Source: a bacterium
Lineage (GTDB): Bacteria; Planctomycetota; JAFGQW01
NCBI GenBank assembly: GCA_030426805.1
Contig: JAUHXU010000005.1
Span: 372,001-436,000, forward strand
Length of the DNA stretch: 64,000 bases
Direction of reading: 5' to 3'
This document shows, piece after piece, positions 1 through 64,000 of the stretch (the stretch's first letter is position 1; each line of letters begins with the position of its first letter). The position numbers and the translations under genes are program-made. The notes below the pieces were generated by a model that did no database searches, was not told the origin of the DNA, and saw only the letters and a program-made list of their open reading frames with translations.

Positions 1-1
1 C

Positions 2-1399
2 TACCTGAGACCCAACACGGCTCCGGTGCCCGCGAGCTTCTTGCCCGTGCTCCGCGAGGCGCCGTTCGGCGCGCAATGGTTGTGGGACCGACTCCGAACG
101 CAGGACAACCCGGGCCTCGTGCCCGCGTTCGTCGCGACGCTGCGCGACGGGAAGGCGCGAACCCTGCTGACTGATCCGCTCTGGCCGGGACAGGGGTTTT
201 CGACAACAAGCGCGTTCGTCCGGGCGATGCCCGAAGTACTGACGTTCGACGATCCGTGGGCCCGCAACTTCGCCGCATTCGTCATTGCCAATCGTCCGGA
301 TGACCAGACCGAGGCGATCGCGAAGGTGCTCGCCAAGACGGCGATCACCGAAGGGGCCGTCCCCGACGACGTCAACACGGCACACAACCAGGTCCACCGC
401 GCCACCGCCGCCGGCGCGCTGTGGGCGCTGCTCCGCGCGACAGACTCGCACCCGGAGCACGCTCCGATCGCGGTAGACGCCCTCGGCCGGGTCGCCGACG
501 AGAAGGCGGCCGGTCACGCCCTTAGCCGTTACGAGGTTCGCGAGGAGTTGCTCGGCCTCGCGATCCGTGGCGCGACGACGCCGAGTGGCCTCGTCGCCGC
601 ACGGCGGCTCGCGAAGCACATCTCGGACGCCCATCTCACGAACGCGGTCCCGCCGCTCCGGGCGCTCTTCGAGGACCCGCGGCGCCGCGAAGCGTTTCGA
701 TGGATCGGCACGCACGCGTTCACGCCGGTCGAGGCGTGGCGTCCGCTCTTCGAAGCGACGTTCCGCGACACGGCGTTCGACGACGCCATCCGAGTCGCGT
801 CGTTCCACCACGCGTGGCCGGCGAGCGCCGCGTGGGTCGACTGGGAGGGGTTCCTCGCGAAACCGGATCCACGCGCATGGCCGATCCTCCGCGCGCTCAC
901 GGACGGTCAGGTGCGCCCGGGACAAAACCTGTCGGGACGATTCCGCGACTGGCTGTTCGAGCAACCACGCCAGCGAGAAAAGGCGATTCTGGCGGCGCTG
1001 CTCGCGAGCACTGACGCGAAGCTCCGCCTGATCGGCGTGCTGCTCGGTCGCCAATCTGCCCGCGACCCTGCGTGGACGACCGCGTTCTTGGGCAGCGCGC
1101 TCAAGGACACCGACGACGACGTCCGACACGCCGCCGTCCATGCGCTCGCTGGGACGCGGAGCGCCCACGCGCTGCCGCATCTGCTGCGGATCCTCAACGA
1201 CCCCGCGCTCGAGCACTTGCGCCCCCCTTATCTCGAGCGGGTCCTCCATCGGCTCGTCGAGATCGCCTCGCCAGAGACGATCCCGGCGGTCGCGGCACTG
1301 CTCGACGACCCGAACCTGAACGTGCGCGCCGCAGCCGCCGCGGCACTCCGCAAGATCCGACAGGCGATCACCGACCGCGATGAAGCGCGACGGAAGTAA
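2..1399 (+). CDS. HEAT-repeat protein, 5' end outside the window
   Basis: The frame is open from the first bases of the window to the TAA at 1397, so the true start lies upstream; an in-frame GTG at 26 exists but the residues before it continue the same type of sequence. About 465 residues are visible, mainly short helical repeats. The clearest HEAT units lie near the C-terminus (DDDVRHAAVHALAGTRSA, then DDPNLNVRAAAAAAL). HEAT arrays are protein-binding scaffolds; no catalytic motif is visible. The last 20 bases overlap the start of the histidine kinase at 1380, so the two are probably co-translated and the HEAT protein may be an accessory of that two-component system. That role is inferred from position only. 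Confidence 0.75.
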   Translation, partial: YLRPNTAPVPASFLPVLREAPFGAQWLWDRLRTQDNPGLVPAFVATLRDGKARTLLTDPLWPGQGFSTTSAFVRAMPEVLTFDDPWARNFAAFVIANRPDDQTEAIAKVLAKTAITEGAVPDDVNTAHNQVHRATAAGALWALLRATDSHPEHAPIAVDALGRVADEKAAGHALSRYEVREELLGLAIRGATTPSGLVAARRLAKHISDAHLTNAVPPLRALFEDPRRREAFRWIGTHAFTPVEAWRPLFEATFRDTAFDDAIRVASFHHAWPASAAWVDWEGFLAKPDPRAWPILRALTDGQVRPGQNLSGRFRDWLFEQPRQREKAILAALLASTDAKLRLIGVLLGRQSARDPAWTTAFLGSALKDTDDDVRHAAVHALAGTRSAHALPHLLRILNDPALEHLRPPYLERVLHRLVEIASPETIPAVAALLDDPNLNVRAAAAAALRKIRQAITDRDEARRK

Positions 1400-3185
1400 G
1401 ACACTCCTCGGTTGCCTCGGCCTCGTCGCGATCGGCGCGGCGGCGCTCGCGTGGTGGTCGATCCGGCTGGCCGGCCGCGAACTCGACGACGGCGAGCGAC
1501 GCGTGCGTCGGTCGATCGAGGCCGAGGCGGTCGCAGGGGCTCGCCGTGTCGGCGGCGCCGTCACCGCCGCGATGGCACGCGAGCCCCGCGCGACCGCGCG
1601 CATCGTGGACGGTCGACTCGGACCCGCGTCGGCCGGTCCGGAGGCGCCGCCGCCCCCTGCCGCCGACTACCACCGATTCGCCCGCGCGATCGCCGGCGGG
1701 CGCGCATTCGAGTTCGCCCGCAACGAACCGGCGCGCGCACTCGACGCCTACGCATTCTACCTGCCGTCGATCCGCGACCCGGCCCTTCGCACCCGCCTGC
1801 GCTTCCGCGTCGGCCGCGTGGCCGCTGCAACCGGCCGAACCGATGTCGCACGCGAGGCGTTCCGCGGCGTCTGGTCGACGACGGGCATCGTCGAGGGCGG
1901 CGTCCCACTCGACCTCGCCGCCGGCTCACGCCTCCTCCGCGACGGTGAGCTGTCGGCCGATGCGTTCGTCGCGCGCCTCACCGAGCGACGGGATGCGGTC
2001 GCGCCCGACGTGATCGACGCGTTCCTGTCACTCGCCCCTGATGCGAACGGCGACGCACTCCGCGCATGGCTCGCCTCGCAGCGGCGACTCGAGCACGCGT
2101 TCGCCAGGCTCGCCGGCGTGCTCGGCGAACGTCCCGTCGCGACCGACGGCGCCGACCTGCTCCGGATCGACGGGGACCGCGTCGCGTGGTTCGACCTCGC
2201 GCCGCCCCCGAACGAGACCGACGCGCTCGCAATCGACGTCGTCGCGCAGCCCCCGGCCGACGACCTCGGACCGGATCGCGCGCTCGCACCGGTCCGCATC
2301 GATCGCACGCGGGCCCCCGTCGCGTGGGTCGTCGCGCACGACACGCGTCACGCCGCGCGCCTCGCTGATCTCGTGCGCGGGCACCGGACACGGGTCGGCC
2401 TCGTCGTGCTCCTGCTCGTCGCGACGCTCGTCGGCACCGGGTTCGCCGGCGCGGCGATCGTCCGGGAACGGCGGGTCGCGCGCCTGCGCGAAGAGCTGTT
2501 GACGAACGTCACGCACGAGTTGAAGACCCCGATCACGTCGATCCGTCTCTTCTCCGAGATGCTCGCGACAGACGACGTCGCGCCCGCCGACGCGCGCCGC
2601 TTCGGCGAGCTGATGGCGACGGAGTGTCGACGCCTCGGCACGCTCGTCGAGGACGTGCTCGGCGTCGCGCGGCACGACCGCACGGTCGCGCCCGCTCCGC
2701 GCGAGTCGGTCGACGTCGGAGCCTTGTCGGAGCGCATTGCGGAGGGGTTCCGCGTGCTCGCCGAGCGCGACGGCGTACGCTTCGACGCCGACCCGGTCCC
2801 GCCGATGCACGTGACGACGAACGCCGCGTGCGTCGAACGCATCGTGCGCAATCTGCTCGACAACGCGCTCAAATACCGCGCCGCGCGCGACGCGCGAATC
2901 ACGCTTCGGGTCGTGCCGTCGCCCGACGCGATCGAGATCGCCGTTGAGGACAACGGCCCCGGGATTCCGTCCCGTGAACAGCGACGGATCTTTGAGCCGT
3001 TCTACCGGGTCCGCTACGATGACTACGCGGTGCGCGGCACCGGGCTCGGGCTGTCGATCAGCCGCGCCCTCGGCGACGCGATCGGCGCGACGCTTTCGGT
3101 CGAGAGCCGCCCCGACCACGGGAGCCGGTTCGTGCTCCGCCTGCCCCGCACCGAGGATGACACGACCGGAGACCGCACTCGATGA
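1380..3185 (+). CDS. Membrane sensor histidine kinase
   Basis: A 601-residue sensor kinase of a two-component system. A first membrane helix lies at about residues 8-30 and a second at about 338-361, enclosing a periplasmic sensor region of about 300 residues that I cannot assign to a family. The cytoplasmic part carries a HisKA H-box (NVTHELKTPITS, phospho-acceptor His379), an N-box (NLLDNALKYR, about residue 490), a G1 box (EDNGPGIP), an F box (IFEPFYR) and a G2 box (GTGLGLSIS, about 553). All motifs needed for autophosphorylation are present. There is no HAMP domain recognisable between helix 2 and HisKA. The stop overlaps the downstream regulator start by four bases (ATGA), marking it as the cognate partner. 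The stimulus is unknown. Confidence 0.93.
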   Translation: MKRDGSKTLLGCLGLVAIGAAALAWWSIRLAGRELDDGERRVRRSIEAEAVAGARRVGGAVTAAMAREPRATARIVDGRLGPASAGPEAPPPPAADYHRFARAIAGGRAFEFARNEPARALDAYAFYLPSIRDPALRTRLRFRVGRVAAATGRTDVAREAFRGVWSTTGIVEGGVPLDLAAGSRLLRDGELSADAFVARLTERRDAVAPDVIDAFLSLAPDANGDALRAWLASQRRLEHAFARLAGVLGERPVATDGADLLRIDGDRVAWFDLAPPPNETDALAIDVVAQPPADDLGPDRALAPVRIDRTRAPVAWVVAHDTRHAARLADLVRGHRTRVGLVVLLLVATLVGTGFAGAAIVRERRVARLREELLTNVTHELKTPITSIRLFSEMLATDDVAPADARRFGELMATECRRLGTLVEDVLGVARHDRTVAPAPRESVDVGALSERIAEGFRVLAERDGVRFDADPVPPMHVTTNAACVERIVRNLLDNALKYRAARDARITLRVVPSPDAIEIAVEDNGPGIPSREQRRIFEPFYRVRYDDYAVRGTGLGLSISRALGDAIGATLSVESRPDHGSRFVLRLPRTEDDTTGDRTR

Positions 3186-3871
3186 TCGACGCGCGCCCGC
3201 GAATCCTGCTCGTCGAGGACGACGGTGCGATCCGCCTCGCGATTCGCGAGAAACTCTCGCGCGCGGGCTACGACGTCGACGCCGCCGCGGACGGCGAGGC
3301 GGCACGCGACCGGTTTGCCGACCGGGCGCCCGACCTCGTCGTGCTCGACTTGATGCTGCCTCGCCTCGACGGGCTGAGCGTGCTGCGGTGGCTCCGCACA
3401 CGCAGCACGACGTGCCCCGTGTTGATCCTCAGCGCGAAGGACCGCGAGTCCGACAAGGTCGAAGGGCTCCGGGCCGGCGCCGACGATTACCTGACGAAAC
3501 CGTTCGGCGCCGACGAACTCGTCGCGCGGATCGAAGCGTTGCTCCGGCGCGCCCGCGGTCCGCAGGACGCGGTCCACTTCGGCGACGTCCGCGTCGACAT
3601 CGCACGCCGCCGCGTCGAGCGAGCCGGCCGCGAGGTCGTGTTGTCGCGCACCGAACTCGAGTTGCTCGCGTTTCTCGTCCGCCACCGCGACCGCATCGTC
3701 ACCCGCCGCGAGATCCTCGACGCCGTGTGGGGACACGACGCCGCCAGCACCGACCGCGCCGTGGACTACCACGTCTTGAACCTGCGCAAGAAGCTCGAGC
3801 CCGATCCGGCAACCCCGCGACACATCGTGACGCGCCACGGCCTCGGCTACCAGCTCGTCGACACGCGCTGA
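3182..3871 (+). CDS. OmpR/PhoB-family response regulator
   Basis: A 229-residue cytoplasmic transcription regulator. The receiver domain (about residues 6-120) has the acidic pair Asp13/Asp14, phospho-acceptor Asp56 within VVLDLMLP, and conserved Lys106 in LTKPF. The C-terminal half is a winged-helix DNA-binding domain typical of OmpR/PhoB proteins, with REILDAVWG and the C-terminal GLGYQLVD hairpin. It starts inside the kinase stop codon (ATGA), so stoichiometric synthesis with the kinase is likely. Targets cannot be read from the sequence; the Kelch gene downstream is convergent and separated by only four bases. Confidence 0.95.
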   Translation: MIDARPRILLVEDDGAIRLAIREKLSRAGYDVDAAADGEAARDRFADRAPDLVVLDLMLPRLDGLSVLRWLRTRSTTCPVLILSAKDRESDKVEGLRAGADDYLTKPFGADELVARIEALLRRARGPQDAVHFGDVRVDIARRRVERAGREVVLSRTELELLAFLVRHRDRIVTRREILDAVWGHDAASTDRAVDYHVLNLRKKLEPDPATPRHIVTRHGLGYQLVDTR

Positions 3872-3875
3872 GCGG

Positions 3876-6155
3876 CTACGGCACCAGACGCAGCGGCACC
3901 GCGGCGCTCGCGTGCAACACGCGTGAACCGTAGACGACGTAGGCGTGGTAGAACCGCGTGCCGATCGCCGTCGGAGGAAGTCCCGCCGGGACGCGGATCG
4001 TCGCGGTCGCCTTGCCGTCCTTCGAGAGGACGCCGCGGCCGTTCGTGAACACGACCGCCGGCGTGCTCGCGGTCAGAGAGAAATACGGACCGGGGCTCAG
4101 CGGCAACGTGATGCCGCCTCCGAGCGGAATGCCCCGCATCGCGCCGAGATCGACACAGCCGAGTAGTGCGAACGCTCGTCCGCCGTGCTCGGGCCCCGCA
4201 CGCAAGCGCAACGACACGACGCCGCCGGTCGCGACCGACACCGCGTGGGTGGACGGCACGAGATCGGTCGCGCGCCGATGATGGATCATGCCGGTCGACG
4301 AGTCGAGGAGCACCGTTCGTCCGCGATCGACGTCGTGCACGAAGCACGGGCTCCGGCCGGTCCACGACCAGATGCTGGAGGGGACCGACGACACCTGCGT
4401 CCATCCGGCGCCGTTCCACGTCCACGCGTCCTGAAACACGGACGCGAAACACCGTGGGAACAAGGGCGCCGGCACTTCGCCGCCGACGAGGATCATGCGC
4501 TGCCGGGTCGCGTCGTACGTGATCGACGCCGCATGCCGCGGCGCGGGGCTGCTGGCGGGTGCCAGCGCCCGCCACGTTCGACCGTTCCACGACCACATGT
4601 CGGCGACCGGGGGCACGGCACACCGCGCGCCCGGCAACCCACCGAACAGGATCGTCTCCCCGCGCACGGGGTCGAACGCCATCGCGCCACCTTCGCGGGC
4701 GCTCGGCGACGTCGTGACCGAGAGTGGCGTCCACCGGGCGCCGTCCCACTCCCACGTGTCGCCGAAGACCTGCGTCCAGTCCCCCCCGCCGAACAGCACG
4801 GTGCGTCCGCGGACCGGATCGTACGACATCGAGTAGAGCCCGCGCGGCGACGGGCCGGTCGTCACCGCAGCCTGCGTCCAGTTCGTCCCGTCCCACTCCC
4901 ACGTATCGGCGAGCGCGCCCGTCGCGCCGATGCCACCGAACAGCACGATCCGGCCGCGCGCCGGATCCTCGACCATCGCGTGCACGTAGCGCGGGGGTGG
5001 CGACGTCGTCGGGCGGCGCTCTACCCAGCCGTCGTCACCGTCCCACTCCCAGAGGTCGTTCAGCACGGAAGCGGTCGCGGTCGACGAGCCGCCGAACATC
5101 ACGATGCGGCGACGCGTCGAGTCGTACGTGAACGACGCACCGAACCGGCGGAGCGGGTTGCCGGCGAGCGTCACGGGCTGCCAGTTCCCGAGCCGAAACG
5201 CCCACACCTCGTCGGCGAACAAGCGGTGCGCGACGCCGGTGAAGAGGAGCACGCGTTGCCCTGCCGGGTCGTAGACCATCCCCGCCGCGTCGGGTGGCGG
5301 GGCCTGTGTCACGGTCTGCTGAGACCAGTCGTTGCCGTCCCACGCCCAGGTGTCGGTGAGCCTCGGCGACATGTTGGTCTGCATCGCGCCGAACAGGACG
5401 ACTCGATTCGTCGTCGCATCGAATGCCATGCGATGGCCCTGTCGCACCGGCGGCGACGTTCGAGGCGATCGCTGCGTCCACGTCGCGCCGTCCCACTCCC
5501 ACGTGTCGTTGAGCGGCATCGAGTTCGAGCCACCGCCTCCGAAGAGAACCGCCCGCCCACGAACCGGGTCGAACACCATTGCGTGATCCCGACGGCCGAT
5601 CGGCTGGACGGTCGAGCGAACGTTGAACCACCGTGTGCCGTCCCACTCCCACAACTCGTCGAGCACCTTCGCGTTGTTCCACCCGCCGTGCACGATGACG
5701 CGGCCCCGCCGGGAATCGAATGCCATCGCGACGCGGTGACGCGGGGTGGGACCGCCGACCATCGAGATCGGCGTCCAGTCGACGCCGTCCCACGACCACG
5801 CGTCCCCGAAGAACCCGCTGCCCGCGTCACGTCCACCGAACAGGACGATGCGCTGCCGAGCCCCGTCCCACACCATCGCATGGCCGTGGCGGGCCGGCGG
5901 TCGATGCACCGGGTTCGCCCGACGCCACGTGGTCCCGTCCCATTCCCAGGTGTCGTCGAAGGCGACGTGACGGTTGCCGTACCAGATGCCGCCGAACAGC
6001 ACCGTGCGGTTGCGGACCGGGTCGTGCGCGACCGCGAAGCCGTCGCGCCAGGCGGGACGCGTCGTGGATTCGTAGCGGGCCCAGTCGACGGACTGCGTAC
6101 CGACGGTCGTCGCGCCGATCCAGAGGCAGGAGACCAAGACGAGAAGTGACTTCAT
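3876..6155 (-). CDS. Secreted Kelch-repeat beta-propeller protein with C-terminal sorting-like module
   Basis: A 759-residue protein beginning with a signal peptide (MKSLLVLVSCLWIG). The body is about twelve Kelch units of roughly 50 residues, each with a core such as RNRTVLFGG, RQRIVLFGG or RGRTVLFGG, a D-W-D-G turn (WEWDGTTW) and a PPARHGHAM-like strand. Twelve blades suggest two six-bladed propellers. The last 115 residues are a separate beta-rich module, ending LRLVP, that recurs in other secreted proteins of this window. Family knowledge says Kelch propellers bind proteins or glycans; no enzyme motif is seen. I chose ATG 6155 because the signal peptide starts there; an in-frame ATG at 6179 would add eight residues. 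It is divergent from the gene at 6352, and the 196 bases between them hold no recognised gene. Confidence 0.88.
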   Translation of the reverse strand: MKSLLVLVSCLWIGATTVGTQSVDWARYESTTRPAWRDGFAVAHDPVRNRTVLFGGIWYGNRHVAFDDTWEWDGTTWRRANPVHRPPARHGHAMVWDGARQRIVLFGGRDAGSGFFGDAWSWDGVDWTPISMVGGPTPRHRVAMAFDSRRGRVIVHGGWNNAKVLDELWEWDGTRWFNVRSTVQPIGRRDHAMVFDPVRGRAVLFGGGGSNSMPLNDTWEWDGATWTQRSPRTSPPVRQGHRMAFDATTNRVVLFGAMQTNMSPRLTDTWAWDGNDWSQQTVTQAPPPDAAGMVYDPAGQRVLLFTGVAHRLFADEVWAFRLGNWQPVTLAGNPLRRFGASFTYDSTRRRIVMFGGSSTATASVLNDLWEWDGDDGWVERRPTTSPPPRYVHAMVEDPARGRIVLFGGIGATGALADTWEWDGTNWTQAAVTTGPSPRGLYSMSYDPVRGRTVLFGGGDWTQVFGDTWEWDGARWTPLSVTTSPSAREGGAMAFDPVRGETILFGGLPGARCAVPPVADMWSWNGRTWRALAPASSPAPRHAASITYDATRQRMILVGGEVPAPLFPRCFASVFQDAWTWNGAGWTQVSSVPSSIWSWTGRSPCFVHDVDRGRTVLLDSSTGMIHHRRATDLVPSTHAVSVATGGVVSLRLRAGPEHGGRAFALLGCVDLGAMRGIPLGGGITLPLSPGPYFSLTASTPAVVFTNGRGVLSKDGKATATIRVPAGLPPTAIGTRFYHAYVVYGSRVLHASAAVPLRLVP

Positions 6156-6351
6156 GGCGCCACGATCCGCAAACTCCATGCCGACGCCCTGGACCGCCGA
6201 TGCGGCAACCGCGCGTCGCTCGGGTCACGAGACCGCCACGCGCGCTACCCACGCGTAACCTCCAGCGCCCTCATCGGACGATTCCGGACAAGCCCGAACC
6301 GGTCGCGCCCGGAGTCGTTCAGAGCGGCCGCTGCAGCCAGGAGACGCGTGA

Positions 6352-8766
6352 ATGGGCACGAGGCATACGTGGATTGTCGCCGGTGGCGTTCTCGCCATGA
6401 TTGCGCTCGTGTGGGTCCTGCGGTCCAGCGAGCCCGAAGCGCCGCCCGCCCCGGAGGCCCCGCTTACCCCGCACGCGTCGCCGTCGCCGCCGGCCGAGCC
6501 GCCGGCATCCGACTCGCCCGCGCCGTCGGGCGGACCGGCCGACGAGCACCCCGCGCCGAGCGGGCCGCCCCGACCCACGCCCGTCGCGGCTCCGCATCAC
6601 GACGCCGACGTCGTTGCGCCTGGCGTGCTCCGCGGCCGGATCACGATCGCCGGCGACGAGCGACCGTGCGTCGGGGCGACGGTTCGACTCGGCGCCGCCG
6701 GGGTCGAGCCTCGCGATGCCGTCACCGACGCCGACGGCCGCTATCGCATCGAGGCCATCGAGCCGGGCGCATACGACGTCGACGTGATCCCGCTCGCGAA
6801 TCCGGTCACCGGCAGCGTGCATGTGTCGATCGCCGCCGGGTGTGCGTCGGTGATCGACGTGCGCGTGCCGGTCGGACACCGCGCCCACGGACGGGTCGTC
6901 GACCAGGACACGAACCTGCCGATCGCGGGAGCGACCGTCGAAGCCCGGTCGAAGCGGCGAACGCGCCGAGTCGTCACCGAAGACACCGGACGATACGACT
7001 TCGCTGGCCTGGCCGAAGCGACCTCGCTCGCGGCGTCGCATCCGGAATACGTGACGCGGACGGTGCCCCGGCGCGCCGGTAGCCACGACTTCCGACTCTT
7101 CCGAAAGTCCGGAACGGTCTCCGGTCGAGTGGTCGACGCGGACGGGAACGCAGTGGCCGGAGCCGGCATCCGAGACTCGGGCGACGGCCCCCGTGGCAAG
7201 CCCCGCACGACGAGCGCCGACGACGGGACGTTCTCAATCACCGGCATCACGGTCGGCCGGGAGCGCCGGATCATCGCCGAGAAGCGCGGCTTCGTCCGGG
7301 GCATCACCGAGACCTTCACGCTCGGGCCGCGCGAGATGCGAACCGGCGTCGTCCTGACGTTGCTGCGCGGCGCGGTGCTGAGCGGCCGCGTCGTGGACGC
7401 AGCCGGCGACCCGGTTCCGAGTGCGGTCGTGCTCGCGAAACCGGCCGCCGTGTTCACGAGCGAGCGGCGCACGCGCGTCGGCCCGGATGGCGCGTTTCGG
7501 TTCGATGCACTGCCGGCCGGCCGCTGTGAACTGCGCGCCGTTCGGTCCGGTTATCTCGGCCGCCGACACGCCGATGTCGCACTCACCGAAGGCGGAACGC
7601 ACGACGGTGTGACGATCACGCTCGATCGAGGACTGACGATCGCGGGTCGAGTCGTCGACGACAGCGGCCAACCGGTGGCCGGCGCCCGCGTGCAGGCCAG
7701 TCCGAGCCGATCGTCGCGCGAACGATACGGCGGCAGCGGCACGAGCGTGACCGAGGACGACGGGACGTTCACGATCCCCGCGCTCGGCCCCGGGGAGCTG
7801 CGCGTGTTCGCGTTCAAGCGGGGGTACGTGCAACAGCCGAGCGGATCGATTCCGGTGCGCGCGGGCGATCGACGGGTTCGGCTCACGCTCTGCGTCGAGC
7901 GCGCGATCCACGGCTTCGTTCGTCGCGAGGATACCGGCCAACCCGTGCCCGACTTCTTCGTCCGCGCGTATTCGTCCAACGCGGTGTCGACCAAGACGTT
8001 CTCGAGCCAGGACGGTCGATTCCGATTGGACGGAGCAGACTTCGGGACCTACCACCTCGAGGCGGGTACGACCGACGGCGGCGTCTCGCCGGAACTCGTG
8101 GCGGTGCGCCTGGAGCCGGGCCGCGACGCGGGCCCGGTGGAGTTGCGGGTCATTCCGGGGGCCCGGTTGCGCGGAACCGTCGTCGCGCCCGACGGCACGC
8201 CGCTGGAGCGCGCGAGCGTCTACGTGCGACGGGCGGGCGACGACCTCACGGGCCTGCTTCACCGCACGTCGACCGACGCCGACGGCCGCTACGAGATCGT
8301 CGGTCTACCCGCGGCGAAACTCGCACTTCGGTTCCACCACAACGACTGGATCACGGTCACCCGCCGCGCGCGACTCGACGCAGGAACGACGCGCGAGTTG
8401 GACGTCTCCCTGCTCGCGGACGGCGGAGCGGTCGAGATCGTCGTCACGGACACGACGGGTCGTGCGATCCCGGATGCCGCGCTCGCCCTGAAGGGGCCCG
8501 ACGGCAACTCCTATTTCCCGATCGCCGCCCGACACCGCGAGGCCTTCTTCCGCGAACGGCCGAAAGCGACGATGTCGGACTTCGGCTCGTTCCTGCAGGC
8601 GCTCTCCCGAACGGACGAACGAGGCCGACGGGTGCGACGCTTCCTCGCCGACGGCCCGTGCCTCGTGGAGGTGAAGAAGTCCGGCTATCGTGTGGGCCTC
8701 GCCCGGGCGACCGTCCATGCCGGCGCGACCGCGCAGGTGGCCATCACCCTCGAACCGACACGCTAG
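6352..8766 (+). CDS. Membrane-anchored carboxypeptidase-regulatory-like (CarboxypepD_reg) multi-repeat protein
   Basis: An 804-residue protein with one N-terminal membrane helix or uncleaved signal (about residues 7-22, WIVAGGVLAMIALVW), a proline- and alanine-rich linker to about residue 85, then a tandem series of roughly eight beta-sandwich units of the carboxypeptidase regulatory-like type. Recurrent cores are GRVVDADGNAVAGA, GRVVDAAGDPVPSA and GRVVDDSGQPVAGARV, each followed by DGTFSI-like or DGRYEI-like strands. These Ig-like units are structural or ligand-binding and no peptidase active site is present. ATG 6352 follows an AGGAG at a usable spacing. A shorter protein of the same architecture lies at 46728-48365. 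Confidence 0.88.
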   Translation: MGTRHTWIVAGGVLAMIALVWVLRSSEPEAPPAPEAPLTPHASPSPPAEPPASDSPAPSGGPADEHPAPSGPPRPTPVAAPHHDADVVAPGVLRGRITIAGDERPCVGATVRLGAAGVEPRDAVTDADGRYRIEAIEPGAYDVDVIPLANPVTGSVHVSIAAGCASVIDVRVPVGHRAHGRVVDQDTNLPIAGATVEARSKRRTRRVVTEDTGRYDFAGLAEATSLAASHPEYVTRTVPRRAGSHDFRLFRKSGTVSGRVVDADGNAVAGAGIRDSGDGPRGKPRTTSADDGTFSITGITVGRERRIIAEKRGFVRGITETFTLGPREMRTGVVLTLLRGAVLSGRVVDAAGDPVPSAVVLAKPAAVFTSERRTRVGPDGAFRFDALPAGRCELRAVRSGYLGRRHADVALTEGGTHDGVTITLDRGLTIAGRVVDDSGQPVAGARVQASPSRSSRERYGGSGTSVTEDDGTFTIPALGPGELRVFAFKRGYVQQPSGSIPVRAGDRRVRLTLCVERAIHGFVRREDTGQPVPDFFVRAYSSNAVSTKTFSSQDGRFRLDGADFGTYHLEAGTTDGGVSPELVAVRLEPGRDAGPVELRVIPGARLRGTVVAPDGTPLERASVYVRRAGDDLTGLLHRTSTDADGRYEIVGLPAAKLALRFHHNDWITVTRRARLDAGTTRELDVSLLADGGAVEIVVTDTTGRAIPDAALALKGPDGNSYFPIAARHREAFFRERPKATMSDFGSFLQALSRTDERGRRVRRFLADGPCLVEVKKSGYRVGLARATVHAGATAQVAITLEPTR

Positions 8767-8791
8767 CCCGCCCGCGATCGTCGCGCAGCGG

Positions 8792-9799
8792 TCAACGCTC
8801 GCCGCCGCCCAATTCCCGCGCCCACGCCTCGAACGCGAAGCGGTAGACGTCGGGTCGGAACTTGTCCCACGGGCCGAGTGACTCGGGGATCGTGTAGCGC
8901 TTCCACGCCTCGCCGGGCGGGATGCCCTTGGCGTGCGCGTCGCGGGCCGCGGCCCCGACGTGGTCGAGGAGTGCGAGGTAGAGCTTCAGGCCCTTCGCGT
9001 CGGTGACCGGTCCGTGGCCGGGCACGTAGGTCACGCCGGGGTCCTTCAGGAACGATGCACACGTCTCTGCGAGCACGGACGGCGTCGCATCGCCGTAGTA
9101 CGGAAACAGCCCGTTGAACACGAGGTCACCGCACCAGACGATGCGCGGTTCGACGATCTCGACGGTCACATCGCTCGGCGTGTGGCCGCGGCGCGAGACG
9201 AGACGCACGACCACTCCGCCGAGATCGAGCTCGACCGGTTCCGGCCCGGCGGCGAACACCGTGTTCGGCACGACGTGCGTATGTTTCGACTCGGTGAGCG
9301 TGCCGTCGTCGCCCGGCGGCGTGCCCTTCCGAATCGAGCCGAGCAGCAGGTCGCGCGTCTCGGCGGTCGAGACGAGGCGCACGTCGGCGTTCGCGGCGAG
9401 GTGACCGCACAAGCCGTTGGCGTGATCCCCGTGGTGGTGCGTCAGCACGACGTGCGTCGGCGCCCGGCCGGTCAACGCCTTCGCGGTCTCGGCGACGAAA
9501 CGCGATCCGGCAGCGCTGTTCGACGCGTCGACGACGAGCACGCCGTCGCGGCCACGAATGATGCCGCTGTTCGACACCGCTTCGTAGCCGCCCTTCGGCG
9601 TCGCGATCACGGCCCAGAAGCCGTCGGCGATCTTCTCGACCCGCGCGAACGGTGCCGAGCGGATCGTCTCGCCGCGCTCCTGTGCGAACAGACGCGATCC
9701 GAACGTACCCATCGCGCCGAGCGAGAGCATCACGTAGCTCCCGCAGCCGATCGCGCCCTTGATCGCGTCGCGCCGCGTGCAGCCGCACGAATCGTTCAT
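8792..9799 (-). CDS. Tat-exported metallo-beta-lactamase-fold hydrolase
   Basis: A 335-residue zinc hydrolase. The N-terminus has a twin-arginine signal (CTRRDAIKG followed by a hydrophobic stretch ending FGSRLFAQ), so it is probably exported folded with its metals. The HxHxDH metal motif is THHHGDH; later ligands are plausible in RRGHTPSD, WCGDLVF and VPGHGPV, the usual order for the superfamily. The fold and spacing resemble periplasmic quinoprotein-associated or SoxH-like hydrolases, but the substrate cannot be read. It starts 24 bases after the FG-GAP/VCBS gene on the same strand, so the two likely form an operon. A purine-rich AGAGGAA lies about ten bases before the ATG. Confidence 0.9.
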   Translation of the reverse strand: MNDSCGCTRRDAIKGAIGCGSYVMLSLGAMGTFGSRLFAQERGETIRSAPFARVEKIADGFWAVIATPKGGYEAVSNSGIIRGRDGVLVVDASNSAAGSRFVAETAKALTGRAPTHVVLTHHHGDHANGLCGHLAANADVRLVSTAETRDLLLGSIRKGTPPGDDGTLTESKHTHVVPNTVFAAGPEPVELDLGGVVVRLVSRRGHTPSDVTVEIVEPRIVWCGDLVFNGLFPYYGDATPSVLAETCASFLKDPGVTYVPGHGPVTDAKGLKLYLALLDHVGAAARDAHAKGIPPGEAWKRYTIPESLGPWDKFRPDVYRFAFEAWARELGGGER

Positions 9800-9823
9800 C
9801 GCGTCAGTTCCTCTCTGCCGGGC

Positions 9824-11200
9824 TCACTCGGATGCGGGCTTCTCGGCCGGCAACCGCTCGTAGAACCAGACGAACGCCTTGCGTTGCGGGCCCGGGACGA
9901 GTTCCCGGTGCTTCTGATAGAGGTCCCGCATCCGCTTCTGCGCCGGCGCGATCCGATCCTTGAACGACTCCCGCACCGCGCTGCCCTTCTCGCGCGCCTC
10001 GGGGCTGCGCGGCTCGAGGCCCTTCATCGCGTCCATCACCGCGGCCGACATCTTCTGCATCAACGCCTGATACGCGGCACGCGCATCCTTCAGCTCGGCG
10101 GCGAGGCGTTCGGCTGTCGCCTTCTCTTCGTCGGTGAGCTCGCGCCCCTTCGGCGTCCACATCGAGTAGCCACCGACGATCAGGTCGAGATCGCCGTCTC
10201 CATCGACGTCGGCGACGGTCGGGTAGAGCCCGGCGTGGGGCGCATTCGGCTCGGTGCCGGCGCGCTCGGGCGGCGCGATCAACGTCTCCGGCGCCGCGAA
10301 CACGGGCGCGCCGACCTGGCCGGTGTTGCGGAGAAGGTAGACCCCGCCGGACTCGCCCTTCGCGGCGTAGCTGTTCCCGAAACTGCCGGTGACGATGTCG
10401 AGATCGCCGTCGCCGTCGAAGTCGACGAGGGTCGGCGCGGTCATCTTCGCCGGCAGCGCGAACGGCGTGCCGCCCGCCATCACCGGCACGCAGGTGCCCG
10501 TGTATTCCGGCTCCTCGTCCGTCCCCTCGTTCATCTGTCGATAGAGATGACCGTTCTCGTAGCTGCCGAGCAGCAAGTCATGGTCGCCGTCGCCGTCCCA
10601 GTCGAACGCCAGCGCCGAAATGCACCGCTCGCGTGGCGCTTCCGACACGCCGAGCGCACGACCGGTCTTGTCGTGCTTCTTCTTCTCGTAATCCCAATAC
10701 GACGAGATCACGACGCGCTTGCCGTTGCGATCCTTCAGGCGCACCGGCTCGGCAAAGCCCTTCGCGTTTCCGAATGCGACGTGCGGGGAACCGTCGAAGG
10801 TCGCGGTCAAGTAGTCGAGATGGCCGTCACGGTTAATGTCCACAAACTGTGAACCCATCCCGATGCATCACCAGTTGTGGAACTTGAGCGGCTTGCCGTT
10901 CGCGGCGTTCAGCGGCTTCTCGCCCTCGAACGAGAACCGGCCGGTGGTCTTCGTGCCGCGCGCCCACGTCACCCGGCCGAACAGGTCGCCGATGACGATG
11001 TCGAGCACGCCGTCGCGATCGACGTCGTGCATCATCGGCGACGGATACATGCGCCCGTCACCGAGGCCCTTGCCGCCGGCCTGGATGCGGACCGGTTCGG
11101 CGAACATCGGCTTGTCGCCGGACTGGGCGGTCGCGAACGCCGGCAGCAGTGCGGCGCACCCCGCCGCGAGCGTGAGCGTGTGAAGCTTGTCGATGCGCAT
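9824..11200 (-). CDS. Secreted FG-GAP/VCBS repeat protein with in-frame TGA: candidate selenoprotein
   Basis: Read through one TGA (10870-10868) this is a single 458-residue gene. ATG 11200 follows a strong GGAGG and starts a signal peptide (MRIDKLHTLTLAAGCAALL). FG-GAP/VCBS calcium-binding units are VDRDGVLDIVIGD before the TGA and VDINRDGHLDYL, DWDGDGDHDLLLGS, DFDGDGDLDIVTGS and DVDGDGDLDLIVGG after it; a charged helical tail of about 110 residues follows. The TGA is codon 111, reading FHNW-U-CIGMG. Both sides are in the same frame, and the part after the TGA has no signal peptide and no good ribosome site at its first ATG (10858), so it is not a separate gene. A SECIS-like hairpin follows the TGA. 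If decoded as selenocysteine the protein has a Sec-Cys pair, a possible redox centre on a propeller. Alternatives are a nonsense mutation or a TGC-to-TGA sequence error. Confidence 0.7.
10838..10870 (-). promoter_or_regulatory. Candidate selenocysteine codon (UGA) and bacterial SECIS hairpin
   Basis: On the minus strand the UGA at 10870-10868 is followed by a hairpin at 10854-10838. The stem is GTTCACA pairing with TGTGGAC: seven consecutive pairs, one of them a T-G wobble. The loop is GTT. Twenty bases separate the UGA from the first loop base. Known bacterial SECIS elements have a small apical loop with G in the first or second position, a stem of at least four pairs and about 16-37 bases between UGA and loop; this fits all three. 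The structure was found by eye and not scored. Confidence 0.5.
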
Positions 11201-11248
11201 GGGCACCTCCGGTTCGGACACGTGACAGTGGGTCGATCGGCGTCGATC

Positions 11249-11276
11249 AGGGTAACAGGCCGTGCGAAACGGTCAA
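11249..11276 (-). promoter_or_regulatory. Putative promoter of the VCBS/MBL operon
   Basis: On the minus strand TTGACC (11276-11271) and TACCCT (11254-11249) are separated by 16 bases, giving a predicted transcript start about 40 bases before ATG 11200. The -35 box shares the palindrome GTCAACGTTGAC (11272-11283) with the divergent promoter of the dehydrogenase. Confidence 0.35.
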
Positions 11277-11278
11277 CG

Positions 11279-11308
11279 TTGACAACGGCTCGGGCGCGGG
11301 AGTAGGCT
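11279..11308 (+). promoter_or_regulatory. Putative promoter of the dehydrogenase/cysteine desulfurase operon
   Basis: A perfect -35 TTGACA (11279-11284) and a weak -10 TAGGCT (11303-11308) are separated by 18 bases. The predicted start falls within a few bases of ATG 11318, so the mRNA would be nearly leaderless; no ribosome binding site is seen, which agrees. Confidence 0.4.
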
Positions 11309-11317
11309 CGCGTCGCG

Positions 11318-12355
11318 ATGAAAGCGCTGACGCTGCACGGGCCGCGCGACCTCCGGCTGGAGAACGTGCCCGACCCCGCGATCGCCGCGCCGACCGATGC
11401 GATCGTTCGCGTAACGCTCGCCGGCGTCTGCGGTTCCGACCTGCATCCCTACCACGGCCGCGAAACCGGCTTCGACCCGGGGTGCGTGACCGGCCACGAG
11501 TTCGTCGGCGAAATCGTCGACGTCGGCGCCGACGTGCGGCTCGCGACCGGGACGACGGTCGTCAGCCCGTTCACGACGAGTTGCGGCGCGTGCTACTACT
11601 GCCGCCGCGGGCTCACGTGCCGGTGCACGGCCGGCGAGTTGTTCGGGTGGGTGGCCGACGGCGCGGGACTCCACGGGGCGCAAGCCGAGTACGTGCGCGT
11701 GCCCCTCGCGGACTCGACCCTCGTGCCGGTCGGTGACGTGTCGCACGAAGCGGCGCTGCTCGCCGGGGACGTGCTCGCGACCGGTTCGTTCTGCGCGGAG
11801 GCGGCCGGGGTCGGTCGCGACGACACGGTGGCAGTCGTCGGATGTGGCCCCGTCGGCTTGATGGCGATCCTCGGCGCGCGGGAACGCGGTGCCGACCGCG
11901 TGTTCGCGCTCGACCGCGTGCCCGAGCGATTGGCGCTCGCCGAACGGTTCGGCGCGACGCCGCTCGACGTCGCGGGCGACGCGGTGGCGGCGATTCGCGC
12001 CGCGACCGACGGCCGTGGTGCCGACCGCGTGCTCGAAGCGGTCGGCACGCCCGGCGCGACGCGGGTCGCCTACGACGCCGTTCGACCCGGCGGCGCGATC
12101 GCCGCCGCGGGCGTCCACACCGAGCCGCACCTCGGGTTCTCGCCCGGCGAGGCGTATGACAAGAACATCACCTACGTCGCCGGCCGTTGCCCGGCACGCC
12201 GGTTCATCGAGCCGTTGTTCGACGTGATTCGCAGCGGCCGCTACGACGTCACGGCCATCATCTCGCATCGACTGCCGCTCACCGACGGCGTGCACGCCTA
12301 CGAGTTGTTCGACGAGAAGCGCGACGGCTGCACGAAGGTCGTCCTCCGTGCCTGA
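11318..12355 (+). CDS. Zinc-dependent alcohol/polyol dehydrogenase
   Basis: A 345-residue medium-chain dehydrogenase. The catalytic-zinc region is visible as GVCGSDLHPYHG followed by GHEFVGEI, and a second cysteine cluster CGACYYCRRGLTCRC corresponds to the structural zinc loop. The Rossmann nucleotide-binding motif is VVGCGPVGLMAI, followed by an acidic residue in ALDRVPERL that suggests NAD preference. This architecture is shared by threonine, sorbitol and glutathione-independent formaldehyde dehydrogenases, so the substrate is undetermined. Its end overlaps the downstream cysteine desulfurase by eight bases, indicating an operon. Confidence 0.9.
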   Translation: MKALTLHGPRDLRLENVPDPAIAAPTDAIVRVTLAGVCGSDLHPYHGRETGFDPGCVTGHEFVGEIVDVGADVRLATGTTVVSPFTTSCGACYYCRRGLTCRCTAGELFGWVADGAGLHGAQAEYVRVPLADSTLVPVGDVSHEAALLAGDVLATGSFCAEAAGVGRDDTVAVVGCGPVGLMAILGARERGADRVFALDRVPERLALAERFGATPLDVAGDAVAAIRAATDGRGADRVLEAVGTPGATRVAYDAVRPGGAIAAAGVHTEPHLGFSPGEAYDKNITYVAGRCPARRFIEPLFDVIRSGRYDVTAIISHRLPLTDGVHAYELFDEKRDGCTKVVLRA

Positions 12356-13499
12356 CGAACGGGCACCGATCTACCTGGACCACGCCGCGACGACGCCGGT
12401 CGATCCGCGTGTCGTCGAGGCGATGCTGCCGTTCTTCACCGAGCGCTTCGGCAACGCCGCGAGCCGCCACCACGCGTTCGGCTGCGACGCGGCACGAGCG
12501 GTCGACGACGCGCGCGAGCGCGTCGCGGCCGTGCTCCACGCCGACCCGCGCGAGATCGTCTGGACGAGCGGCGCGACCGAGTCGGTCAACCTCGCGCTGA
12601 AGGGCACGATGCCGGTCGACGGCCACGTCGTCACGGTCGCGACCGAACACAAAGCCGTACTCGACACGTGCGACGCGCTCGAGGCATCCGGACGCACCGT
12701 CTCGGTCGTGCCGGTCGACGGCGAGGGACGGGTCGACGTCGCGCGCATCGCCGACGCGATCACCGACCGCACCGCGCTCGTCAGCGTGATGCATGCGAAC
12801 AACGAAATCGGCACGATGCACCCGATCGGCGCAATCGGCGCGCTCTGCCGCGAGCGCGGCGTGCTGTTTCACACCGACGCGACGCAGACGTTCGGGCGCG
12901 AGTCGATCGACGTCGACCGCGATCACGTCGACCTGCTCAGCGCGAGCGCACACAAGTGCTACGGGCCGAAAGGCGTCGGCCTGCTGTTCGCGCGCCGCAA
13001 GCGACCGCGGGTCCGGCTCGCGCCGCTGATTCACGGCGGCGGGCACGAGCGCGGCGCTCGATCCGGCTCGCTGAACGTGCCGGGAATCGTCGGCTTCGGT
13101 GTGGCGGCGACGTTGTGCGAAAACGAACGCGAGACCGAGCGCGCCCGCGTCCTCACACTCGTCGAACGCCTCGTCCGTGGCCTCACCGATGCCTTGCCGG
13201 CCGTCGTCCGCAACGGCGCGCCCGACGACCGCGTCGCCCATATCGCGAACCTGAGTTTCGTCGGCCTCGACGGCGACGCGCTAATGGCACGGATTCCGGA
13301 CGTCGCGGTCTCGTCGAGTTCCGCGTGCACGAGCGCGCTCGTCCAACCGAGTTACGTCCTCGGCGCGATCGGCTGCGACGAGCCACGGATGCGTGGCAGC
13401 GTCCGCTTCTCGGCCGGACGAACGACGACCGCATCCGACATCGACGCGGCCGTCACGCGCTTCCTCGACGCGGCCGCCGAGGTTCAGCGCAACGATTGA
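12348..13499 (+). CDS. Cysteine desulfurase (NifS/IscS-like)
   Basis: A 383-residue class V aminotransferase-fold enzyme that uses PLP to remove sulfur from cysteine. The start is GTG 12348, overlapping the dehydrogenase gene. Visible family features are YLDHAATTPVD at the N-terminus, HANNEIGT, FHTDATQ, the PLP lysine in SAHKCYGPKG (Lys203) and the catalytic-cysteine loop SSSSACTS (Cys327). The loop resembles the IscS/NifS type, which supplies sulfur to Fe-S clusters and tRNA. Enzymes of this family can also act on selenocysteine, which is worth noting because a candidate selenoprotein gene lies next door on the other strand. That link is speculative. Confidence 0.92.
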   Translation: MPDERAPIYLDHAATTPVDPRVVEAMLPFFTERFGNAASRHHAFGCDAARAVDDARERVAAVLHADPREIVWTSGATESVNLALKGTMPVDGHVVTVATEHKAVLDTCDALEASGRTVSVVPVDGEGRVDVARIADAITDRTALVSVMHANNEIGTMHPIGAIGALCRERGVLFHTDATQTFGRESIDVDRDHVDLLSASAHKCYGPKGVGLLFARRKRPRVRLAPLIHGGGHERGARSGSLNVPGIVGFGVAATLCENERETERARVLTLVERLVRGLTDALPAVVRNGAPDDRVAHIANLSFVGLDGDALMARIPDVAVSSSSACTSALVQPSYVLGAIGCDEPRMRGSVRFSAGRTTTASDIDAAVTRFLDAAAEVQRND

Positions 13500-13525
13500 C
13501 CTATTGCACCGTTCTCCGGTATCCT
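13496..13525 (+). promoter_or_regulatory. Putative promoter of the sulfatase gene
   Basis: TTGACC (13496-13501) and TATCCT (13520-13525) are separated by 18 bases. The -35 overlaps the last codons of the cysteine desulfurase gene. The predicted start is at the beginning of the hairpin at 13525-13561, leaving a leader of about 185 bases before ATG 13719. Confidence 0.4.
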
Positions 13526-13606
13526 ACCGAGACGCGAGCCCCGGGGGGGCCGCTCTCGGTAAATGGTATCGGTAAGTGATAATAGCGCCGTGCATACGCT
13601 CGGCGC
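13525..13606 (+). other. Two hairpins in the sulfatase leader
   Basis: A perfect eight-pair inverted repeat TACCGAGA (13525-13532) / TCTCGGTA (13554-13561) encloses a C- and G-run core. A second hairpin GCGCCG (13585-13590) / CGGCGC (13601-13606) follows. The first could act as a terminator for the upstream gene, although no T tract follows it, or as a 5' mRNA structure of the sulfatase transcript. No known riboswitch consensus was recognised. The rest of the 219-base gap before ATG 13719 holds GC-rich short repeats (CCCGGG twice within 15 bases) and no gene. Confidence 0.4.
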
Positions 13607-13718
13607 GGTGGTCAGGTGAGCGTGCTGCGCCCCGGGAGACCCGGGCGGGAGAGGCGACCCGGGCAGAAGAGTCGTCTGGCCTCGGCACGAGGCACCGTCG
13701 CGATCGAAGGGGTGATCG

Positions 13719-15437
13719 ATGCGACAAGACGGATGTCGTGCGGACCGCGCGACCGGATCGTCGATATCGTGGCTTACGACGGCACTGCTCGCCGTGCTCA
13801 CGGTGGCAGCCGTCGCCGAATCGCAGGCGCCGGTCCTCTCGGTCAATCGACCGACCCCCGGCCGGCTGATCAAGACCGAAATCACCGGACAGCCGAACGA
13901 GCGCTTCGTGCTGTTCTACGCGCACCCGCCGCGAATCGCGACGACGATCGCGGGCCTGAACGGGTTGCTCGAGATCGCGCCGTGGAAACTCGTCTATTAC
14001 ACGGTCGGCGGCACCGGCGCGACGAGCCTCTGGCGTAAGCGGCTCCCGCTGCCGGACGATCCGGCGATCGTCGGCTTGAAGCTCGAGTTGCAGGGTGTCG
14101 CGGCGGATCGATCGCCGCCGGAACTGACCAACGCGGTGTCGCTGGAGGTCGCCGCGGGGCCGCCGACGAGTCCGAACATCGTGATGATCATGCTCGACGA
14201 CTCGGCGTTCCTGACGCTCGGCGCGTATGGCGGGACGCTGATCCAGACCCCGAACATCGACGCGATCGCATCGGCCGGCGTCCGGTTCGACACCGCGTAT
14301 GCGCCCACGCCGATCTGCGGCCCGACGCGCGCGGCGGTCCTGTCCGGCTTGCAGCCACAGCGCTTCGGGTTCGAGTTCAACTGCGATCCGACGTCGCGCT
14401 CGCAGGTGCAAGGGCTCGGTCTCGACCGGCCGGACACGCTGCCGAAGCTGCTGAGCGACGCCGGTTACGCGACCGGAATCGTGGGCAAGTGGCACCTCGG
14501 AGCGAATTCGCAATTCCACCCGCTGCACCAGGGTTTCGACCGCTTCTTCGGATTTCAGCCCGGCGAGTCCGCCTATTTCCCCGGCCCGGGCCAGGTGCCC
14601 ATCCAACGCGACTTCGCGGTGGTTCAGGAGCCGAACTACCTCACCGACGCGTTCGGGCGCGAGTCCGTGCAGTTCATCGCCGACCACGCCCAGACGCCGT
14701 TCTTCCTGTTCACGTCGTTCAACGCGCCGCATTGGCCGCTGCAGGCGCCCTCGCGTTACGTCGCGCGGACGCCGTCGATCCCCGACTACTACATGCGCCT
14801 GCACCTCGCGATGATGGTCGCGGTCGACGATGCGATCGGCACGATCCTGAACGAGTTGAAGGCGCAGGGAATCGAGAACGAAACGCTCGTGATCTTCACG
14901 AGCGACAACGGCCCGCAGTTCGGCGGCTTCGTCTACAAGATCAACCCGTTCCGCTGGGGGAAGGCGTTCCTGTACGACGGCGGCACGCGAGTTCCGCTGC
15001 TGATGCGGTGGCCGGGGTCGATTCCGGCGGCGAAGGTCGTCGCGGACACCGTGTCGCTCGTCGACCTCTACCCGACGATCCTCGGCGCGGCCGGGATCAC
15101 ACCGAGCGCAACCGACGGGGTCGATCTGGTGGCGCACGTCAATGCGACCAATCCGCCACCGCCCCACCCGACCCTCTATTGGCGAGAATCGCCGACGCGG
15201 GCGATCCGCGACGGCAACTGGAAGCTGATCCAGTCGGGGACCTCGCTGTGGCTCTACGACCTGTCGGTCGACAAGCGCGAGCAGACGAACCTCGCGACGA
15301 CGAACCCCACCCTCGTCGCGACCCTGCAGCAGAAACTCGATGCGTGGGAAGCGACGCTGGTCGCACCCTCCTGGCCGGGAAACTCGCCGAAGGACCCCAC
15401 GGTCATCGACGGACTCCCCTACACGATCGTCTACTGA
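13719..15437 (+). CDS. Secreted type I sulfatase with an N-terminal accessory beta module
   Basis: A 572-residue arylsulfatase-family enzyme that hydrolyses sulfate esters. A signal peptide (LTTALLAVLTVAAVAES) is followed by about 110 residues of beta-rich module ending LTNAVSLEV, then the catalytic domain beginning NIVMIMLDDS, where the paired aspartates bind calcium. The formylglycine signature is PICGPTRAAVLSG with Cys200 in the C-x-P-x-R motif, so a formylglycine-generating enzyme is needed. Further family motifs are GKWHLG, FTSDNG and FLYDGGTRVPL. The substrate is likely a sulfated polysaccharide by analogy with planctomycete sulfatases. The module before the catalytic domain is the same type found at the C-terminus of other secreted proteins here. 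Confidence 0.93.
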   Translation: MRQDGCRADRATGSSISWLTTALLAVLTVAAVAESQAPVLSVNRPTPGRLIKTEITGQPNERFVLFYAHPPRIATTIAGLNGLLEIAPWKLVYYTVGGTGATSLWRKRLPLPDDPAIVGLKLELQGVAADRSPPELTNAVSLEVAAGPPTSPNIVMIMLDDSAFLTLGAYGGTLIQTPNIDAIASAGVRFDTAYAPTPICGPTRAAVLSGLQPQRFGFEFNCDPTSRSQVQGLGLDRPDTLPKLLSDAGYATGIVGKWHLGANSQFHPLHQGFDRFFGFQPGESAYFPGPGQVPIQRDFAVVQEPNYLTDAFGRESVQFIADHAQTPFFLFTSFNAPHWPLQAPSRYVARTPSIPDYYMRLHLAMMVAVDDAIGTILNELKAQGIENETLVIFTSDNGPQFGGFVYKINPFRWGKAFLYDGGTRVPLLMRWPGSIPAAKVVADTVSLVDLYPTILGAAGITPSATDGVDLVAHVNATNPPPPHPTLYWRESPTRAIRDGNWKLIQSGTSLWLYDLSVDKREQTNLATTNPTLVATLQQKLDAWEATLVAPSWPGNSPKDPTVIDGLPYTIVY

Positions 15438-15513
15438 CGATTCCGACGCTTCCCCCGTAACCCATCGCGTCGCCGCGACCCCGTCTCGTTCGAGCCGGTG
15501 GAGGACGGCGCAC

Positions 15514-16536
15514 ATGCAACCACTCGTACTACTCGCCCTGGGCATCGTGATCGGCGGCGTCGGCGGCTACGCACTCGCCACCGCACGAAATGCATCCCCG
15601 CCCCCTGCGGTGCCGAAGACCGTGCACCGGCCGTCGCTGCCGGACGACGGCGCCTCGTCGCCGAGCGAGCGACCCTCGCCCGCACCGACACCGCAGCCTG
15701 CGGACACCCCACAGCCGCCCGCGCGACCCGCCCCGGCACCGACGCCGGCCGAGCCCGTCGCCGCCGATCCCGCGCCCGCGGTGGCGCCCGGCGAAGCGCA
15801 GCTCGTGGTCACGCTGATCGGCCCCGACGTCCCGCGGCTGCCGAAGTCGCTCCACATCGTCGCGCGTCGCGAGCGGATCGAGGGCGACGCGACGTACGTC
15901 TCGGAGCGCCGGCTCGCGGTTCGAGGCGCCCGCGCGACCGGCGCGTGCGAGCCGGGGCGCCAGACGATCCTCGCGTCGCTCGGCTCCGGGTTCCGCAAGC
16001 GCATCGTCGCGAGCACCGACGTCGATACGGTCGCCGGCCCGAGCGAGCACGTGCTGGCGATCCCGAAGCTCCACGCCGCGACGATCATCGCAACGCCGGG
16101 CCGCCTGATCACGCTGATGCCCGCCGAGGACGATGACGTGATCGACGAGGCCGCATGCGACGACAGCGGACAATGCTCGTTCGAGTGGCTCGCGCCCGGA
16201 CGCTACCGCCTGTCCGACCAGGTCGGCGTGATGACGATCGAAGTGCCGACGGTCGGCCCCGTCACGTTCGTGCCACGGCCGCTCAACGCGGTGCGCATCG
16301 ACGTCCACGACGCGAACGGCAAGCTCGCGCAGGCGGGCTTCGTCGACGGGGACGTGATCGTCGGGGTCGCGGGTCGACGGTTTCAAAGCGCGCAGGAGTT
16401 CGGTGCGCTGCTGTCGACGGGTCGACCGGCGATCGTCGTCGTCGAGCGGCGCGGCCGCGAACTGTCGCTCACCCTGCAAGCCGGGCTGATCCAGACCGGC
16501 GACCCGGGTGGCGCGTTTCGACCCGTCGCACACTGA
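15514..16536 (+). CDS. Membrane-anchored protein with C-terminal PDZ-like domain
   Basis: A 340-residue protein. ATG 15514 follows GGAGG by nine bases. Residues 2-22 form a membrane helix or signal anchor (LVLLALGIVIGGVGGYAL). A proline- and alanine-rich linker reaches about residue 90, then a beta-rich middle region of unknown family. The last 70 residues resemble a PDZ domain (FVDGDVIVGVAGRRF with a following strand IVVVERRGREL), the type that binds C-terminal peptides in periplasmic proteases and chaperones. No protease domain is attached, so it may be an adaptor or scaffold. It lies 76 bases after the sulfatase on the same strand. Confidence 0.75.
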   Translation: MQPLVLLALGIVIGGVGGYALATARNASPPPAVPKTVHRPSLPDDGASSPSERPSPAPTPQPADTPQPPARPAPAPTPAEPVAADPAPAVAPGEAQLVVTLIGPDVPRLPKSLHIVARRERIEGDATYVSERRLAVRGARATGACEPGRQTILASLGSGFRKRIVASTDVDTVAGPSEHVLAIPKLHAATIIATPGRLITLMPAEDDDVIDEAACDDSGQCSFEWLAPGRYRLSDQVGVMTIEVPTVGPVTFVPRPLNAVRIDVHDANGKLAQAGFVDGDVIVGVAGRRFQSAQEFGALLSTGRPAIVVVERRGRELSLTLQAGLIQTGDPGGAFRPVAH

Positions 16537-16574
16537 CGGGTTGCCGCGAGGCGCGGCCGGCACTACGTTGCGCC

Positions 16575-18173
16575 ATGCGCACCTCCACACGAACCGGGGT
16601 CGGACGCCGCGTCGCGTTCGGCCTCGTCGCGACCTTCTTCGTCGTCGGCGTCGGCGGCGCCCTGTGGCTCCAACTCGCCGAGCCGTTCGGCGACCCCGGC
16701 GTCGAGAACCTCGTCAGCTACTCGGCGCTGATGCTCGCCGCGACGGCCGTGGTCGTCTGGCTCGTGTGCGTACGGCGCACGACCGGGCGGGCCCGCCTCG
16801 CGATCATCGCGACCGTCGTCGCGGCGATCGCGCTGTTCTTCACGCTCTTCCGGCTCGACAGCTTCAGCGGCGACATGGTCCCGCGGTTCCGGTATCGCTT
16901 CGGCGACGACACGACCGGCTACCGGAAGGTGCCCGCCGCCGGCCCGACGATCGATCTACGCACGACGACCAAGCACGACTTTCCGCAGTTCCTCGGCCCG
17001 ACACGGACCGCGTCCGTGACCGGCGTGTCGCTCGCCCGCGATTGGAACGCCCGCCCTCCCGAGAAACTGTGGAAGCGACCGGTCGGCGCCGGCTGGTCCG
17101 GTTTCGCGGTCGTCAACGGCTTCGCGGTGACGATGGAGCAGCGCGGAGCGCAGGAGAGCGTGACGTGCCGGCGGGTCGCGACCGGCGAGGTCGTGTGGGA
17201 GCACGCGATCGAGAACCGCTTCGCGAGCATCATCGCCGGCGACGGTCCCCGTGCGACGCCGACGATCGACGACGGTACGGTCTACGCGTACACCAACCAC
17301 GGCACGTTGGTCGCGATCGACGGCGCGAGCGGTGAGCCGCGCTGGACGCGCGACGTGCGCGGCGCGTTCGGTGGATCGCCCGAAGACGACGCGACGGCGC
17401 TCCCCTACGGCCGCTCGAATTCGCCGCTGGTCGTCGACGATCTCGTGATCGTCCCGGCCGGCGGCGTCGGCGAGAAGCGGCGGTCGCTCGTCGCGTTCGA
17501 CAAGGCGACCGGCGAACGGGTCTGGGCCGGCGGCAACGCGCAGCTCAGCATGGCCTCACCGTCGGTCGCGACGCTGTGCGGCATGCGTCAGATCCTGATC
17601 GTGAACGAGGACACCGTATCGGGGCACGACCTCTCGGACGGCCGCGTGCTGTGGGAGCACCGCTGGCCCGGCAGCACCAACGGCGGGGCGAACGTCTCGC
17701 AAGCGGTGGCGCTGCCGCCGTCGCGCGTGTGGCTCTCGAAGGGCTACGGCCGCGGGGCGTCGGTGATCGAGCTTCGCCGCGACGAAGCCGGCACGTTCGC
17801 GGTCGACCCGAAGTGGGCGAAGCGCCGCGTGATGCGCACGAAGTTCACGAACGTCGCGATCCGCGACGGCCACGCCTACGGGTTGTCCGAGGGTGTGCTC
17901 GAGTGCGTCGACGTCGCGACCGGCGAGCGCCGCTGGAAAGGCGGCCGCTATCGCCACGGCCAACTCCTCCTCGTCGACGATCTGCTGATCGTGCTCGCCG
18001 AGGACGGCGAAGCGGTGCTCGTCGAGGCGACGCCGGACCGCACGAACCACGTGCTCGGCCGCTGCCGCATGCTCGAGGGCAAGACGTGGAACACGTTCGC
18101 CCTCCACGGCCCGATCCTCCTCGTCCGCAACGCGACCCAAGCCGCCGCCTACCGCCTCCCGCTGGCGGAGTGA
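16575..18173 (+). CDS. Membrane-anchored PQQ-like beta-propeller protein
   Basis: A 532-residue protein with three predicted membrane helices near the N-terminus (about residues 14-32, 50-68 and 75-92) followed by a PQQ-like propeller of about 400 residues. Blade cores with the W-x-x-D/E-x-x-T-G-x pattern include TGEVVWEHAI, SGEPRWTRDV, TGERVWAGG and TGERRWKGG. The propeller opens with FPQFLGPTRTASV, a sequence type common to planctomycete outer-membrane-biogenesis (BamB-like) annotated proteins. No dehydrogenase domain is present, so it is probably a binding scaffold rather than a quinoprotein enzyme. The three-helix anchor separates it from the signal-peptide versions elsewhere in the window. 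Confidence 0.88.
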   Translation: MRTSTRTGVGRRVAFGLVATFFVVGVGGALWLQLAEPFGDPGVENLVSYSALMLAATAVVVWLVCVRRTTGRARLAIIATVVAAIALFFTLFRLDSFSGDMVPRFRYRFGDDTTGYRKVPAAGPTIDLRTTTKHDFPQFLGPTRTASVTGVSLARDWNARPPEKLWKRPVGAGWSGFAVVNGFAVTMEQRGAQESVTCRRVATGEVVWEHAIENRFASIIAGDGPRATPTIDDGTVYAYTNHGTLVAIDGASGEPRWTRDVRGAFGGSPEDDATALPYGRSNSPLVVDDLVIVPAGGVGEKRRSLVAFDKATGERVWAGGNAQLSMASPSVATLCGMRQILIVNEDTVSGHDLSDGRVLWEHRWPGSTNGGANVSQAVALPPSRVWLSKGYGRGASVIELRRDEAGTFAVDPKWAKRRVMRTKFTNVAIRDGHAYGLSEGVLECVDVATGERRWKGGRYRHGQLLLVDDLLIVLAEDGEAVLVEATPDRTNHVLGRCRMLEGKTWNTFALHGPILLVRNATQAAAYRLPLAE

Positions 18174-18204
18174 GCGGCCGCCCCTACTGCGGCCCTACTC
18201 CGCC

Positions 18205-18798
18205 CTACTCTGGCGCGACGATCTCGAGGAGTTCGATCGTCGGTTCGCCGTCGCAGTAGATGCGGGCGGTGCGGCCGTAGCACGGAACCGGGCGGTCGAG
18301 CCCGAACTGCTCGCACAGTTCGGCGCCGGGGTCGATGCGCCACAGGGCGAGCAACTCGACGTGGCGCAGCACGTCGTGCTCGATCAGGATCCGTCCGAGC
18401 GGGGTGCGCTGGGCGACGACTTCGCGCCGGATCGGCTCGGCGAGATGGTCGAGGTGGAGGCGGACGAGGCCGAACTGGACGACCGCCTGATCGGACGCGC
18501 GAGTGAGCACGATCTTTCGGATGTGGACCCGATCGTCGCCGAGGGTCTCGAGCACGCGCAGGTCGACCGGCGTCGCGTGGTGGGCCTCAACGGTGACCGT
18601 CATGTGGTCGGTGTGATCGAGCAGCCGGTCGTAGGGAGCGGGCAACGCCCCCGACGCGACCTCCGAGAACGCGCCGAGTTCGTCGACGGGGTCGTAGAAG
18701 CGCTGCACGAGCGCGCGGAGTTCGGTTCGCGGGTCCACGCCTCCATGCTGAAGTGCGTCGCATGCGGATTCAAGGGCGGAGGTATCGCGGCGCCGCAT
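18205..18798 (-). CDS. Chorismate-lyase-like (UbiC-fold) protein
   Basis: A 197-residue cytoplasmic protein. Conserved-looking strands are RLLDHTDHMTVTVEAHH, VRLHLDHLA, RTPLGRILIEHDVLRHVELL and a C-terminal YGRTARIYCDGEPTIELLEI. The pattern of a late glycine-leucine-rich IEH/VLR element and a terminal A-R-I-x-x-x-G-x-P-x-I-E-L-L-E-I strand matches the chorismate lyase-like superfamily, but I cannot say whether it cleaves chorismate or is one of the many uncharacterised relatives. ATG 18798 has no clear ribosome site; an internal GTG at about 18738 is possible. It is divergent from the PQQ/beta-lactamase gene with 36 bases between starts. Confidence 0.6.
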   Translation of the reverse strand: MRRRDTSALESACDALQHGGVDPRTELRALVQRFYDPVDELGAFSEVASGALPAPYDRLLDHTDHMTVTVEAHHATPVDLRVLETLGDDRVHIRKIVLTRASDQAVVQFGLVRLHLDHLAEPIRREVVAQRTPLGRILIEHDVLRHVELLALWRIDPGAELCEQFGLDRPVPCYGRTARIYCDGEPTIELLEIVAPE

Positions 18799-18834
18799 CG
18801 TCGAGTAGCCTCGTCGCACGAGGAGAACCGCCCG

Positions 18835-21267
18835 ATGATCGATCGCATCGCAGCACTCGTCCTGACGCTCGCACTCGGCACGACCGTGGCCGCACAGGCG
18901 GACACGAACTGGCCGCAGTTCCGCGGGACGCACGCGCGCGGCTGGCAGGACGGCCACGCGACGCCGATCCGCTGGAACGCTGCGCCCGCCGACGGCGAGG
19001 CGTCACAGAACGTCCGCTGGAAGGTCCGGCTCCCCGGGCTCGGGCACTCGTCCCCCGCGATCTGGGGCAACCGGCTCTTCGTCACGACGGCGGTGAGTGC
19101 CGGCGGCGAGCACGCGCTGCGGGTCGGGCTCTACGGCGACATCAAGCCGGTCGACGACGCGAGCGCGCACACATGGCGCGTCTATTGCTTCGACAAGCGC
19201 ACCGGCGACCTCTTGTGGCAGCGCGACGCCCTGACCGCCGTGCCGAAGGTCAAGCGCCACCCGAAGGCGACGCACGCGAACTGCACCGTCGCGACCGACG
19301 GCAAGCACGTGATCGCGTTCTTCGGCTCCGAGGGTCTCTACTGCTACGACGTCGACGGCGCGCTGTGCTGGAAGAAGGACCTCGGGCTGCTCGACGCCGC
19401 GTTCTTCCGCGTGCCGTCCGCGCAGTGGGAGTTCGCCAGCTCGCCGGTGCTCCACGACGGTCGCGTCTACGTGCAGTGCGACGTGCTCGAGAACTCGTTC
19501 CTCGCCGCGTTCGACGCGTCCGACGGTCGCGAGATCTGGCGCACGAAACGCGACGACGTGCCGACGTGGAGCACGCCGACGATCCACGTCGACGGCGAAC
19601 GGACGCTGCTGCTCGTCAACGGCTACCGGCACATCGGCGGCTACGACGCGAAGACCGGCGCCGAGATCTGGAAGATGGCCGGCACCGGCGACATCCCGAC
19701 GCCGACACCGATCGTCGCCCACGACCTCGTCTACATCACGCAAGCCCACGGCGGCAAACCACCGATCTACGCGATCCGCCTCGACGCGAGGGGCGAGATC
19801 CCGACCCCCGAGGGCGACGAGGGCGGCCAGCACGTCGCGTGGTCGCGCGCCAGCGAGGGCGCGTACATGCCGACGCCGCTCGCCTACCGCGGCCTCCTCT
19901 ACGTGCTCCGCGACCGCGGCACGCTCGCGTGCTACGACGCGAAGACCGGGCAACGCCACTACCGCACGCGCCTCGGCAAGGGCGGCGGGTTCACCGCGTC
20001 CGGCGTGGCCGGCGACGGCAAGCTCTACTTCGCGAGCGAGACCGGCGTCGTCCACGTCGTCAAAGCCGGCACGGAGTTCGAGTTGCTCGCGACGAACCCG
20101 GTCGGCGACCCGATCCTCGCGACGCCGGCGCTGAGCGAGGGCACGCTCTACGTTCGCACACAGGAGCACCTCGTCGCTGTCGGGAAGCCGAAAGTGCCGG
20201 AGGTGGACGACACCTACGACGAGCTGTTCGAGCGTCTGCTCGCCAAGATCGTCGCGCCGCTCGTCGACGACGGGGATCACCCGAGCGTCGCGGTCGGCAT
20301 CATCGCGCTCGGCGGAGCGGTGCGAAAGCACGCCGCGTTCGGCACGCTCGACGGCCGAGAGGACGGGCCGCCGGCAACCGCGACGACGCTCTACGAGATC
20401 GGCTCGGTGACGAAGGTGTTCACCGCGATGCTGCTGGCGATGGCCGCCGAACGGGGCGAGGTCGCGATCGACGACCCGGTGCAGAAGCACCTGCCGGACA
20501 GCGTGTCGATTCCGAAGCACGGCGACCTGCCGATCAAGCTCGGCGAACTCGCCGATCACACGTCGGGCCTGCCCCGCATCCCGAAGCGGCTCGCACCGAA
20601 GAACCCCTACGTACGCTACGACCGGGCGAGGCTCCACGCCGACCTCGGCACGTTCCGTATCGCCGAGGCGCGGCCCGGCTATGCCTACTCGAATCTCGCA
20701 TACGGGCTGCTCGGCGACCTGCTCGCGCAGAAGGCGGGCGTGACCTACGAGGCGCTCGTGCGGGCCCGCATCGCGGAACCGCTCGGCATGCGCGACACGG
20801 TCCTCGCGATCGACGACGCGCGTCAACCGCGATTCGCTCGACCGTTCGCGTCGAACGGCAAACCCGGCGAGACGTGGGAGTTCGACGCGCTCGCGGGCTG
20901 CGGCGCGATCCGCTCGAACATCGTCGACATGCTCGCGTTCGTCGCGGCGCACCTCGAGCCATCGGACGCGTTGGCCGCGCCGGTGCGCGCGATGCGGACG
21001 AAACGCCACGACGTCAGCGACCGCGTCGACATCGCGTTGGGCTGGCACACGTTGACCTTCGGCCCGAAGTCGCCGGTCCCGGGCGAGACGGTGTGGTGGC
21101 ACAACGGCCGCACCGGCGGCTACGCGTCGTTCTGCGCGATCCACCCGGCAACGAAGAGCGCGGTCGTGATGCTGACGAATCGCTCGCGACCGGTCGATCA
21201 GGTCGGGTTCAAGCTTCTCGCCGCCCTGATGGGCGGCGTCGGAGTCGACTACAACCGGCCGCGCTGA
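18835..21267 (+). CDS. Secreted fusion of PQQ-like propeller and serine beta-lactamase-family domain
   Basis: An 810-residue two-domain protein. A signal peptide (IAALVLTLALGTTVAAQ) precedes a PQQ-like propeller (about residues 22-455, opening NWPQFRGTHARGW, with blades such as TGDLLWQRDAL, GREIWRTKR and TGAEIWKMAG). From about residue 465 it becomes a class C beta-lactamase/DD-peptidase-like domain with the three expected motifs: S-x-x-K at Ser524-Val-Thr-Lys527, Y-x-N at Tyr618-Ser-Asn620 and H-N-G at His756. All catalytic residues are present, so it may be an active esterase, peptidase or amidase on cell-wall or other extracellular substrates. ATG 18835 follows GAGGAG. The stop is three bases from the convergent gene at 21271. 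Confidence 0.9.
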   Translation: MIDRIAALVLTLALGTTVAAQADTNWPQFRGTHARGWQDGHATPIRWNAAPADGEASQNVRWKVRLPGLGHSSPAIWGNRLFVTTAVSAGGEHALRVGLYGDIKPVDDASAHTWRVYCFDKRTGDLLWQRDALTAVPKVKRHPKATHANCTVATDGKHVIAFFGSEGLYCYDVDGALCWKKDLGLLDAAFFRVPSAQWEFASSPVLHDGRVYVQCDVLENSFLAAFDASDGREIWRTKRDDVPTWSTPTIHVDGERTLLLVNGYRHIGGYDAKTGAEIWKMAGTGDIPTPTPIVAHDLVYITQAHGGKPPIYAIRLDARGEIPTPEGDEGGQHVAWSRASEGAYMPTPLAYRGLLYVLRDRGTLACYDAKTGQRHYRTRLGKGGGFTASGVAGDGKLYFASETGVVHVVKAGTEFELLATNPVGDPILATPALSEGTLYVRTQEHLVAVGKPKVPEVDDTYDELFERLLAKIVAPLVDDGDHPSVAVGIIALGGAVRKHAAFGTLDGREDGPPATATTLYEIGSVTKVFTAMLLAMAAERGEVAIDDPVQKHLPDSVSIPKHGDLPIKLGELADHTSGLPRIPKRLAPKNPYVRYDRARLHADLGTFRIAEARPGYAYSNLAYGLLGDLLAQKAGVTYEALVRARIAEPLGMRDTVLAIDDARQPRFARPFASNGKPGETWEFDALAGCGAIRSNIVDMLAFVAAHLEPSDALAAPVRAMRTKRHDVSDRVDIALGWHTLTFGPKSPVPGETVWWHNGRTGGYASFCAIHPATKSAVVMLTNRSRPVDQVGFKLLAALMGGVGVDYNRPR

Positions 21268-21270
21268 TCG

Positions 21271-21768
21271 CTACTGGTGGTCTTGCATCATCGTCACGGT
21301 CGCCTTGTTGAGCAGTAGCGCGTGCGCGATTTCGACCGGAAAGACGTCGGAATCCGCAGGGTTCTCGGCGAGGTGCTTGCAGTAGATCACGCCGTCGACG
21401 GCAAACGTCCAATACGGCGCGACGCCCCCGGTGACCGGGAGCTTCGCCGTCGACAGGAGCGGCGTCTCCCACGAGTAGGACCGGTCGGGCCCGGGCGCGC
21501 TACCGGTCCACCCCATCAACGGCTGGAGCATGCTCGTGAGCAGATTCGGCACGGCCATCTCCCAGATGTTGCCGCCGTGGTTGGCGAGGCTCAACCGGAC
21601 GTTCGACAGGCCGCCGGTCGCCTCGTCGGCGGCGAGGAGTTCGATACGCCCCGCGTGCGAGCCGAAGTTCGTGGTCAACGCGACCCTCGCATCGAGGTTC
21701 GTACCGGTATTCGCGAGGGCGACGCTCGTGATATTGATCGCCGGAGGGGGGACGTCGCTAGTCGTCAT
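21271..21768 (-). CDS. Hypothetical protein
   Basis: A 165-residue protein of no family I recognise. ATG 21768 follows AGGTGG; an in-frame start seven codons upstream is possible. There is no signal peptide or membrane helix. The sequence is rich in small hydrophobic and polar residues (INITSVALANTGTN, PYWTFAVDGVIYC) and looks like a beta-sandwich fold. It is convergent with the PQQ/beta-lactamase fusion, three bases apart. The 144 bases on its 5' side, up to the divergent secreted propeller gene at 21913, hold no further gene. Confidence 0.65.
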   Translation of the reverse strand: MTTSDVPPPAINITSVALANTGTNLDARVALTTNFGSHAGRIELLAADEATGGLSNVRLSLANHGGNIWEMAVPNLLTSMLQPLMGWTGSAPGPDRSYSWETPLLSTAKLPVTGGVAPYWTFAVDGVIYCKHLAENPADSDVFPVEIAHALLLNKATVTMMQDHQ

Positions 21769-21912
21769 GGGAATCCACCTTTCACACACCGCGAGACCAT
21801 TCTCGCCTCAGGCCAGATGGTAGCGGACGTTCGGGTCGTCCGCGAATTCCCCGGGGCCGATTGCAGTCAGCGCCCGCATCGGCTGCAATACAGCGGACTT
21901 GGAGGTGTTTCG

Positions 21913-23211
21913 ATGAGAGTATTCCGTTTCGCGATCGCCACGTGTGCGCTCGCCCTCGCCTGCCCGGCCTCGTTCGCACAGTCGTTCACCGGTGACGTCA
22001 TCGTGGCGGGCTCCTGGTGGTCGACCGCCGACACGGTCGCCCGCGTCTCCCGCCCCGGCTACGCGCTGACCACGATCTTCCCTGCCCAGTCCGCGACGAC
22101 GAGCGCGATCAATCGCGAGGTGATCCAGGCCGAAGACAACGCCGGCTACTACGTGCTCGGCAGCAACACGGGGTCGATCTACCGCATCGACCGCCAGGGC
22201 ATCCTGATCGCGACCATCGCGACGGGGCTCTCGGGCCCGAGCGACATGATCCTCAACCACGACGGTCGACTGATCGTCGCCGACAGTGCGGGGCTGCTCG
22301 AGATCGATCCGGCGCTGATGACGACGCGGACGCTCGCGGCGATCAGCGGCATCGCCGCGCTCACCCAGAGCATCGACGACGGACGACTCGTGCTCGCACA
22401 GGGCGGCGGCATCTACTCGTACGATCCGCTGACGACGTCGACGACGAGTCTCGCCGGCCTGCCGTCGGGCTCCGGGTTCCGCTACGACCTCGAACAGGAC
22501 CACGCGACCGGGCTCTACTACGCCGGCTCGTGCTGCGGAACGAGTGCCGGCAACGTGATGCTGCGCTTCGATCCGTATCAGAACACGTCGACGATCGTCG
22601 TCGGGGCCCACCCGGCGGCGCGCGCGGCCTATGGCCACCGCTTCGACCGGCGCGTCAACACGCCGGGCAACGCGCTGATCCTCTCGTCGATCAGCGGCTT
22701 CGCGATCGCCGGCAGCATCTCGGGGCTCTACACGATCGACGAGCAGGGCACCGTCACGTCGATCACCGCGTACGGCACGCCGGCGACCGGCGTGCTCACG
22801 ACATACGGCATGGAGATCGAGGGCTCGCGCAACCTGTGCTCGGAACTCGCTGCCGCACCGAACGCGCGGCGCATCCGGATCAGCTTCCCGTTGAACGGGA
22901 ACAAGCCCTACGTGATCGCCGGAAGTCTCTCCGGTCCGCGGCCCGCGACGCCGCTGGGTGACGGGCGTCAGATCAACCTCGTGCCCGACACGCTGACGCA
23001 GCTCACGCTCGCCGGCCCGCTCGGTCCGCTGTGGAATCCGGGACCCGGCGTGCTCGACGCGTTCGGAAACGCGCAGGCGACGCTGAACCTCAACTCGCTC
23101 GGCACCGCGCTGCGCGGCGTTCCGATGTGGTTCAGCGTCATCGTCGTCGACCCGGCGGCCCCGAAGGGCGTCGCCGCGATCGCCGAAACGCACGTCATCG
23201 TGATGAACTGA
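21913..23211 (+). CDS. Secreted NHL/SMP-like propeller protein with C-terminal shared module
   Basis: A 432-residue protein starting at ATG 21913 behind GGAGG with a spacing of seven bases. A clear signal peptide (FRFAIATCALALACPASFAQ) is followed by about 290 residues of NHL- or SMP-30-like propeller strands, for example GSIYRIDRQGILIATIA, PSDMILNHDGRLIVAD and GLLEIDPAL. These proteins bind small ligands or proteins; no enzyme residue is evident. The last 115 residues, from IRISFPLNGNKPYVIAG to the terminus THVIVMN, are the beta module shared with five other proteins of the window. Confidence 0.82.
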   Translation: MRVFRFAIATCALALACPASFAQSFTGDVIVAGSWWSTADTVARVSRPGYALTTIFPAQSATTSAINREVIQAEDNAGYYVLGSNTGSIYRIDRQGILIATIATGLSGPSDMILNHDGRLIVADSAGLLEIDPALMTTRTLAAISGIAALTQSIDDGRLVLAQGGGIYSYDPLTTSTTSLAGLPSGSGFRYDLEQDHATGLYYAGSCCGTSAGNVMLRFDPYQNTSTIVVGAHPAARAAYGHRFDRRVNTPGNALILSSISGFAIAGSISGLYTIDEQGTVTSITAYGTPATGVLTTYGMEIEGSRNLCSELAAAPNARRIRISFPLNGNKPYVIAGSLSGPRPATPLGDGRQINLVPDTLTQLTLAGPLGPLWNPGPGVLDAFGNAQATLNLNSLGTALRGVPMWFSVIVVDPAAPKGVAAIAETHVIVMN

Positions 23212-23228
23212 CGGGCTCGGTCGCGCGC

Positions 23229-25052
23229 CTACCGCTTGCGGAGGTGCGCGACCGCGGCCGCGAGGATCGAGTCGGTGCGCCCGACCGCGTCATCCAACGT
23301 GTAGGCCGCAGCGACGGCGGGCGCGATGCCCACGCCGTCGTAGCGCTGACCGGTCGGCCGGAACGACGCCATCGTCGAGAGTCGCACCTGGAGCTTCGAG
23401 TGCGCGAGTCGCACGCCGCGCGCACGCCCGCTCCCGCCGCCGGTAGGCTCGCCGATCAACGTCACGTTCGGCAGCCCGTGGAACGCCCCGACGAAGATGT
23501 CGGTCGCGCTGAAGCAGCCCGCGTCGATCAGCAGCGCGACAGCCCCCTCGAAGTGCGGGCGCGCCGGGTCGGGCGAGACGACCATGTAGTGCCACTCGCT
23601 GAAGCGCTTCGGGTCCGGTGTCCAGTCCGGGCGGAACGTAGCGGCGAGGCGATCGATCGCGCCGCGCTCCCCGTCGGTCCACGACGCCGCGTCGCGCGGG
23701 AACAGGAAGCGGTTCGCGAGGTAGCCGCCGGGGCGCGTCCGCGGATTGCCCGGCGCGAGGCGGTAGGCACCGACGTTGACGACGCGCGGGCCTTGCTTCG
23801 GGTCGAGGAAGTAGGGCAGCAGCGCGCGCAGAATGTCGCGCGTGCCGCCGCCATTGCCCCGGACGTCGATGATCATCGCGCGCTTGGCCATCGCGTCGCG
23901 CATCGCGCCGTGGATGCGATCGATCTCCGCAGCGTCGTCGGTCATCTTCTCGATCCGGAGGTAGCCGACGTCGTCGGGGACGGCGGGCTTCGGCGCGGGT
24001 GCGTAGCGGAAGAACGTCGGACGACGCGCGAGGGCGACCCTGCGGCGCTTCGTCCGCTTTCCGTTTGCGGACTCGCACTCGAACTCGATCCGTTCCCCGG
24101 CAGGCAAGCCGAGTTCCGCGCGAAGGTGCACGACGAACGACAGCTGGTTCGCAGCGTTGAGCCGCTCCCACTGTGGGGCGCCCCGCGCGTTCAGCCGGGC
24201 GGCGGCGGCGAGCCAGTCCGCGATCGGGCGCCCGTCGATCGCACGCACGAACGGATGCCCGGCGATCAGCGGCTTGTCGCCGTCGATCGCGGCGATGCGT
24301 TCCCCCACCGGTGCGAACGCGCACGGCGCGAATCCGGGGACGAGCGCGCGCAGCACACCGCGCACGCGGCTGTGACCGTCGCCGAACAGGGCGACGAGCT
24401 TGCGCAGTTGCACGTGGAAGTCCGCCCGTGAGATCCCGTCGCCGAGCCCGGCGCGCACGGTGTCGAACGCTGCACGGTAGTCCAGTCCACGCAGGTCGCG
24501 GTAGGAGTAGCGCTGCTCGACGTTCCACTCGAGTTGGTCGAGATCCTGGCACGCGTGGGCTGCGCGCAGGCGGGGTCGCGACTCGTCTTGCTGGCGCGTC
24601 GCGAGGAACGCGAACCGCTCGTCCGCTTCGCCGTGGCGACGCTCGACCCGCAGGAACCCTTGCCCCGGCGCGGCCGCCTGCCACAGCCGCTTGCGCTTCT
24701 CACGCGTCATCGCGACGCCCTCGAGACGCTTGCGCTTGCCACCATCCAACGTCCGTACGGTCAGGGTGACGGCCTCGCCCGGCTCGTGCCCCATCCGCTT
24801 CATCACCTCGACGAGATCCTCGCGGATCCGCTTTTGCCACATCCGCGGTCCAAACGTCGCCTGTGCGAACCGGACGAGCTCGGCCGCATCGACGTCGTCG
24901 ATCGCGACGAGCGCGTACCAGGTCGACTCGACCTGCACTTCCGGCGTTTCACCCTTCCAGCGCAGCCCGTCGAACGGCGATCGCTGCGCCGCGAGCGATG
25001 CGGTCGCGAGGAGGGAAACGGCGGCGACGACGCCGAGGATGCGAGTCGGCAT
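23229..25052 (-). CDS. Secreted S41-family serine peptidase
   Basis: A 607-residue protein with signal peptide (ILGVVAAVSLLATASLAAQ). The N-terminal 190 residues are unassigned; a helical region containing YSYRDLRGLDYRAAFD and GDGHSRVRG matches the helical part of S41 tail-specific peptidases. The catalytic domain shows MIIDVRGNGGGTRD, the Ser region DAGCFSATDIF and LIGEPTGGGSG, close to the IRBP/S41B pattern. Members cleave periplasmic or extracellular proteins. It begins 14 bases after the permease stop and closes a four-gene unit with the GntR regulator and ABC transporter, so it may be co-regulated with export or envelope stress. Confidence 0.88.
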   Translation of the reverse strand: MPTRILGVVAAVSLLATASLAAQRSPFDGLRWKGETPEVQVESTWYALVAIDDVDAAELVRFAQATFGPRMWQKRIREDLVEVMKRMGHEPGEAVTLTVRTLDGGKRKRLEGVAMTREKRKRLWQAAAPGQGFLRVERRHGEADERFAFLATRQQDESRPRLRAAHACQDLDQLEWNVEQRYSYRDLRGLDYRAAFDTVRAGLGDGISRADFHVQLRKLVALFGDGHSRVRGVLRALVPGFAPCAFAPVGERIAAIDGDKPLIAGHPFVRAIDGRPIADWLAAAARLNARGAPQWERLNAANQLSFVVHLRAELGLPAGERIEFECESANGKRTKRRRVALARRPTFFRYAPAPKPAVPDDVGYLRIEKMTDDAAEIDRIHGAMRDAMAKRAMIIDVRGNGGGTRDILRALLPYFLDPKQGPRVVNVGAYRLAPGNPRTRPGGYLANRFLFPRDAASWTDGERGAIDRLAATFRPDWTPDPKRFSEWHYMVVSPDPARPHFEGAVALLIDAGCFSATDIFVGAFHGLPNVTLIGEPTGGGSGRARGVRLAHSKLQVRLSTMASFRPTGQRYDGVGIAPAVAAAYTLDDAVGRTDSILAAAVAHLRKR

Positions 25053-25066
25053 GGCGGAGGTCCTTC

Positions 25067-26917
25067 CTATGAGGCCGAGCGGAGCAACATCACCGGCGCG
25101 GCAGCGTCGGCAGCGTCGGCCACGGGTTCGGAATAGGCACGCGTCGTCTCGACGAGCATGTGCAGCACGAACGCGATCACACCGCCGGCGACGACGAACC
25201 CCGCCCACGCGAGTCGGCGCCCGCCGGACGCGCCGAGTCGGGCGAGTCGGCGCCACGTCCAGGACGCGAGGAACAATCCGACGAAGGTGTGGAGCGCGAC
25301 GAGCCACGCACGCTTGCCACCGGCGACGAGCGGCTCGACGAGCGCGACCGGGTGAAACGGATTGCGGCCGATGTAGATCGATCGCTCGGTCGCGAACTGG
25401 CTCGCCCACGTCGAGAGCGGCGGTCGCACGAGCGCGATCGCCGCGAAGACGCTCGGCACCAGTCCCGTCGCTTCGACGACCTCGTCGAAGCGAACGACCC
25501 CGTCGGCGTCGGTCACGCGCACACGCGGCGCGACCGGATCGAACGCGACGGTCGTCGCGATCGGTCGCCCGATCGGCGTCCGGCCGTCGGTCCACGCGCG
25601 GACCACGCCGTCGTGGATCGCGTAGACGCCTTCCCGCCCGACGATCACCTGGACGGTCGCGGAGCCGTTGGCGAGGCGGCGGCGGGCCACCGCGACGGCG
25701 CGATCGCCGTCGGGGAGCGGCAGCGGCACGAATGCATCGGCGTCGGACCCGAGCGGCCATCGCCACAGCGCGCCCCGCGACGGCTCGAACACGATCAACG
25801 CGTGGTCGACGTCGAGCGGCGTCGCCCGGGCGTCGTCGGCGAACGGCTCGTCTTCGGTGCCGCGGCCGAGGACGCGGAGTCGTCCTTCGCGAAGCCAGAA
25901 CGGCGGGTGCATGCGCACGCGGCGGTCTTCACCGAGGTAGGCGACCTGCATCAAGCCCGATCGGAACGTCGTGCGGAACGTGCGCTCGTCGCTCCAGCGA
26001 CGACGCGAGCCGAAGAAGTCCGCCGAATCGAAGTCACCCCGACGCGGCTGCGTGTGCCAGTCGTCGCGCCACTGGCTGCGCCAGCTCCAGACGTCGCGCC
26101 ACCGCTCCCCGAGCGGCACCCTCTCGGCCGTCACGGTCCCGCTCTCGTCGATCGACACCCGCGGCAAGCCGACTTCGGCCGCAACACCGTCCTGGATCGC
26201 CGCGATGCCGACCGTGGCGCCGGCGACGGCCGACGCGATCGCCACCATCGCCCCCGCGACCGCCGCGCCGCCGAGCGGTCGGTCGGCGTCGGCGGGGGTC
26301 GCGACCAGGTGGCGCGCGAACGCGACGCTCGCCGCGGCGATCACGAGCATCGCGGCGACGAACGCCGGCAATGATGCGGCCTCGTTCGACGTCGGCGCGG
26401 TCGACAGCACGCTCGCGATGCCGACGAGCGAGAATCCCAGCGCGAGCGTCGCGAGACCGCGCCAGAGCCACCCCATCGGCAGCGTCAGCCCGAACGCGAC
26501 GACGCCGAACATCGCGAGGCCCACGCTCGCACAGCCGAGGTGGGTCCACACGAACGCGACGCTGTCGGCCGGGTGCGGGCGCAGGATCGGGCCGATCAGC
26601 GCGGCGATCGCGATCGGGATCACCGTCGCGGCCACGAGCGTCACGACGCCGGCGAAGACCATCGAGTCGAACAGGCGACGTCGACCGATCGGACGGTGGA
26701 TCAGGAACGCGGTCGTGCCTTCGAGTGCGTCGCGGAGCAGGATCGCGGCCGCGACGAGTGCACCGCCGATCCACGCGACGAGCTGCAACCCGAACAGCGA
26801 ATAGCCGCGCGGGCGGACCCACGCATCGTCGCTCTGCAGCACCGTGAAGTTCGCAATCGCGATCGCGAGTCCGAGGAACGCGAGAACGCGCACGTCACGG
26901 CGAAGGATCGTCGTCAT
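25067..26917 (-). CDS. ABC transporter permease with large extracytoplasmic domain
   Basis: A 616-residue membrane protein. Seven helices lie in the first 260 residues and two at the C-terminus, with about 280 hydrophilic residues between them that are probably outside the cytoplasm. ATG 26917 follows GGAGGTGA and overlaps the ATPase stop by four bases. The topology is that of ABC-2-type permeases associated with YtrA-like regulators. The inserted region has beta-rich motifs (for example YAIHDGVVRAWTDG, VRFDEVVEA) suggesting a small propeller-like sensor. The cargo is unknown. Confidence 0.82.
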   Translation of the reverse strand: MTTILRRDVRVLAFLGLAIAIANFTVLQSDDAWVRPRGYSLFGLQLVAWIGGALVAAAILLRDALEGTTAFLIHRPIGRRRLFDSMVFAGVVTLVAATVIPIAIAALIGPILRPHPADSVAFVWTHLGCASVGLAMFGVVAFGLTLPMGWLWRGLATLALGFSLVGIASVLSTAPTSNEAASLPAFVAAMLVIAAASVAFARHLVATPADADRPLGGAAVAGAMVAIASAVAGATVGIAAIQDGVAAEVGLPRVSIDESGTVTAERVPLGERWRDVWSWRSQWRDDWHTQPRRGDFDSADFFGSRRRWSDERTFRTTFRSGLMQVAYLGEDRRVRMHPPFWLREGRLRVLGRGTEDEPFADDARATPLDVDHALIVFEPSRGALWRWPLGSDADAFVPLPLPDGDRAVAVARRRLANGSATVQVIVGREGVYAIHDGVVRAWTDGRTPIGRPIATTVAFDPVAPRVRVTDADGVVRFDEVVEATGLVPSVFAAIALVRPPLSTWASQFATERSIYIGRNPFHPVALVEPLVAGGKRAWLVALHTFVGLFLASWTWRRLARLGASGGRRLAWAGFVVAGGVIAFVLHMLVETTRAYSEPVADAADAAAPVMLLRSAS

Positions 26918-27819
26918 CGGCTCACCTCCGGTTCGGTCAGGTCGGGCAGGATGCGCGGGGCATCCTCGCCGGCGATGTCGAGAAAGACGTCGTCCAGCGA
27001 CGCCGGAAGCGGGTCGGAGAGCGAGCCGTTCTGCGCGGCGATCGCCTCGCGGGGCGGGTCGACGAGTGTGATCTCCCAGCCGCCGCTCCGTTGTCGGGCG
27101 CGAACCTGGCCCGGGATGTCGGGCCGCTCCGGGCGGGTCCAGAGCCGCCGCTCGACGCGGCGCTTCACGTCGTCGAGCGTCGCGTCGACGACGAGTCGGC
27201 CATCGCGCAGGATCCCGATGCGGTCGGCGATCCGCTCGACGTCGGACAGGATGTGCGACGTGAACAGCACCGCGCAGCCGGTGTCGCTGAGCAGGTCGAC
27301 GAGTGCGTCGAGCAGCGCGCGGCGCATCCCGACGTCGAGGCCCGCGGCCGGGTCGTCGAACACGAGGATCTCGGGGCGCGCCGCGACCGCGAGAATCAGC
27401 GACAGCTGCGCGCGCTGGCCGCGCGACAGCAGGCCGACGTGTTGCTTCGGATCGAGTTCGCAGCGCTCGATCGCGCGCTGCGCGAAGTCGCCGCGGAAGG
27501 CCGGCCGCGTCGCACGCTCGAACGCGATCGCGTCGCGAATCCGCATCGTCCGGTAGAGCCGGTGCCCCTCGCCGACGTATCCGATACGAGCCCGCTCGTC
27601 GGCGCCGAGTCGCGCACCCTCCACGCCGAGGATCGACGCCCGGCCGCGATGCGGCGCGAGGAAGCCGAGGAGGATGTTGAGGGCGGTCGACTTGCCCTGC
27701 CCGTTTCGCCCGAGCAGCGCGAACACTTCGCCCGGCGCCACCGCGAACGACAGACCGCGCAGCACGCGCTTCGTGCCGAAGTGGCGATGGACCTCGTTGA
27801 AGAGAATCGCGGAATTCAT
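26914..27819 (-). CDS. ABC transporter ATP-binding protein
   Basis: A 301-residue cytoplasmic ATPase that powers the adjacent permease. Walker A is LLGRNGQGKST, the signature is LLSRGQRAQLSL, Walker B is ILVFDDP followed by the D-loop AGLD, and the switch histidine is in FTSHI. Two departures are visible: the signature reads LSRGQ rather than LSGGQ, and the usual catalytic glutamate after Walker B is aspartate. About 85 residues after the core are a C-terminal extension typical of the DrrA/YtrB group. It starts two bases after the GntR gene and overlaps the permease (ATGA). Confidence 0.93.
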   Translation of the reverse strand: MNSAILFNEVHRHFGTKRVLRGLSFAVAPGEVFALLGRNGQGKSTALNILLGFLAPHRGRASILGVEGARLGADERARIGYVGEGHRLYRTMRIRDAIAFERATRPAFRGDFAQRAIERCELDPKQHVGLLSRGQRAQLSLILAVAARPEILVFDDPAAGLDVGMRRALLDALVDLLSDTGCAVLFTSHILSDVERIADRIGILRDGRLVVDATLDDVKRRVERRLWTRPERPDIPGQVRARQRSGGWEITLVDPPREAIAAQNGSLSDPLPASLDDVFLDIAGEDAPRILPDLTEPEVSR

Positions 27820-27821
27820 CG

Positions 27822-28217
27822 TCAGCTCCCTGGTCGGTCGAACCGTACCTTCGTCAGCGCGCGCTCCACGGCGTCGCGCACGTGCTCGGCGTCGAATCCG
27901 AGGTGGTAGGCCTCGGTCACGAGTCGCGCGGTGGCGTCGCCGAGCCGGCGCCGGCGCTCCCGGCCGTTCAAGGCGCTCGGCTCGCCGGACACGAAGCACC
28001 CGGCCCCCTGCCGGCGGACGATCACGCCGTCGCGCTCGAGCGCGTCGTAGGCGCGGTTCACCGTGTTCGGGTTCAGCGACAGCTCCTTCGCGAGCTGCCG
28101 GACCGACGGCAACCGGTCGCCGGACACGCTCCGCCCCTGCGCGACCGCCGTCTTCACCTGGAAGACGATCTGCTCGAACACGGGCTCGGCGGAATGAGGA
28201 TCGATGTGGATCAGCAC
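27822..28217 (-). CDS. GntR-family (YtrA subfamily) transcriptional regulator
   Basis: A 131-residue regulator. The winged helix-turn-helix is clear: LPSVRQLAKELSLNPNTVNR, then YDALERDGVIVRRQG. The C-terminal part is only about 50 residues, the length that defines the YtrA subfamily, which controls adjacent ABC transporter operons. The start is GTG 28217. The gene leads a four-gene operon with the ATPase, permease and S41 peptidase. A perfect inverted repeat 11 bases upstream of the start is a likely autoregulatory operator. Confidence 0.93.
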   Translation of the reverse strand: MLIHIDPHSAEPVFEQIVFQVKTAVAQGRSVSGDRLPSVRQLAKELSLNPNTVNRAYDALERDGVIVRRQGAGCFVSGEPSALNGRERRRRLGDATARLVTEAYHLGFDAEHVRDAVERALTKVRFDRPGS

Positions 28218-28227
28218 GTCACTGTAT

Positions 28228-28256
28228 CAACTGTTCTACTTCTTGTATAACAGTTG
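28228..28256 (-). promoter_or_regulatory. Operator-like palindrome upstream of the GntR/ABC/S41 operon
   Basis: CAACTGTT (28228-28235) and AACAGTTG (28249-28256) form a perfect eight-base inverted repeat with a 13-base AT-rich spacer, in otherwise GC-rich DNA. It ends 11 bases from GTG 28217, so a bound dimer would cover the promoter. The spacing and position suit a GntR/YtrA dimer. No second copy was noticed elsewhere in the window. Confidence 0.5.
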
Positions 28257-28329
28257 GCCGACGGCGGGTCAATCGGATTCTGGAGACGGGAGGCAAGAAG
28301 CTCGCTGCGGCGCTCGAGCTCGGACGCGT

Positions 28330-30570
28330 TCAGCGCAGGGTGACGCCGATCGTGTTGCCGAGCTGCGCGACCGAACCACGAATCGCGATCGCGGAGCAGA
28401 AGAACGTGAGGCCCTTGGGCAGGCTCGCAGGGATCTTGATCGCGCCGCTCGCGCGACCCTGCGCGTCGAGCACGCCGGTGAACCCGCTGACGAGGGCGCC
28501 CGCGCGCGACGCGCGGAACAAGCCGTCCGGCCTCAAGTTCAGGACCTCGGACCCGACCGCGATCCCCGGCCGCTGCGCGAGCGACAGCGCGGCGTAGTAG
28601 GGCGTCAGCCCCATGCCGTGGAACATGAACTGCACCGGATACGACGTCCCGGGCCGCGCGGATCCGACCCCGACGACTTGCCGGGCGCCGTACTTGTCGA
28701 TGCCGTTGAAGCGCAACGACGCGTACGGGCCGTGGTGATTCACCTTCGTCCCCTGCGGCGTGAACTCGACGACGTTGCCCGCTCCGGCGCAGTAGTAGTT
28801 CCCGGTCTGGTCATCGACCTCGACGGTGAAGAGGAACGGGAACGACCAGCTCCGCAACACGGTCCCCTGCCGATCGTAGACGCGCACCTCCGGCGAGGAG
28901 ATGCTGATCACGATGTAGTTGCCCGTGCGCGGCTCGACGTCGACGCCATAGAACGCCTGCGTCGACTTCGTGATCGTACGCACGATGCGTCCGGCGTCCG
29001 CATCGATCTCCAGCAGTTCGCCCGTCTGCCAGACGCCGGCGACGAAATGGCCCGTGTCATGGTCGCGCGCGATATCGTTCACGCGCTCGAAGACTCGGAC
29101 CGGAACCGAGACGACGGTCGTCACCACCCCGGCCGGCGTGACGCGGCGGACGTGGTTGTCGGTCGAACTCACGAGCCACGAGCCGTCCTGGTCGAGCTCG
29201 ATCGCAGTCGGCGTGACGTTGGTACCGAGGGTGGCGACGGTCGTGATCGCACCGGTCGGCGTGACGCGCACGAGGTGATCCTGGGCGGCGCCGTCGAGCA
29301 TCATGAAGTCGACGTTGTCCGGGGCCATCGACAGTCCGGTCAGGGCCGATCCGCCCCAGTTGAACGTCGTCATCGTCCCGTTCTTCTTCGCGACGTGCAC
29401 GACACGCGTCGCGAGTTGAGCGCCGGAGTGGCTCATCATCAGGTCACCCCGGACGATCGGCCCGCCCGGCGGCGGGTTCGGGTTCGCGAGGATCCGCTGG
29501 ATGTCGGGGTTCAGGATGCCCGAGCCCTGGTTGGCGCCGAGGCTGCCCATGCAGTCGCCGCCGCTGTGCACCGCGACCACGGTGCCGCCGGCTTCCTCGA
29601 TCACCGGTGCGCCCGAGTCGCCGTTGATCGCGTCGACGAGATAGCGCGTCAGGTAGGGACCGCAGCTCCCGGTGCCCATGCCGGTGAACGGGCCGGTCAC
29701 GGTCTTCTGCGCCTGGTTCCACGTCGGTTTCTGGAAGTGAACGCCATAGCCGGTGATCCGCAACGTCGAGTTGACGGCCGGCATCTGCGTCGCGAGTCGA
29801 AAGTAGTTGCCCTGCCGCTGGAGCGGCAACTGCTGCACACCGTTTTGCCCCGGCGTGTAGATCGCCCAATCGCACGCGTTCGGGTTGGCGAACCCGCCGA
29901 GGATCCGAACGAGCGGAAACTGGTCGTCCGGCGGCGGGTGCATCTTCGCCCCGCTCGCACTCGAGAGCGGCACGTTGAACTGAACGACGTGCACGAACTT
30001 CGCGGCACAATGCCCCGCCGTGAAGATCAGGCCGTGCTGCGTTCCGATCCATGCGGTGCACCCGGCGGGCATGAGTCGACCCACTCGCTTGTCGTTCGAC
30101 AAGACCCGGTCATCGGTCCCACAGATCGTGTCGACGCCGATCGGCGGAATCCCGATCTCCGCTGCTTGCACCGTGACGGAAACACCGTGGGTGAACGGGC
30201 CGGCGAAGAGCGTCACGAGCACCGAGTCGCCGTTGAAGTATGCCGAGTGCGGGAACCAGTCGTTCATCGCACGCTGGTCCAGGTGCTGCGTGTGCCGGTC
30301 CTCGAACGACGTGATCTCGATCCTGCTGCCGCCGGGAAGCACGGCGTTGCCGAACTGCAGCTTCAGCCACGGAGCGCGTTCGACCTGCACGGGTCGCTGC
30401 CACACCATCTTCTCGACCGCGGTGGCGTTGTCGTGCAGGCCCGACGTGATCCCGACCGGCACGGTGTAGACATTCGGTGGCGGTGTCTGCGCTGCCGTGT
30501 CGCTCGCGCCGAGGACAAGCGCGGCGACCACTGCCGTGGCGCACGCGCGGGCGATCCGGGATGACGTCAT
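28330..30570 (-). CDS. Secreted trypsin-like serine protease with propeller and C-terminal shared module
   Basis: A 746-residue exported protein. ATG 30570 follows GGAGG; the signal peptide is IARACATAVVAALVLGAS. Residues about 130-370 are a chymotrypsin-fold protease with His in FTAGHCAA, Asp in CDWAIY and Ser in NGDSGAPV, plus several cysteines that may pair. Residues about 385-620 are an NHL-like propeller (LVRVTPTGAITTVA, HVRRVTPAGVVTTVV). The last 115 residues are the beta module shared with other proteins here, ending LGNTIGVTLR. All three catalytic residues are present. It stands alone: 100 bases separate its start from the alkylation-repair gene. Confidence 0.9.
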   Translation of the reverse strand: MTSSRIARACATAVVAALVLGASDTAAQTPPPNVYTVPVGITSGLHDNATAVEKMVWQRPVQVERAPWLKLQFGNAVLPGGSRIEITSFEDRHTQHLDQRAMNDWFPHSAYFNGDSVLVTLFAGPFTHGVSVTVQAAEIGIPPIGVDTICGTDDRVLSNDKRVGRLMPAGCTAWIGTQHGLIFTAGHCAAKFVHVVQFNVPLSSASGAKMHPPPDDQFPLVRILGGFANPNACDWAIYTPGQNGVQQLPLQRQGNYFRLATQMPAVNSTLRITGYGVHFQKPTWNQAQKTVTGPFTGMGTGSCGPYLTRYLVDAINGDSGAPVIEEAGGTVVAVHSGGDCMGSLGANQGSGILNPDIQRILANPNPPPGGPIVRGDLMMSHSGAQLATRVVHVAKKNGTMTTFNWGGSALTGLSMAPDNVDFMMLDGAAQDHLVRVTPTGAITTVATLGTNVTPTAIELDQDGSWLVSSTDNHVRRVTPAGVVTTVVSVPVRVFERVNDIARDHDTGHFVAGVWQTGELLEIDADAGRIVRTITKSTQAFYGVDVEPRTGNYIVISISSPEVRVYDRQGTVLRSWSFPFLFTVEVDDQTGNYYCAGAGNVVEFTPQGTKVNHHGPYASLRFNGIDKYGARQVVGVGSARPGTSYPVQFMFHGMGLTPYYAALSLAQRPGIAVGSEVLNLRPDGLFRASRAGALVSGFTGVLDAQGRASGAIKIPASLPKGLTFFCSAIAIRGSVAQLGNTIGVTLR

Positions 30571-30669
30571 CGCGACCTCCTGCCTGGCGAATGCCCCTCT
30601 GCCCGGTGTTTGGCCCGCGTCCCACGATAGCGGGCGGCCGGGCGGAGGGCAAGCCGGCCCGAGGCGCGT

Positions 30670-31383
30670 TCAGCACTTCGCGGTCTTGCGCTTGTTGCCG
30701 ATCCGTTTGGCGGTCTCGACCTTCTTGATGTAGTCGGTCGCGAGCGGGACCTTGCACGCCGTGCCGCCCATGTCGACCTCGACCTTGCCGATCGCCTTCG
30801 CGACGCGCTTGGCGTCCTTCAGGAGCGGCTTGACGTAGCAGCCGACCGCGATGACGAAACCGTTCATCGTGTAGCGCACCCGGTTCGGTGCGTCGTCGAT
30901 TCGGTCGCCGACCCGATCGAGCAGTTCGCGATACCGATCGAGGTCCAAGTCATCGTCGGCGGATACGGACGCGATCGCGGCCCACGTCGCCCAGCCCGCG
31001 GCCTGCACGAGTTCCTTCTTCGCGTCGATCCACTTCGCTGCGAGCGCCGGCCCGTGCGCACTCTCGGCGGCGACGCCGGGCACCGAATACTCGGCGATCA
31101 TCTGCCACGACGCTTGCTTCGCCCAGTCGTCGAGCTGCTTCTTCGTCATCTGCGCGCCGTCGGCCGCGAGACCGGCGAGATACATCGCGTCGTAGTTGCC
31201 GGTGGCGTAGAGATCGAGCGCGAGCTGCTGATCGCCCTTGATCGTCTTGAGCACCTTCTTCAGGTCCCCCACGCGCACGCCGAACATCTTGTCGGGATCG
31301 GCGCCGTGCCGCACGAACGTCTTGCGCGTCTGCTCGGTCCCGAGCGCTTCGAGTTCCTTCATCACCGTGCGTAGCGTCGCCAT
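30670..31383 (-). CDS. DNA alkylation repair protein (AlkD-like)
   Basis: A 237-residue all-helical protein of the AlkC/AlkD HEAT-like family, which excises alkylated bases such as 3- and 7-alkyl purines without base flipping. Family features are the N-terminal GVRVGDLKKVLK region, WQMIAEYS and WAAIASVS, the last with tryptophans of the type that line the DNA groove, and a basic C-terminus (RIGNKRKTAKC). ATG 31383 follows GGGAG. The upstream PQQ gene ends 22 bases before, so it may be the last gene of that unit; no functional connection is apparent. Confidence 0.88.
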   Translation of the reverse strand: MATLRTVMKELEALGTEQTRKTFVRHGADPDKMFGVRVGDLKKVLKTIKGDQQLALDLYATGNYDAMYLAGLAADGAQMTKKQLDDWAKQASWQMIAEYSVPGVAAESAHGPALAAKWIDAKKELVQAAGWATWAAIASVSADDDLDLDRYRELLDRVGDRIDDAPNRVRYTMNGFVIAVGCYVKPLLKDAKRVAKAIGKVEVDMGGTACKVPLATDYIKKVETAKRIGNKRKTAKC

Positions 31384-31405
31384 CGGTCGTCTCCCGTACC
31401 GCTGC

Positions 31406-32617
31406 CTATGGCAGCTTCCACTCGGTGAGGTGGTTCTCGTCCTTGATGAAGATGCGCTTGCCGGCGACGACCGGGTGGGCCCAGATCGGCGTCTCGGCGA
31501 CCTCGTAGCGCGCGAGCTCCGCATAGTCCTCGTCGGTCGCCTTGAACGCGACGAGTTCGGACTCGGTCGTCACCGCGAGAAACACGTCGCCCGCGTCGAC
31601 GAGCGCGGCGTTCTCGCCCTGCCGTCCGTCACCGCGCCACACGACGTCCCCGGTCTTCGCGTCGAGGCAGAAGAACTGCCCGCGTCGCTTCTGGCTGAAG
31701 CCGTAGACGAGATCGCCTTTGACGATCGGCGTGCTCATGTACATCGACACCTTCGACGTGTCCCACACGAGCTTCGCCTCGTCACCGGTCACGTCGTGCG
31801 CGGTCGTGCCGAGCTGGAATCCCGACATCACGACCGTGTTGCCGTACACGACCGGCGACACCGAGTTCTGATCGTAGTTGGTCTTGTACTCGAGCTGCCA
31901 CAGCACGGACCCGTCCTCGGGTGCGAGCCCGACCGCGTAGAACTGCGTCTGCGTGATCAACTGTCGCCGCCCGCCGATCGTGCGGATGATCGGCGACGAG
32001 TAGCCGGGGCCATCGCCGTCCCAGCGCCACTTCGCCTTGCCGGTCGCGAGATCGAGCGCGACGATCGCCCCCTTCTTGTCGCCGCCGATGTGCGCGTAGA
32101 CGACGCCCTTCTCGACGAGCGGCGACATCGCGACGCCGTACTGCGGGCACGTCGCCTTGAACTCCTCGAGGAAATCGCGGCGCCACACCTTCGTGCCGTC
32201 CTTCGTTTCGTAGCACGTCATCACGCCGGTGATGCCGAACGTGACCATCTTGCCGTCGCTCAGCGCCACGGACGACTTCGGCCCCTTGCCGTGCTCGGTC
32301 GCGGTCGGGTCCATCGTGTAGGAGACCGGATACGCGTCGCGCCAGAGCGTCTTCCCGGTCGCCGCGTCGAGGCAGAGTGCGACCTCGTCGTCGCCCTGGC
32401 GCGCGTGGACGTAGAGCTTCCCGTCCAAGAGCGCCGGCGTCGCGTGCCCGGTGCCGACCTCGACCGACCAGCCCTTCTCGAGCGCCTTCGGCCACGACGA
32501 CGGCACCGCGAACGTCACCTTCGCGTCGCGGTTTTCGCCGCGCCAACTCGTCCACTGCTGCGCGCCGGCCGACGCCGACACGAGGGCGATCAGCGCCCCG
32601 ATTCCGAATCCGCGCAT
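31406..32617 (-). CDS. Secreted PQQ-like beta-propeller protein
   Basis: A 403-residue protein: signal peptide (IGALIALVSASAGAQQ) followed directly by an eight-blade PQQ-like propeller opening WTSWRGENRDAKV. Blade cores include TGKTLWRDAYP, DGTKVWRRDF, TGKAKWRWDG and TGDVVWRGDG. ATG 32617 has GGGGAG eight bases upstream; a GTG nine bases further out would sit inside that site. It begins 17 bases after the 32635 gene, another propeller of the same type, and probably arose with it by duplication. No catalytic domain is fused. Confidence 0.9.
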   Translation of the reverse strand: MRGFGIGALIALVSASAGAQQWTSWRGENRDAKVTFAVPSSWPKALEKGWSVEVGTGHATPALLDGKLYVHARQGDDEVALCLDAATGKTLWRDAYPVSYTMDPTATEHGKGPKSSVALSDGKMVTFGITGVMTCYETKDGTKVWRRDFLEEFKATCPQYGVAMSPLVEKGVVYAHIGGDKKGAIVALDLATGKAKWRWDGDGPGYSSPIIRTIGGRRQLITQTQFYAVGLAPEDGSVLWQLEYKTNYDQNSVSPVVYGNTVVMSGFQLGTTAHDVTGDEAKLVWDTSKVSMYMSTPIVKGDLVYGFSQKRRGQFFCLDAKTGDVVWRGDGRQGENAALVDAGDVFLAVTTESELVAFKATDEDYAELARYEVAETPIWAHPVVAGKRIFIKDENHLTEWKLP

Positions 32618-32634
32618 CGTGCGCACTCCCCTCG

Positions 32635-34083
32635 TCAGTCGTTCGCGCGCTTCGACGCGAGCGCGTAGAGCATGTCATTGCCGGCGACGAACAGCACGCC
32701 GTTCGATGCGACGACGGTGCCGTGCGACAGACCGGGCAGCGTGTTCGTCGCGAGGACCTTCTTCTCGCGGCCGGCCTGCATCACGACGACGTCGCCGTCC
32801 TCGTTGCGCACGTAGAGTTTGCCGTCGGCGACCAGCGGAGAACCCCATACGGTCGCGAACATGTCGTGGCGCCAGATGCGCTTGCCGGTCGCGAGATCGA
32901 CACACCCGACGAATCCGTCGAGTTCGGCCGCGAACACGAGCCCCTCGTGCACCGCGACGGTCGAGATACTCGCACCGAACTCCTTCGCCAAGCGCCACGC
33001 GGCGCCGCTCTCGGTGATGTCACCCCGCTTGGTCGCGTCGATCGCGCACAGACAACCCGGGCCGCCGCCCCCCTCGGGGTTCGGGCCGACCGCGACGATG
33101 ACGCGGTTGCCGGCGAAGACCGGCGTCGCGACGATCTGGTTGCGCGTCTTCTTGTCGCCCGCCTCGTGCGCCTTGCAGTCGAAGCGCCACAGCGGCTTGC
33201 CGGTCGCCGGCTCGAACGCGTAGACCCAGCCGTCCCCGCCGGGGAACACGACCTGCGCGACGCCGTCGACGACCGCGTGCGCGGCGGAGCCCCACTGGCC
33301 TTCGAGGATCTTCGCGCCCGGCGACGCGTCCTGCCAGACGATCGCGCCGGTGTTGCGGTTGACCGCGAGGAAGCTCGGCGCGTCGGGGTTCTTGATCTTG
33401 TGCGTCGTCTCGTCGACGCCGTGACCGGTGACGACGAACACGAGGTCGCCGACGACGAGCGGCGACGACGCCGACGCCTGAAACGGCGTGACGCCGAGCT
33501 TGCGCATGTCGACGAACCAGACGAAGTCCGCGTCGCGGGCACCGGTGCGCGTCTCGTCGGCGAACGGCCCGTCGTTCTCGCCGTCGGTGAAGCCCGCCGC
33601 ATCGCAGCAGACGAGCTCCGCGCGGTTGTTCACGTAGTAGACGCGATCCCCGACGACGCACGGCGTCGAGCAGATGCCGATCTCGGCCCAGTCTTCCGCG
33701 TTGCCGGTCTCGAGCTTGTCGTGCACCGCCTGCCACAGGAACGCGCCGTCCTTCTCGGCGAAGCACATCAGCACGCCACGGTCGCCGTCGACGTCCTCGT
33801 CGCGCGGCTGGCCGTTGTTCGTGCCGACGAACACACGCCCCCCGGCGACGACCGGGTTGCCGTAGGTCATCGTTCCGAGCGCCGCGGTCCACTTCAGTTG
33901 CGGGTCGCCCTTCTCCCGCCACTTCGTCGGGAGCCCGGTCGCGGACGCGACCATGTTGCGGTCGGCGCCACCGCCCCACATCGGCCAGTCGCCGCCATCG
34001 GGCGACGGCGTATCGGACCGCGACGATCCGAACAGAACGGCCGCCGCGATCGCGAGCGCGGCAACGGCACACCAGTGCTTCAT
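32635..34083 (-). CDS. Secreted PQQ-like beta-propeller protein
   Basis: A 482-residue protein. ATG 34083 follows GAGGAG; the signal region is AVAALAIAAAVLFGS. The propeller opens DWPMWGGGADRNM, and blades include DGAFLWQAV, TGAIVWQDAS, TGKPLWRFD and TGKRIWRHD. Compared with its neighbour at 31406 it carries insertions of about 80 residues with extra cysteines (ICSTPCVVG, LVCCDAAG, GCLCAIDA). This full-length type occurs widely in planctomycetes, annotated as outer membrane protein assembly-like; its real role is unknown. Confidence 0.9.
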   Translation of the reverse strand: MKHWCAVAALAIAAAVLFGSSRSDTPSPDGGDWPMWGGGADRNMVASATGLPTKWREKGDPQLKWTAALGTMTYGNPVVAGGRVFVGTNNGQPRDEDVDGDRGVLMCFAEKDGAFLWQAVHDKLETGNAEDWAEIGICSTPCVVGDRVYYVNNRAELVCCDAAGFTDGENDGPFADETRTGARDADFVWFVDMRKLGVTPFQASASSPLVVGDLVFVVTGHGVDETTHKIKNPDAPSFLAVNRNTGAIVWQDASPGAKILEGQWGSAAHAVVDGVAQVVFPGGDGWVYAFEPATGKPLWRFDCKAHEAGDKKTRNQIVATPVFAGNRVIVAVGPNPEGGGGPGCLCAIDATKRGDITESGAAWRLAKEFGASISTVAVHEGLVFAAELDGFVGCVDLATGKRIWRHDMFATVWGSPLVADGKLYVRNEDGDVVVMQAGREKKVLATNTLPGLSHGTVVASNGVLFVAGNDMLYALASKRAND

Positions 34084-34122
34084 CGGACTCCTCTTCGACG
34101 GGTCGGGAACTCGGACCGAATG

Positions 34123-34773
34123 CTATCCGCCGCCGCGGGGCGCGGCAACCGGATCACGCCAGAGACGCTGCATCACGCGTGCGACGCGCTCGCCGAGCAC
34201 ACGCGCATCGCCCAGTTCGTCGTCGTCCACGCCCGGATCGTGCGAACCGGTGACCGCCGACGCGCCCATCTGTCCGTATTGCATCGTCGGCGTCTCGTAG
34301 GTCGGCCCGACGACGATCATCCGGTTGTGCATCATGTAGAGCAGGAGCGACTGGATCACGTGCTCCTTGCCGCCGGTCGTGTTGCCGCCGGTCGCGAACG
34401 CGCCGCCGACCTTGTCGGTCAGGTCGACCCGCCACTTCCACGCCCACGTGTCGAGGTGGACCTTCATCGCACCCGGGAGATTGCCGTACCACGTGGGCCC
34501 GCCGAGCACGAGCCCCTCGGCCGCGTCGAGGTCCTCGCGCGTCACGTCGGCCGCCGCACGAACGACGACCGCGACCCCCGGCGCACGCCGCACGCCCTCG
34601 GCAACCGCCTCCGCCATCGTCGCGGTGTTCTTCGTCACCGAGTGATAGACGACGAGCACGCTCGGCCCGCCGACGGCCGCGCGCGGAGGCCGACCCTGGT
34701 CGCTCGTCGAGCCGGGTCCGTCGCCGCAGCCGGCCAGGCATGCGAGCACGATCACGATCGCGACACGCCTCAT
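34123..34773 (-). CDS. Lipoprotein flavodoxin / NADPH:quinone reductase-like protein
   Basis: A 216-residue protein with a lipoprotein signal (VIVLACLAGC, lipobox cysteine at about residue 16). The mature part is flavodoxin-like: VLVVYHSVTKNTATMAE is the FMN phosphate loop and GGPTWYGNLPG the second FMN-contact segment; VGPTYETPTMQYG follows as in WrbA/flavodoxin_2 proteins. Flavodoxins are normally cytoplasmic electron carriers, so lipid anchoring to the envelope is unusual. The start overlaps the methyltransferase stop (ATGA), third in a three-gene unit. A role in extracytoplasmic redox is inferred. Confidence 0.85.
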   Translation of the reverse strand: MRRVAIVIVLACLAGCGDGPGSTSDQGRPPRAAVGGPSVLVVYHSVTKNTATMAEAVAEGVRRAPGVAVVVRAAADVTREDLDAAEGLVLGGPTWYGNLPGAMKVHLDTWAWKWRVDLTDKVGGAFATGGNTTGGKEHVIQSLLLYMMHNRMIVVGPTYETPTMQYGQMGASAVTGSHDPGVDDDELGDARVLGERVARVMQRLWRDPVAAPRGGG

Positions 34774-35468
34774 CCGTCGACCCGCCGCATCAGCATCGCG
34801 AACTCCCAACCGTCCTTCGGGCGCGCCTCCTCGACCAGTTCGAACGGCGCGGTGCCGGACTCGCGGAGCCACGCGAACAGCTCGTGCACGTCCTCGGGAA
34901 TCCAGCAGTGAAAGTGGACGTTGTAGCGTGCCCGCTGGAGCATCTCGGCCCAGAAGTCGATCTGGTCGTCGCGCGCGAACGACTTCGAGATCCGCGCCCA
35001 GTCGCGATACGCGTCGAAGTCGCGACGGTCGCGCGCCGGATGGCCCGGCGGTTCCCGGTGGTCCGCGATCAGGTGATCGAGCGTCGTCCGCTCGCGCGGC
35101 CGGTCGAACGTATGGCGCTTGTCGGGCAGCACGAGAAAGAGCAGGCCACCCGGCTTCAACACGCGCCGAAACCCGACGAGCGTGCCGATCGGGTCCGCCA
35201 TGTGTTCGAGCAGGTGGGACGCGAGGATGAAGTCCTGCGAGGCGTCGTCGATCACCGACAGGTCGTCGGCCGCGGCGATGATGTCCGGCTCGATCACGCG
35301 GTCGTGGTGCGGCAACTCGGGGTAGTGGCGCAGGCACTCCTCGCGCGTGAGCACGTCGACGTAGCGCACCGTGGCGTCGGCGAGTTCGATCGGCGCATCG
35401 AGCGCGCCGATCTCGATCCCCTCGCCACGGATCTTCGCGAGCAGCGGCTCCCGCGTCGTCGCGATCAT
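34770..35468 (-). CDS. Class I SAM-dependent methyltransferase
   Basis: A 232-residue cytoplasmic enzyme of the Methyltransf_11 type. Motifs are EIGALDAPIEL, where the usual glycine-rich loop is degenerate, DFILASHLLEHMADP and RVLKPGGLLFLVLPD. The degenerate loop and the later HCWIPEDVHELF segment resemble methyltransferases found in polysaccharide gene clusters, but the substrate is unknown. ATG 35468 follows GGGAGG and lies inside the stop of the small gene upstream (ATGA), and its own stop overlaps the flavodoxin start. Confidence 0.9.
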   Translation of the reverse strand: MIATTREPLLAKIRGEGIEIGALDAPIELADATVRYVDVLTREECLRHYPELPHHDRVIEPDIIAAADDLSVIDDASQDFILASHLLEHMADPIGTLVGFRRVLKPGGLLFLVLPDKRHTFDRPRERTTLDHLIADHREPPGHPARDRRDFDAYRDWARISKSFARDDQIDFWAEMLQRARYNVHFHCWIPEDVHELFAWLRESGTAPFELVEEARPKDGWEFAMLMRRVDG

Positions 35469-35782
35469 GCGCGTGCCTCCCGGAGCAGCGCGTGGCGCCG
35501 CGCGATCTCGATCAACTCGACGATGTCGATGTCGGCGTAGTCGAGTTCGATGCCCCGCTCCATCACGCACCGCAGGTCGACGCGCCGCTCGGGCTCGATC
35601 GGCGGCACCGACGCGGGCAACGCGATGTTCAAGTCCGCCGCGCGGAGCGCGTAGGTCTCCCCCGTGTCCTCGCGCACGACCGTCGCCTCGCCGCGGTCGA
35701 GGTCGCGCGCACGCACGTCCGGCGCCTCGTCCAGGTGGTGCGGGACGCCCTGAATCTCGAACGATCGATACCGCCGCGTCAT
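35465..35782 (-). CDS. Small hypothetical protein, first gene of the methyltransferase unit
   Basis: A 105-residue acidic protein with no family I recognise and no signal or membrane segment. It is supported mainly by context: the frame ends in an ATGA overlap with the methyltransferase, which itself overlaps the flavodoxin, and the composition (YRSFEIQGVPHHLDEAP, IELDYADIDIVELIEIARR) is protein-like rather than the arginine-rich pattern of antisense frames in this DNA. It is divergent from the DUF1015 gene at 35870; the 87 bases between them contain TGCTATAG, a possible -10 for the plus-strand gene. Confidence 0.6.
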   Translation of the reverse strand: MTRRYRSFEIQGVPHHLDEAPDVRARDLDRGEATVVREDTGETYALRAADLNIALPASVPPIEPERRVDLRCVMERGIELDYADIDIVELIEIARRHALLREARA

Positions 35783-35869
35783 CGGCGCGCCCCTTCCGTG
35801 CGCGGTTCGTGCTATAGGGTGGGTCGCGGGATTGCGCCCGCGACACCCAGCATAGTCCTCGAGGAAGCC

Positions 35870-37111
35870 ATGAGCGAGATCAAACCGTTCCGCGCGCTGC
35901 GCCCGCGTCCCGATCTGGTCGAGCAGATCGCGAGCCCCCCGTACGACGTTCTCGACAGCGCCGAGGCGCGCGCGATGGCGGACGGCAATCCGCACAGCTT
36001 TCTGCACGTCACGAAACCGGAGATCGACCTCGATCCCGGCGTGAACCTCTACGACGACTCGGTCTACGCGACCGGCGCCGCCAACTTCCGCCGCATGGTC
36101 GACGAGGGGTGGCTCGTACAGGAGGCCGCGCCGGCGCTCTACGTCTACCAGCAGGACTGGAACGGCCACGTGCAGGCGGGCATCGTCGCCGGCGCGAGCG
36201 TCGAGGAGTACGAGAACGACCGGATCAAGAAGCACGAGTTCACGCGACCGGACAAGGAAGACGACCGGACCCGTCACGTCGACACCGTGAACATCAACGC
36301 CGGGCCGGTGTTTCTCACCTACGAAGCGCGCGCCGACATCGACGCGCTCGTGAACGAGGTGCGCGCCGGCAAGCCGCTCTACGACTTCACCGCGGCCGAC
36401 GGCATTCGCCACACCGTCTGGACGATCCTCGATCCGGCGCGCATCCAGCAGCTCGTCGCGATGTTCGCCGAGATCCCCGCGACCTACGTCGCCGACGGCC
36501 ACCACCGCAGCGCATCGGCCGCGCGCGTCGGGAAGCAACGGCGCGACGCGAACCCGAGCCACACCGGCCAGGAGGTCTACAACCACTTCCTCGCGGTGTT
36601 CTTCCCCCACGACCAGCTGAAGATCCTCGACTACAACCGCGTGATCCTCGAGTGGTGCGACGCCGACCCGGACGAGTTGATCGCCGAGATCGAAGAGCGC
36701 TTCACGGTCTCGGAGTCCGCGGTTCCCGCGCCCGACCGTCCGAAGATGTTCGGGATGTACTTCCGCGGCGTGTGGTACGACCTCGTCGCGAAGCCGGGCA
36801 CGTTCCCCGAGGACGACCCGGTGCGAAGCCTCGACGTCGCGATCCTGCAGGACAACGTGATCGGCCCGCTCTTCGGGATCGACGACCCGCGCACCGACAA
36901 GCGCATCGACTTCGTCGGCGGGATTCGCGGCACCGCGGAACTCGAGCGGCGCGTGAACGCCGGGGGCGCCGTGGCGTTCGCACTGCACCCGACGTCGATC
37001 GACCAGCTGATGCGCGTCGCCGACTCGGGCGAGGTGATGCCGCCCAAGTCGACGTGGTTCGAGCCGAAGCTCCGCTCCGGTCTGCTCGTGCGCAGCCTCG
37101 CCGAGGAGTAG
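35870..37111 (+). CDS. DUF1015 family protein
   Basis: A 413-residue cytoplasmic protein of the DUF1015 family, recognised by FRALRPRPDLVEQIASPPYDVL at the N-terminus (quoted here in part: IASPPYDVL), the KKHEFTRPDKEDDRTRH block, and YVADGHHRSASA in the middle. The family is widespread in bacteria, often near serine-biosynthesis genes, and its activity is not established. ATG 35870 follows GAGGA. thiD begins seven bases after the stop, so the two are co-transcribed. Confidence 0.93.
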   Translation: MSEIKPFRALRPRPDLVEQIASPPYDVLDSAEARAMADGNPHSFLHVTKPEIDLDPGVNLYDDSVYATGAANFRRMVDEGWLVQEAAPALYVYQQDWNGHVQAGIVAGASVEEYENDRIKKHEFTRPDKEDDRTRHVDTVNINAGPVFLTYEARADIDALVNEVRAGKPLYDFTAADGIRHTVWTILDPARIQQLVAMFAEIPATYVADGHHRSASAARVGKQRRDANPSHTGQEVYNHFLAVFFPHDQLKILDYNRVILEWCDADPDELIAEIEERFTVSESAVPAPDRPKMFGMYFRGVWYDLVAKPGTFPEDDPVRSLDVAILQDNVIGPLFGIDDPRTDKRIDFVGGIRGTAELERRVNAGGAVAFALHPTSIDQLMRVADSGEVMPPKSTWFEPKLRSGLLVRSLAEE

Positions 37112-37118
37112 TCGCACG

Positions 37119-37919
37119 ATGCGCCCACCGCCCGTCGTCCTGTCGATCGCGGGATCGGACTCGGGCGCGGGTGCCGGCATCCAGGCCGACCTGAAGGCGA
37201 TCCACGCCAACGGCGGCTACGCGACGACGGCGATCACCGCGGTCACGGCGCAGAACACACGCGGCGTCCGCGGCGCGTGGGACCTGCCGCCCGACGCGAT
37301 CGTCGCGCAGATCGACGCGGTGCTCGACGACTTCGACGTGCGCGCGATCAAGACCGGGATGCTCTCCAACGCGGCGACGATCGACGTCGTCGCGTCGCGA
37401 ATCGCGAGCGCGGCGTGCCCGGTCGTCGTCGACCCGGTGATGATCGCCAAGGGCGGCCATGCACTCCTCGCGGCCGATGCCGTCGAAGCGCTTCGCGACC
37501 GACTGCTTCGCCACGCGACGGTCGTCACGCCGAACCGGCACGAAGCCGAACGCCTGACCGGACGCTCGATCGAGCGCGTGGACGACGCAATCGACGCCGG
37601 CCGCGCGCTCGTCGCACGCGGCGCGGCGGCAGCGGTCGTCAAGGGCGGCCACCTCCCGAGCGCGCCGGCGACGGACGTGGTCGTCACCGCAAACGACGTC
37701 ACGGTGCTCGACGGCACGTGGATCGACTCGACCGCGACGCACGGCACGGGCTGCACGTTCGCGGCGGCACTCGCGACGCGGCTCGCGGCGGGCGACGACG
37801 TCGTCGACGCCGCCCGCGCAGCAAAGGCGTTCGTCACGGGCGCGATCCGGTCCGGCCACGCGCTCGGCGGCGGCCACAACCCGACCGACGCGTTCTGGCG
37901 CGGCACGGCCCGGTCGTGA
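37119..37919 (+). CDS. thiD: Hydroxymethylpyrimidine/phosphomethylpyrimidine kinase
   Basis: A 266-residue ribokinase-fold enzyme that phosphorylates HMP and HMP-phosphate in thiamine pyrimidine synthesis. Diagnostic segments are IAGSDSGAGAGIQADLKA at the N-terminus, TAITAVTAQNT, VVDPVMIAKGG, VVTPNRHEAERLTG, AAAVVKGGHL and the anion-hole/catalytic THGTGCTFAAAL. Length is normal for the family. No TPP riboswitch was seen upstream, where DUF1015 ends seven bases away. Its TGA overlaps the GTG of the glycosyltransferase. Confidence 0.95.
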   Translation: MRPPPVVLSIAGSDSGAGAGIQADLKAIHANGGYATTAITAVTAQNTRGVRGAWDLPPDAIVAQIDAVLDDFDVRAIKTGMLSNAATIDVVASRIASAACPVVVDPVMIAKGGHALLAADAVEALRDRLLRHATVVTPNRHEAERLTGRSIERVDDAIDAGRALVARGAAAAVVKGGHLPSAPATDVVVTANDVTVLDGTWIDSTATHGTGCTFAAALATRLAAGDDVVDAARAAKAFVTGAIRSGHALGGGHNPTDAFWRGTARS

Positions 37920-39280
37920 CGCTCGCTCGCCTCGCGCTCGTCTACGCGATCGCGGTGACCGCGTGCATCGCGCTGTTGCCGTGCCCCTACCACGACGACG
38001 ACGTCGCGCACTACCTGATCGCACGCGACGCACTGCACGAACCGGCGCTCCTGCTCAACATCTGGGGCCGCCCGGGCTTCACCGTGTTGCACGTACTCCC
38101 CGCGCAGCTCGGGTTCGTCGGCTCGCGCGCATTCTCGGCGCTGCTGACGCTCGCCGCGGGCCTCGCCTGTGCGGCCGCCTGTCGCCGCTTCGGCCCCCGC
38201 GCGTCGATGTTCGCGTTCGCCGCGTGCGTGTTCCAACCCTACGCGTTCCACCTCGCCGACGGCGCATTGACCGAGACGGTGTTCGCGCTGTCGCTCGCGC
38301 TCGCGATCCTCGCGTTCGAGCGCGGACGGATCGGACTCGGTGCGCTCGCGATGTCGTGGGGCGCGATCTCGCGCCTCGAAGCGATCCCGATGCTCGTCGT
38401 CGCGGCGGCCTGGATCGTCGTGACGGCGCGACGCGACGCGCGGTCGTGGCGGTCGACGCTCGTCTCACTCGCGCTGCTCGGCGCGTTCCCGTTTCTCTGG
38501 AACCTCGGCTGCGCGGCGCGCACGGGCTTCTCGCAACCGTTCGCGCTGCTGACCGACAACGTCTTCATCAACGCCGAGAACTCGGCCTACGGCTCCGGCT
38601 CGCCGTTTCGGTACATCGGCCTCTGCTGGGAGATCCACGGACCGGTCATCGCGGCACTCGCGATCGTCGGGTGCATCGCGCTGTGGCGACGCGGCGCGTG
38701 GTTCGCCCCCGCCTACGTCGCCGCGTTCTACGTGCTCCAGTCGGTGTTGTGGGGCGGCGGCTTCTTCCGCACCGGCGGCTACCACCGCTTCTTCGCGTCG
38801 ATCGCGCCCGCCGTCGCGGTCGCGGCCGCCGCGGGGCTCGTCGCGTTCGATGCGTGGCGACGGTCGCGCGGATCCCGCCCGATCCGCCTCGCCTGGCCGA
38901 TCGCCGTGAGCGTCGTGTGGGCCGCCGCACACGTCGCCACCTACCACACGCTCAGCGATCCGCACTACCGCGCGGTCGAGGCCGCCGTCGGAGTCGCGCG
39001 CGACCTCGGCGCACCCAGCCCGGCGCGCGCCTTGGTCAGCAACTCGCCCTACCCGGAGCTACTGCTCGAAGGCGACCCGGCGGCGACGTCGATCCGAACC
39101 GGTCACCTCGAATCGCTCGCAACCGCGCCGGTCGGCACGATCGCGCTGATCACCGCCTGGGACAACCAGCCAGCCATCCCCACCGACACGCCAGCGAGCA
39201 TCGCCATCCGCGAGACGACCGAGATCAAACGCCGCGGCTTCGCACCCTACTACGTAATCGTCTACGAGCGAACGCGCTAG
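37916..39280 (+). CDS. GT-C fold membrane glycosyltransferase (ArnT/PMT-like)
   Basis: A 454-residue polytopic membrane protein with about ten hydrophobic helices. The first outer loop carries an acidic motif, YHDDDVAHYL, in the position of the D-D/E catalytic motif of lipid-linked sugar transferases (GT39/GT83 and relatives). The C-terminal 110 residues are a soluble domain. The start is GTG 37916, overlapping thiD by four bases (GTGA). It would transfer a sugar from an undecaprenyl carrier to an envelope acceptor. Family placement is by topology and motif only. A hairpin follows the stop. Confidence 0.75.
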   Translation: MTLARLALVYAIAVTACIALLPCPYHDDDVAHYLIARDALHEPALLLNIWGRPGFTVLHVLPAQLGFVGSRAFSALLTLAAGLACAAACRRFGPRASMFAFAACVFQPYAFHLADGALTETVFALSLALAILAFERGRIGLGALAMSWGAISRLEAIPMLVVAAAWIVVTARRDARSWRSTLVSLALLGAFPFLWNLGCAARTGFSQPFALLTDNVFINAENSAYGSGSPFRYIGLCWEIHGPVIAALAIVGCIALWRRGAWFAPAYVAAFYVLQSVLWGGGFFRTGGYHRFFASIAPAVAVAAAAGLVAFDAWRRSRGSRPIRLAWPIAVSVVWAAAHVATYHTLSDPHYRAVEAAVGVARDLGAPSPARALVSNSPYPELLLEGDPAATSIRTGHLESLATAPVGTIALITAWDNQPAIPTDTPASIAIRETTEIKRRGFAPYYVIVYERTR

Positions 39281-39298
39281 CCACGCGGCGCCGTACTC

Positions 39299-39324
39299 GG
39301 GTGCATCGGCGATCGATGCGACCC
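39299..39324 (+). terminator. Hairpin after the glycosyltransferase gene
   Basis: GGGTGCATCG and CGATGC-G-ACCC pair over ten base pairs with one bulged G and a five-base loop, 19 bases after the stop at 39280. No T tract follows, so if it is a terminator it is not a classic intrinsic one. Confidence 0.4.
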
Positions 39325-39339
39325 GCGGGCCGCACGCGA

Positions 39340-39506
39340 GTTCGGGGGTGTGGTAGCCCTTGCGACCGATATAGGCGCGAGCACATTCGCGCACCATCTC
39401 TCCCCCGACTCTCCGGCCGCGGCCCGGCGCCGATGCATCACGCGCCGCCCTCGTGCTCGCGACGGGACGCCTCTTCGAGGGAGCAGGGGCTGCCACACCC
39501 CCGAAC
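39340..39506. repeat. Perfect 14-bp inverted repeat with degenerate extension
   Basis: GTTCGGGGGTGTGG (39340-39353) and its exact complement CCACACCCCCGAAC (39493-39506) are 139 bases apart. Inward the arms stay similar (TAGCCCTTGC versus CAGCCCCTGC, and a later shared AGGCG and CGCGAGCAC). The interval lies between the glycosyltransferase and rocD, and I see no gene in it. It could be the remnant of a small non-autonomous mobile element or a large stem. Confidence 0.45.
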
Positions 39507-39517
39507 GGCCCGTCGCG

Positions 39518-40744
39518 TCACCCCCGCGGGTCCGCCATCAACACGCGTTCGATCCGCTCGAGCGCCCAGTCGAGTTCCTGGTCGGTGATGACCAGCGGCG
39601 GCGCGAAGCGGATCGCGGTGTCGTGGGTGTCCTTGCACAGAACGCCCTCGTCCATCAGGCGCTTGCAGAACGGGTAGGCGTTGCCGATGTCGTCGGTGAC
39701 CTCGACGCCGGTGAGGAGGCCGCGGCCGCGGATCTCCTTGACGAATGGGCTCTCGAGCTTCGCGAGGCGCGCGCGGAACGCATCGCCGAGGCGCGCCGAC
39801 CGTTCGACGAGCCCCTCCTCTTCGATCACGTCGAGTGCCGCCAGCGCGACCGCGCACCCGAGCGGGTTGCCGCCGAACGTCGAGCCGTGATCGCCGGGAC
39901 GGAAGACGTCCATCACCTCGCGGCGGGCGGCGACCGCGGAAACCGGATAGAACCCGCCGGACAGCGCCTTGCCCATCACGACCACGTCGGGCGACACGCC
40001 CTCGTGCTGGTGCGCCCACATGTGGCCGCAGCGCCCGAGGCCGGTCTGGATCTCGTCGACCATGAAGAGCACGTTGTGCTCGCGCAGGATCGACTCGACG
40101 CGCTTCAGGTAGCCGTCGGGCGGGACGATCACGCCGCCCTCGGCCTGGATCGGTTCGACGAGGAAGCCGACCGTGTTCTCGGTGATCGCGTTTGCGAGCG
40201 CGTCGGCGTCGCCGTACGGCACGAGCGTGAAGCCCGGCGTGAACGGACCGAATCCGTCGCGGTATTGCGCGTCCGTCGAGAAGCTCACGACGGTGATCGT
40301 GCGGCCGTGGAAGTTGTTCTCGACGCAGATGATCTCGGCGCGGTCGGGCGCGACGCCCTTGACCTCGTAGCCCCACTTGCGTGCGGCCTTGACCGCGGTC
40401 TCCACCGCCTCGGTGCCGGAGTTCATCGGCAGCACCGCGTCGAGGCCGGTCAGCCCGGCGATGCGCTCGACGAAACGCGGGAGCTGGTCGTTGTGGAACG
40501 CACGGGACGTCAGCGTGCAGCGGTCGAGCTGCGCCCGCATCGCCGCGAGCAGCTTCGGGTGACGGTGCCCCTGGTTCACGGCCGAGTAGGCCGCGAGCAT
40601 GTCCATGTAGCGGCGACCGTCGACGTCCTCGACCCACACGCCCTCGGCCTTCTCGATGACGACCGGCAGCGGCTTGTAGTTGTGCGCGCCGTAGCGGTCG
40701 TGCAGGTCGATGTAGTCCCGGGTGCGACTCGCGGTCGATGTCAT
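39518..40744 (-). CDS. rocD: Ornithine--oxo-acid transaminase
   Basis: A 408-residue class III PLP aminotransferase. Evidence: HNYKPLPVVIEKAEG at the N-terminus, typical of ornithine aminotransferases, NSGTEAVETAVKAAR, NNFHGRTITVVSFS, VEPIQAEGGV, VDEIQTGLGR and VMGKALSGGFYPVSA with the PLP lysine in GKALSGG. It converts ornithine and 2-oxoglutarate to glutamate semialdehyde and glutamate. ATG 40744 follows GGAGG. The stop of the hydrolase upstream overlaps this start (TGATGA), so they are translated together as an arginine or citrulline degradation pair. Confidence 0.95.
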   Translation of the reverse strand: MTSTASRTRDYIDLHDRYGAHNYKPLPVVIEKAEGVWVEDVDGRRYMDMLAAYSAVNQGHRHPKLLAAMRAQLDRCTLTSRAFHNDQLPRFVERIAGLTGLDAVLPMNSGTEAVETAVKAARKWGYEVKGVAPDRAEIICVENNFHGRTITVVSFSTDAQYRDGFGPFTPGFTLVPYGDADALANAITENTVGFLVEPIQAEGGVIVPPDGYLKRVESILREHNVLFMVDEIQTGLGRCGHMWAHQHEGVSPDVVVMGKALSGGFYPVSAVAARREVMDVFRPGDHGSTFGGNPLGCAVALAALDVIEEEGLVERSARLGDAFRARLAKLESPFVKEIRGRGLLTGVEVTDDIGNAYPFCKRLMDEGVLCKDTHDTAIRFAPPLVITDQELDWALERIERVLMADPRG

Positions 40745-41694
40745 CACGGCCTCCGATCCGTTCGGGGAAGGAAGTTCTCCGCCAGCATACACCGGACGCT
40801 GCCGCCGCCGTGGGTCTCGATCGTCGGAATCGGGATCACGACCGGCGTCGTCCGCTCGCCGAGCCAACCGCGCTGCTCGTCGGTGAGTGCTTCCCACGCC
40901 GACTGCGACGCGGCGAGGACGCGGCCCCCGTCGGCATCGCGCAGCTCGAGCACGTTGCCGGCAAACCGTCGGACCTGGTCGTGGGTCAACGCGAAGATCG
41001 TGCGATCCGTCGCCGCGAGCGCCTCGCGCACGCGCGCCCGATCGCCCGCGACGACGGTGTCGAGGCCGACGAGCGCGAAGTCCCGACCAAGCGCGAGCAT
41101 GACGTTCGTGTGGTAGATCGCGACGTCGTCGAGCGACGCCTCGAAGCGGACGATCCGGTAGCCGAAGCGGCGCTCGTACGCGTCGATCGCATCGGGGTGC
41201 GTGCGCAGCGACAGGCATGCGAAGCCGATGCGACGCGGCCGATCGAGCACGAGGCTGCCGGTGCCCTCGAGGTAGGTGTCATCGCGTTCGAGTTCGGTGA
41301 GGTCCACGGTCTCGCCGAGCGCGAAGCCGTCGGCCGCGATCCCTTCGAGAATCGCCGACCGCCGCTCGCCGCGCCGGCTCGGCACCGCCATCGGAAAGAG
41401 GACGACGGTGCCGTCGGAGTCGAGCCCCAGCCAGTTGTTCGGGAACACGGCATCCGGGAGCCCCGCGTCGGCGGGCTCGTCGAACACCGTGACGTGAACC
41501 CCCGCATCGCGCAGCGCCGAGACCGCGCCGTCGAACTCGGCCCGCGCGCGCCGCGCGATGTCATCGCCGGCGCCCACGTTCTGGAACACGTTGCTCAGCG
41601 CGGTCTCGGGATTGCTCCCGAACGCGGCCGGACGCACCATCACGACCGCGGAGGCCGCGAACGGCTCGCTTCGAGACTCGTGGGACTCCGCCAT
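40744..41694 (-). CDS. ctlX: Citrulline utilisation hydrolase / arginine deiminase-related protein
   Basis: A 316-residue amidinotransferase-fold hydrolase. Family features are VVMVRPAAFGSNPET, FPNNWLGLDSDG, LEGTGSLVLDR, the catalytic His in IYHTNVMLALG and catalytic Cys in HGGGSVRCMLAENFLP. The set matches CtlX and DDAH-like enzymes, which act on guanidino or ureido amino acids such as citrulline; product ornithine would feed the overlapping rocD. ATG 41694 has GGAGCGG upstream. The frame stays open further upstream, but those residues do not look like the family. Confidence 0.88.
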   Translation of the reverse strand: MAESHESRSEPFAASAVVMVRPAAFGSNPETALSNVFQNVGAGDDIARRARAEFDGAVSALRDAGVHVTVFDEPADAGLPDAVFPNNWLGLDSDGTVVLFPMAVPSRRGERRSAILEGIAADGFALGETVDLTELERDDTYLEGTGSLVLDRPRRIGFACLSLRTHPDAIDAYERRFGYRIVRFEASLDDVAIYHTNVMLALGRDFALVGLDTVVAGDRARVREALAATDRTIFALTHDQVRRFAGNVLELRDADGGRVLAASQSAWEALTDEQRGWLGERTTPVVIPIPTIETHGGGSVRCMLAENFLPRTDRRP

Positions 41695-41757
41695 CGTCGA
41701 TCCGCTCCAGGTCACGGCCGGCTTTGCCGAGCCAATCACTTTTCGTCCACGAGAAAT

Positions 41758-41789
41758 GCCACCGTGGGTGGCGACCCACTTCCTATAAT
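41758..41789 (+). promoter_or_regulatory. Promoter with overlapping palindromes
   Basis: A consensus -10 TATAAT lies at 41784-41789, about 105 bases before ATG 41895. Just upstream are two interlocked inverted repeats: GCCACC-GTG-GGTGGC (41758-41772) and GTGGGT-GGCG-ACCCAC (41764-41779). They cover the -35 position, where no consensus hexamer is seen. A regulator bound there would affect the plus-strand gene and possibly the divergent ctlX gene at 41694. Confidence 0.45.
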
Positions 41790-41894
41790 GGACCACACGC
41801 AGTCACGCGTAACTACTTTCGGCCACGGGTGTTCACCGGATATCCACGCGACGCGGACGCTCCGTCTCCGCGCGCTCAATGGGGGCATTTTCGT

Positions 41895-42650
41895 ATGAAA
41901 CGGGCACCGTTCGCGATCACCGCACTCCTCGTCGCTTCGTCGTTCGCCCCGGCCGCGGCGCCGCAACAGGTCGGCCCGCAGAACCCGGCCCAGGCACGCG
42001 AGGTCAACGCGCTGCGCCTGAAGCTCCTCGCCCCGGCCAACGGCCTCTACGGCGCCGCGATGACGCACTGCGCCGACACCCAGCCCGACCGCGAGTTGAT
42101 CGACGCGCTCGCGCAACTCGCCGGCGCGACACACACGTTCGGGATCGTTCCGATCGACTATCGGCGATACGCCGAGAAACCGGCGTTCCGCAGCCACGTC
42201 GACCGCTCCTTCGAGCGGCTGCGCGACGCCGTCGAGGCCGTCCGGGTGCGCCGCGCCTCCGGCCACGGCTGGAAGCCGCTCGAGGGGCACTGGCAGCGTC
42301 TGGTCGTCCCGTTCGAGCGGATCGCGTTCATCTGGAGCAAGCGAAACAAGCTCGAGAAGCGCATCCGCGAGGTGGTTCTGACGTGCCCGAGCGCCCTCGT
42401 GCGACCCGGCGAGCCGGTCCAACTGGACGTCTTCATCGGCTACACCGACGGGTCGCGGATCCGGGCGGCCGCGGCCGACCTGGCGTGGATGATCGCCCCT
42501 CGCGAAGACGTCTCGATCGACGGTCAGTGCCGTTTCGTCGCGCAGGCGCCCGGGGTCTACCGGATCCAGGCCGCCTACAGGGAGTTGATGAGCCAGGGGT
42601 GCGTGGTGCGGGTCATTCGGGCCTCGAAACAGCGGAAATCCGACCGCTGA
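41895..42650 (+). CDS. Secreted hypothetical protein
   Basis: A 251-residue protein with a signal peptide (FAITALLVASSFAPAAAPQ). The mature part is helical first (AREVNALRLKLLAPANGLYG, then RSHVDRSFERLRDAVEAVR) and beta-rich later, where RPGEPVQLDVFIGYTDG and SIDGQCRFVAQAPGVYRI look like an Ig-like strand pattern. Four cysteines are present. I recognise no family. It is preceded by a TATAAT promoter and followed by a short perfect hairpin, so it looks like a single-gene unit. Confidence 0.75.
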   Translation: MKRAPFAITALLVASSFAPAAAPQQVGPQNPAQAREVNALRLKLLAPANGLYGAAMTHCADTQPDRELIDALAQLAGATHTFGIVPIDYRRYAEKPAFRSHVDRSFERLRDAVEAVRVRRASGHGWKPLEGHWQRLVVPFERIAFIWSKRNKLEKRIREVVLTCPSALVRPGEPVQLDVFIGYTDGSRIRAAAADLAWMIAPREDVSIDGQCRFVAQAPGVYRIQAAYRELMSQGCVVRVIRASKQRKSDR

Positions 42651-42673
42651 CGCAGTTTTGGGAAATGCCGTGT

Positions 42674-42688
42674 CCCCGCGCTGCGGGG
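42674..42688 (+). terminator. Short GC hairpin after the secreted hypothetical gene
   Basis: CCCCGC-GCT-GCGGGG is a perfect six-pair stem 23 bases after the stop at 42650; a weak T-containing stretch (TGTTAGGCTTT) follows. It is a plausible terminator. Confidence 0.5.
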
Positions 42689-42741
42689 CGTGTTAGGCTT
42701 TCAACAGACCGAGAACACGGAAGTTTTCATCAGCCGATCGG

Positions 42742-42769
42742 TTGATAAACCGTAACGGCTTGCTATTCT
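42742..42769 (+). promoter_or_regulatory. Putative promoter of the rho leader
   Basis: TTGATA (42742-42747) and TATTCT (42764-42769) are separated by 16 bases, close to the sigma-70 consensus. A near-palindrome ATCAGCCGATCGGTTGAT (42729-42746) overlaps the -35. The predicted start at about 42776 lies nine bases before a structured region and about 600 bases before rho. Confidence 0.5.
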
Positions 42770-42784
42770 CTCGGCGTCTTCATC

Positions 42785-42840
42785 GGTCACCACCCGCTCG
42801 CGGGTAGCGCGGAGCTCTGAGCCCCGCTCGCTTGGTGACC
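42785..42840 (+). ncRNA. Candidate structured RNA at the 5' end of the rho leader
   Basis: GGTCACCA (42785-42792) pairs perfectly with TGGTGACC (42833-42840), closing a junction that contains a CCCG-CTCG-CGGG hairpin (42793-42804) and a second GC-rich arm (GCGG ... CCGC) around 42808-42826. The layout, just after a promoter, is that of a regulatory leader or a small RNA. It matches no riboswitch consensus I know. Conservation was not tested. Confidence 0.35.
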
Positions 42841-43379
42841 CCCGCATTTCGCAGCGCTCACCGCGCCCCCTGGATCACCCGGTGGATCGGAACGAGGGCG
42901 AAATCGGAGGATTCGGTCTGGTTACGGACCGACTCGCGGTGCTCGGCGGTGAACGGCCGGGCGCCGGGGACGTTGAAGATCGTTTCGCCCCGGGCACTTG
43001 CTCACCTGCCGCCGACTCGTGTCGGGCGCGAAGCCGAACGGTCGCGATCGGCCATCCGAGAGGATGCCGTCGGTGACCGGGGAATGAGGTAGGCGTCGTC
43101 CACCGCGACGGTTCACCCGGGGAGGGGGAACCACACGAAGCCGCGGAGGACACGTCGGGGCGCATCGTGACGGGCACACCGTGACGGCGCGCGAGGTTGT
43201 CCGATTCGGGTTCGCGAAGCGTTGATTGACGCGGGTGGCGCGGACGACGGGATCGGCACGAAGGCAGGAACAGAACATGTCGGGGCGTCGAGCGCAGCGC
43301 GCGAGACGCCAATCACGATTTCGGGTCGTCCGTCGCCGTACGCCCTCCGGGCCGAGACGTCGGACCATGCCCGCCCCTG
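42841..43379 (+). other. Rest of the rho leader, no gene recognised
   Basis: About 540 bases with no convincing coding frame on either strand. RNase P RNA and tmRNA landmarks (GAGGAAAGUCC; a 3' tRNA-like end) were looked for and not found. Short frames exist, including a 47-codon minus-strand frame at about 42867-43007 with protein-like composition, but none has a start and ribosome site I can defend. The DNA may be an untranslated leader through which Rho regulates its own mRNA, as is known for rho in other bacteria; this is inference. Confidence 0.35.
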
Positions 43380-44741
43380 GTGGAGACCGTAGAGCCCGTG
43401 GCAAAGTCACGTTCCTCGGCAGATCGACCGCGCAAGCGCAGTGGTGGCGGCGGTGGTGGCACCGCACAGAAGAACCGCGGCGGCGGTGGTGGTGGCGGCG
43501 GCGGTCGCTCCGGCGGCAACCGCGGCAAGAACCGCCAACGCAAGAAGAAGCGCGGCAACCGCGGCGGCAACCCGAACCGCAACGGCGCGCCCCAGGCCGA
43601 CAACGAGCCGGTCGATCCGTCGCTGCTCGAACCGGTCGTCGGGATCCTCGAAGTCCTCCCGGACGGCTTCGGCTTCCTCCGCGCGAAGGAAAACGAGTAT
43701 CAGCCCGACGGCGAAGACGTCTTCGTGTCGACGCACATCATCCGGCAGCACCAGTTGCGCGAGGGATCGTTCATCCGCGGCTACGCCGCACCGGGACGCA
43801 ATCGCTCGAAGGGCCTGCAGCTCAAGGAAATCGTCGAGGCCGACGGCGCGACGCCGGAGGAATACGCGCGACGCGAGCCGTTCCAACGCCTCACGTGCAT
43901 CGATCCGATCGAGCGGTTGCGCATCGACGAGACCGGCGACATCAGCATGCGCATCCTCGACCTCGTCGCACCGATCGGCAAGGGGCAGCGCGGCCTGATC
44001 GTCGCGCCGCCGCGCACCGGCAAGACGGTGCTGCTGCAGAAGCTCGCACTCGCGGTCCAGCAGGTGCACCCCGAGTGCCACCTGATGATCGTGCTGATCG
44101 ACGAGCGCCCCGAAGAGGTCACCGACATGCGACGGTCGACCGGTGCCGAAGTCATCGCGTCGTCGAACGACGAGATGACGCGCAAGCACGTCCGCGTCGC
44201 GGAGATCGTGCTCGAACGCGCGCGGCGGATGGTCGAAGCGGGCGAGGACGTCGTGATCCTGCTCGACAGCCTCACGCGGATGGCGCGCGCCTACAACGTC
44301 GAACAACGCGGCAGCGGCCGCACGCTCTCCGGCGGCCTCGACGCCAAGACGATGCAGAAGCCGCGCGAGTTCTTCGGCGCGGCGCGCAAGTGCGAAGAGG
44401 GCGGCAGCCTGACGATCATCGCGACCGCGCTGATCGATACCGGCAGCCGGATGGACCAGGTGATCTTCGAGGAGTTCAAGGGCACCGGCAACATGGAACT
44501 CGTGTTGCATCGCCCGCTCGCCGAGAAGCGCGTCTGGCCCGCGATCGACATCCACAAGTCCGGCACGCGCAAGGAAGAGAAGATGCGCACCGAAGAGGTG
44601 CAGGAACAGGTCAACCTGCTCCGACGCATCCTCGCCGACCGGAAGGTCGAAGGCGCGATGGAGGCGCTCGTCAGCAAGATCGAGAAGACCGAGAGCAACG
44701 CGGAGTTCCTGAGCCTGCTCAACACGGTTCGCGACCGCTGA
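43380..44741 (+). CDS. rho: Transcription termination factor Rho with glycine-rich N-terminal extension
   Basis: A 453-residue RNA helicase that terminates transcription as a hexamer. The core is typical: the cold-shock-like RNA-binding domain ([14 protein letters not shown]), Walker A in [30 protein letters not shown], Walker [17 protein letters not shown], the secondary-channel Q/R-loop segment and [17 protein letters not shown]. Before it, residues 20-70 are almost only Gly, Arg, Lys, Asn and Ser, a disordered extension. The start is GTG 43380 or GTG 43398; the second gives [10 protein letters not shown] and lies 12 bases from a GGAG, the first has no ribosome site. EboE-like and SDR genes follow in the same unit. 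Confidence 0.96.
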
Positions 44742-44763
44742 TCCGCGGGAGCGCACGCACCCG

Positions 44764-45999
44764 ATGCCGCGCCTGACCGACGGCACGCGCCACCTCGACC
44801 TCGGCTACTCGACGAACGTGCACCGCGCCGAACGGCTGCGCGACGTCTACACGTATCTCGACGCGATCACCGTTCCGGTGCGGGAGCGCCTCGACGTCGA
44901 TCGAATGGGCATCGACCTGCGCCTCGGCAAGAGCCTCGCCGACCGCCTCGCATCGCCCGATGCGCGACGCGCGCTCCGCGACGGGCTCGACGAACGCGGC
45001 CTCTACACGTTCGGCATCAACGCGTTCCCGCTCGGCGACTTCCAGGCCGAGCGTGTGAAGGACGACGTCTACCGCCCCGACTGGCGCGATCCGCAGCGCC
45101 TCGCCGCGACACTCGCGATCGCCGAGATCGGCTGTGACCTCGTCGACGAAGGGCAATCGCTCGCGATCAGCACCGTCGCGGGTGGCTATCGACCGCACGG
45201 CGACACTCCAGAGATCCGTGATCGGATGGCTCGGCATCTCGTCGACGCGGCCGTCGCGCTCGCGCAGCTCGCCGACGCGCGCGGGCGCCACCTCACGCTC
45301 GCGCCCGAACCCGAACCGGACACGACGATGGACGACCGCGCCTCGACGGTCGCGTTCTACGCGGACCACGTGCTGCCCGCCGCCGAGCGCCGCGGTGCCG
45401 ACGCGCTGGACGCGGTACGAACGCACCTGCCGGTCACGCTCGACGCGTGCCACCTGAGCGTCGCGTTCGAGACCCCCGCCGATACCGTGGACGCGCTGTC
45501 CGGCGTCGGCGTCGCGGTCGGCAAGGCGAACGTCTCGTGCTGCCCCCGGATCGTCGATCCGTCGACCAACGTCGCCGGCCGACGATTCCTCGCCGCGCTC
45601 GACGAGCCGCGTTTCCTCCATCAGACATGGGGCCGCGCACACGACGGCTCGGTGGCACTGCGACTCGCGGACCTCGTCGGATTCGCCGACCTCGACGCGA
45701 CGACGCTCGACGCACTCGACGAGATCCGGAGCCACTTCCACCTGCCGCTGTTCGGCGCCGGCGGACCGGGCTTCCGGACGACCCGCGACGAGACGGCGGA
45801 CTTCCTCGGCGTGCTCGTCGAACGCACGCCGTGCACCGCGTTCGCGGTCGAGACATACACCTGGCACGTCTTCCCCGACACGCCGCTCGTCGGCGCGTTC
45901 GGCACCGACGTCGTGCAAGGGCTCACGCTCGAGCTCGAATGGGCGCTCGAACGTCTCGCCGAACTCGGGTTCACGCCGGTCGACGCGGAGGCCGCATGA
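44764..45999 (+). CDS. eboE: EboE-like TIM-barrel protein (metabolite traffic family)
   Basis: A 411-residue protein resembling EboE, a xylose-isomerase-like TIM-barrel member of the eboABCDEF clusters known from cyanobacteria and other phyla. Segments supporting this are [14 protein letters not shown] at the N-terminus, [27 protein letters not shown] and [13 protein letters not shown]. Ebo clusters export or traffic metabolites to the periplasm, but the EboE reaction is not known. None of the other ebo genes lies in this window. It begins 22 bases after rho and overlaps the SDR gene (ATGA). Confidence 0.75.
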
Positions 46000-46724
46000 C
46001 GACGCTCGACGGCCGCACGATCCTCGTCACCGGCGCCGGCCGTCGGCTGGGTCGCGCCGTCGCCCTCGAACTCGGGCGCGCCGGCGCGTGGATCGCGGTG
46101 CACCACCACACGTCGGTCGACGGCGCGCGTGCGGTCGTGGACGAGCTCGACGGTCGTGCGGCCCCGTATCGCGCCGATCTCGCCGACGTCGCTGCCGCCG
46201 AGGCGCTCGTCGACGCCGTCGTCTCCGACCGCGGGCAACTCGACGGCGTCGTCCTCAACGCATCGGCGTTCCCGCGCGTGCCGTTCGGCGACGTCACGCC
46301 GGACGACTGGCAGAACGCGTTCTCGACGACCCTCGAGACCCCGTTCTTCCTCGCGCAACGCGCAGCACCACACCTGAGACGCTCGGGCGGCTCGATCGTG
46401 CTGCTCGGCGACGCGGCCGCCGAGGTTCCCGCCCTCGACCGCGTCCCGTATTCCCTCGCGAAGTCCGCAATCCCCGCGTTGACCACCGCCCTCGCGACGG
46501 CGCTGGCACCACAGGCGCGCGCGAACGCGATCGCACCCGGCCCGGTGCTCCCGCCGGCCGATGCGAGTGCCGCCGAATCCGAGGCCATCGCGCGCACGGC
46601 ACTGCTCGAGCGGTTCGGCGGCGAGGGGTCGATCGCGCACGCGGCCCGCTACCTGATCGAGGCCGACTTCGTCACCGGCCACGTGCTCGTCGTGGACGGC
46701 GGGCGACGCCTGCGCCGTCCGTGA
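45996..46724 (+). CDS. Short-chain dehydrogenase/reductase, pteridine-reductase-like
   Basis: A 242-residue Rossmann-fold NAD(P)H oxidoreductase. The cofactor motif is TGAGRRLGRAVALEL; the arginine-containing TGxxRRxG form is typical of FolM/pteridine reductases, which use NADPH. LVTGAG, VLNASAFPR (the NAG-like motif), and the catalytic YSLAK (Tyr and Lys) with an upstream LLGDAA in place of the usual serine strand are visible. The serine of the catalytic triad therefore seems to be replaced by aspartate. The substrate may be a pterin or keto compound. ATG 45996 lies in the stop of the eboE-like gene. Confidence 0.88.
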   Translation: MTTLDGRTILVTGAGRRLGRAVALELGRAGAWIAVHHHTSVDGARAVVDELDGRAAPYRADLADVAAAEALVDAVVSDRGQLDGVVLNASAFPRVPFGDVTPDDWQNAFSTTLETPFFLAQRAAPHLRRSGGSIVLLGDAAAEVPALDRVPYSLAKSAIPALTTALATALAPQARANAIAPGPVLPPADASAAESEAIARTALLERFGGEGSIAHAARYLIEADFVTGHVLVVDGGRRLRRP

Positions 46725-46727
46725 CGG

Positions 46728-48365
46728 TCACTTCGGCTGCAACGTCACCGCGGGAAGTTCGACCGCACCGGTCGGTGTGACGTCGAAGTCGAGGCGCGCT
46801 TCGCGCTTGCCGGCGCAGTTGATCCGCACCCGCCAGCGTCCCGGCGGCAAGTCCCACTGGTAGCGCACGGCCTCGCCGCGGAGGTCGAGGCGTCGCTCGA
46901 ACGCGAGCGGCGGTGCGGCGGCTCGCGAAAACGTGAACACGACCTCCTCGGCCCCACGGCCCGGAAACCCGACCGTGCCGTAGATCGCGCCGTGGCGAGC
47001 GAGGCGCACGGTGACCTGCCGCTCGTTCGGGCCGACCAGACGCGTTCGGCTCTCGTGCCCGGTCGCGGCCAGCGAGAGGCGCAGCGGCGCCCGCCACTCC
47101 TCCGGCCCGCGCACCTCGAAGTAGCCCTGCGCGTCGCTCGCCGTCGTGCGGTAGCCGGCGAAGCTCGAGCCGGTCGTCAGCACCTGCACCTGCGCGCCCT
47201 TGATCGGCTGGTCGCTGTCGTCGACGACGAGCCCGCGGAACGCGACCGCCGCATCCTCGAGTGTCGCGAGGTGCTCGACGACGCCCCCGCGCTCGACGAC
47301 GAGCACCGTCGTGTAGCTGGCATAGCCACGCGCGGCGATGCGCAGCGTGTAGCGCCCCGACGGGAGATCGCGGAAGTAGGCGCCCATCCCTTCGTGGGTC
47401 CAACCACCGCCGCTCACGCGGGCGAAGAAGGCATCGCGCGACACCTCGACGCGCAACTCGCGCATCAGACGCGCGACGCCGCGCGTTGCCGGGTCCGCCG
47501 ACACACCGCCGGGAAAACTGTCGGGCCGTCCGGTGAGCGTCGCCTTCGCGCCGGTGACCGGGCGGCCCGCGGTATCGACGACGACGACGCGCGCTTCCCC
47601 CCCACCGCCGAGGCGGATCGGCCGGCGGGTGCCGGGTTCGGCCGTCGCCTTCCAGTCGGATTCGGCCGCGACGCCGATCCGGGACAACCGGGCGACGACG
47701 AGATAGCGCCCCCGGGGATCGAGCCCGTCGATGTCGAACGCACCGCCGTCGCGCGACAGGACGCGCTCGGCCAGCGGCCAGCGCTTCGCGACCGGCTCGT
47801 CGTTCGGTCGCGGCAACACGACCGCCAGCGTCACCGCGACCCAGTCGAGCGGCGTTCCGTCCGGCCCGACGACGCGGCCCCGAATCGAGGAAGCCGGCGC
47901 GAGGCGAATCCAACGGGACGTGCCGTCGGACGCGACCACCCGTCCGTCCGCGTCGAGGTCGACGCGCGTGGCGCCGAAACCGGGTGCCGACACGTCGGCC
48001 GATCCGCCGGCCCAGTGCGTCGGCAGGACGAACTGACCGAATCGATCGGTGCGGAGCGCGGCATCCGACGAACCGGACAACCGGAGCGTCGCGCCCTCGA
48101 TCGGCACGTCCTCGAACGCGCTGGCCACGACGGGTCGCGACGGATCGGCCTCGGGCACGGTGGTCGGCGTCGGGTCGCTCGCACCCGGCTTCGCCGGCGC
48201 GGGGTCGGCGGGCGCCGGCTCGACGGGCGGCTCGATCGGCGGTTCGGTGACGGTTGGCGGTGGCTCGCCCGGAACGCTACCCCCGTCGTCACCGTCGCCG
48301 ACGAGCGCCAGCACCGCGACGACGAGCGCTGCGGCCAACAGCAACGCACCGATCGCAAATCGCAT
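46728..48365 (-). CDS. Carboxypeptidase-regulatory-like secreted protein
   Basis: A 545-residue protein with a signal or anchor helix (AIGALLLAAALVVAVLALV), a proline- and alanine-rich linker (residues 30-75) and then beta-sandwich units of the carboxypeptidase regulatory-like type, for example IRGRVVGPDGTPLDWV, VVVDTAGRPVTGAKATL and GLVVDDSDQPIKGAQV. No catalytic residues. It has the same plan as the 804-residue protein at 6352 and is probably a distant paralogue. ATG 48365 follows GAGGAGG. It is convergent with the SDR gene, three bases apart. Confidence 0.85.
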   Translation of the reverse strand: MRFAIGALLLAAALVVAVLALVGDGDDGGSVPGEPPPTVTEPPIEPPVEPAPADPAPAKPGASDPTPTTVPEADPSRPVVASAFEDVPIEGATLRLSGSSDAALRTDRFGQFVLPTHWAGGSADVSAPGFGATRVDLDADGRVVASDGTSRWIRLAPASSIRGRVVGPDGTPLDWVAVTLAVVLPRPNDEPVAKRWPLAERVLSRDGGAFDIDGLDPRGRYLVVARLSRIGVAAESDWKATAEPGTRRPIRLGGGGEARVVVVDTAGRPVTGAKATLTGRPDSFPGGVSADPATRGVARLMRELRVEVSRDAFFARVSGGGWTHEGMGAYFRDLPSGRYTLRIAARGYASYTTVLVVERGGVVEHLATLEDAAVAFRGLVVDDSDQPIKGAQVQVLTTGSSFAGYRTTASDAQGYFEVRGPEEWRAPLRLSLAATGHESRTRLVGPNERQVTVRLARHGAIYGTVGFPGRGAEEVVFTFSRAAAPPLAFERRLDLRGEAVRYQWDLPPGRWRVRINCAGKREARLDFDVTPTGAVELPAVTLQPK

Positions 48366-48431
48366 CGAGACCTCCTCGACCCCGAGTCAGTCAGTCTACC
48401 GCCGCGGGGATCGGGTCGCAACGCGGGCGGA

Positions 48432-49205
48432 TCAGGCCCAGGTCGCGGATTCGCCGTCGAGCGCCGTCAGGACGTCGCGGCCGTCGTCCGTGACCGCGAT
48501 CGTGTGCTCGAACTGCGCGCTCAACTTCTCGTCGAGCGTGATCGCGGTCCAGCCGTCGGCGAGGACGCGGGTGCCGGCGACGCCCTCGTTGATCATCGGC
48601 TCGATCGTGAAGACCATGCCGGGCTTCATCCGCTTCTTCGAGCGGTCGTTGCGGAAGTGGTAGATCGACGGCGGCTCGTGGAAGTTGCGGCCGATGCCGT
48701 GCCCGCAGAACTCGTCGACGACGCCGTAGCCGTGGCGGGCGGCGATCCCGTGGATCACGTTGCCGATCTCGCCGAGCGGCACGTCCGGCGCGACGATCCG
48801 GATCGCCGCATCGAGACACTCGCGCGTCACGTCGACGAGCTTCGCCGCGGCCGGCGAGACCTCCCCGACGAGGAACGTCTTCGAGCAGTCGCCGTGAAAG
48901 CCCTCGAGGTTCGCGGTCACGTCGATGTTGATGATGTCGCCCTCCCGAAGCGCGCGGCGCTCCGGAATGCCGTGGCAGACGACTTCGTTGATCGACGTGC
49001 AGATGCTCTTCGGGTAGCCGTTGTAGTTCAACGGCGACGGAACCGCACCGGCCGCGGTGATGCGGCGATACGCTTCCTCGTCGAGTTCCAGCGTCGTGAT
49101 TCCCGGACGCACCATCGACCCGAGGTGCTCGAGCACCTCGCGGGCGAGGCGACCGCTTCGTCGGATCGCTTCGATCTCGCGCTGCGACTTCAGGATCACG
49201 CGCAC
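48432..49205 (-). CDS. map: Type I methionine aminopeptidase
   Basis: A 257-residue M24A metallopeptidase that removes initiator methionine. Metal ligands are recognisable in order: Asp in INIDVT and GDCSKTF, His in CGHGIGRNFHEPP, Glu in TIEPMI and QFEHT. The substrate His is in VCHGIPE. Length fits the short bacterial type. The start is GTG 49205 with TTGGAG at a good distance; GTG 49199 two codons later is possible, and the open frame upstream has non-family composition. It is divergent from ggt with 215 bases between starts. Confidence 0.95.
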   Translation of the reverse strand: MRVILKSQREIEAIRRSGRLAREVLEHLGSMVRPGITTLELDEEAYRRITAAGAVPSPLNYNGYPKSICTSINEVVCHGIPERRALREGDIINIDVTANLEGFHGDCSKTFLVGEVSPAAAKLVDVTRECLDAAIRIVAPDVPLGEIGNVIHGIAARHGYGVVDEFCGHGIGRNFHEPPSIYHFRNDRSKKRMKPGMVFTIEPMINEGVAGTRVLADGWTAITLDEKLSAQFEHTIAVTDDGRDVLTALDGESATWA

Positions 49206-49420
49206 GGCCCACTCCAACAAGCACGGACAGACGCGACGGCCACCGCGGCCCGACGCGCCCGGAAAGCTAAGCGGAGCCCCCGCCCCGTTCAACCCATCTG
49301 GCACGTAGGGTATCGGCATCCGCGGCGGGCTTGGAGCAACCCACCCGCCGCGGCTATAACCTTCAGTCGAGCGACGCCCCGCCGCCGCGCGTCGCCCCGT
49401 CCCGCGCCGAGGAATCGCCC

Positions 49421-51220
<1,800 letters not shown>

Positions 51221-51232
51221 GCGAACGCACCG

Positions 51233-52917
<1,685 letters not shown>

Positions 52918-52921
<4 letters not shown>

Positions 52922-53460
52922 CCGTGGATCAGACGACCCTGGACCGGACGACCCGAGACCTGCTCGATCGCGTCGACGCGACCGACCTCGGCCGCCGGAT
53001 CCGGGTCCGATTCAACCCGCGGATGCGGACGCGCGCCGGCACGTGCGCCTATCGCCGCATTCGCGCGGACCACGTACCGCGCGAGTTCGAGATCGACCTG
53101 AACCCGCGGCTCCTGCTCGAGCGTCACCCCGAGGCACTGCTGCCGACGCTCGCGCACGAACTGGCGCACGCGGTCGTCCGCGCCCGCCACGGCGGCCGCG
53201 CCGCACCGCACGGCACCGAGTGGAAGGAGACGATGGCGCAGCTCGGCTACCCGCCGGAACGCTGCCATCGGATGAACGTGGACGGGCTCGCGCGCACCCG
53301 CGGCGACGAGAGTCGGTGGCGGTGCCGCGCCTGCGGCAAGCCGGTCACGCTCGGACCGGTGCAGACGCGGCGCGAACGCCGTCGACGCGGCACCTACGTC
53401 TGCCTGTGCGGCGGCGCACTCGACGCCCGCAAGCCGAACGAGCAACTGCTGCTCTTCTGA
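52918..53460 (+). CDS. SprT-like zinc metallopeptidase family protein
   Basis: A 180-residue protein with the SprT-like zincin motif TLAHELAHAVV (HExxH variant HELAH), a third ligand region HGTEWKETM and a C-terminal zinc ribbon of two CxxC-like pairs (CRACGK, CLCGG). Eukaryotic relatives (Spartan) degrade DNA-protein crosslinks; bacterial SprT proteins are little studied. The start is GTG 52918 in the argS stop (GTGA); GTG 52924 is an alternative. It is followed after nine bases by the sigma-54 activator. Confidence 0.88.
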
Positions 53461-53469
53461 GGACCGGAG

Positions 53470-54903
<1,434 letters not shown>

Positions 54904-55237
54904 CCCGAACAGCTCGCTGTCGCGGATTGACGCGAATCTCCGCCTCCGGATCGAGGGCTTTCGGGGGAAGACCGGGCCTTGTCGGGTTTGACTGCGCTTG
55001 GCGCGCGGATTCTGCACCGCACAAGCGACATGCTTGCGGGTGGCACCCTGATGTTGCACCGAAGCGTGGGCAAGAGCCGGCCAACCACGCGGTTCAGGTG
55101 CAGCATCGTCGCGCCAAGCGCACGCATCGCGAAAAACGGTGCAGGACCGACGCGCCAAACGCAAACATCGCTCCCCATCTCCCCGGAGAGCGCCGAGCCC
55201 GAGCACGAGCCCGAGGCCGAGGCTGCCCGCGGCGAGC
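54904..55237. other. Convergent intergenic region with repeats and hairpins
   Basis: The 334 bases between the convergent activator and TIM-barrel genes hold no gene. Short variants of one sequence recur: TGCACCGCACAAGCG, TGCACCGAAGCG, and the inverted GGTGCAGCATC and CGGTGCAGGACC. A long stem-loop sits at 55050-55107. Confidence 0.6.
55050..55107. terminator. Long two-part stem-loop between convergent genes
   Basis: GATGTTGCACC (55050-55060) pairs with GGTGCAGCATC (55097-55107) over 11 positions with one G-T wobble; inside it GCGTGG (55064-55069) pairs perfectly with CCACGC (55085-55090). It is strand-symmetric and could stop transcription from both sides or be the core of a structured RNA. 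Confidence 0.5.
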
Positions 55238-56932
55238 TTACGGGAGGATGAGGAACGCGGCGGCGTTGGTCACGAAGACGACGCCCGACGCGCTTTGCGT
55301 CGCGGCGGCGGCGACGTGGATCACGCGTCCGACCAACGCGGTGGCCAAGCCCGGCGCGAGGTTGAGTGTCGCGACCGCACCGCCGCTCGCGTCGAGCACG
55401 CCGATCGAGTTCGCGAACAGCGGCGTGTTCGCGGCGGCGACGAGCGCCCACGTCAATCCATCGACGTTGAGCGGCAGCACGAACCCCGGCGCGATCGGCG
55501 TGCCCGGGACCGAACCGGCGAGCGCACCGGACAGCGCGTAGCTCGTGCCGGCGGCGTCCGCCCCGGCCGTGATCGTGAATTGCACGCTCCCGCCGGCGGC
55601 GGCCGATACCGTGCCCGGCGATCCCCGGAGCGGGTCGCCGATGCGAACCTCGCGCGTCGTGACCCCGGACACGCCGGTCGAGTCGGTGACCTCCATGCCG
55701 ATCCGCCACGTACCGGGGTTTCGCGCGAGCCACGTCGGTGTCTGCTGCGTGGAACGCGCCGTGTCGAAGCGGCCGTCGCCGTCCCAGTCGAACCGGATCC
55801 GCAATCCCGAGGGCGCCTCGTCGTTGTCACGCGACGCGGTCGCATCGAGGCGAACACCCATGCCGGCGACGGTCGTGGTCAGTCCGGGAATGGGTCGGTT
55901 CGCCCCGGGCGCCGCATAGAGTGCGAGCGCCGGCCACCACGCCGCCTGCATCGTGCGGTAGCGGAACGCTTGGTAGCCGTCGCCGCCCCCGAGCATCGCG
56001 CCGCGCGCCGACGCGTCCACGCTCTGCACGGTGGCGGTCTCGCTCGAGTCGGTCCAGCAGCGGATCGCGGTCACGACGCGCCGGTTCGGGTAGCCGGCCC
56101 GCTGGCACGCGGTGCGCGCGTACTGCGTCGCGGTACGGACGTACGCGAGGTGTGACGCGTAGCCCTGGTAGATGGTGCCGTCGGCGCTGTAGGCCATCGG
56201 CAGCAGCACGTCGACGTGCTGCGCGAGCTGCTCCCAGTGCTGACCGTATTGCGACGTGTTCTGGTTGATCACCGATTGGTAGCTGTTGAACACCGAGTCG
56301 TAGTTCGGACCGTCGAGCGTGTAGCGGCCGGCGAGCACGTAGGCGTGCAGCGTGAGCGCGCCGAGCCGCTGCTTCACGTCGGCGACGAACGCGGTGACGG
56401 GTGCGGGGTTGGCCGTGCTGGATCCCACGAAGCGCACGTAGTCGAGCGCGACACCGTCGAGATCGTAGATCGGCTTGCCGGTCGTGTCGTAGGACCGCAC
56501 GAAGTAGTCGATCACGTCGAGCAGGTACTGCCGGTGCGACGGATCGTTCGGCGACACCGACGTGTCGAAGCACTTGATCACCGCGACGACCTGCAGGTTC
56601 TTCGCGTGTGCCGCGGCGATCAGCCGGACGAGATCGATCCCGGTACCGCTCGGGCGAACGGGCCCCCACGAGCCGTTCCACGTGCCGGCGGCGTCATCGA
56701 CCCACAGCGTGCCGGTGCGCGGCCCGCTCGCGCGGAAGACGTTGACGTAGACACTGTCGAGACCGTTGGCGACGCTCGTGTCGACGAGCGACTGGATCTG
56801 GCCGTCCATGTTGCCGACCAAGAACGGCCATGTGCCGATCGAAGCGTCGCGAGAGACCTGCGCGGACGCGGTGCATGCGAGCGTCGCGCCGACGAGCAGC
56901 GCGAGAAACCGGGTTCTCATCATGACGCGCAT
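55238..56932 (-). CDS. Secreted GHL10-like TIM-barrel protein with PKD-like and C-terminal shared modules
   Basis: A 564-residue exported protein. Signal peptide: FLALLVGATLACTASAQ. Residues about 25-340 resemble the family 10-like glycoside hydrolase barrel (GLDSVYVNVFRASG, AAHAKNLQVVAVIKCFD, YDLDGVALDYVRFV, HVDVLLPMAYS). The aspartate in DGVALDYVRF sits where such proteins carry a catalytic acid, but activity is unproven. A PKD-like unit follows (RIRFDWDGDGRFDT, WRIGMEVTDSTGVSG), then the C-terminal beta module ending NAAAFLILP. Starts at 56932, 56923 and 56920 are all possible; none has a good ribosome site. It is divergent from the gene at 57050. Confidence 0.82.
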   Translation of the reverse strand: MRVMMRTRFLALLVGATLACTASAQVSRDASIGTWPFLVGNMDGQIQSLVDTSVANGLDSVYVNVFRASGPRTGTLWVDDAAGTWNGSWGPVRPSGTGIDLVRLIAAAHAKNLQVVAVIKCFDTSVSPNDPSHRQYLLDVIDYFVRSYDTTGKPIYDLDGVALDYVRFVGSSTANPAPVTAFVADVKQRLGALTLHAYVLAGRYTLDGPNYDSVFNSYQSVINQNTSQYGQHWEQLAQHVDVLLPMAYSADGTIYQGYASHLAYVRTATQYARTACQRAGYPNRRVVTAIRCWTDSSETATVQSVDASARGAMLGGGDGYQAFRYRTMQAAWWPALALYAAPGANRPIPGLTTTVAGMGVRLDATASRDNDEAPSGLRIRFDWDGDGRFDTARSTQQTPTWLARNPGTWRIGMEVTDSTGVSGVTTREVRIGDPLRGSPGTVSAAAGGSVQFTITAGADAAGTSYALSGALAGSVPGTPIAPGFVLPLNVDGLTWALVAAANTPLFANSIGVLDASGGAVATLNLAPGLATALVGRVIHVAAAATQSASGVVFVTNAAAFLILP

Positions 56933-57049
56933 GATAGCGCATTCGAGGCGCCGCGCGCGATCCCGCCGCGGACGCTTCACGCCAGCGGCCCGCCGTGGTA
57001 GACCAGCGGGGTGAGATACGAGGCCGAATCGGCTTTGAGGAGGACGACG

Positions 57050-58624
57050 ATGACGATCCGCATCACGATGCTCGCGATCACGCTGTGCGCCATCGCGACC
57101 GGCGCGACGTGCCAGAACAAGACGCTGCTCTACTTCCCGCGCTACGACAGCGCGTCGACCGACACCGCGGCCCTCGGCCGACTCGGCACGCTGCGCCCGT
57201 TCGACCTCACCGCGGTCACGCCGGCCGGCAACGCGAGCGCACACCCGCTGCTCCCCGCCGCGGGGTTCTCCGCGCTCTTCGGCGACGCGGACAACGACGG
57301 TGTGTTCGCCGAGTTCAGCGGGTTGCCGGACGCGTCGTGGGGACTCGGCGCACCGTTCGTGCGCTGGGACGACAAACCGTCCGGCGACCCGCGACTCGTC
57401 TTCTGGACGATCCGGGAGACCGCCCTGAACGCGCCGACGATCACGCTGTTCAACGCCGCGACGACGATCCACACGATGCGCCTCGGCGACTGGGTTCGCA
57501 TCACCGACAGCGGCGAGGCCGAGTTCCTCATCAAGCAGGAGCAGTTCGTCAAGGCCGCGGGCGCGCAGGCAGGCGTCTTCGTCCCCGGCGCGACCGCGAT
57601 CTGCCAGTCCGCGAACAAGGACATCTACTACTGCCCGGCGCACGGGGTCTCCAACGCGAACACGGTCGGCGGCGGCCACTACGTCAGCGACGGCGTGAAC
57701 CAGGTATTCGCGTTCGACGGCGCGATCTGCCGGATCCCGGCGAGCGCGATCACCTACGACGCCAGCGGCAACGTCCAGGACGTCGTCGCCGGTTCGGCGC
57801 GACTGGTCGTCAACGAGATCGGCGCCGGCCCGCAGAACCAACCGTCCGTCCGGACGATGGTGCAGAACTCGCTCGCGAACGACTCGATCGGCAACAAGAC
57901 GACGATCACGTTCATGATGGTCGGTCTCGAGATCGACCCGAACGGCGGCGGCTTCACCGGCTGGTTCGGCCAGCAACACCCGAACCTGCTCTTCACGTTC
58001 GAGAACCAATCGACGACGTGTTGCGGCGGCCCGTGGGGCTCGTGGATGAGCACGATCTTCTCGACCGGCGGCGTGCCGATGGGCCAGATCGCGTCGATCA
58101 ACAACTTCCCGATGGGCACGACGACCGGCAACGCCAACGGTGCGTGGGTCGGCTTGCAGGCCGGGGTGAGCAACCCCGACGCGCCGATCATTCGCGGCCT
58201 CGCGTGGATCGACGCCGGCTACCAACCCGCGCCGCCGTACGGCAACGCGACGCTGCAGACAGCCAACGACGGCGTGATCGACCTCTCGCTCGACCCGACC
58301 GCCTACCTCGACGTGCAGTCGCCGATCGCCGGCGGCTCGGTGGAGTTCTATCTCGGCATCGGCCCGTTCGCGGGCAACCGACCGCTGTCGTTCAACCCGT
58401 CGCCGCTGCTCGGCGGATGGGGTAGTGTGCATGTGCTGAGCGGCGGGCCGATCAAGCTCGCCGGCGCGACGTGCAACGCCGCCGGCCAGGCGACCGTGTC
58501 GTTTCCCGTCCCGAACAACCCGGTGCTCATGGGGCTCAGCCTGATCTGGCAAGCCTACGTGTTCACGAAGCCGTCCACACCGGTCGACCAACTCTCGAAC
58601 CCGGTGCTCAACGAGATCCGCTGA
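57050..58624 (+). CDS. Secreted hypothetical protein with C-terminal shared module
   Basis: A 524-residue protein. ATG 57050 follows GAGGAGG; the signal peptide is ITMLAITLCAIATGATC, where the cysteine could also be a lipid site. The body is beta-rich and unassigned, with FGDADNDGVFAEFSGLP near the start and a CCGGPWGSW segment. The last 100 residues are the shared module, here with the clear form PVPNNPVLMGLSLIWQA and the terminus QLSNPVLNEIR. The next gene follows after 13 bases, so it is probably co-transcribed with the PQQ/esterase fusion. Confidence 0.8.
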   Translation: MTIRITMLAITLCAIATGATCQNKTLLYFPRYDSASTDTAALGRLGTLRPFDLTAVTPAGNASAHPLLPAAGFSALFGDADNDGVFAEFSGLPDASWGLGAPFVRWDDKPSGDPRLVFWTIRETALNAPTITLFNAATTIHTMRLGDWVRITDSGEAEFLIKQEQFVKAAGAQAGVFVPGATAICQSANKDIYYCPAHGVSNANTVGGGHYVSDGVNQVFAFDGAICRIPASAITYDASGNVQDVVAGSARLVVNEIGAGPQNQPSVRTMVQNSLANDSIGNKTTITFMMVGLEIDPNGGGFTGWFGQQHPNLLFTFENQSTTCCGGPWGSWMSTIFSTGGVPMGQIASINNFPMGTTTGNANGAWVGLQAGVSNPDAPIIRGLAWIDAGYQPAPPYGNATLQTANDGVIDLSLDPTAYLDVQSPIAGGSVEFYLGIGPFAGNRPLSFNPSPLLGGWGSVHVLSGGPIKLAGATCNAAGQATVSFPVPNNPVLMGLSLIWQAYVFTKPSTPVDQLSNPVLNEIR

Positions 58625-58637
58625 GGAGACCATCGCG

Positions 58638-61010
58638 ATGCATCGTCCGCGAACCGCCGTCCTTCTCGCCGCGTCGCTCGCCCTCGGCGCGATCGCGACC
58701 GCCCAGCCGAGCCATGATTGGCCGCGTTTCCGCGGGGCCGCCCTCGACGGCGCGGCGCCGCACGCGACGCTGCCCGAGCAGTTCGGGATCGAGCTGCTCT
58801 GGAAGAAGTCGATCGGCGAGGGCTACTCGGCGATCTCCGTCGCGGGCGACGTCGGCGTGACGTTGTGCAGCGCGGGCGACGACGACGTCGTACTCGCGTT
58901 CGACGCCGCCACGGGTGACGAACGCTGGCGCTACCGGATCGGCCCGGTCTACAAGGCGCACTCCGGTTCCGACGGCGGCCCGGTCAGCACGCCCGCGATC
59001 CACGACGGCGTCGTCTACGGCTTCGGGCGGCACGGCGAGATCTTCGCGATCCGACTCGCCGACGGCAACGAGGTGTGGGCGCGCAAGCTCGACGGCAAGA
59101 CCGACTCGACCACGCCGCGCTACGGGTTCTCCAGTTCGCCGCTCGTCGTCGGCGACGTCGTCGTGCTCGCGACCGGTGGACCGAAGGGCCACTCGATCTC
59201 GGCATACGACCGCCGCTCGGGTGAACCGCGTTGGCGCGTCGGTGACGACAAGGTCGCCTATCAGTCCCCGGGTGTGATCCAGCTCGACGGCAAGCCGCTC
59301 GTACTCGCGATCAACGATCGGATGCTCTTCGGGATCGACCCGACCGACGGCAGCGTTCGGTGCGAGTTCGCGCACACCCGACAGCCGCGCGAGGGGATCG
59401 CGCTTCCCCACGTGCTCGACGGCAACCGCGTGCTGATCACGTCGATGGGCGAGGCGCAGATGCTCACGGTGTCGACCGAAGGCGGCAAGCCGACGGTCAA
59501 GCGGCTGTGGCGATCGCGTGCGCTTCGTGGGTCCTATGCGTTGCCGGTCCACCACGACGGCTACCTGTTCGGCTACAGCTCGCGCTTCCTGACCTGCATC
59601 GACGCGAAGACCGGCAAGCGCCGGTGGCGCTCGCGCCCGCCGGGCGGCGAGGGACTGATCCTCGTCGGCGACCAGCTCGCGTTGCTGTCGCCGAAGGGCG
59701 ATCTCGTGCTTGCCGATGCGACGCCCGACGGCTATCGAGAGCGCGCGCGCACATCCGTGCTCGGCAAGAGCAACTTCACCGCGCCCGTGTTCGCGGGCGG
59801 CCGCTTCTTCGTCCGCAACAAGGCGCAGATCGCCGCGGCGCGGATCACCGTTGCGCCGACCGCGGCCACCGCCAGTCGCGGCAAGAAGCGCGAACTGCTC
59901 GGCGCGTTCGGCGAGTGGGTCGCACGCGTCGAGGCGTCCGACGACAAGCTCGCCGAGATCTACCGCTACTTCGCGAGCAACCGCTCGACGCCGATCGTCG
60001 AGCCCGACGGGACGACGCACTTCATCTACCGCGGCGAGGTCGAGGACATCGCGCTCACCGGCAGCTTCCTGCCGTTCCGCGACGAAGTTCCGCTCGACCG
60101 CGTCGCCGGCACCGACATCCACTTCAAGAGCGTGAAGCTCGATCCGGCCGGCTGCTACGAATACCGGTTCAACATCGACTTCGGCCGACCCGCCGTGGAC
60201 CCCGCCAACGCGAGCCAGGGCGACTCGATGCTCGGCAAGATGTCGATCCTGCGGATGCCGAAGTTCGCCGGACCGACCGTCGAGCCCGTCGACGAGAAAC
60301 ACGCCGGCCGCGTGGACTCGTTTCAGTTCCGCAGCGAGGCACTGAACGCCGAACGGCGCGTGCGACTCTACGTTCCGGCGGCATACGACTCGGCCGCGGC
60401 ACGTACCAAGCGATTCCCGCTGCTCGTCGTGCTCAACGGCGGCGGCGCGATCGACAGCGGCGCGCTGGACGACGTGCTCGACAACCGGATCAAGGACGGA
60501 CGCGTCGCCCCGATGCTCGCGCTGTGTGTCCCGAGCGGACGCCGGGACTTCGGCAACGACGCGAAGAAGTTCCTCGCGATGCTCGGCGACGAGCTGCTCC
60601 CCCACATCGAAAAGCACTACCGCGTTTCGACGAAACGAGAGGACCGCGCGATCCTGGGGTCGTTCGACGGCGCGACGATGGGCCTCTACGCGACGGTCGC
60701 GCAGCCCGGACGCTTCGGCAAGGTCGGCGTTCAGACGCCCTACCTCAACGCCGTGATCGCGGATCCGATGCTCGCGAAGATGAAGTCGCACCCCGAAGCC
60801 GTCGACCTCTACATCGAGGTCCGCGAGACCGACTTCCGACTCGGCGACACGATCGACTCGCGACGTGACGCGAAGCGGCTGATCGAGAGTGCCGCCGGCA
60901 CGCGCTTCCGCACGACCCGTCGTGACCGCGCGGGCTCCTGGGGCTGGTCGGACTGGCAGGCCGGTTGGGGCCCGATGCTCGAGCAGTTCTTTCCCGGCAA
61001 ACGCCCCTGA
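58638..61010 (+). CDS. Secreted PQQ-like propeller fused to an esterase-D-like domain lacking the usual nucleophile
   Basis: A 790-residue protein. A signal peptide (VLLAASLALGAIATAQ) is followed by a propeller (about residues 25-400, opening DWPRFRGAALDGA; blades TGDERWRYRIG, DGNEVWARKL, SGEPRWRVGD, TGKRRWRSRPP). A linker and an E-set-like domain (THFIYRGEVEDIALTGSF, EYRFNIDFGR) precede an alpha/beta-hydrolase of the enterochelin-esterase/EsteraseD family (LLVVLNGGGAIDSG). At the nucleophile elbow the sequence is G674-S-F-D-G678 instead of G-x-S-x-G, so the central serine is replaced by Phe676. The domain may be inactive and act in binding. The stop overlaps the YfhO-like start (TGATG). Confidence 0.88.
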   Translation: MHRPRTAVLLAASLALGAIATAQPSHDWPRFRGAALDGAAPHATLPEQFGIELLWKKSIGEGYSAISVAGDVGVTLCSAGDDDVVLAFDAATGDERWRYRIGPVYKAHSGSDGGPVSTPAIHDGVVYGFGRHGEIFAIRLADGNEVWARKLDGKTDSTTPRYGFSSSPLVVGDVVVLATGGPKGHSISAYDRRSGEPRWRVGDDKVAYQSPGVIQLDGKPLVLAINDRMLFGIDPTDGSVRCEFAHTRQPREGIALPHVLDGNRVLITSMGEAQMLTVSTEGGKPTVKRLWRSRALRGSYALPVHHDGYLFGYSSRFLTCIDAKTGKRRWRSRPPGGEGLILVGDQLALLSPKGDLVLADATPDGYRERARTSVLGKSNFTAPVFAGGRFFVRNKAQIAAARITVAPTAATASRGKKRELLGAFGEWVARVEASDDKLAEIYRYFASNRSTPIVEPDGTTHFIYRGEVEDIALTGSFLPFRDEVPLDRVAGTDIHFKSVKLDPAGCYEYRFNIDFGRPAVDPANASQGDSMLGKMSILRMPKFAGPTVEPVDEKHAGRVDSFQFRSEALNAERRVRLYVPAAYDSAAARTKRFPLLVVLNGGGAIDSGALDDVLDNRIKDGRVAPMLALCVPSGRRDFGNDAKKFLAMLGDELLPHIEKHYRVSTKREDRAILGSFDGATMGLYATVAQPGRFGKVGVQTPYLNAVIADPMLAKMKSHPEAVDLYIEVRETDFRLGDTIDSRRDAKRLIESAAGTRFRTTRRDRAGSWGWSDWQAGWGPMLEQFFPGKRP

Positions 61011-63877
61011 TGCCCGAGCCGTCTCGACCGTCGCGCGCCGCGACACTCGCCGCGATCGCGTTCCTGGTCGTGTTTCCGTGGGTCGCGCAGTGGACGATGT
61101 GGACCGCCGATCCGAAGGAACGGCGGATCATGCCCGGGGACGCGGTGCTGCAGGGCTACCCGTCGCGCCACCTCGTCCACGACGAGTTCCGCCACGGCCG
61201 ACTGCCGTTGTGGAATCCGTATCAGTCGTCCGGGATGCCTCTACTCGGCGACGTCCAAGTCGCCGTGTTCTACGCCCCGAACGTCGCGCTCTCGCTCGTC
61301 GTGGGCGACGAACCGCTGAGCTACATGTCGTTCCAGGCGCTCACGATCGCTCACTTCTCGCTGACCGGCGTGCTGATGTTCCTGTTCCTGCGCGGACTCG
61401 GAATCGGGATCGCCGCGTCGGTGCTCGGCGCCGTCGCTCACCAGTTCAACGGCTTTCACATCTTCCACCGCGCGCACGTGAACATGTTCGCGACCGTCGC
61501 CTGGCTGCCCGGCGTGTTGTGGCTGCTCGACGCGGCGTGGCGACGCGCTTCGAGCGGACGAGGCTGGGCGTGGGCGATCACTGCCGGCGTCGCGTGGAGC
61601 CAGATGCTGATGGCCGGCCACCCGCAGATGCTCTTTCTGTCCTCGTTGTTCGTCGGTGCCTGGGCGGTGTTCCGCTTCGGTGGGGCGTGGCGGCGGCGCG
61701 ACGGCGGTGCGCGACCCGGACGCATCGCGACGCGCTTCGGTGTCGCCGCAGGACTCGCGCTCGCGATCGCGGCGGTGTCGCTGTGGCCGGCGTTGGAGCT
61801 GATCGGCCGCTCGGCGCGAGTGGAGGGCGGCTTCGACGAGGCGGCCGCGTTCTCGCTGCTGCCGCGTTATTTCGTCAACCTGCTGATGCCGGATCTGTTC
61901 CATTGGGACATGGGAGAGATGCGGATTTACGCCGGCATCCTGACGCTCGTCCTCGCGCTCGTCGCCTGGTTCGTACCCACCCGCCGCGCGCCGGCGGTGC
62001 GGTTCTTCGGCGTGGCGATCGGCGTCGCGGTCGTGCTCGCCCTCGGCGCGCTGACGGTCCAGGGAATCCTCTATCAGTTCGTGCCCGGATTCGAGTCGAT
62101 CCGCGCGCTCGTGCGGGTCTTCTTCTTCGCGAACCTCGGCCTCGCCGTCACGGCGGCCTTCGGGTGCCAGACGCTGCTCGATCGGCTCAACGCGGGTGAG
62201 CTCGCGCGATTGCGGCGACTCGTACGTGCGATGCGGTGGCCCGTCGGTCTGGTCAGTGTATTCGCGCTCATCCTCTGCACGCTGATCACGGCCTACTACA
62301 CCGGGATCGACCTGTCGGTCTTCTTCGCGCCGAACGTGCACACACCGGGACCGATGCGTTACGACGCGAAGCCGGTCATGGAGAACTTCGCCACGGTGCT
62401 GAACCACGCGCTCCTGTTCGGCGTCTTCCTCGTGGGCGCGGTCACGCTCGTCTCGCTGCGCACTCGACGCCGGATGCCCGGGCCCGCGCTTTCGCTCGCG
62501 TTGATCGCGCTGATGGCGGTCGACCTCACGGCGAACGGCGCTGGTGCGAACCTCGAGCGATTCGATCCCGACAACCCGCGATTCGGCACTCGGGGGGAAG
62601 CTGCGGCCTATCACAAGCCGAAGGAGGCCGACGGTCTGGACGAGGCTCTCGCCTTGCTCCGATGGATCGAACCCGGCGTTCGCATCGAGGCGCACGGCAA
62701 GGTGCACCGCAACTTCGGCCAGGTCTGGCGCCTGCACTTCGCCAACGGCTACAACATCCTCGATCCGCGGATCTCGCTCGACCGGGGAATCGTCGACGAG
62801 CTGCGGCGTGACATGTGGGCGGTCTCGACGGTCGTCGATGGACCGCGCCGCGTGCTGTCCGGCAAGCGGCTCAAGCTCGCGACCCGAACCGACGGCGCGT
62901 CGGTGTGGGTGCGCTACCCGACGCCCGCGTACGCCCGCTTCGCGACCGGGTTCGATCCGCTGCCGCCGCGCGGCCCGACGCATCGGCACTTGCACTCCAA
63001 CTTCCAAAACTATGCGAAGCGACCGGCCGTGCACGGGACGAATCGCGAGATCCGCGCCGCCCTCGCCGACGCGTGGCCCGAGCCGTTCGCGGACGTCCAC
63101 TTCGCCGTCGGCACGACCGGAGTCGTATCGCCCGCGAACGTCACGATCGTCGTGTTCGGCGACGGGAGCTGGTGCTACGTCGACGGCGAGGAGTTCCCGT
63201 GTCGCGGCCGACGCGTGCACGCGATCGCGATCGACCCCGACGACGGCAGCGTCGTCGCGTTCGAGTCGTTCTCGCGGTGGAGCGCGGCGCCACGGTCGCG
63301 GCGGCTCGCCGCGTTCGTCGACGAGATCCCCGACGGGTCGATCGTCGCGGTGTGGTGGCCGGGCGGCAACGGCAAGGTCGACGACGCGTCGATGCGCGGC
63401 GCACTGCGTGCGATCGGCGTCGACCCGACCAAGGCGCAGTTGAGCGAGCACTTCGCATCGATCGGCGTCAAAGGAGCGGCAAGCGCGACGGCGATGACGA
63501 ACCGGTCCGACGCGACCGGGCCACTGCGGCTCGACGTCGGCTCGGGCCGCCACGGCGGCGGTGACCCCGAGTTCACGTGGGCGCTCGACGACTACGACGC
63601 GACCCGCATTCGCCTCACGATCGACGTCGACCGCTCAGGGCTGCTGACCGTGCCGGAGTTGGACTACCCCGGCTGGCGAGCGACGGTCGACGGCGAGGAC
63701 ACGCCGATCGTCGCGGTCAACGGAGCACAGCGCGGGATCGCGATCAAGGCGGGCAAGCACGCGGTCGTCTTCGACTACGCGCCGGCCTCGTTCCGGGTCG
63801 GCGGCTCGCTGTCGTTGCTCGCGCTCATCGCTGCCGGCGTCGGGCTGTTCGTCGTGCGTCGGCGCGGGATCGCGTAG
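61010..63877 (+). CDS. YfhO-family polytopic membrane protein
   Basis: A 955-residue protein with about twelve hydrophobic helices in the first 550 residues, then a long outer domain and a last helix at the C-terminus (LSLLALIAAGVGLFVV). Family features are the N-terminal loop MPGDAVLQGYPSRH, PLWNPYQSSGMPLLGDVQ and FYAPNVALSL, and late motifs VPELDYPGWRATVDG and AGKHAVVFDYAPASFRVG. YfhO proteins are linked to glycosylation of lipoteichoic acid and other envelope polymers in Gram-positives; the role here is unknown. It begins inside the stop of the propeller/esterase gene. Confidence 0.93.
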   Translation: MPEPSRPSRAATLAAIAFLVVFPWVAQWTMWTADPKERRIMPGDAVLQGYPSRHLVHDEFRHGRLPLWNPYQSSGMPLLGDVQVAVFYAPNVALSLVVGDEPLSYMSFQALTIAHFSLTGVLMFLFLRGLGIGIAASVLGAVAHQFNGFHIFHRAHVNMFATVAWLPGVLWLLDAAWRRASSGRGWAWAITAGVAWSQMLMAGHPQMLFLSSLFVGAWAVFRFGGAWRRRDGGARPGRIATRFGVAAGLALAIAAVSLWPALELIGRSARVEGGFDEAAAFSLLPRYFVNLLMPDLFHWDMGEMRIYAGILTLVLALVAWFVPTRRAPAVRFFGVAIGVAVVLALGALTVQGILYQFVPGFESIRALVRVFFFANLGLAVTAAFGCQTLLDRLNAGELARLRRLVRAMRWPVGLVSVFALILCTLITAYYTGIDLSVFFAPNVHTPGPMRYDAKPVMENFATVLNHALLFGVFLVGAVTLVSLRTRRRMPGPALSLALIALMAVDLTANGAGANLERFDPDNPRFGTRGEAAAYHKPKEADGLDEALALLRWIEPGVRIEAHGKVHRNFGQVWRLHFANGYNILDPRISLDRGIVDELRRDMWAVSTVVDGPRRVLSGKRLKLATRTDGASVWVRYPTPAYARFATGFDPLPPRGPTHRHLHSNFQNYAKRPAVHGTNREIRAALADAWPEPFADVHFAVGTTGVVSPANVTIVVFGDGSWCYVDGEEFPCRGRRVHAIAIDPDDGSVVAFESFSRWSAAPRSRRLAAFVDEIPDGSIVAVWWPGGNGKVDDASMRGALRAIGVDPTKAQLSEHFASIGVKGAASATAMTNRSDATGPLRLDVGSGRHGGGDPEFTWALDDYDATRIRLTIDVDRSGLLTVPELDYPGWRATVDGEDTPIVAVNGAQRGIAIKAGKHAVVFDYAPASFRVGGSLSLLALIAAGVGLFVVRRRGIA

Positions 63878-64000
63878 CCGAACGCTACCGGGCGACGAAT
63901 GTCCTCGGACGCGCTCCTCGGCGTTTGCCTGATCCCGCGTGAGCCGGACCTTGACCTCGGCAACGATACGAACGACGCGGATGCAACAAGTCACGGCGCA
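63878..64000. other. Window-edge segment, no gene supported
   Basis: After the YfhO-like stop 123 bases remain. Short open frames run off the edge on both strands; none has a recognisable start, ribosome site or family motif. Confidence 0.5.

Follow-up and report, generated by a model that had tools for sequence, protein, structure and literature searches.

The locus raises the question of whether two open frames that lie in the same minus-strand reading frame, separated by one TGA, are the remains of a damaged gene or a single gene in which the UGA is read as selenocysteine (Sec). The frame 11200..9824 of the window (the whole stretch of 64,000 nucleotides that was analysed) contains only one internal stop, the TGA at 10870-10868 (codon 111), which is followed by TGC. 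We conclude from comparative sequence, without protein-level evidence, that this frame is very likely one intact gene with UGA 111 read as selenocysteine.

A probable single gene across an in-frame UGA

The features of the locus, all on the minus strand, are as follows.

9824..11200, minus: gene for an FG-GAP beta-propeller protein of 458 aa, very likely a selenoprotein with Sec at codon 111 (translation, Pfam, more than 100 homologues with the same UGA)
11200, minus: start codon ATG; the terminal stop TGA is at 9826-9824, counted within the gene
11205..11210, minus: Shine-Dalgarno-like GGAGGT, 4 nt upstream of the ATG (sequence)
11123..11200, minus: putative signal peptide, residues 1-26 (by eye; hydrophobic N-termini in homologues; low model confidence over residues 1-25)
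10868..10870, minus: in-frame UGA, very likely read as selenocysteine, Sec111 (UGA conservation in homologues and genomic Sec machinery)
10865..10867, minus: Cys112, invariant partner in the Sec-Cys pair (three alignments, of 11, 19 and 57 members)
10838..10854, minus: bSECIS hairpin GUUCACA-GUU-UGUGGAC, 7 pairs, loop 20 nt past the UGA (folding, family comparison)
9899..10132, minus: insertion in the last blade, a helical hairpin spanning about residues 357-434 (AlphaFold2 model m767e299b15ef)
8792..9799, minus: metallo-beta-lactamase-fold neighbour gene with a probable export signal (Lactamase_B, 8.4e-16), 24 nt downstream of the selenoprotein gene

The Pfam FG-GAP_3 family (PF13517) matches the translation at 1.3e-25, with units on both sides of TGA 111, and the score of 90.2 bits against a Pfam cut-off of 26.9 establishes family membership. 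The putative signal peptide, MRIDKLHTLTLAAGCAALLPAFATAQ, was judged by eye, and similar hydrophobic N-termini are present in nearly all homologues. Because the first half amounts to one blade only, and the second has neither a signal peptide nor a visible ribosome site, we infer from the sequence that neither half alone is likely to fold as a propeller. The initial annotation had proposed one minus-strand frame joined by TGA-TGC, a signal peptide and first FG-GAP unit before the TGA with the remaining units after it, and a second half without signal peptide or visible ribosome site; each of these claims held when the frame was re-read, the units resting on Pfam and the signal on inspection by eye. 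Co-transcription with the metallo-beta-lactamase-fold gene is possible, and we note that this linkage was not seen elsewhere and that no conserved linkage has been shown.

The UGA is conserved across a planctomycete family

In a search of 59 related genomes, homologues from other families, at 31-59% identity, each have an in-frame TGA, and wherever a homologue from these relatives covers the site, TGA-TGY occupies one shared alignment position. The U-C pair is invariant in all three alignments, down to about 25% identity. As an unbiased test we also scanned about 85,000 species genomes with the motif NW-TGN-C-I-G-M, which Sec, Cys and Trp codons can all satisfy. Family matches have TGA in 69/69 instances, and the 19 chance matches outside the family are distributed among TGA (5), TGC (6), TGT (3) and TGG (5). 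Among the matches are the complete genomes of Poly30, a strain of Saltatorellus ferox, and Pla163, a strain of Rohdeia mirabilis, the latter with two loci; the complete-genome accessions carrying the TGA-TGY are CP036290.1 and CP036434.1. Conservation of the UGA is thus shown by comparative sequence.

A phylum-wide profile search (392 genomes, E 1e-20) found the family in 96/392 genomes. Several genomes have two to four copies, and one (G386) has four UGA members; G386 is most likely Pla163, since the SelA coordinates of the two agree, and Pla163 would then carry all four; Poly30 carries at least one. More than 100 distinct UGA members were found, belonging to Planctomycetota wherever the record names a phylum, although we make no claim of absence outside Planctomycetota beyond the NWUCIGM motif scan. 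No relative was found in the plasmid and phage collections searched. The source genome has two more UGA paralogues, L051 (G000:C5:38400-40400) and L052 (G000:C2:538200-540200).

The initial annotation had left open that the locus is a pseudogene or a sequencing or assembly error, in which a TGC codon of a Cys-Cys pair became TGA in the source genome. One point change would yield the same sequence, and MAG-like assemblies do contain errors. However, there is no other stop, the protein is conserved on both sides of the TGA, and non-TGA family motif matches number 0/69. A TGA in one gene could be chance, but TGA-TGY in more than 100 distinct homologues cannot, and a read error is ruled out because the same codon recurs in that many independent genes, complete genomes included. 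This alternative fails, and pseudogene or error is left with almost no room.

Selenocysteine machinery and cysteine forms

The source genome (5.58 Mb, 6 contigs) encodes tRNA-Sec, SelA, SelB and SelD, the machinery expected for a bacterial selenoprotein, as comparative sequence shows. The tRNA-Sec gene (77 bits, TCA anticodon) adjoins selA, and selB is also present. The selD gene (L018, G000:C5:853822-854748) has an in-frame TGA within ASCAGUAGK, at what we take, from established enzyme knowledge, to be the catalytic Sec/Cys site of SelD. The SelD of the source genome is a selenoprotein itself, encoded beside selB.

SelA is present in 18/18 UGA genomes among the 59 relatives (Fisher p 0.001), in 45/48 further UGA genomes, and in Pla163, Poly30 and three other named genomes. 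The three exceptions are 77-82% complete; the Sec form is thus confined to Sec-decoding genomes, with incomplete assemblies as the only exceptions.

The phylum-wide search turned up only seven Cys forms, six from one genus (six genomes) and one singleton (G187); in each of them TGC or TGT takes the exact place of the UGA, and Sec/Cys exchange is likewise shown by comparative sequence. The six genomes of the Cys genus are 99-100% complete, and we found in them no tRNA-Sec and no real SelA, only partial matches of 34-41 bits; the genome of the singleton has both SelA and tRNA-Sec. A search started from the singleton Cys protein returned UGA forms almost exclusively. In a tree of 106 proteins there are two state changes, and Sec-to-Cys loss is suggested because both Cys groups are nested among UGA forms; the tree is a quick search with a midpoint root and many weak forks, and, with the root not proven, we regard secondary derivation of the Cys forms as possible. 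The Cys forms of the six-genome genus (L181-L186) carry another Cys-Cys pair (KHCCPVVADW or similar) within a later blade, which is absent from the UGA forms inspected.

A SECIS hairpin conserved beyond the protein sequence

The hairpin in the window folds at -12.3 kcal/mol over the 48 nt after the UGA. Folded alone it is not significant by shuffling (z -1.28), and the case for a SECIS therefore rests on the family. Numbered from the T of the UGA, stem columns 17-23 pair with columns 27-33, and across 101 distinct UGA sequences a mean of 6.06 of the 7 pairs form, versus 3.69 in synonymous-codon shuffles that keep each gene's own codon usage (1000 runs, maximum 4.03, sd of the mean 0.096); the statistic is not corrected for relatedness of the sequences. 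In 57 distinct sequences there are both-sided changes at 5/7 pairs, 26 cells in all, a count matched by 0/500 shuffles and by no slid register, and example family stems are CCAC/GUGG, CCGC/GCGG, CUGC/GCAG and CCAUC/GAUGG. The hairpin overlies conserved codons, and the protein accordingly accounts for some of it, but its conservation across the family far exceeds what the protein sequence forces.

The bSECIS model calls for a loop of 3-9 nt with G in the first two positions, a stem of >=4 bp, a distance of 16-37 nt from the UGA, and an MFE of at most -7.5 (PMC13188914). The window hairpin meets it (GUU, 7 bp, 20 nt, -12.3), as do 96/101 family members versus 23% of synonymous shuffles; a conserved SECIS is thus also shown by comparative sequence. 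The Cys forms have lost this hairpin, and 3/7 still meet the loose bSECIS criteria through other hairpins. An Rfam search of the window found nothing. A miRNA match in a local permissive scan is a chance match. The seven-pair hairpin with a GTT loop 20 bases after the TGA, as first described, held exactly, and its bacterial SECIS geometry held through the bSECIS model and the family covariation. None of the three refuting conditions named in the initial annotation was fulfilled: selA, selB, selD and tRNA-Sec are all present, homologues have UGA at the position and Cys in 7 cases, and recurrence of the codon rules out a read error.

Alternatively, a different amino acid could be inserted at the UGA, such as Trp (code 4) or Gly (code 25), or the codon could be a programmed partial stop; under either scheme the frame would stay open past it. 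Against this, the gene itself ends in TGA, where a genome lacks Sec machinery its homologue carries Cys and not Trp or Gly, and the SECIS is conserved, and we consider these decodings excluded for practical purposes. The source organism decodes Sec, while UGA also serves as a normal stop, since it terminates the selenoprotein gene itself.

Predicted structure of the protein

AlphaFold2 run on the 57-row alignment gives an all-beta model of repeated blades (mean pLDDT 92.6) that qualifies as a propeller fold, and a final strand at 439-447 would close the propeller ring. In the model a loop ahead of strand 118-120 holds Sec111-Cys112, and that strand continues into the second blade's Ca-binding DINRDG loop; that the pair is near the central channel is an inference made without coordinates. 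Solved-structure and fold searches returned general propellers only, with partial alignment and TM about 0.3-0.4. The protein is thus predicted by the model to be a beta-propeller with an invariant Sec-Cys pair, and its export is also a prediction.

Thiol-redox links and a proposed mechanism

Links to thiol-redox proteins come from four loci only (L119/L026, L031, L160 and L132). The first (L119:4571-7120, also L026) is a single 850-aa frame with a signal peptide and two in-frame UGAs, in which a redoxin/TlpA domain with FWUGPC is followed by an FG-GAP domain with NWUC. In L031 an FG-GAP domain is fused to a following DsbD_N, and in L160 DsbD_N lies between FG-GAP modules. At L132:3396-4380 a gene for a secreted TlpA-like protein with an in-frame UGA (TWUGPC) lies directly downstream of an FG-GAP selenoprotein gene. 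Default ORF calling truncates this TlpA-like gene. We found no conserved gene neighbour in the 8-kb loci, where most members have none and high-GC antisense frames clutter the test.

We propose that the hairpin 20 nt past UGA 111 would direct SelB to deliver Sec-tRNA-Sec to that codon. The product would be an exported FG-GAP beta-propeller whose second blade has the Sec-Cys pair on the loop running into its inner strand, and this pair would most probably cycle between selenol/thiol and selenenylsulfide as the active site. The protein would then be an extracytoplasmic oxidoreductase acting on peroxide, disulfide or another substrate, in a direction that is undetermined, and TlpA- or DsbD-type partners with a thioredoxin fold would return the pair to its reduced state. 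Both the redox cycle and the redox partners are inferred. On balance we lean towards an extracytoplasmic thiol-redox function, with catalysis inferred from fusion and adjacency only and no activity data; of the earlier proposal of a secreted Sec-Cys propeller serving as a redox site, the redox part has support only by inference.

The main rival keeps the selenoprotein but gives its Sec-Cys pair a binding role in place of thiol-redox catalysis, with a metal, a metalloid or a form of selenium as ligand, as in the capture of Hg, Cu or selenite. Adjacent Cys/Sec pairs do occur in the metal-handling selenoproteins HgcA, MerB-like SaoL and MbdU (PMC13188914). FG-GAP propellers are often binding scaffolds. 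However, the domains found fused or adjacent, DsbD_N and TlpA-type thioredoxins with UxxC, are electron-transfer modules, and no metal-transport gene family recurs in the neighbourhoods. We consider metal binding unlikely.

Returning to the thiol-redox interpretation, a bolder form of it is a new class of exported beta-propeller selenoenzymes in which Sec-containing TlpA or DsbD-type partners charge a catalytic pair of adjacent Sec and Cys, with Sec ancestral across much of Planctomycetota and Cys forms arising by loss at least twice. Taken whole, we would favour this reading by a narrow margin.

Relationship to known selenoproteins

The TlpA/thioredoxin-fold selenoproteins (UxxC, UGC; 'UGC-containing TlpA disulfide reductase', 'HUIPC motif thioredoxin-like') are likewise extracytoplasmic, pair Sec with Cys and depend on SelB and a SECIS, and the FG-GAP member fused to a TlpA/thioredoxin-fold Sec domain is a shared link. 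Unlike these, the FG-GAP family has a beta-propeller fold and an adjacent U-C motif without a spacer. It resembles the FG-GAP_3/FG-GAP proteins (PF13517, PF01839; integrin alpha, CRTAC1, ITFG2, bacterial VCBS) in sequence membership and in its predicted propeller, but the 2026 inventory of 119 prokaryotic selenoprotein families (Table 1, PMC13188914) has no FG-GAP, VCBS or other propeller entry with Sec. Sec is also nearly universal in glycine reductase selenoprotein A (GrdA), which has few Cys homologues or none (PMC12013277). The FG-GAP family is similarly Sec-dominant with Cys rare, although GrdA is unrelated in fold and function, and the FG-GAP family has its 7 apparently derived Cys forms.

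No NCBIfam selenoprotein model (June 2026) matches the window protein or 18 relatives, and the open-access literature searched contains no FG-GAP or VCBS selenoprotein, the families of Haft and Tolstoy 2025 being covered only via the 2026 inventory. Within these sources, this is likely an uncatalogued selenoprotein family with a fold not previously listed with Sec. The deep-Sep authors name as a blind spot that families without Cys homologues may be filtered out (PMC12013277), and this family, with Cys homologues so scarce, may have escaped searches for Cys/UGA pairs for that reason.

The finding adds a family from Planctomycetota, a phylum with a little-described selenoproteome, every member of which standard annotation would split into two fragments at the UGA. 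It also offers a testable system, with UGA members in complete genomes and naturally occurring Cys forms in a genus that does not decode Sec, and the natural two-Sec fusion points to the electron donor. If the bolder reading is true, the change from Sec to Cys would be the reverse of the usual Cys-to-Sec direction.
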